NCBI GenBank assembly: GCA_021157815.1
Contig: JAGGVT010000011.1
Span: forward strand, 1 to 24,091
Direction of reading: 5' to 3'
Origin: a bacterium
GTDB taxonomy: Bacteria > JAJVIF01 > JAGGVT01
DNA length: 24,091 bases
Shown: in pieces, positions 1-24,091 of the stretch
Position numbering within the stretch: the stretch's first letter is position 1
How the letters are laid out: each line of letters starts with the position of its first letter
The notes under the pieces: generated by a model
What the model was told of the DNA's origin: nothing
What the model saw: only the letters and a program-made list of their open reading frames with translations
The model's database searches: none
Translations under genes and position numbers: made by a program

Positions 1-88
1 GGCTTCAAATCTGATGTTATCAATATACTATGCTGTAACCCCTTATTTATACTGTGTTTATTCACTTTGTTGGGACAGTCCCCTTTTT
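1..88. repeat. Left copy of a degenerate direct repeat flanking the SBBP lipoprotein gene
   Basis: The first 26 bases are identical to those at 4038-4063, and similarity continues with scattered substitutions to about base 88 (partner 4038-4124), including a GGACAG followed by a pyrimidine run near the end. The copy begins at the window edge, so it may extend further left. It contains no convincing coding frame. The two copies bracket the lipoprotein gene and its promoter, so the intervening 4 kb may have arrived or been duplicated as a block. That is inference. Confidence 0.6.
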
Positions 89-152
89 TTACTCAATCTA
101 AACTCAACCCACACGATTTATTGAAGACCCATTTTTATCAATAAAAGAGAGG

Positions 153-188
153 GATTCCGACCATTCGCTTCGCGAATGTCGGAATGAC
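153..188. repeat. REP-like palindrome (GATTCC...GGAATGAC)
   Basis: An imperfect hairpin: an ATTCCGAC arm and an ATTCGC inner arm pair with GCGAAT and GTCGGAAT across a TTC loop, with one bulged base. The edges GATTCC and GGAATGAC are shared with palindromes at 3792-3816, 3842-3866, 8640-8664, 8689-8713 and 17313-17336, so this is one member of a dispersed family whose outer ends are conserved while the stem core varies. Confidence 0.7.
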
Positions 189-242
189 GTTTTTCTTGCT
201 GTTAGGAGGTTTTGAGACAGCTTTCAGGATTATGGCAGGAAA

Positions 243-353
243 AACCCGGCGAGAGGACGCCGCGGCAAGGGGACGCCGGGTTACAATTATAAGATCGAAA
301 GCGCTCCCGTAAAAAGGCGAGGACGCCTTAATGCGCCGGATGGAATCCGGCGC
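243..353. repeat. Cluster of GC-rich hairpins downstream of the lipoprotein gene
   Basis: Three stems follow one another: AACCCGGC (243-250) with GCCGGGTT (275-282); AGGCG (315-319) with CGCCT (324-328); GCGCCGGAT (333-341) with ATCCGGCGC (345-353). The last lies about 40 bases past the stop codon of the minus-strand lipoprotein gene and could slow transcription there, but no T-run follows on that strand, so I do not call it an intrinsic terminator. Apart from these hairpins, the 153-188 palindrome and the repeat at the left edge, I see nothing in bases 1-391. Confidence 0.5.
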
Positions 354-391
354 TTCCAGAGGGAGCTTATTAACATTAACTCTCTTAAAAC

Positions 392-3300
392 CTACGGAGA
401 AATCTTTGTTAAATACGCGTCGGTTTCGCCGTTTGATTCGTGCAGGTCAGGCCAGACACCGGGGTCGAAATCGACTATGCCATTAAATCCTCCGGCAATA
501 TATACGTTGCCATCATCGTCATACTGTATTCCCCAGCCCTCATCTCGACCAGTGCCGCCCCATGTGCGCGCGCCAATGTAGTCTGTTGTGCCTAAATCAA
601 ACCTGATCAAAAAAGTGTCTTGTTCACCGTTTGACGTTTTGTTATCAGAATCGGGACCCGGGTCGAAATCAGCTGTACTTTCGAAACTGCCGGTTATAAA
701 AATACGGTCGCTGCTGAGAACAATCTCATGCCCGCTGTCGTTGCTGCCTCCACCCCATCCTTTCGCGAACGAGAACTCACCCGCTGAATTGAATCCGCAT
801 AGAAAAGCGTCATACAAGCCGAATGATATCAAATTGAATGTTTCTCCTGATGGGTCGAAATCAGTAGTTTCCTGGAAATATCCTGTAAGGAATATATTAT
901 CGGAACCATCGAGAACCATGCCAAGCGTCGAGTCATCAATCGCGCCGCCGAATGAAACAGCCCAGATATGGGCGCCGTTATCGTCATATTTGGCAAGGAA
1001 AATATCTGTTCCACCGATTGATTGTAGAAAATTCCCGCCGCCATCGGGATCGAAATCGAAACCAGCGCCAAAACTGCCTGTTACGATAAAATCGCCAGAG
1101 CTGTCGGCAACAATCGCTTCGCCTGTATCGTAAGCCCATGACCCCATTGTGACAGCAGCCTGATACGCGCCGGATGAATCCAGGTAGTTGATGAAAATAT
1201 CTTTCAATCCTGACGCAGTACGCTCGTCTGTGCCAGTACCGGGATTGAAATCGACAGTCGTTTTGAAATAACCTGTAACAGCGACCAAACCATCAGAGTT
1301 AACCGCCACAGCGTTGCCTTCATCATTCTGATTTCCGCCCCAAGCGGCTACCCAGAGAAGGCCACCATTGCTGTCGAGTTTGCTGACAAAAACATCCCTG
1401 ACATCGACCGCTGTTCGCTCCTCAACGCCGGTTCCAGGATCAAAATCAACTGTACCCCAAAAAAAGCCTGTTAAATAGATATTGTCAGAATCATCAATAA
1501 ATATAAATTTGGATACATCTTCAGAAGGGCCTCCAAAAGTCAGAGTCCATTCAAATACTCCGTTCGGATCAAACTTGCTTAGGAAAATATCCGTTTCGCC
1601 GTTTGATGTTCTTTCATCCACGCCATCGCTCGGATCCAAATCAACCGTATCACTGAAATATCCAGTGGCAAAGATGTTTCCCAGGCTGTCTGTCGCGAGT
1701 GAGCCGCTTTCATCCATGCCTGTGCCACCCCAGGTCAATGTCCAGTTATCGCATCCATCCACGGAAACCTCGCAGGTGTCGATAATTGTTACATTCGGAG
1801 GGTCGCAGGAATCGGTCGCGCGGAAAGCGACAGTCATAACTGCAGGTTCGCCGGTACCCGGGCAGTTCGGATTATTGAATGGCCCGCCATCTGTGAACAT
1901 GCCATCTGTGTTGGATGTTTGAGCATCGAAAGTAACACCGTCATAATTCCAGTCGGCTTCATATAATACAATCGGATCTCCGCCGTGGTCGCTGGATGCT
2001 GTTACCTCGAAATCAATTGTCTGATGGTTGCTGACTCCTGAAATGGGACATTCAGGCGAGAGAATTTCACCTGTGATTGGTCCGCAGCATGTATCAACTG
2101 TTACTTCGCAGGTTGCGAAAATGGTCGTGTTTGGATGTATGCAGCTGTCGGTCGCGCGGAATGCTACGGTGTAATAAACCGGATCAGGATCAGGGCAGTT
2201 TGGATTGATAAATGGCCCAAGTTGTTCAAAAACGCCATCAGTATTAGAAGCATCGATATCAAAAGTAACGCCATCGTAATCCCAGTCAACCTCGTAAATC
2301 ACAATCGGATTTCCGCTGTTGTCGCTGGATGCTGTAACAGTAAAATCAATCAGATCATCATCAGCAACGCCGGTTAACGGACAGGATGGCGAAAGAATTT
2401 CACCCGTGATGGGTCCGCACGGCGGTCCAATTGCAACCGGAAAAACCTGGTATGTGGCGAATTCAGCCACATCATACATCTCAAGCGCGACTCCATCCGG
2501 TGAATGAATCACGCTGTCTCCCTCAAGACCTGTTCCCGGAGTTCTGGAATCAAGCACCTTGACAAGTCCTATGTATGTACCCTCATCAAGATCATTTTCA
2601 TTTGAGAATGTCGCAGTATATGTTAATGGGTCATCCCAGCCGTTGGTTCGCGTATCCGTTGTGGTGGCTTCCACGATGCTGTCGAACATTCCCTGAACAT
2701 CGACTGTAACCGATGAAATTTCGCTTGGAGCGCTGATTTGATTTGTATGGGCAGGATTAGGATAATCATCATCGACTGTACGCCCGTGATTCCAGTCGTA
2801 AATATCGATTGTGATAGATGCCGGATCAGGTCCGTACCATATGTCCGATTCAATCTCAATTTTCCATGCCGATTTACGGTTGAACTCGGGAACGTAGTAA
2901 ACAGGCTCAAGGCGTGTTAGATAATCCGCGCTTGCGCCGTAGCCAAAAGTCATATACAGAATAAAACTGGTGCCTGTCTTTGAAAAAATCAGGTAGAAAT
3001 ATTGCCATTCTGTGCCCATCGGAAATCGGTTCTTGTTGGAATCCTTATAACAGATAACATAGGGCATCGCGGCAGAATCGCCTGTTACGCCTGCCAAATC
3101 CATGGTGTAGCCGTCAGCGTTTAGAATCGAATCGGGATACGCCTGAACCTGCATGTTGGAAAAATCGGATGGTGTCATGCTCTGGGGAGCGACAACAACA
3201 GCGACATCGAAAAGGTCAAGGTCGCATCGATTTTTCGCGGTTGGAGGTTCACTGGTATTGCCCATCGGAAATGGATGTTTAATCCAGAATCCGAGAGCGA

Positions 3301-3649
3301 CATCGCCGTTTCCATCAAGTGCAATCCTGTCAACCTTCAGGCAATCAACACATGGCCTGGTCACAAAATATGACATTCCACTTATTACGAACGATTCACC
3401 AAGTGCGGATGTTCGCATCGGTATCAGTTCGACATCTGTGAAATCTGATGAAAAGTTCAGATCGAATGCTCCCATTAATCCAATCGCAGTGCTGCCGTCA
3501 AAAGCGATAACGGGCAGTGAATCGAGTGTACTTGCTGTTTCATTCGCGCCTGGAACCCCTGCGGAAACCGGATCGGAACCGCCTTTTGAACAACCGAGAC
3601 TGATTATCATAATAAGAAGAATAATTGGTAAAAAAGAAGACCTGCTCAT
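392..3649 (-). CDS. Large lipoprotein with duplicated Cys-rich domain and seven-bladed SBBP beta-propeller
   Basis: The predicted protein has 1085 residues. It opens with a lipoprotein signal peptide: basic start, hydrophobic run, then LGC as lipobox, giving Cys20 as the lipid-bearing residue, so it is probably anchored to an envelope membrane or the cell surface. Residues 30-410 are unassigned and rich in Asp, Tyr and Thr. Residues 411-521 and 522-633 are two tandem copies of one roughly 111-residue domain, each starting CGPITGEILSP and containing DYDGVTFD or NYDGVTFD and six cysteines; the shape is PKD/Ig-like. Residues 634-1085 are seven repeats of 60-66 residues carrying WGG near the start, a DNIYLTGF-like strand, D(F/L)DP and a closing DIFLSK-like strand. 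This is the SBBP (seven-bladed beta-propeller) pattern, and seven copies make a closed propeller. GGTGGT lies just upstream of the start. The ligand and role are unknown; binding of a polymer or partner protein is a guess. Confidence 0.85.
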   Translation of the reverse strand: MSRSSFLPIILLIMIISLGCSKGGSDPVSAGVPGANETASTLDSLPVIAFDGSTAIGLMGAFDLNFSSDFTDVELIPMRTSALGESFVISGMSYFVTRPCVDCLKVDRIALDGNGDVALGFWIKHPFPMGNTSEPPTAKNRCDLDLFDVAVVVAPQSMTPSDFSNMQVQAYPDSILNADGYTMDLAGVTGDSAAMPYVICYKDSNKNRFPMGTEWQYFYLIFSKTGTSFILYMTFGYGASADYLTRLEPVYYVPEFNRKSAWKIEIESDIWYGPDPASITIDIYDWNHGRTVDDDYPNPAHTNQISAPSEISSVTVDVQGMFDSIVEATTTDTRTNGWDDPLTYTATFSNENDLDEGTYIGLVKVLDSRTPGTGLEGDSVIHSPDGVALEMYDVAEFATYQVFPVAIGPPCGPITGEILSPSCPLTGVADDDLIDFTVTASSDNSGNPIVIYEVDWDYDGVTFDIDASNTDGVFEQLGPFINPNCPDPDPVYYTVAFRATDSCIHPNTTIFATCEVTVDTCCGPITGEILSPECPISGVSNHQTIDFEVTASSDHGGDPIVLYEADWNYDGVTFDAQTSNTDGMFTDGGPFNNPNCPGTGEPAVMTVAFRATDSCDPPNVTIIDTCEVSVDGCDNWTLTWGGTGMDESGSLATDSLGNIFATGYFSDTVDLDPSDGVDERTSNGETDIFLSKFDPNGVFEWTLTFGGPSEDVSKFIFIDDSDNIYLTGFFWGTVDFDPGTGVEERTAVDVRDVFVSKLDSNGGLLWVAAWGGNQNDEGNAVAVNSDGLVAVTGYFKTTVDFNPGTGTDERTASGLKDIFINYLDSSGAYQAAVTMGSWAYDTGEAIVADSSGDFIVTGSFGAGFDFDPDGGGNFLQSIGGTDIFLAKYDDNGAHIWAVSFGGAIDDSTLGMVLDGSDNIFLTGYFQETTDFDPSGETFNLISFGLYDAFLCGFNSAGEFSFAKGWGGGSNDSGHEIVLSSDRIFITGSFESTADFDPGPDSDNKTSNGEQDTFLIRFDLGTTDYIGARTWGGTGRDEGWGIQYDDDGNVYIAGGFNGIVDFDPGVWPDLHESNGETDAYLTKISP

Positions 3650-3723
3650 AACACACCACCAAAATTATTAATAATACTATATAACTATTATTGTTAATAT
3701 AGCCTTAATGGCAATTAAGAATG

Positions 3724-3752
3724 ATTATATCAGTTAAATTGAATAAGCGCAA
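3724..3752 (-). promoter_or_regulatory. Promoter of the SBBP lipoprotein gene
   Basis: Read on the minus strand, TGATATAAT (an extended -10; TATAAT occupies 3729-3724) lies 17 bases after TTGCGC (3752-3747, three of six to TTGACA). Transcription would begin near 3717 and give a leader of about 67 bases before the start at 3649. Confidence 0.5.
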
Positions 3753-3791
3753 TTGCACACTTGTTTCCCTAAATCCGCGATTGAACTCGTT

Positions 3792-3866
3792 GTCATTCCG
3801 GGCTTGACCCGGAATCTATCTTGACAAGCGAAAAAGATATGGATTCTGAATCAAGTTCAGAATGAC
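3792..3866. repeat. Two REP-like palindromes side by side
   Basis: Palindrome one (3792-3816) has arms ATTCCGGG and CCCGGAAT around CTTGA. Palindrome two (3842-3866) has arms ATTCTGAA and TTCAGAAT around TCAAG. They are in opposite orientation to each other, GTCATT outward on the left and AATGAC outward on the right. The first is the reverse complement of 8640-8664. The remaining non-coding sequence between 3650 and 4262 holds the two promoters, the right direct repeat and a stretch at 3885-4035 in which I recognise nothing. Confidence 0.7.
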
Positions 3867-4037
3867 AATTTATCACCCAATTGGTGAATTCAATGTTAAC
3901 CAGGAAAGCGAGAGCTTCCCACATAACCTGCGAGCCGTAGGCGATACGAAAATATCCCATCGCGGATTTAGGGTGAATACCGAATCGTTCTATCCGCAAA
4001 AAGGAGCATTCCCCAATCATGGGGTACGTCCACAAGA

Positions 4038-4124
4038 GGCTTCAAATCTGATGTTATCAATATTCTATACTGTTAATCCTCATTTATTCTGTACCTATTT
4101 ACATGGTTGGACAGCCTCTTTTTA
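4038..4124. repeat. Right copy of the degenerate direct repeat
   Basis: Partner of bases 1-88, same orientation, identical over the first 26 bases and then diverging with substitutions only, so the alignment needs almost no gaps. It ends about 60 bases before the peroxiredoxin promoter. Confidence 0.6.
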
Positions 4125-4184
4125 CTACCATTGTGGAGTAGCCAAAATTATTTTTGTTTTTGTTCAAATTTAACCGGACAGTAG

Positions 4185-4193
4185 TGATATAAT
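4185..4193 (+). promoter_or_regulatory. Extended -10 promoter of the peroxiredoxin gene
   Basis: TGATATAAT, with TATAAT at 4188-4193. No good -35 lies at standard spacing (17 bases upstream reads CAAATT), which suits an extended -10 promoter. The 65-70 base leader contains a small hairpin, CCGGC and GCCGG (about 4209-4225), before the AAGGAG ribosome site at 4248-4253. Confidence 0.5.
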
Positions 4194-4262
4194 GTATTAA
4201 ATAGTAATCCGGCATCCCCTCGCCGGAAAAAATTATAAATCCCCACCAAGGAGATGAGACAA

Positions 4263-4871
4263 ATGACAGCAACAGCTGGAAAAGCGGCACCCGATTTTGA
4301 GGCTCCCGCTTATGACCAATCCGAGGGATTCACGAATGTTAAACTATCTGATTACAAGGGCAAGTGGGTGGTGGTTTGTTTCTACCCGGGTGATTTCACC
4401 TATGTCTGACCGACAGAGCTGAGTGCGGTCGCATTCCAATATGATGAATTGAAAAAACTGGGAGTTGACGTTCTCGCGATAAGCGTTGACAGCAAATTCA
4501 GCCACAAGATATGGCAGGAAGAGGAACTGTCGAAAATGGTTGATGGCGGCGTGCCGTTCCCGATGCTTTCGGACGCGGGAGGCCGTATCGGTAAATTGTA
4601 CGGCGTCTATGATGAAGAAAACGGTGTAAACATTCGCGGTCGATTCCTTATTGATCCTGATGGGGTTATACAGGCGATGGAGGTCATGACACCACCCGTA
4701 GGGCGTAATTTCGCGGAGCTCATTCGCCAGATTAAGGCTTATCAGCATGTGATAAAAACCGGTGAGGTCTGTCCCGCCGGATGGCAACCGGGTAAAACAA
4801 CTCTCAAACCAAGCCCCGATTTGGTTGGCAAGGTCTGGAAAGTCTGGAAACCCGACGCCGAGCTGGGGTAA
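4263..4871 (+). CDS. prxU: Selenocysteine-containing 2-Cys peroxiredoxin (AhpC/PrxU type), in-frame TGA read as Sec49
   Basis: The enzyme reduces hydrogen peroxide and organic or peroxynitrite peroxides in the cytoplasm. Read from ATG 4263 through an in-frame TGA at 4407-4409, the frame gives 202 residues, normal for a typical 2-Cys peroxiredoxin. AAGGAG ends nine bases before this start; the in-frame ATG at 4254 overlaps that site and is less likely. The TGA falls exactly at the peroxidatic position of the family motif FTxVCPTE, here FTYV-U-PTE. The resolving cysteine is kept as Cys170 in GEVCPAGW. The sequence after TGA continues colinearly to [10 protein letters not shown] with no other lesion, so a decayed gene is unlikely. 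A SECIS-like hairpin starts 11 bases after the TGA. Sec-type PrxU enzymes are established in Peptoclostridium acidaminophilum and in metagenomic surveys. The required selA, selB, selC and selD are not in the window. Conventional calling would report only a fragment from TTG 4449. Confidence 0.88.
4421..4436 (+). promoter_or_regulatory. Candidate bacterial SECIS hairpin for Sec49 of the peroxiredoxin
   Basis: In RNA, GAGUGC (4421-4426) pairs with GCAUUC (4431-4436), six pairs including one G-U, closing the tetraloop GGUC (4427-4430). The loop begins 17 bases after the UGA. Bacterial SECIS elements are known to sit inside the coding region just after UGA, with the apical loop roughly 16-37 bases downstream and a G in its first two positions; the Escherichia coli fdhF element has the same GGUC loop. 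A bulged U as in fdhF is not obvious, but U4420 lies unpaired just under the stem. Confidence 0.75.
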
Positions 4872-4919
4872 ACCTGCGCTAAATAAATTGTAACCCGGCA
4901 TCCTTTTGCCGGGGAAAAC

Positions 4920-4995
4920 CGAGCCTCGAACGTTAGTGAGAGGTGGGTGAGTATTGGTATAATCTGCCTTACCCCTCACTTACGTTCGGGGCTCG
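4920..4995. repeat. Long inverted-repeat element, copy A (GAGCCCCGAACGTTAGTGAG family)
   Basis: The left arm (about 4920-4944) reads CGAGCCTCGAACGTTAGTGA and the right arm (4971-4995) is nearly its reverse complement, ending GTTCGGGGCTCG. A few mismatches separate the arms, unlike the perfect copy at 20572-20654. The adjacent 4892-4914 has another small hairpin, CCCGGC with GCCGGG. The rest of the 304-base gap between prxU and lptF (4996-5175) shows only a possible TACAAT -10 box at 5153-5158 without a matching -35. Confidence 0.7.
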
Positions 4996-5175
4996 AATTG
5001 TGTTTTCGATTTGTGGAATGAAAAGCGAGAAATCGCATTCAGATAAATCCTCACTCAAAAAATGAACCTCTCTATATTCTCAATTGTATTATAAGCTGGA
5101 AAACGCAATTTCAAATGATGTGCCGATATTACTAAATGAACAGGGAATAGTGTACAATATTCCGTTTTGTGACAG

Positions 5176-6249
5176 ATGAAGATACTCGACCGATACATAG
5201 CCACGGAATTCATGATCTTCTTCGGAGCGGTGATCTTCGGGTTCGTTGTGCTCATGACCGGCAACACGATTTTCCTCATGAGCGACCTTATAATGAACAA
5301 GCGGATTCCGTTCTTTGTGGTGTCGCAGATTCTGATTCTGCGTATTCCGGCGATGTTCGTTCTCGGTTTTCCGGTCGCGACCATCTTCGCAGTCATGCTG
5401 ACCATGGGCAGGTTCGCGAAAGACAGCGAGATTGTCGCCATGCGTACCGGCGGCCTTAGTTTCCTGCGAATTATTTTTCCCCTGGTGTTTATGGCAACTG
5501 TAATCAGCATTGGCAGCTTTTACCTGAATGAGATTGTTGTCCCGAATGCTAATCACATATCGCAGAATTACATACGGCAGTTTTTTCTCAGCGAAGTAAT
5601 GGAAAATGCAAAGGCGAATGTCTTTTTCAAAATTCCCGGCGGACTTGTGCTCTACACGAAGAAATTCGATGATGAAAAAAAAGACCTTCGCAACGTCATG
5701 GTGTTCGAAACAAAGGAATACGGCTTCCCGGATATTTCGGATGTCGTTCATGGCGCTATCAAGGGTGATGATCTTGTACTCGAGGATGGGGTCAAGTATG
5801 AGATAAACAAGGATGGCCATATCGATCAGCAGTATTATTTTAAAACATCGACAAAGGATATTTCCCGCGAAATCCGCAAGTTATATGGCGAACAGAGAAC
5901 TCCGCAGGAGATGGTATCCGGCGATTTAAAAAAATTAATCGACAGGTTCAAGAAGCACAACCTAAAAGTGTCGGCGCAGGAAACGGATTACTATTTTAAA
6001 TTCTCAATTCCCGTGGCGAATCTCGCGTTTGCGATTGTCGGTCTTCTGTTTGCCGTGTCGAATCCGCGCAAGGAGAGCTACAGCGGGATAATTATCGCGC
6101 TGATTCTGGTTACGGTTTACTGGATAATGATGACCGTTATGCGGTCGATGGGACATAAGGGGATGCTGACTCCCTGGCTGGCGGCATGGGGCCAGAATAT
6201 TATTTACTTTTCCATCGCAATTCCACTTTTAGTCAAGGCTCGAAAGTAG
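5176..6249 (+). CDS. lptF: LptF/LptG family lipopolysaccharide export permease (first of a pair)
   Basis: A 357-residue integral membrane protein of the YjgP/YjgQ family. With a paralogous partner and the LptB ATPase it would form the inner-membrane ABC transporter that extracts LPS and feeds it to the periplasmic Lpt bridge. It begins MKILDRYIATEF, the family N-terminus, with a first membrane helix at about 14-34 and two more by residue 118. A conserved cytoplasmic segment, GRFAKDSEIVAMRTGG, contacts the ATPase in known members. A periplasmic beta-rich domain follows (about 130-260), then three C-terminal helices with the family signature NPRKESYSGII. Its stop codon (6247-6249) touches the next start. 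Which of the two is LptF and which LptG cannot be settled from motifs; order follows E. coli. The ribosome site is weak (GTGACAG). lptB is not in the window. Confidence 0.9.
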   Translation: MKILDRYIATEFMIFFGAVIFGFVVLMTGNTIFLMSDLIMNKRIPFFVVSQILILRIPAMFVLGFPVATIFAVMLTMGRFAKDSEIVAMRTGGLSFLRIIFPLVFMATVISIGSFYLNEIVVPNANHISQNYIRQFFLSEVMENAKANVFFKIPGGLVLYTKKFDDEKKDLRNVMVFETKEYGFPDISDVVHGAIKGDDLVLEDGVKYEINKDGHIDQQYYFKTSTKDISREIRKLYGEQRTPQEMVSGDLKKLIDRFKKHNLKVSAQETDYYFKFSIPVANLAFAIVGLLFAVSNPRKESYSGIIIALILVTVYWIMMTVMRSMGHKGMLTPWLAAWGQNIIYFSIAIPLLVKARK

Positions 6250-7335
6250 ATGAAAATACTTGATAAATATATAATGCGTGAAGTCGCGGTTTTTGTGAGT
6301 GTCGGAATTCTCGGATTCACGATTCTGATTATCGGGAATAATTTCTACGCTCTCAGCGATCTTATCTTCCAGAAAAAAGTCCTGTTCAGTGACCTTATTC
6401 TGATTACGCTTCTGGACACACCGGCATCCATGGTACTTTCACTGCCGGTCGCGACACTGTTTGGAGTTATGTTATCCATAGGCCGCCTTGCTATGGACAG
6501 TGAGCTGGTCGCGATGCGCGCAGGTGGCATTTCACTAACCAGAATCATGATTCCTCTTTTGTTGGTTTCATTCGCATTCAGCGGGGCCACCTATTATCTT
6601 GGGGAAAAACTGGTGCCCGCGGCAACTGCAATGTCGGATATGATCAAAGAGGAGAAGATAAAGGGCAAGAAATTTCATTTAAAAAGCAATATTTTTTTCA
6701 AACGCTCCGATGATTTCATAATCGCGGTAAATAAATTCAATGTCAAAGACAAAACACTGACTCGTCCGGTTATTTGGTTTAACGATGAAGCGGCGCAAAA
6801 AATACATATCTACACAGCGCACTCAGGCAGGTTTGAAAATGATGAGGTTATGATGCCGGATGCGAATCATCATGTGTTCGATGCAACCGACCTGCATCGA
6901 CACCTTATGTATACTGAAAAGATAAGGGTGCTAAGGCTTGATTTTCCAGAGGAGCTTCAGCAGGTTCACGAGGATAAATCCGGAGCGGCGGGACTTGCAG
7001 CCAGCGATCTTCAGGATCAGATAACCAACCTTGAGCAGTCCGGGCAGGACCCATCAATTGCCCAAACACATCTTGCATTTAAATATTCAACGCCAATCGC
7101 ATGTACGATTTTCAGTTTCGTTGCGTTTATGTTCAGCGTGATAAATCCGCGGAAGGAACGTTACAGCGGCGTTTTCATGGCGCTAGTGCTGATTTTCGTT
7201 TACTACATTATGCAGACCGTCTTTAAATCACTTGGAGAGAAGGGTCTTGTACGGCCGCCGGAGCTTGCCGCCTGGGCGACCAACATACTTTTCCTTATCG
7301 TTGGCATGATTACTTTTATAAAAACATCGAAATAG
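6250..7335 (+). CDS. lptG: LptF/LptG family lipopolysaccharide export permease (second of a pair)
   Basis: A 361-residue paralogue of the preceding protein, beginning MKILDKYIMREV. It has the same plan: one N-terminal helix (about 13-33), two more helices to about residue 118, the cytoplasmic motif GRLAMDSELVAMRAGG, a periplasmic domain, and three C-terminal helices with NPRKERYSGVF. The start codon follows the upstream TAG with no spacer, so the two proteins are probably made by coupled translation in equal amounts, as expected for the two halves of one permease. The ribosome site would lie within the end of lptF. The LptG name rests on gene order only; the family call is firm. Confidence 0.9.
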   Translation: MKILDKYIMREVAVFVSVGILGFTILIIGNNFYALSDLIFQKKVLFSDLILITLLDTPASMVLSLPVATLFGVMLSIGRLAMDSELVAMRAGGISLTRIMIPLLLVSFAFSGATYYLGEKLVPAATAMSDMIKEEKIKGKKFHLKSNIFFKRSDDFIIAVNKFNVKDKTLTRPVIWFNDEAAQKIHIYTAHSGRFENDEVMMPDANHHVFDATDLHRHLMYTEKIRVLRLDFPEELQQVHEDKSGAAGLAASDLQDQITNLEQSGQDPSIAQTHLAFKYSTPIACTIFSFVAFMFSVINPRKERYSGVFMALVLIFVYYIMQTVFKSLGEKGLVRPPELAAWATNILFLIVGMITFIKTSK

Positions 7336-7370
7336 TGTTGGTTATAACATTATTATTGAGTGCAACCCGT

Positions 7371-7399
7371 TTGCGATAGAAAGCAGGCGGGTTTATAAT
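7371..7399 (+). promoter_or_regulatory. Promoter of the lipoprotein cyclophilin gene
   Basis: TTGCGA (7371-7376, four of six to TTGACA), a 17-base spacer, then a perfect TATAAT (7394-7399). Transcription would start near 7406. This makes the upstream in-frame ATG at 7401 unusable and supports a start at 7443 or 7452. Confidence 0.6.
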
Positions 7400-7442
7400 T
7401 ATGTACTTGGATAAATCAAATCAAATCTCAGCTGGGAGGTTG

Positions 7443-8504
7443 ATGATTAATATGCGGAAATTAATGGTTTTAATGGTTATTGCTCTTGTAACAGCTTGTT
7501 TCATTTCAATTGCCTGTACTGGTGATGCGAAGCCGAACAATGCAACAGACAAAACGGGTGCGGATAACGCTGATACTGAACAGGTGGAAAAGAGCGCTGA
7601 CGCTGCTGTCGAGGGAGAAAAAGACACAGCCGGAACGGATGCTGTCGAAAAAGCGGATGAACCCACCGAGGGAATCGAAAAAGGCGATGTTGTTTCTTCG
7701 GCTGATGGGTCGCGGGAAGGTGTGGTTTCAAACACTGCGGCAGGCACGGAAGGGAATGTTACAACAAGAATTGAAGAGGATGGTTCAGTTACAATTGTTG
7801 ATTCGACAGGAAACGTGATAGCATCAAAAAGTGTTCCCGGAACATCTGAAACAACATCGGAAACGGTTGACGGACTTTCGGCCACTGGCGACCAGCAAAC
7901 TCCGGTTAACGCTGTAGAAGAAAAGAAAGAAATCAATTCACGAGGTGATATTAACATTAAAAATAAAATCGCAATTATGAAAACGAATTTCGGCGATATT
8001 TACTTGTTCTTCTTCGATGACAAGGCGCCGAGTCATGTTCGGAATATTCTTTATCTTGCCGAGAAGGATTTTTACAAGAATGTAAGGTTCCATCGAATCA
8101 AACCGGGCTTTGTGGCTCAGGCTGGAATAGCGCGTGATGATTGGGAAGAGCCGGTTCCTCCGGTGAAACTTGAGGTTGACCCGACTCTTGAGGCACGACA
8201 TAGAAGAGGCGCTCTCTCAGCGGCGCGAACAAACGACCCCAACAGCGCGACCAGCCAGTTCTTCCTTGTTTTCAGTGAGGCAGGCACGAAATCTCTTGAT
8301 GGCAAATATACAGTCTATGGCCAGATGTTCAAAGGATTCGATACGCTGGATAAACTTGAGGGAATTAAAGTCGCGCCGAATTCTCGGATGCACGGTGAGG
8401 TTTCAAAGCCGATGCAGGATGTTTATATCGTTGATATAGTGATAGAAGACAGCGCGCCGTATGAAGCGGAAATCGCAAAGTGGAAGGAAGAAAACGGGCT
8501 GTAA
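7443..8504 (+). CDS. Cyclophilin-type peptidyl-prolyl isomerase, predicted lipoprotein with long acidic linker
   Basis: The enzyme isomerises proline peptide bonds, here probably to help folding in the periplasm. The start at 7443 follows GGAGG by only three bases; ATG 7452 is twelve bases away and equally possible. A hydrophobic signal (RKLMVLMVIALV) ends at either VTAC or SIAC, both usable as lipoprotein cysteines. Residues 30-170 are low complexity, rich in Asp, Glu, Thr, Ala and Val, without recognisable fold, and look like a flexible spacer. The cyclophilin domain covers about 175-340 with FHRIKPGFVAQAG, GALSAARTNDPNSATSQFF and DGKYTVYGQMFKG; the catalytic Arg is in FHRI and the substrate-binding Gln in SQFF. 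This is the short bacterial form. It stands alone behind its own promoter after lptG. Confidence 0.88.
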   Translation: MINMRKLMVLMVIALVTACFISIACTGDAKPNNATDKTGADNADTEQVEKSADAAVEGEKDTAGTDAVEKADEPTEGIEKGDVVSSADGSREGVVSNTAAGTEGNVTTRIEEDGSVTIVDSTGNVIASKSVPGTSETTSETVDGLSATGDQQTPVNAVEEKKEINSRGDINIKNKIAIMKTNFGDIYLFFFDDKAPSHVRNILYLAEKDFYKNVRFHRIKPGFVAQAGIARDDWEEPVPPVKLEVDPTLEARHRRGALSAARTNDPNSATSQFFLVFSEAGTKSLDGKYTVYGQMFKGFDTLDKLEGIKVAPNSRMHGEVSKPMQDVYIVDIVIEDSAPYEAEIAKWKEENGL

Positions 8505-8542
8505 TTTATAGTTCTTGACTGATTTGTGGAAATGATCAATCA

Positions 8543-8577
8543 ATCGTAGGGGCGACTCTAAAAGTCGCCCCTACGAT
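8543..8577. repeat. Perfect 15-bp stem hairpin (GTAGGGGCGACT family)
   Basis: ATCGTAGGGGCGACT pairs perfectly with AGTCGCCCCTACGAT across a five-base loop CTAAA. It starts 38 bases after the cyclophilin stop codon and could end transcription, but no T-run follows. GTAGGGGC with a variable core also appears as GTAGGGGCAACT inside the mobile element at 16890-17189, so the two are related in style. Confidence 0.75.
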
Positions 8578-8639
8578 AACGTATTGAGACTTTTGAAAAA
8601 GGAAGAAATGATGCTGGTTTTTATAACCGAAAAAGAATA

Positions 8640-8713
8640 GATTCCGGGTCAAGCCCGGAATGACAAATATTATTAATGACAAGCTAATGTCATTCCGGCG
8701 AAAGCCGGAATCC
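8640..8713. repeat. Two REP-like palindromes, including an empty target site of the small mobile element
   Basis: The first palindrome, 8640-8664, has arms ATTCCGGG and CCCGGAAT. The second, 8689-8713, has arms ATTCCGG and CCGGAAT around the loop CGAAAG (8699-8704). That loop is the sequence duplicated on both sides of the mobile element at 16890-17189 and 19227-19355, so this is what an unoccupied site looks like. The gap 8505-8823 consists almost entirely of these palindromes, the 8543-8577 hairpin and the 22-bp array. Confidence 0.75.
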
Positions 8714-8813
8714 ATCCTTGTCAAAGCCGGAATCCATCCTTGTCAAAGCTGGAATCTATCCTTGTCAAAGCTGGAATCTATCCTTGTCAAAGCCGGAATC
8801 CATCCTTTTCCAG
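8704..8813. repeat. 22-bp tandem repeat, five units
   Basis: Units GCCGGAATCCATCCTTGTCA(AA) begin at 8704, 8726, 8748, 8770 and 8792; the third and fourth carry GCTGGAATCTATCC and the last ends differently. The unit is the right arm of the adjacent palindrome plus its flank, so the array grew by slippage or unequal crossing over from that palindrome. It ends at the AGAGG ribosome site of the next gene. Confidence 0.85.
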
Positions 8814-8823
8814 AGGTTTCGTA

Positions 8824-11490
8824 TTGATTAAAATTTTGTCGTATCATGATCCAATGGTGTCTGAAACGCGTTTTCAAATAGCGACAACTCTTCGCAAGGG
8901 TGTAGATGAAATCTCGCAAAAGTGGGCTGATGTTATCGCATCATATTACGATGATGACATAACGCGAGAGGAACTGGCACGCCGGAGCAAAGTCGCAATC
9001 GAAATTCTGGCAAATCTTCTTGAAGGCGAGGATTTGGAATCATTCAGAAATTTTTACCGCAAACTAGCTCTTGAATGGATAACAATCGGCGGAACATCGG
9101 ATGAACTCAGGAATTTGAAAAACGATTTCCTGAAAATCTGCGAAAACAGATTCGCGTTTATTGATAATGTCGAGGATGGGCCTGGCGAGCTGATTAAGGA
9201 ACTGGATGATTTCCTCGAAAAGGAATTATGGCAAAGGGCTGCAAGCGAGTATCTTGCGGTTTTCGAATCTGAAGTATCGGAAAATCTTAGCGGCCTTCCT
9301 GATTCGAATGAATCGCTGCGACGCCTTCTGAAACTAACCGGACGCCTTGGCGGATTAATTGACGCTGGAGATATCTGGGAGGAACTTCTGTATGAAATGC
9401 GCGAGATTTTCCCTTCCATGGATGCCGGCGCTGTTTTTCTATATGTTAATGGCAGGTTGTCGCTGAAAGGGATTGTCGGTTTCGAGGATTTTGTGTATGT
9501 CCGAAACGATGATGAGTTCGATTTCAGTTTCTATTCCACGTTCGACCGTCGGCTGGGGATAAATGTAACAAACATCGCCAATCTTGATAATCCTGAAAAG
9601 GTGGTTTTTTGTAGGAGGCGGCTTAAAGATGACAACGTTGAGAAGGAATATCCATCCCAGATATTGTCGCTTCCGCTGATTGCAAGCGACACTAGGAAGG
9701 GTCTTGTCTGCCTTTATGGATTCGATAAAAAGAGTTTTTTCAATGATGATGAAATAGCCCTTCTTGAAATCCTGTCAACCAATATAAAAAGCGCGCTTGT
9801 CAGGTCTGAAACGATAGCGAATCTAAATGAAAATCGCCGTGACGGTGAATTCCTGATGGATCTGCAAAAACGTCTTTCCGGAATTAATAGCCCCGTTGAT
9901 CTGGGGAAAACATTCCTGGACTGCATCAAAGGGCATCTTGGCGACATGCGCTCCGTGATTTACTCCTGGAATGAAACTGATGATGGGATTATTCCGCTGG
10001 TGTCGCTTGAGACAATAGCTGAACCGGGTGAAATTGAATTATCAGCTTTATATACGTTTGCGTTTGAAAGAAAAGCGCCTATATTTCTGGCATCGTTGAA
10101 AGAGAATCCTGTTCTGGAGGGGATACTACCGCCTTTGGAACTGGTCAAACCGGATAACGAGGGCGCTTTGGGAATTATTCCGCTTATGGCAGGGAACGAA
10201 ATTATAGGCATGTGGGGATTTGCAGTACCGCAAATTAGTGATTTATCCGAGGGGAAACGCCTGTTTCTGATACTTGCCGCGAATATTTTCACCTATAGTC
10301 TCAGGGATGTTCTGGCGAACATGCATATTCGCGAGCAGCATGAGATACGCGGACGGGAAATTAAACTCGCGGCGTCTCTTCAACAGAATCTTGTTCCAAG
10401 GTATTACAGGGGAAGGGGATATGAAGTCGAGATAACCCTGATTGCCGGCGGCGACCTCGCGGGTGATTTCGCTTTTCTTGAACCGGTGAAAAAGGATGAA
10501 CTTGTCATTGCAATCGGGGATGTTTCAGGGCGCGGAATCGCGGCTGGAATGAGCATGATGAGCGCCTATGGGCTTTTGGGCGAACTTTCGAAAACGCATA
10601 CATCTCCGGGTGATATTCTCGAACGCCTTAATAAAAGATTGAGAGAACAGTATGACAAAACGCTTCCGCCTTTTCTTGATGAAACCTTTGTAACCTGTTT
10701 TGTTATTGATGCCCACCGCGATGGGACAGTCCGCTACGCCAAAGCGGGGCATCTTCCGCCGATTGTTTATCGTGCCAATGATGAATCCAGCGAGGTCCTT
10801 GACGCGAGAGGCGTACCGCTTGGCATATTCGCGGACAGCATTTTCGAGGAGCACGAAACAAAACTGAATCCCGGCGACAGCCTTCTTTTGTTCACGGATG
10901 GAATCACGGAAGCGCGCGATGATGATGGCGAGGAATTCGGTGTTGAAAAACTGAAGGAACTTGTCAAGAGATGGCATGCGTATCCGCCTGTGATTCTTCA
11001 GAAACTTATATCGTACGAATTTGAACGTCATGTGCCGCCGGGAACGGTCGGTGATGACAGAACATGGATAGTGTTGAAGCGTGAATTGGATGGCTGGAAG
11101 GATTTCAGATGTTCAACCAAAGATAAAGTCAGGCGCAGGCATGTTGCAAAAGTTACTGATTTTATTGAAACCTGCCCGATAATCAGCGAGCCGGAACCGT
11201 ACGCCCATCTTCTCAATGAGGCGGTACGCGCGGCGGATGACAGAGGGCAGCCTGATGTGGCGGTTCGGATTTTCATGGATAATGACAGGTTTCATCTTGT
11301 AATACAAGACACTGATCCCGAACTCAGGAAACTTGGCTCTTTTTGTGTCGGGCTGGATTCCAATGTTGAGATACCATCAACACGAGAAGCCATTTCAAGA
11401 ATACGATCCGATGTCGATTTCATCTGGTACAACTCAGTGTCACGAGAATTGAATATATATCGAACATCCCGGGGGAATGAACATTTATGA
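8824..11490 (+). CDS. SpoIIE/RsbU-type PP2C phosphatase with two GAF-like domains and a degenerate anti-sigma-kinase-like tail
   Basis: An 888-residue cytoplasmic signalling protein. I choose TTG 8824 because AGAGG (8812-8816) lies seven bases upstream; ATG 8854 is the alternative, and a longer frame from 8740 would run through the tandem repeat. Order: helical N-terminus (about 15-160, RsbR-like in appearance), GAF-like regions at about 172-335 and 341-514, phosphatase at 516-752, and a C-terminal domain at 755-888. The phosphatase keeps the metal ligands GGDLAGDF, GDVSGRG, AGHLPP, FTDGITEAR and DDRT, so it should be active on a phosphoserine or phosphothreonine protein such as an anti-sigma antagonist. 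The tail resembles an HATPase/RsbW fold, but its N-box reads EAVRAADDRG (family EAxxNAxxHG) and VQDTDP replaces VxDxGxG, so ATP binding is probably lost. It overlaps the next gene by four bases (ATGA). No STAS or anti-sigma gene is adjacent. Confidence 0.87.
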   Translation: MIKILSYHDPMVSETRFQIATTLRKGVDEISQKWADVIASYYDDDITREELARRSKVAIEILANLLEGEDLESFRNFYRKLALEWITIGGTSDELRNLKNDFLKICENRFAFIDNVEDGPGELIKELDDFLEKELWQRAASEYLAVFESEVSENLSGLPDSNESLRRLLKLTGRLGGLIDAGDIWEELLYEMREIFPSMDAGAVFLYVNGRLSLKGIVGFEDFVYVRNDDEFDFSFYSTFDRRLGINVTNIANLDNPEKVVFCRRRLKDDNVEKEYPSQILSLPLIASDTRKGLVCLYGFDKKSFFNDDEIALLEILSTNIKSALVRSETIANLNENRRDGEFLMDLQKRLSGINSPVDLGKTFLDCIKGHLGDMRSVIYSWNETDDGIIPLVSLETIAEPGEIELSALYTFAFERKAPIFLASLKENPVLEGILPPLELVKPDNEGALGIIPLMAGNEIIGMWGFAVPQISDLSEGKRLFLILAANIFTYSLRDVLANMHIREQHEIRGREIKLAASLQQNLVPRYYRGRGYEVEITLIAGGDLAGDFAFLEPVKKDELVIAIGDVSGRGIAAGMSMMSAYGLLGELSKTHTSPGDILERLNKRLREQYDKTLPPFLDETFVTCFVIDAHRDGTVRYAKAGHLPPIVYRANDESSEVLDARGVPLGIFADSIFEEHETKLNPGDSLLLFTDGITEARDDDGEEFGVEKLKELVKRWHAYPPVILQKLISYEFERHVPPGTVGDDRTWIVLKRELDGWKDFRCSTKDKVRRRHVAKVTDFIETCPIISEPEPYAHLLNEAVRAADDRGQPDVAVRIFMDNDRFHLVIQDTDPELRKLGSFCVGLDSNVEIPSTREAISRIRSDVDFIWYNSVSRELNIYRTSRGNEHL

Positions 11491-12437
11491 ACGATGCGGC
11501 GTCTGCAGCGATAATTGTTCCCGATAGAGAGGTTCGCGACCTTATTTGCTTGAATCTTCGTTTTGAATCGATAAACACAATCGCGTTTGAATCCGTTGAT
11601 GAATTTATCGCGTCCGATTCGGATGCATCGCTCGCTGTGCTGGACATAACGGGCAGAGAGGGCGGTGTAAACGATATCGAGAAGCTGGGGAAACATCTGG
11701 GCGACAGTTTTCCAATTGTTGTGCTATGTGAGGATATACCGGAAAATCAGAAATATGCAATCCGGATTGAAATGCAAAATGGCAGGATACGGTTTGACGC
11801 ATCGGAATTGATTTCAAAAGTGCAGGAACTTATCGAATCCAAACATGATGAGCCGTCACGGCATCCGCTTACAGGCTTGCCTGCTGGTATCGTTGTCGAG
11901 AAGCACATAGTCGGACTGTTAGCCAGCGGGAGAAATTTTGCCCTTATTGCGTCCGACATGGACAACATGAAAGCTTTCAATCAGCGTTTTGGTTATGCCG
12001 TTGGCGATTCGCTTTTAAAAAACTTCGTTACTCTAATGGAATCCACCCTTGAGGCACATTCTCATGAATTGAATTTCCTGGGGCATCGAGGCGAGGATGA
12101 TTTTGTAATTATTACCAATACCGATTCCGCGTTGAAAATTGCCGCGATGATTGTGGACGGTTTTGACGCCATGGTGCGGCAATATTTCAGCGAGGATGAC
12201 ATACAACAAGGTTATTTTCTTGTTAACAACCGTCGAGGCAATCAGATTAAGTTCTCTCTTACCACGGTTTCGCTTGTTGTTATCTATACTGAGGGCAGAT
12301 ATTTCTCGCATCCGGCTGAATTGTATGACGTTGCCGAAGAACTGATGAGCGAGGTAAAAGATCGCGGTATTCAACAGAGCTACTGCGCTGTTGGCAAGCG
12401 TATGGAGAAATCGAATCCGCGCGATGTTTTTATCTGA
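11487..12437 (+). CDS. Receiver-like protein with altered GGDEF domain (GEDDF)
   Basis: A 316-residue protein made by coupled translation with the upstream phosphatase (ATGA overlap). Residues 1-115 look like a response-regulator receiver: Asp13 in the acidic position and Asp53 in LAVLD at the phosphoacceptor position; the conserved Lys of the KPF motif appears replaced (IRFD), so phosphorylation may be impaired. Residues 126-300 form a GGDEF fold: HPLTGLP at the start, then ALIASDMDNMKAFNQRFG, the substrate-metal region. The active-site loop reads GEDDF (202-206) in place of GGDEF, so diguanylate cyclase activity is doubtful and a GTP- or c-di-GMP-sensing, or purely structural, role is possible. 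No RxxD inhibitory site is evident. Its partner is most likely the overlapping phosphatase. Confidence 0.82.
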   Translation: MNDAASAAIIVPDREVRDLICLNLRFESINTIAFESVDEFIASDSDASLAVLDITGREGGVNDIEKLGKHLGDSFPIVVLCEDIPENQKYAIRIEMQNGRIRFDASELISKVQELIESKHDEPSRHPLTGLPAGIVVEKHIVGLLASGRNFALIASDMDNMKAFNQRFGYAVGDSLLKNFVTLMESTLEAHSHELNFLGHRGEDDFVIITNTDSALKIAAMIVDGFDAMVRQYFSEDDIQQGYFLVNNRRGNQIKFSLTTVSLVVIYTEGRYFSHPAELYDVAEELMSEVKDRGIQQSYCAVGKRMEKSNPRDVFI

Positions 12438-12458
12438 TGATTCATAACGATTGCTTTA

Positions 12459-12490
12459 TCGTAGCGCTGATGTCCCATCGGCTGTGTTGC
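12459..12490. repeat. Half copy of the CGTAGCGCTG repeat
   Basis: CGTAGCGCTGATGTCCCATCGGCTGTGTTG matches, as reverse complement, the right arm of the inverted repeat at 21191-21292 with one or two differences; the second arm is absent or degraded. It lies between the GGDEF-like gene and the plsC promoter. Confidence 0.6.
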
Positions 12491-12530
12491 CCCCGTCTCG
12501 GAGGCATATGCCATGCTGTCTCACCAACAA

Positions 12531-12559
12531 TGGAAAAGCCTGATTAAAACTGATATAAT
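12531..12559 (+). promoter_or_regulatory. Promoter of the plsC-dapB-asd-dapA cluster
   Basis: TGGAAA (12531-12536, four of six), a 17-base spacer and TATAAT (12554-12559) preceded by TGA, an extended -10. It would start transcription near 12566, some 18 bases before plsC, whose ribosome site is GAGGGA. Confidence 0.6.
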
Positions 12560-12583
12560 TGCCTGTTTCAGAGGGACGGCTCC

Positions 12584-13222
12584 ATGAAACTATGGTTCAA
12601 GGAATATAACTTTATTTACTGGCTTGGGAAAACACTGGTCAGGTTAGCGTTTATTCTCCTTTCTAGAACTGAAATACGTAATGAGCGCAATGTGCCACGT
12701 GAGGGCGGAGTTCTTCTTGTGGCGAATCATATCAGCCATCTCGACCCCCCAATGGTTGGAACGACATGTTCGAGAAAGGTCTATTTTTTGGCGAAAAAGG
12801 AACTGTTCAAGGGGTTTATCGTAGGCTGGTTCATGCGTAATTCGGGGCAGATTGCGGTTCACCGCGGGAAAGGCAATGCCGCGGTTGAAGCGGCGGTTGA
12901 TATTCTGAATAAGGGGAGATGCATTTGCATATTCCCCGAGGGCACAAGAAGCCGTACGGGTGAAATGCAGCAGGCGCGTACGGGAATTATCGTGATAGCC
13001 TCGCAGGTGAATGTGCCGATTGTCCCGATTCTTGTTGAGGGCACATTCGAGATGTTTCCTCCGAAAGCGAAATTCCCGAAACTGTTTGGAAAAGTGCGGC
13101 TGACATACGGCGAACCGTTTTATCTTACCGATGAGCAAAAGGACACAAGCAGCAAGGGGAAAATGCGCGAAACCGCTGAAATGATAATGGGTAAAATTAA
13201 AGCGCTTAAGGATAAGGGCTAA
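12584..13222 (+). CDS. plsC: 1-acyl-sn-glycerol-3-phosphate acyltransferase
   Basis: It transfers a second acyl chain onto lysophosphatidic acid to make phosphatidic acid at the inner face of the cytoplasmic membrane. At 212 residues it is of normal size. The catalytic NHISHLD (His49, Asp54), the phosphate-binding FPEGTRS (117-123) and the hydrophobic IVPILVEG (146-153) motifs are all present and in order. The N-terminal 30 residues are aromatic and hydrophobic and would sit in the membrane. It is first in a six-gene run, 20 bases before dapB. In some bacteria a plsC-like gene follows cmk, but no such partner is seen here. Some family members acylate other lysolipids, so exact substrate specificity is inferred. 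Confidence 0.9.
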   Translation: MKLWFKEYNFIYWLGKTLVRLAFILLSRTEIRNERNVPREGGVLLVANHISHLDPPMVGTTCSRKVYFLAKKELFKGFIVGWFMRNSGQIAVHRGKGNAAVEAAVDILNKGRCICIFPEGTRSRTGEMQQARTGIIVIASQVNVPIVPILVEGTFEMFPPKAKFPKLFGKVRLTYGEPFYLTDEQKDTSSKGKMRETAEMIMGKIKALKDKG

Positions 13223-13242
13223 AACAACAAGAGGTAAATCCA

Positions 13243-14043
13243 ATGCCGAACGTGGTTATATCAGGACTGATGGGGCGTATGGGCAGCATGATAGCCCGGG
13301 ATTTTATTCGCCAGGGTAAAGTGACCCTTGCCGGAGCGGTTGTGGCGGAGCATGAAATCGAAAGAGCTCGCGCCTTTCTTGACCAGATGGGCGCTGAGAA
13401 TGTGCCTGTGTCCTCTGAAGTGTCACATGTTTTAATGAAATCCCGCCAGATAGATACTTATTTGGACTTTTCAGTCTGGGACGCTGTCGAAAGCAATGTC
13501 CCGCAAGTGGCTCGCAAGGGGATTCCAGCGATAATCGGAGCCAGCGGATTCGCCGAGGATGATTTCGACTGGATGGAAACACTCGCAAAAGAGAACGATG
13601 TGCCCATTCTTCTGGTGCCGAACTTTTCAATCGGAATCCTGTTGGTCAAGAAAATGTCGATGATTGCACGGAAGTATTTCCCAACAGCTGAATTGATCGA
13701 AACTCATCACGATTTAAAACGCGATGCGCCATCGGGAACATCGCTGGATATCGCCACCAGCCTGGCGAAAATCGAACCCCCGCCGCCGGTAAATGTCCCT
13801 GTTGAGGAACTGGATATGGGCAGCAGGGGTATGGCGGTACGGGACGTTAAAATCCATTCGCTCAGGCTTCCCGGAGTAATCGCTGAGCAGGAAATTGTTT
13901 TCGCGGGTGATGGCGAAGTGCTGACAATCAAACATTCCACAACATCACGAGCGGCGTTTCTCGCCGGTATCTATTTTGCGATTGATAGTATTTCATCGCT
14001 CAAGGGATTAACGGTTGGGCTTGACAAGATTATGGATATCTGA
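13243..14043 (+). CDS. dapB: 4-hydroxy-tetrahydrodipicolinate reductase
   Basis: It reduces 4-hydroxy-tetrahydrodipicolinate with NAD(P)H in the lysine/diaminopimelate pathway. The 266-residue length is typical. The N-terminal nucleotide motif is GLMGRMG (8-14). The signature ETHHDLKRDAPSGTS spans 153-167, with His155/His156 and Lys159 as the catalytic and substrate-binding residues. The usual GTTG segment reads GASG (99-102), a mild variant. The AGAGGT ribosome site is well placed. It sits with asd and dapA, consistent with one transcript for three pathway enzymes. The gene order dapB-asd-dapA does not follow the order of reactions (Asd, DapA, DapB). Confidence 0.95.
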   Translation: MPNVVISGLMGRMGSMIARDFIRQGKVTLAGAVVAEHEIERARAFLDQMGAENVPVSSEVSHVLMKSRQIDTYLDFSVWDAVESNVPQVARKGIPAIIGASGFAEDDFDWMETLAKENDVPILLVPNFSIGILLVKKMSMIARKYFPTAELIETHHDLKRDAPSGTSLDIATSLAKIEPPPPVNVPVEELDMGSRGMAVRDVKIHSLRLPGVIAEQEIVFAGDGEVLTIKHSTTSRAAFLAGIYFAIDSISSLKGLTVGLDKIMDI

Positions 14044-14079
14044 AATCGTACGGCATGAAAGTTGCATTAACATAACACT

Positions 14080-15096
14080 ATGAATACAGACAAACCAATT
14101 ATAGTAATTCTTGGCGCGAGTGGCCTGGTTGGACAGACGCTTATTTCCATTTTGAACCAGCGAGAATTTCCACGCGATGAACTCAGGCTGTGTTCATCTC
14201 CGGGAGGGGATGGGAAACAGCTGGCCATCGATGGCAAGACCTATTCCACAATGCCTTTTGAGGAATCTGTGTTTGACGGCGCGGATATCGTTTTCTTCTC
14301 AGGTCCAGATGACCTTGCTCCCCAGTATGCTCCCATGGCAATCAACAAAGGCGCTGTTGTGATAGACAACTCGGCGCATTTCAGAATGAAGCCATCAGTC
14401 CCGTTGATTGTGCCAGAGGTGAACGCGCACGCTATATCTAAACATTCAGGCATAATCGCAAATCCGAACTGCACTACATCGGGGTTGGTATGCGCTCTTG
14501 CGCCAATCCGCGAGAAACTCGGGCTCGAATGGGTTTCAGCCGCCAGTTATCAGGCGATAAGCGGTGCCGGCTTGAAACAGAAAAATGATTTTATCGCGGG
14601 GACAAAAAAGGCAATCGAGGATAATTTCCAGAATCCTGACCCGTATGAACTTCCGTTTAACCTGATACCCGCGGTGGGCAGTTACACAGGTGTCCAGAAT
14701 TTTTCCGAGGAGGAAAGATTAATCAACGAAACGAGGAAAATCCTTGAGCAACCGACGTTGAAAATCTACCCAACCTGTGTGCGTGTGCCTGTGATTAATG
14801 CTCATTCTATTGCCGTTACATTCAAAACCAGTGAAAATTTCAAAGAGGGTGAGTTGGAATATATACTCAATAATGCAGATGGTGTCAGGATTGTTGATGA
14901 TTTGACAAATCGCAGGTTTCCTACACCGGTTTCGGCTGACGGCATTGATGATGTCCTTGTCGGACGGATACGGCGATTCGAGGAGAACATCGGCGGCATG
15001 TGGGTTGTCGCGGATAATCTAAGAAAAGGCGCCGCGCTCAATTCCATTCAGATTGCTGAAATCCTGCTGAAACATGAGAGGGAGAAAAATGGTTAA
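14080..15096 (+). CDS. asd: Aspartate-semialdehyde dehydrogenase
   Basis: It reduces aspartyl phosphate to aspartate semialdehyde, the branch point for lysine, diaminopimelate, threonine and methionine. The 338 residues include the NADP-binding GASGLVGQ (12-19), the nucleophile Cys131 in ANPNCTT, SYQAISGAG (156-164), and the substrate-binding Arg235 and His242 in CVRVPVINAHS. All catalytic positions are kept. No clear Shine-Dalgarno site precedes the ATG, and 36 bases separate it from dapB. The final codons overlap the dapA start by eight bases, so DapA translation is probably coupled to it. Its product is the DapA substrate. Confidence 0.95.
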   Translation: MNTDKPIIVILGASGLVGQTLISILNQREFPRDELRLCSSPGGDGKQLAIDGKTYSTMPFEESVFDGADIVFFSGPDDLAPQYAPMAINKGAVVIDNSAHFRMKPSVPLIVPEVNAHAISKHSGIIANPNCTTSGLVCALAPIREKLGLEWVSAASYQAISGAGLKQKNDFIAGTKKAIEDNFQNPDPYELPFNLIPAVGSYTGVQNFSEEERLINETRKILEQPTLKIYPTCVRVPVINAHSIAVTFKTSENFKEGELEYILNNADGVRIVDDLTNRRFPTPVSADGIDDVLVGRIRRFEENIGGMWVVADNLRKGAALNSIQIAEILLKHEREKNG

Positions 15097-15970
15097 TCCC
15101 GGACAACTAATAACAGCGATGGTTACGCCGTTTGATGATAACGGCAGCCTTTCCAAAGAACGAACTGAAAAACTTGTATCGCATCTTGTCGAAAACGGCA
15201 CGAATTGCATTCTGGTATCCGGCACCACAGGTGAGACACCAACTCTTTCCGATAATGAGAAACTTGATCTTCTTGGATGGGTGAAAGAGTTTGTCCCCGA
15301 TGGATTCCCTGTCATGTTTGGTGCGGGGACAAATTCAACCGCGAAGTCGATTGAATTGTCGAAAAAAGCGAAAGACAAAGGCGCGGATATACTCCTTCTG
15401 GTGGTGCCGTACTACAACAAACCGCCACAGGAGGGGATGTTCCAACACTTCACGCAAATTGCGGATGCGGTAAAACTGCCTGCGATTCTATATAATATTC
15501 CGTCACGCACTGGCGTGAATATGAGCGTTAAGACAGTCGCACGGCTTGCTGAAAATGAACATATAATCGGAATCAAGGAAGCGTCCGGCAGTCTGGATGC
15601 CGCCAGTGAAATTAGATTATCAACCGGCAGTGATTTTTTAATCTACTCCGGCGATGATTCATTGACACTTCCGTTATTGTCAGTTGGCGGCGATGGTGTA
15701 ATCAGTGTGGCATCGCATCTTGCGGGCATACAAATAAGCGAGATGATTGATGTATTTAAAAAGGGAAAAATAGAGGATGCCCGAAAAATACATATTAGAC
15801 TTTTCCCGCTTATCAAGGGGCTTTTCATGATGTCGAATCCGATACCGGTAAAAGAGGCGTTGAATTTGATTGGAGTGAAAGTTGGAGGAGTCCGCCTGCC
15901 CTTGATAGAATGTGATGACGAAAGCAGGAAAGTCCTGTCGGAATTATTGAGACAATTCGATTTGATGTGA
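15089..15970 (+). CDS. dapA: 4-hydroxy-tetrahydrodipicolinate synthase
   Basis: It condenses pyruvate with aspartate semialdehyde, the committed step to diaminopimelate and lysine. I place the start at ATG 15089, because GAGGGAG lies just upstream; the in-frame ATG at 15074 would put MRGRK before the usual N-terminus. The resulting protein has 293 residues, as typical. The Schiff-base lysine is Lys163 in GIKEASG, Tyr135 and Arg140 lie in YNIPSRTG, and Thr46-Thr47 lie in VSGTTGETP. It is a TIM-barrel aldolase of the N-acetylneuraminate-lyase superfamily; the neighbouring asd and dapB make the DapA assignment secure. Confidence 0.95.
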   Translation: MVNPGQLITAMVTPFDDNGSLSKERTEKLVSHLVENGTNCILVSGTTGETPTLSDNEKLDLLGWVKEFVPDGFPVMFGAGTNSTAKSIELSKKAKDKGADILLLVVPYYNKPPQEGMFQHFTQIADAVKLPAILYNIPSRTGVNMSVKTVARLAENEHIIGIKEASGSLDAASEIRLSTGSDFLIYSGDDSLTLPLLSVGGDGVISVASHLAGIQISEMIDVFKKGKIEDARKIHIRLFPLIKGLFMMSNPIPVKEALNLIGVKVGGVRLPLIECDDESRKVLSELLRQFDLM

Positions 15971-15974
15971 TTTC

Positions 15975-16544
15975 ATGAACCAGACAAACGCTCAATTACT
16001 CAATGAACTGCATAAGAGATTAAAGACCTGCACTCGATGCAGTGAACTTGTGGATAACCGGACACAGGTTGTTCCGGGCGCCGGCAATGCAAACGCGGAT
16101 ATTATGTTTGTCGGTGAGGCTCCCGGCCGTGATGAGGATGTGCAGGGAATTCCGTTTGTGGGGCAGGCGGGCAAAATTCTAAATGATTTGCTTAATGAGA
16201 CAGGCATTCCCCGCGAGGCTGTGTTTATCGGCAATGTGCTAAAATGCAGGCCTCCGGATAATCGCGACCCGCTGGACTATGAAATCGCGAACTGCCGTGA
16301 ATACCTTCACGCGCAAATAGCGTTGATTCGCCCCAAATTAATATGCACGCTTGGAAATCCGTCGTTGAAAACGCTGATTAACAAATCAATGACCATTGGG
16401 AAAGTGCATGGAAAAGTAATAACTTTGAAGGGGATTAAATTCTTTCCCATTTATCATCCAGCCGCGGCGCTTCATAATCGCGCTAATATGAAACCTCTAA
16501 AAGAGGATTTTGAAAAACTAAAGAAACTTCTTCAGAAAATGTGA
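15975..16544 (+). CDS. Family-4 uracil-DNA glycosylase with four-cysteine iron-sulfur site
   Basis: It removes uracil from DNA, starting base-excision repair of deaminated cytosine. The 189-residue protein has the family-4 arrangement: Cys19 and Cys22 (CTRC), Cys91 (KCRPPDNRDP) and Cys107 (NCREY) as ligands of a 4Fe-4S cluster, motif GEAPG (47-51) for water activation, and the HPAA motif with His161. It starts four bases after dapA and is followed by YggT after one base, so it is probably cotranscribed with the lysine genes. The link to lysine synthesis is likely positional only. The N-terminal half also resembles the domain fused to some phage DNA polymerases (SPO1 type), but the free-standing length fits the glycosylase. 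Confidence 0.9.
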   Translation: MNQTNAQLLNELHKRLKTCTRCSELVDNRTQVVPGAGNANADIMFVGEAPGRDEDVQGIPFVGQAGKILNDLLNETGIPREAVFIGNVLKCRPPDNRDPLDYEIANCREYLHAQIALIRPKLICTLGNPSLKTLINKSMTIGKVHGKVITLKGIKFFPIYHPAAALHNRANMKPLKEDFEKLKKLLQKM

Positions 16545-16545
16545 T

Positions 16546-16785
16546 ATGGCTGTTATCTACTACATGATTCAGCTTTACTCAATGTTGATATTCATCAGAA
16601 TTCTGATGAGCTGGATTTCTATTGGCCCGAATAATCCTGTAATTGAAACCCTGTGCCAGATTACTGATCCGTACCTCAATATTTTCCGCAGTATTATTCC
16701 ACCAGCCGGTGGACTGGATTTCAGCCCGATAATCGCGTTGGTTGTGCTGCATGCGATAGGTCGCATGCTGGTTTTCATTTCTTAG
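16546..16785 (+). CDS. YggT family small membrane protein
   Basis: A 79-residue protein with two hydrophobic segments (about 4-20 and 60-78) and the family-like middle section RILMSWISIGPNNPVIETLCQITDPYL followed by FRSIIPPAGGLDFSPIIALV. Single-repeat YggT proteins are common in bacteria next to cell-division or proline-synthesis genes; their exact role is not established, with suggested links to osmotic or division functions. One base separates it from the glycosylase stop codon, so it closes the operon. No terminator hairpin with a T-run follows before the mobile element at 16890. Confidence 0.85.
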   Translation: MAVIYYMIQLYSMLIFIRILMSWISIGPNNPVIETLCQITDPYLNIFRSIIPPAGGLDFSPIIALVVLHAIGRMLVFIS

Positions 16786-16883
16786 CGCCGGTTTATTTTG
16801 ACAATTATTTGGTGTAAATGTCCGTAGGGCAACCACCCCATCAGGTTAAATAACCCATCAGGTCGGCTACCCCGTCATTCCCG

Positions 16884-17195
16884 CGAAAGGGCTTGTTGAA
16901 AAAGGGCTGAATGTAGGGGTAGGTCTCTGTGCCTACCCTAAATATTGGCATAAATACAGGGCAACCACGGAGAGTTGCCCCTACTGTCTGGCATAAATAC
17001 AGGGCAACCACGGAGAGTTGCCCCTACTGTCTGGCATAAATACAGGACAACCACGGAGAGTTGCCCCTACTGTCTGGCATAAATACAGGGCAACCACGGA
17101 GAGTTGCCCCTACGGTCTGGCATAAATACAGGGCAACCACGGAGAGTTGCCCCTACGGTCTGGGACAAAACGGGGTTTTTCAACAGCCCCGAAAG
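16884..17195. mobile_element. MITE-like element, copy 1 (300 bp), with 6-bp target duplication
   Basis: The element runs 16890-17189. The left end GGCTTGTTGAAAAA and right end TTTTTCAACAGCCC form terminal inverted repeats (the left end differs by a small shift from GGGCTGTTGAAAAA). CGAAAG is present directly outside both ends (16884-16889 and 17190-17195), and outside that are ATTCCCG and CGGGAAT, the two arms of a REP-like palindrome. The interior has a hairpin around GTAGGGGTAGGTCTC/ GGCACAGAGACCTACCCT-like sequence, and the 43-bp array. It has no open frame of note, so it must rely on an enzyme from elsewhere. Bases 16786-16875 before it and 17204-17310 after it hold nothing I recognise. 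Confidence 0.8.
16947..17161. repeat. 43-bp tandem repeat, five units, inside the mobile element
   Basis: Units begin at 16947, 16990, 17033, 17076 and 17119. Each reads GGCATAAATACAGGGCAACC followed by ACGGAGAGTTGCCCCTACKG and TCT, with one or two substitutions between units. Within each unit GGGCAAC pairs with GTTGCCC. Copies 2 and 3 of the element contain a single unit, so four extra units account for the 171-base length difference from copy 2. Confidence 0.9.
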
Positions 17196-17312
17196 CGGGA
17201 ATCCATTTTTCTCCTGACTCAAATATAAGAAAATGCGTGGAAGATTGAGTTGATTGATAACCTTAACCCGGAATGGAACGACTTGTATGATAGTCTGAAT
17301 TAAGAAAAAAAT

Positions 17313-17336
17313 GGATTCCCGTTTTCACGGGAATGA
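17313..17336. repeat. REP-like palindrome
   Basis: GGATTCCCG pairs with CGGGAATGAC edges across TTTTCA: arms ATTCCCG and CGGGAAT. Member of the dispersed family, here without an inserted element. From here to the terminator at 17504 I see nothing else. Confidence 0.7.
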
Positions 17337-17503
17337 CGGAATTTTGTCTCGCAAAAGAGATGGAATCTTTGTCTTTTTCCTGACTTTGCACCTAATGCGA
17401 GAATATGGTTTCAGACTTCGAAACCACCTCGTCAGTATGGCTATAACTCCTGTATTTATGCGGTTTCCATTTGCTAAATGGGGGATGCCAATACGAAGTC
17501 AGG

Positions 17504-17525
17504 AAAAAACGCCCCGTCCGGGGCG
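17504..17525 (-). terminator. Intrinsic terminator of the minus-strand lipoprotein gene
   Basis: Read on the minus strand, CGCCCC, a four-base loop GGAC, GGGGCG, then TTTTTT. It lies 36 bases after the stop codon of the gene at 17561-18028. It is the clearest rho-independent terminator in the window. Confidence 0.85.
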
Positions 17526-17560
17526 CCATTAAAATTCAAATATCAAGTAAATTCAAATGT

Positions 17561-18028
17561 CTAATTAACTCTCTCAATATAAACCGTACCCTCGATGTCC
17601 ATCTTCTTATAGGTGCAGTGCTGCGTAAAGACAGCTGTATTACCCGCGGTGGTACCCTCATATGGCTGTGTGAAAAATGGGCTGATGCCGATAAAAGTGT
17701 ATGACAACAGGGTGCCGCCCTCGAAGAAGCCGCAGTATGGGTCGTAATCTTTAAAGCCTTCCTCTCTGCTCAGCTCAAGCACGCTTGCGAAATATGTCGC
17801 GGTGTAGTTGAACCCCAGGCTGTCCTGAACGAATCCATGCCTGATATAAATAACCCTGTCAACGGGCTGTTCGTAAATTCTGCCATCGATGTCAAGATAT
17901 AATGTGCCATACATGTGCCAGTCGCCGATGAACTCGGTCATGTCAACCGCTGGGATTCCCCGATCGCCATTGCAACCCGCGCAGAGAATGATTCCTGTAA
18001 CAAGCAGTACCAGAAATAATCTTTTCAT
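17561..18028 (-). CDS. Predicted lipoprotein of unknown function
   Basis: A 155-residue protein from ATG 18028, chosen because GGAGG lies five bases upstream; the ATG at 18040 overlaps that site. The signal KRLFLVLLVTGIILCAGC ends in a lipobox-like CAG-C, with Cys at -3 in place of the usual Leu, so lipidation is likely but not certain. The mature part contains DMTEFIGDWHMYGTLYLDID, a lipocalin- or DUF-like beginning (a WHxYG beta-strand after a short acidic stretch), and alternating beta-strand patterns to the end; I do not recognise a family. It has its own promoter and a strong terminator, so it is a single-gene unit. Upstream of it lies the kinase gene, same strand, with a 147-base gap. 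Confidence 0.75.
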   Translation of the reverse strand: MKRLFLVLLVTGIILCAGCNGDRGIPAVDMTEFIGDWHMYGTLYLDIDGRIYEQPVDRVIYIRHGFVQDSLGFNYTATYFASVLELSREEGFKDYDPYCGFFEGGTLLSYTFIGISPFFTQPYEGTTAGNTAVFTQHCTYKKMDIEGTVYIERVN

Positions 18029-18104
18029 AACAACCTCCATGGGAGGATCGTACTGGACGATTGAATAAATAATAAATTGCTCCCGCTCAAGACGAGAAAA
18101 CAGG

Positions 18105-18134
18105 ATTATATATGATTTGCATGTATGAAATCAA
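18105..18134 (-). promoter_or_regulatory. Promoter of the 17561-18028 lipoprotein gene
   Basis: On the minus strand TTGATT (18134-18129, four of six), an 18-base spacer and TATAAT (18110-18105). The leader would be about 70 bases. Confidence 0.5.
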
Positions 18135-18175
18135 TGTATGAACTATCATTCTGTTGAACTTTCGTTTCCGCGTGT

Positions 18176-19126
18176 TTATTCATCAGGCTCATCCGGATCG
18201 ATATTATGCTCTCTAATCAGCGTTTCTATTCGTGCCGCGCCAGGCATGCCGGGCATCGCGCCGGGTTTAGTGGTCGATTCCGCTGCTACGATATTCGCCA
18301 AATCAATCGATTGAATATAACCCCTGCCGGATGCGATGAAATGCACATACGCTCCCACAAAGCTATCACCCGCGCCTGTTGAGTCGATAGAGTCAACTGC
18401 AATTCCCTCGGAATAGTATTCACCCTCAGGCGCGATAATCGCCGCGCCCTTCTCGCCCAGCGTAACAATATATATTTTCTCAAACAAGTATTTTTTCGAA
18501 TCACGAATTCTGAAAAAATCCTCGTGGGTACGGATTTCTCTTTCAAAATACGCGCTCGCTTCAATTTCATTGAAAATAAAAATGTCGATTAAATTTTCAA
18601 TCTCTTCTGGAATGTTCCTGTACGGCGCGAAATTCAAAATCGTTCGAACATATTGTTCTTTCGCGAGACGCAGAACCGCAAGGTTGACCTCATCGGGAAT
18701 CTCAAGCTGCAGGATAAGATGCGTTGACAAAAGAAGAGCGTCATAGACATTCTGGTCAATATCCTCGATGTTGAAATTCATGTTAGCGCCGGAAAATCCG
18801 CCTATCATGTTCCTGCCGTCAGGGCCAATGAGAATCAATCCGAGCGCTGTTTTTTCATTTTTCAAAACACGAAGTCCGCGCACGGGAAAATCCTCATTTT
18901 CAAGCTGGTCGATTATCATCCGCCCGGGAGCGTCATCGCCAAGACGTCCGAAAAAGTGAGTTCGACTTCCCAGCCGATGCGCCTGAAGCGCCTGATTAAA
19001 TCCCTTCCCGCCGACCGGTGTGATTAAATCGGTGCCGAGAACAGTCTCACCAACGACAGGCAGATGAGGAAGCATGATTCCAAAATCGAGGCATATCGAA
19101 CCGACCACGGTTATGTTTACGGACAT
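18176..19126 (-). CDS. Ribokinase-like PfkB family sugar kinase
   Basis: It phosphorylates a sugar or nucleoside with ATP in the cytoplasm; ribose is the best guess. The 316-residue protein aligns by eye with ribokinase along its length: GSICLDFGIMLPHLPVVGET at the start, the first PfkB signature GGKGFNQALQAHRLG (about 39-53), GDDAPG, GGFSGANMN, then LQLEIP, NEIEAS in place of NETEAE, and the second signature DSTGAGDSFVGAY with the catalytic Asp and anion hole. E. coli RbsK has GGKGANQA and DTIAAGDTF at those places. The small-molecule pocket residue Asp in GSICLD is kept. GGTGA precedes the start. No ribose transporter or regulator is adjacent, so the true substrate is open, including other pentoses or nucleosides. 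Confidence 0.87.
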   Translation of the reverse strand: MSVNITVVGSICLDFGIMLPHLPVVGETVLGTDLITPVGGKGFNQALQAHRLGSRTHFFGRLGDDAPGRMIIDQLENEDFPVRGLRVLKNEKTALGLILIGPDGRNMIGGFSGANMNFNIEDIDQNVYDALLLSTHLILQLEIPDEVNLAVLRLAKEQYVRTILNFAPYRNIPEEIENLIDIFIFNEIEASAYFEREIRTHEDFFRIRDSKKYLFEKIYIVTLGEKGAAIIAPEGEYYSEGIAVDSIDSTGAGDSFVGAYVHFIASGRGYIQSIDLANIVAAESTTKPGAMPGMPGAARIETLIREHNIDPDEPDE

Positions 19127-19139
19127 GTTTTCACCAGTG

Positions 19140-19220
19140 ATACTAATTAGATATCAAACAATATGTAATCACACGTAACATCATTCATACATAACGCCTT
19201 CATACGTAACGTCATTCCCG
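19140..19220. repeat. Degenerate 15-bp repeats leading into a REP-like palindrome
   Basis: Variants of CATACGTAACGTCATT occur in series and end at GTCATTCCCG (19211-19220), just outside element copy 2. The same arrangement, ATACTAATT, ATCAAACAA and then GTATGTAATGCA-type units, precedes copy 3 at 23896-23970, so a longer host repeat includes the element's target palindrome. Confidence 0.6.
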
Positions 19221-19361
19221 CGAAAGGGGCTGTTGAAAAAGGGCTGAATGTAGGGGGTAGGTCTCTGTGCCTACCCTAAATATTGGCATAAATACAGAGC
19301 AACCACGGAGAGTTGCCCCTACGGTCTGGGATATAATAATTTTTTTCAACAGCCCCGAAAG
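19221..19361. mobile_element. MITE-like element, copy 2 (129 bp), with 6-bp target duplication
   Basis: The element runs 19227-19355, GGGCTGTTGAAAAA to TTTTTCAACAGCCC, with CGAAAG at 19221-19226 and 19356-19361 and palindrome arms ATTCCCG and CGGGAAT outside. It carries one 43-bp unit and the GTAGGTCTCTGTGCCTACC hairpin, so it is the short, probably ancestral, form of copy 1, in the same orientation. The remaining 19372-19537 before the glycosyltransferase holds no recognisable feature. Confidence 0.85.
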
Positions 19362-19537
19362 CGGGAATCCAATTTTCTTTTCTCTATATTTGAACGCAAT
19401 TTAGAATAAGACGATTACATTCATCAAGCCAAAGCAGTTATTATACAGGAAAAATTAGCATCAGCGTTTGATTGTGAAATGCATTTTTACATCTTTTACG
19501 ATAAGATTAATATGGAATCGATGCGACAGGATTCAAT

Positions 19538-20281
19538 ATGAACGACACTCAAAAAAAAGACTGGAATCCACAAAAGCTATCCGTAATCATCCCGTGCTTC
19601 AACGAGGTTGAGAACATCGAGGATGTAATCAGCGCGGTTGAGGCTGTCGATGTCGGCATCCCGAAAGAGATAATTGTAATCGATGACGGTTCTCAGGACG
19701 GCACTGTCAAAGTGCTAAAGGAAATTCATGAGGAGCGCGGAAGCGGCGATGACCTCCTCACGATTCACTACTCCATGCTGAATTTCGGCAAGGGAACCGC
19801 GATTCGAATCGGGTTGAAATATATCACGGGCGATATCGTTATCATCCAGGATGCCGACATGGAGTACGACCCCAACGATTACCCGAAAATAATCAACCCG
19901 ATTATCCGGGGTGAAAAGGATGTCGTTTATGGCTCCCGTTTTCTCGGAAAATCAAGGCCAAAGGGAATGAAATCCGCCAACTGGATGTTCAATAAAATAA
20001 TCTCCGCGCTCACAAGATTCCTCTACCCCGGGCGTAAACTCACCGATGAGGCTACCTGCTACAAAGCTTTTCGAAGCGATGTCATACTGAACATGGAACT
20101 AAAATGCGAACGTTTCGAATTCTGCCCGGAGGTAACGGCAAAAGTTCTGAAAGGCCCATATTCATTCATGGAAGTCCCCATTTCCTACGAGGGACGGAGT
20201 GTCGAGGAAGGCAAAAAAATCGGCTGGCGCGATGCTGTCGAGGCAATCTGGACACTGGTGAAGTATCGGTTTAAAAAGTGA
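19538..20281 (+). CDS. Family-2 glycosyltransferase (polyprenyl-phosphate mannosyl/glucosyl transferase type)
   Basis: It would transfer a sugar from a nucleotide sugar to polyprenyl phosphate or another acceptor at the cytoplasmic membrane face. The 247-residue protein is one GT-A domain: LSVIIPCFNEVENI, then IDDGSQDGT (nucleotide-binding Asp residues), GKGTAIRIGL, and the metal-binding DADMEYDP. A conserved GSRFLGKS and the later TDEATCYKAFR and EFCPEVTAKV fit the DPM1-like branch. No membrane helices follow, unlike the DPMS/GtrB forms with C-terminal helices. AGGA lies ahead of the ATG. It stands alone with repeat-rich gaps on both sides, so the pathway it serves cannot be inferred from neighbours. 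Confidence 0.9.
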   Translation: MNDTQKKDWNPQKLSVIIPCFNEVENIEDVISAVEAVDVGIPKEIIVIDDGSQDGTVKVLKEIHEERGSGDDLLTIHYSMLNFGKGTAIRIGLKYITGDIVIIQDADMEYDPNDYPKIINPIIRGEKDVVYGSRFLGKSRPKGMKSANWMFNKIISALTRFLYPGRKLTDEATCYKAFRSDVILNMELKCERFEFCPEVTAKVLKGPYSFMEVPISYEGRSVEEGKKIGWRDAVEAIWTLVKYRFKK

Positions 20282-20571
20282 TGGTTCAGTATTAGCTAAA
20301 AGCTTAGCTATTATTAGCTTAAAGAATTCTTCGGAAATCGCAAAAAATACATCAAAATGGGCGCAAAAACAAAAAATTCAGTAAAAAAGCAAAAAACTTA
20401 ACATAAGAATTAACTTAAACAATTTTTTAAACAATGTTTAAACGATTAATCATGTGTTTTATCCAGCGGTGAAGTTCGTGGCCTGGTTTCTCATTAACCG
20501 GGAAAGTTGGTGGCTGATTCACGCAAAGCCTTGGCTGATGAGAAGCCGGGCTACATGCCAACAGAAAAATA
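20282..20571. other. A/T-rich non-coding stretch with a wobble-paired hairpin
   Basis: 20282-20450 is A-rich with short palindromes (TTAGCTAAAAGCTTAGCTA and GTTTAAAC-like). At 20481-20499 and 20533-20551 two 19-base arms pair with four differences, all transitions, three of which are G-U pairs in the plus-strand RNA, so a structured RNA is conceivable. No open frame, tRNA or T-run terminator is visible. Confidence 0.45.
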
Positions 20572-20654
20572 ACCGAGCCCCGAACGTTAGTGAGGGGTAA
20601 CCTCGAATTTGATACAAAGCGTCACATACCCCTCACTAACGTTCGGGGCTCGGT
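20572..20654. repeat. Long inverted-repeat element, copy B, perfect 28-bp arms
   Basis: The left arm 20572-20599 begins ACCGAGCCCCGAACGTTAGT and is perfectly complementary to 20627-20654, with a 27-base loop. The arms match copy A at 4920-4995, while the loops differ. Such a hairpin stays stable as either strand. A short GTTAACGCCG...CACCGGGTTAC stretch follows to 20720. Confidence 0.85.
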
Positions 20655-20746
20655 AACAAACAAATTTTCATAGAGACCTCTGAAAAAGGTTAACGCCGAT
20701 GAAGGGACACCGGGTTACAATGAAAAGCAAATTATGCTCACACCCG

Positions 20747-21109
20747 CTATTCAGGCGGATCGAACATTATCGCGAAGTAGTAGCGCGTTGTTTCGTGGGC
20801 AAAAATTCCTACCGTATCGCCTGAGCCGGTGTAGTCGCCGGTTTGTGATGTCGCTCCCATAACGATATATTCACCCTCAGGCAACGCGATGAAATACCGC
20901 GCCTGTTCATCAACAGCTGTCTCGGCGACAATTGTGCTTCCGGTGCTGTCCAACACCCTGACCCAGCCGCCGCCGACACGGGTTGTATCGTCGGAGTAAA
21001 AAACAGCTCCGGCGATTGTGCCGTAATTTGTCTCGATACCGCTGCAGCCTGAAAATGTGAATCCACAGATAAATATTGCCAAAACGAAAAGCCGTATGAT
21101 TGTTTTCAT
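20747..21109 (-). CDS. Small predicted lipoprotein with carboxypeptidase-regulatory-like domain
   Basis: A 120-residue protein. The signal peptide MKTIIRLFVLAIFICGFTFSGC ends in the lipobox FSGC, so the mature part begins at Cys22 and is membrane-anchored. GGAGA is well placed before the ATG. The mature sequence, YGTIAGAVFYSDDTTRVGGGWVRVLDSTGSTIVAETAVDEQARYFIALPEGEYIV, has the beta-sandwich rhythm of carboxypeptidase-regulatory/transthyretin-like domains (GxVxD...VxV...T..dG.Y.f.lp.G.Y), common in surface proteins. Its partner and role are unknown. It sits by itself between the glycosyltransferase and mutS, on the opposite strand, with its own promoter. Confidence 0.75.
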   Translation of the reverse strand: MKTIIRLFVLAIFICGFTFSGCSGIETNYGTIAGAVFYSDDTTRVGGGWVRVLDSTGSTIVAETAVDEQARYFIALPEGEYIVMGATSQTGDYTGSGDTVGIFAHETTRYYFAIMFDPPE

Positions 21110-21137
21110 GACATTCTCCTGATTTCAAGATGACGCA

Positions 21138-21166
21138 ATTATAATATCCAACGGTCTTGATAACAA
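21138..21166 (-). promoter_or_regulatory. Promoter of the small lipoprotein gene
   Basis: On the minus strand TTGTTA (21166-21161, four of six), exactly 17 bases, TATAAT (21143-21138). The start of transcription would be near 21131, giving a short leader that contains the GGAGA ribosome site. Confidence 0.6.
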
Positions 21167-21190
21167 CATGACTTTCTCGCGAACCAATAG

Positions 21191-21292
21191 TACTCGTAGC
21201 GCTGGCGTCCCGCCGGCTGTGTCGGAAACGTCCCGTTTCTCTGCCGACGAGACGTCGGCGACACAGCCGATGGGACATCAGCGCTACGAGTA
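21191..21292. repeat. 102-bp inverted-repeat element (TACTCGTAGCGCTG family)
   Basis: TACTCGTAGCGC at the left pairs perfectly with GCGCTACGAGTA at the right; the arms continue inward with few mismatches to GGCTGTGTCGG and its complement, and an inner palindrome CCGACGAGACGTCGG fills the centre. A related half copy lies at 12459-12490. Confidence 0.8.
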
Positions 21293-21327
21293 CAAACATT
21301 ACAAATAATGCAATACGCTCCGCTCTC

Positions 21328-21336
21328 TGATAAAAT
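21328..21336 (+). promoter_or_regulatory. Possible extended -10 promoter very close to mutS
   Basis: TGATAAAAT (TAAAAT at 21331-21336) ends only eleven bases before the mutS ATG. The -35 position is poor (ATGCAA). If used, the message would have about five untranslated bases. Confidence 0.35.
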
Positions 21337-21347
21337 AGACCTCCCTT

Positions 21348-23879
21348 ATGGCAAAGAAAGCGGATGAGAAATACACTCCATCAATGAAACAGTATTTCGG
21401 GATTAAAGCGAAATATCCCGACTCGATACTCTTTTTCCGCATGGGTGATTTTTATGAGATGTTCGGCTCCGACGCCGAGGAAGCCGCAGCAATCCTGAAT
21501 ATCGCGCTGACATCACGCCACAAGGGGAGCGAGAATCCAATCCCGATGTGCGGGGTGCCGTTTCATGCCGCTACTCCATATCTGAAAAAGCTCATCGATG
21601 CCGGACGGAAAGTCGCTGTTTGTGAGCAGATTGGCGATCCTAAAAAAGCGAAGGGGATTGTTGAGCGGGAGGTTGTTCGAGTCCTCACGCCGGGAACTCT
21701 TCTGGAGGATGAATTCCTTGAGGAGGGTTCTCGTAATTATCTTGCATCGATTGCAATTGATAATGGCAGAATCGGACTCGCGCTTGTTGAACTATCCATG
21801 GGCGCATTTCTGGCTACTGATTTTGAGGACACTCAAGCCGGACGAAGTTTGATTATTGATGAGATTCGCAGGTTCAACACAAGCGAAATACTGGTGCCGG
21901 ATGGAATCGGTGTTGGCTGGCTTGATGATAGGAGAATCGCAATCGAGCGATACAGGATTAATCCCGGCGATGAATTCCGCGCTCGTGAGGTGCTGCAAAA
22001 CCGTCTGGGAATCGAGAATATCGATACGCATGATATTTCCGACAGCGCATCCGCAATGCTGGCATCCTATGGCATTTTGAAATATCTGGAAAAATCAAAC
22101 GCAGCCGCGTTGAGTGCGATTCGACGCCTGATTCTATATTGCGCGGATGATTTCCTTGTCCTTGACGATTCCACTCTAAAAAATCTGGAAATAACAGCGA
22201 ACATGCGCACGGGCGGACGTGACAATACTCTCATTCGTGTGCTTGACCGCACGAGAACACCGCTTGGACGTCGCGCGCTAGCTGAATGGGTTACTCGTCC
22301 GCTGACAAATCGCGTGCGAATTTTGAAACGCCACGATTCTGTGGGTGAATTAAAAGCGGAATCTCTTATCCGTGAATCAATCCGAGACCAGTTAAGGGGG
22401 ATTTCCGATTTGTCCCGCATCATCGCGCGAATTGTTTCGCAGATGGCGCATCCGCGGGATTTAATCGCTCTTCGAAACGCTCTTGAGAAAATTCCCGCAA
22501 TCCGTGAACTGCTTGAGCGTCTGAGCAGCGAATTGATTCAAAAAACACATGATGAATTAAATCCGCATCCTGAAGTTCTCGATTTGTTATGCAGCGCGAT
22601 TATAGCTGAGCCATCGCAAAATGTGTCGCCATCGATTTTTGTCGAGGGCTATTCGCCTGACTTGGATGAGATTCACAGGCTGACAACAGACAGTCGCGGT
22701 GTTCTTATTGAAATTCAGGAACGTGAACGCGCGCGAACATCAATTCATAAACTCAAAGTTACATACAATAAGATACATGGGTATTTCATCGAGATTCCTA
22801 AAACGCAAATATCGAAAGCGCCCGATGATTATTTCCGCAAGCAGACACTGGTAAACACTGAGCGTTATGTTACTCAGGAATTGAAAGATTTGGAGAGTAA
22901 AATCCTTTCAGCGCAGGAGCGGGGCGACGAATTGGCAAAGCAACTCTGGCGCGAGCTGCTGGAGAAACTGTCTGAATCCGCTGACAGCCTGTCATCCACC
23001 GCGCAGGCGATTGGCAGCCTGGATGTTCTTGTTTCACTTGCGCAATGCGCCGCTGAGGAGGGTTATGTCCGTGCCGAGATTTCAGATGAGCCGGTAATCG
23101 AAATGGCTGAATCACGCCATCCGGTGCTTGAGAAGGTAATGGGGCGCGATTCGTTTGTTCCGAATGATGCCGATTTCAGCCGTACTGGCGCGCAACTGAC
23201 AATTCTGACCGGTCCCAACATGGCGGGTAAATCTACTTACATGCGCCAGATTGCGCTTGCGATAATCATGAACCAAATCGGCGGATTCGTTCCCGCTAAA
23301 AAAGCGAAACTCGGCATTTTTGACAGGGTTTTCACACGAGTCGGAGCTACAGATGACCTTGCTCTCGGACAAAGCACGTTCATGGTCGAGATGAGCCAGA
23401 CAGCGCAGATTTTATCATCCGCTACTCCGCGAAGTTTTATAATCCTCGATGAAATCGGGCGCGGCACCAGCACATTCGATGGCCTCGCGCTTGCGTGGTC
23501 GATTGCGGAATATATCCACAACTCCCCTACGCTTGGTTCAATCACCATTTTCGCGACACACTATCACCAGCTGACTCTTCTAAGTGAATTTCTTGAACGT
23601 GTTAAAAATCTCAGGATTATGCTTAAAGAGGAAGGCGGGAAAATAATATTCCTCCGAAAAGTGGTTCCGGGACGCGCACAGAAAAGCTACGGCATCCAGG
23701 TAGCGCAACTGGCAGGACTTCCAGATGAGGTTCTAACTCGCGCGCGTGAAATATTCTCCGCAATAGAAAAAGAGCGTTTCGAGGTAAATATAGTCGGACG
23801 CTCCAAAGGCGACATGCCCCTGTTTGATTTACCCGACAAAGACGACGACAAAACCCAACAACAGGATTTGTTTGAGTAG
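21348..23879 (+). CDS. mutS: DNA mismatch repair protein MutS
   Basis: MutS recognises mismatches and small loops in new DNA and recruits MutL in an ATP-dependent way. The 843 residues cover the standard domain set. The mismatch-reading motif GDFYEMF lies at 33-39 (Phe35, Glu37), which marks MutS1 and excludes MutS2. The Walker A motif GPNMAGKST spans 622-630, and the Walker B/D-loop segment FIILDEIGRGTSTFDG includes Asp701-Glu702; an ATFATHYHQL switch histidine follows. The C-terminus ends in an acidic, low-complexity tail (DLPDKDDDKTQQQDLFE) whose final QxxLF-like motif resembles a beta-clamp binding site. No Shine-Dalgarno sequence precedes the ATG; the upstream CTCCC would not pair with 16S rRNA. 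mutL is not in the window. Confidence 0.96.
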   Translation: MAKKADEKYTPSMKQYFGIKAKYPDSILFFRMGDFYEMFGSDAEEAAAILNIALTSRHKGSENPIPMCGVPFHAATPYLKKLIDAGRKVAVCEQIGDPKKAKGIVEREVVRVLTPGTLLEDEFLEEGSRNYLASIAIDNGRIGLALVELSMGAFLATDFEDTQAGRSLIIDEIRRFNTSEILVPDGIGVGWLDDRRIAIERYRINPGDEFRAREVLQNRLGIENIDTHDISDSASAMLASYGILKYLEKSNAAALSAIRRLILYCADDFLVLDDSTLKNLEITANMRTGGRDNTLIRVLDRTRTPLGRRALAEWVTRPLTNRVRILKRHDSVGELKAESLIRESIRDQLRGISDLSRIIARIVSQMAHPRDLIALRNALEKIPAIRELLERLSSELIQKTHDELNPHPEVLDLLCSAIIAEPSQNVSPSIFVEGYSPDLDEIHRLTTDSRGVLIEIQERERARTSIHKLKVTYNKIHGYFIEIPKTQISKAPDDYFRKQTLVNTERYVTQELKDLESKILSAQERGDELAKQLWRELLEKLSESADSLSSTAQAIGSLDVLVSLAQCAAEEGYVRAEISDEPVIEMAESRHPVLEKVMGRDSFVPNDADFSRTGAQLTILTGPNMAGKSTYMRQIALAIIMNQIGGFVPAKKAKLGIFDRVFTRVGATDDLALGQSTFMVEMSQTAQILSSATPRSFIILDEIGRGTSTFDGLALAWSIAEYIHNSPTLGSITIFATHYHQLTLLSEFLERVKNLRIMLKEEGGKIIFLRKVVPGRAQKSYGIQVAQLAGLPDEVLTRAREIFSAIEKERFEVNIVGRSKGDMPLFDLPDKDDDKTQQQDLFE

Positions 23880-23895
23880 TTTTCCTGAGGTTTAA

Positions 23896-24091
23896 TACTA
23901 ATTTGACATCAAACAAAATGCAGTCATACAAAATGCAGTCGTATGTAATGCAGCCGTATGTAATGTCATTCCCGCGAAAGGGGCTGTTGAAAAAGCCCAT
24001 TATATCCCAGACCGTAGGGGCAACTCTCCGTGGTTGCCCTGTATTTATGCCAATATTTAGGGTAGGCACAGAGACCTACCCCCTACATTCA
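23896..24091. mobile_element. MITE-like element, copy 3, inverted and cut by the window edge, with its leading 15-bp repeats
   Basis: 15-bp units of the GTCGTATGTAATGCA type (about 23920-23965) lead to ATTCCCG, CGAAAG (23975-23980) and then GGGCTGTTGAAAAA from 23981. The interior reads as the reverse complement of copies 1 and 2: CCCAGACCGTAGGGGCAACTC, one 43-bp unit, then GGGTAGGCACAGAGACCTACC. The right end lies beyond base 24091. So the same element entered the same palindrome loop in the opposite orientation. Confidence 0.75.

Follow-up and report, generated by a model that had tools for sequence, protein, structure and literature searches.

A peroxiredoxin gene with a UGA codon predicted to encode the peroxidatic selenocysteine in a sparsely sampled bacterial class

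The window analyzed here, a stretch of 24,091 nucleotides (positions 1 to 24,091 of contig JAGGVT010000011.1, assembly GCA_021157815.1), almost certainly carries a functional prxU gene in which an in-frame UGA is decoded as selenocysteine (Sec) to yield a 2-Cys peroxiredoxin, with the catalytic activity ascribed to the product by its family membership. The first-pass annotation proposed that a single in-frame TGA replaces the catalytic cysteine codon and that the frame is intact on either side of it. Both points are borne out: the frame contains one internal stop, is otherwise open up to a terminal TAA, and has the TGA exactly where a typical 2-Cys peroxiredoxin carries its peroxidatic residue, in the context PGDFTYV-U-PTE. 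The features of the gene are as follows.

4263..4871, + strand: prxU, encoding a 202-aa 2-Cys peroxiredoxin when the TGA is translated as Sec (NCBIfam and Pfam)
4407..4409, + strand: TGA codon of Sec49, the peroxidatic residue, in the PxxxTxxU motif (P42, T46, U49)
4770..4772, + strand: TGT codon of the likely resolving Cys170, in an EVCPAGW motif (sequence; aligned with 1we0 and 4fh8)
4248..4253, + strand: AAGGAG ribosome binding site located 9 nt upstream of the ATG (sequence)
4185..4193, + strand: extended -10 promoter-like TGaTATAAT (sequence; only suggestive)
4421..4436, + strand: predicted bacterial SECIS hairpin GAGUGC-GGUC-GCAUUC (covariation and synonymous-codon control)

Comparison with the PrxU and AhpC models, in line with the first-pass annotation's advice to align the frame with both families, places the product with PrxU. 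It matches the NCBIfam PrxU equivalog NF040737 at 369.5 bits (cut-off 270) over nearly the whole length of the model, differing in that the match covers model positions 35-232 of 233 and starts after the model's first residue, whereas against the AhpC equivalog TIGR03137 it scores 200.6 bits, under the cut-off of 272. Its Pfam domains are AhpC-TSA and a C-terminal 1-cysPrx_C, and the closest proteins of known structure, 1we0 and 4fh8 among them, are 2-Cys peroxiredoxins. With these Cys-containing AhpC/Prx1 proteins it shares the fold family, as judged by sequence, the PxxxTxx(C/U)PTE signature and the VCPA resolving-Cys motif, but it differs from them in having Sec for Cys, in scoring below the AhpC cut-off, and in grouping with the Sec cluster of the tree. 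Since the VCPA/VCPAGW motif of 1we0 and 4fh8 aligns with Cys170, the window protein is, judged by this alignment, a typical 2-Cys peroxiredoxin in which Sec is the peroxidatic residue and Cys the resolving one.

A Sec-containing peroxiredoxin is on record from Eubacterium acidaminophilum (Soehling et al. 2001, as cited in PMC8533274), and the window protein, compared here by way of NF040737, resembles that PrxU in being a 2-Cys-type peroxiredoxin whose peroxidatic residue, within TxxU, is Sec; the host differs, belonging to a sparsely sampled class. Further Sec-peroxiredoxins include 43 sequences from the Sargasso Sea (PMC1088965), 12 from an early bacterial survey (PMC1794560) and 91 in 78 organisms in another survey (PMC5029168), and the PxxxTxxU motif is regarded as their hallmark (PMC13188914). 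The initial description of the gene as a rare PrxU selenoenzyme is therefore right as to family, given the NF040737 score, but not as to rarity, given the 227 related stretches recovered here and the survey in PMC5029168. The PrxU family is already well described, and the window gene is a further member in a poorly sampled lineage rather than a new system. With it, the known range of this widespread peroxide-defense enzyme of anaerobes grows by one lineage, and the understanding of the family is unchanged.

Conservation of the TGA codon provides a strong line of evidence that it is meaningful. The scan for relatives used one genome per species and gave 227 related stretches, of which 80 were kept, mainly from the anaerobe-rich Chloroflexota, Thermodesulfobacteriota, Actinomycetota, Zixiibacteriota, Bacillota, Calditrichota and Krumholzibacteriota; stretches from further genomes were added. 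TGA occupies the Sec49 codon in all 83 distinct Sec-group genes besides the window's own, and the equivalent codon is TGC or TGT in 22 more distant Cys homologs, a distribution that makes chance or sequencing error very unlikely. The same distribution bears on the idea that a Cys peroxiredoxin gene was inactivated by nonsense mutation, or only appears so through sequencing error (TGC/TGT to TGA). A single base change would be enough, and an ordinary, intact Cys peroxiredoxin gene lies at another locus of the genome and could make the prxU copy dispensable. However, TGA stands at the same codon in every clade relative, the frame continues undamaged on both sides, the SECIS hairpin is conserved, and the genome encodes Sec machinery, so that we regard inactivation as highly improbable.

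The Sec genes group together in the tree, and only one Cys gene, L021, falls within the base of this group; it still exceeds the PrxU cut-off, at 274.6 bits, and may mark a switch between Sec and Cys. Its neighbor there is the Sec gene L022, but both branches are long. The gene tree follows host phyla only loosely, a pattern that would fit horizontal transfer.

Downstream of the UGA the window RNA reads CCGACAGAGCU-GAGUGC-GGUC-GCAUUC, and nucleotides +12 to +27 form a predicted hairpin whose 6-bp stem carries a GGUC loop 17 nt after the UGA. The published bacterial SECIS model has four parts, including an energy threshold of -7.5 kcal/mol (PMC13188914). The window hairpin fits three of the four; its energy, -5.8 kcal/mol alone and -6.6 with flanks, is weaker than the model's threshold. 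Comparative data support the element. Pairs 14-25, 15-24, 16-23, 17-22 and 18-21 are retained in 83-84 of the 84 Sec genes, with two-sided changes at pair 15-24 in 11 genes and at pair 18-21 in 22 (A-U versus G-C). A stem of at least four pairs occurs in 98% of Sec genes, whereas shuffling synonymous codons yields such stems in 30% on average and in 44% at most. The GU tip is present in 84 of 84 Sec genes, and none of the 22 Cys homologs has a 4-pair stem or a GU tip. The hairpin at 4421-4436 is the predicted Sec insertion element. Folding alone favors a different, minimum-energy hairpin that includes the UGA; this candidate was rejected as the SECIS, with one core pair broken in 61 of 84 relatives and its five outer pairs retained in 15 of the 84 genes.

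The first-pass annotation also held that the host must possess Sec machinery, and named the absence of selB or tRNA-Sec from the genome as the evidence that would overturn its reading. Both genes were looked for and are present in the assembly. The tRNA-Sec scores 65.5 bits (cut-off 47), is called SeC with anticodon tca by ARAGORN, and is separated from its contig's end by 58 bp; on a different contig, SelB scores 345.9 bits (cut-off 242.25) in a frame that runs off the contig end. SelA is found at 524.8 bits (cut-off 267.9). A second selenoprotein gene encodes a formate dehydrogenase alpha subunit, FdhA (L134, contig C37:15104-15853), with an in-frame TGA in ARIUHSSTVASLAATFGRGAMT within an open frame, and a GU-tip hairpin is also present after this TGA. 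FdhA adjoins a frame that reads like FdhE.

A reassignment of TGA to an amino acid throughout the genome, as a change of code in place of Sec, would account for one TGA being read through. TGA is nevertheless the normal stop in 6 of the 17 window genes and so is not globally reassigned; these stops refute the code change, the presence of Sec machinery also speaks against it, and we put its probability at practically nil. With UGA decoding as Sec, the TGA is meaningful and the bacterium uses selenium, and an annotation that ended the gene at the TGA would consequently be wrong, even though gene finders would take it for a stop.

SelD is required for Sec synthesis. The expectation of complete Sec machinery is upheld for tRNA-Sec, SelA and SelB but not for SelD, which TIGR00476, NF002098 and the AIRS Pfam family all failed to find in this incomplete assembly. 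Genes with AIRS domains were considered as SelD and set aside, as they resemble PurM, PurL and ThiL, the last of these next to a ThiC-like gene. An assembly gap is likely, since completeness stands at 90.9% over 221 contigs and SelD is over cut-off in each of the other six sampled genomes with a TGA-PrxU (G009, G013, G024, G033, G038 and G048); with two Sec genes touching or near contig ends, a missing piece explains the absence most simply. The lack of SelD could instead mean that prxU is real but a decaying relic in a lineage that has lost Sec decoding. Consistent with such loss, three models missed SelD, and three genomes of the same class lack SelA and have neither SelD nor PrxU over cut-off, from which the Sec trait appears patchy in the class. 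Against it, the scores of tRNA-Sec, SelA and SelB are those of intact genes, save that SelB is cut at its contig end, the Sec codon of FdhA lies in an open frame, neither selenoprotein frame shows damage, and incompleteness at 90.9% must be allowed for; decay is in our judgment very unlikely. Equally unlikely is a novel source of selenophosphate, made or acquired by the lineage in some unknown way, that would let it decode Sec with tRNA-Sec, SelA, SelB and two selenoprotein genes but no recognizable SelD.

For a functional prxU, then, we propose that SelB and Sec-tRNA-Sec would read the UGA at 4407-4409 as selenocysteine, with the hairpin at 4421-4436 guiding insertion, a step for which frame, codon, hairpin conservation and machinery can all be read from the genome. 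The chemistry that follows is modeled on the family. Attack of the Sec49 selenolate on peroxide would leave a selenenic acid. A selenenylsulfide would then form with Cys170, probably that of the partner subunit, and be opened by a thioredoxin-like reductant.

Signals upstream of the gene are of unequal strength. The ribosome binding site claimed initially is present as AAGGAG. The extended -10 is an exact TGaTATAAT, as had been reported, but no -35 fits it and a scan for -35/-10 consensus promoters did not list 4185-4193; the promoter claim is for these reasons weaker than the other claims on the gene. The gene stands alone in the window, where no operon partners were found, with a lipoprotein-like gene upstream on the other strand and LptF/LptG downstream. 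Within about 3 kb of related loci, recurrent neighbors, whose names were assigned by reading sequences, are desulfoferrodoxin/neelaredoxin (15), a Fur/PerR-type regulator (12), rubrerythrin (11) and flavodiiron protein (6), a set that fits a role in peroxide and oxygen defense in anaerobes.

Several repeats occur in the window. Two copies (80% alike) of a hairpin element of ~35 nt, CCGGCATCC..GCCGG, flank the gene at 4198-4232 and 4884-4918, the former in its 5′ leader, and many further copies occur genome-wide as matches of about 30 nt. A near-palindromic element of ~75 nt (CGAGCCTCGAACG...CGTTCGGGGCTCG) lies at 4914-4990 and 20571-20654 of the window and recurs in dozens of copies on many contigs, resembling a REP/MITE-like interspersed repeat. 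Upstream of prxU, a perfect 15-nt inverted repeat (3767-3781 and 3959-3973) encloses an imperfect 30-nt inverted repeat (3790-3868), possibly another mobile or repeat element.
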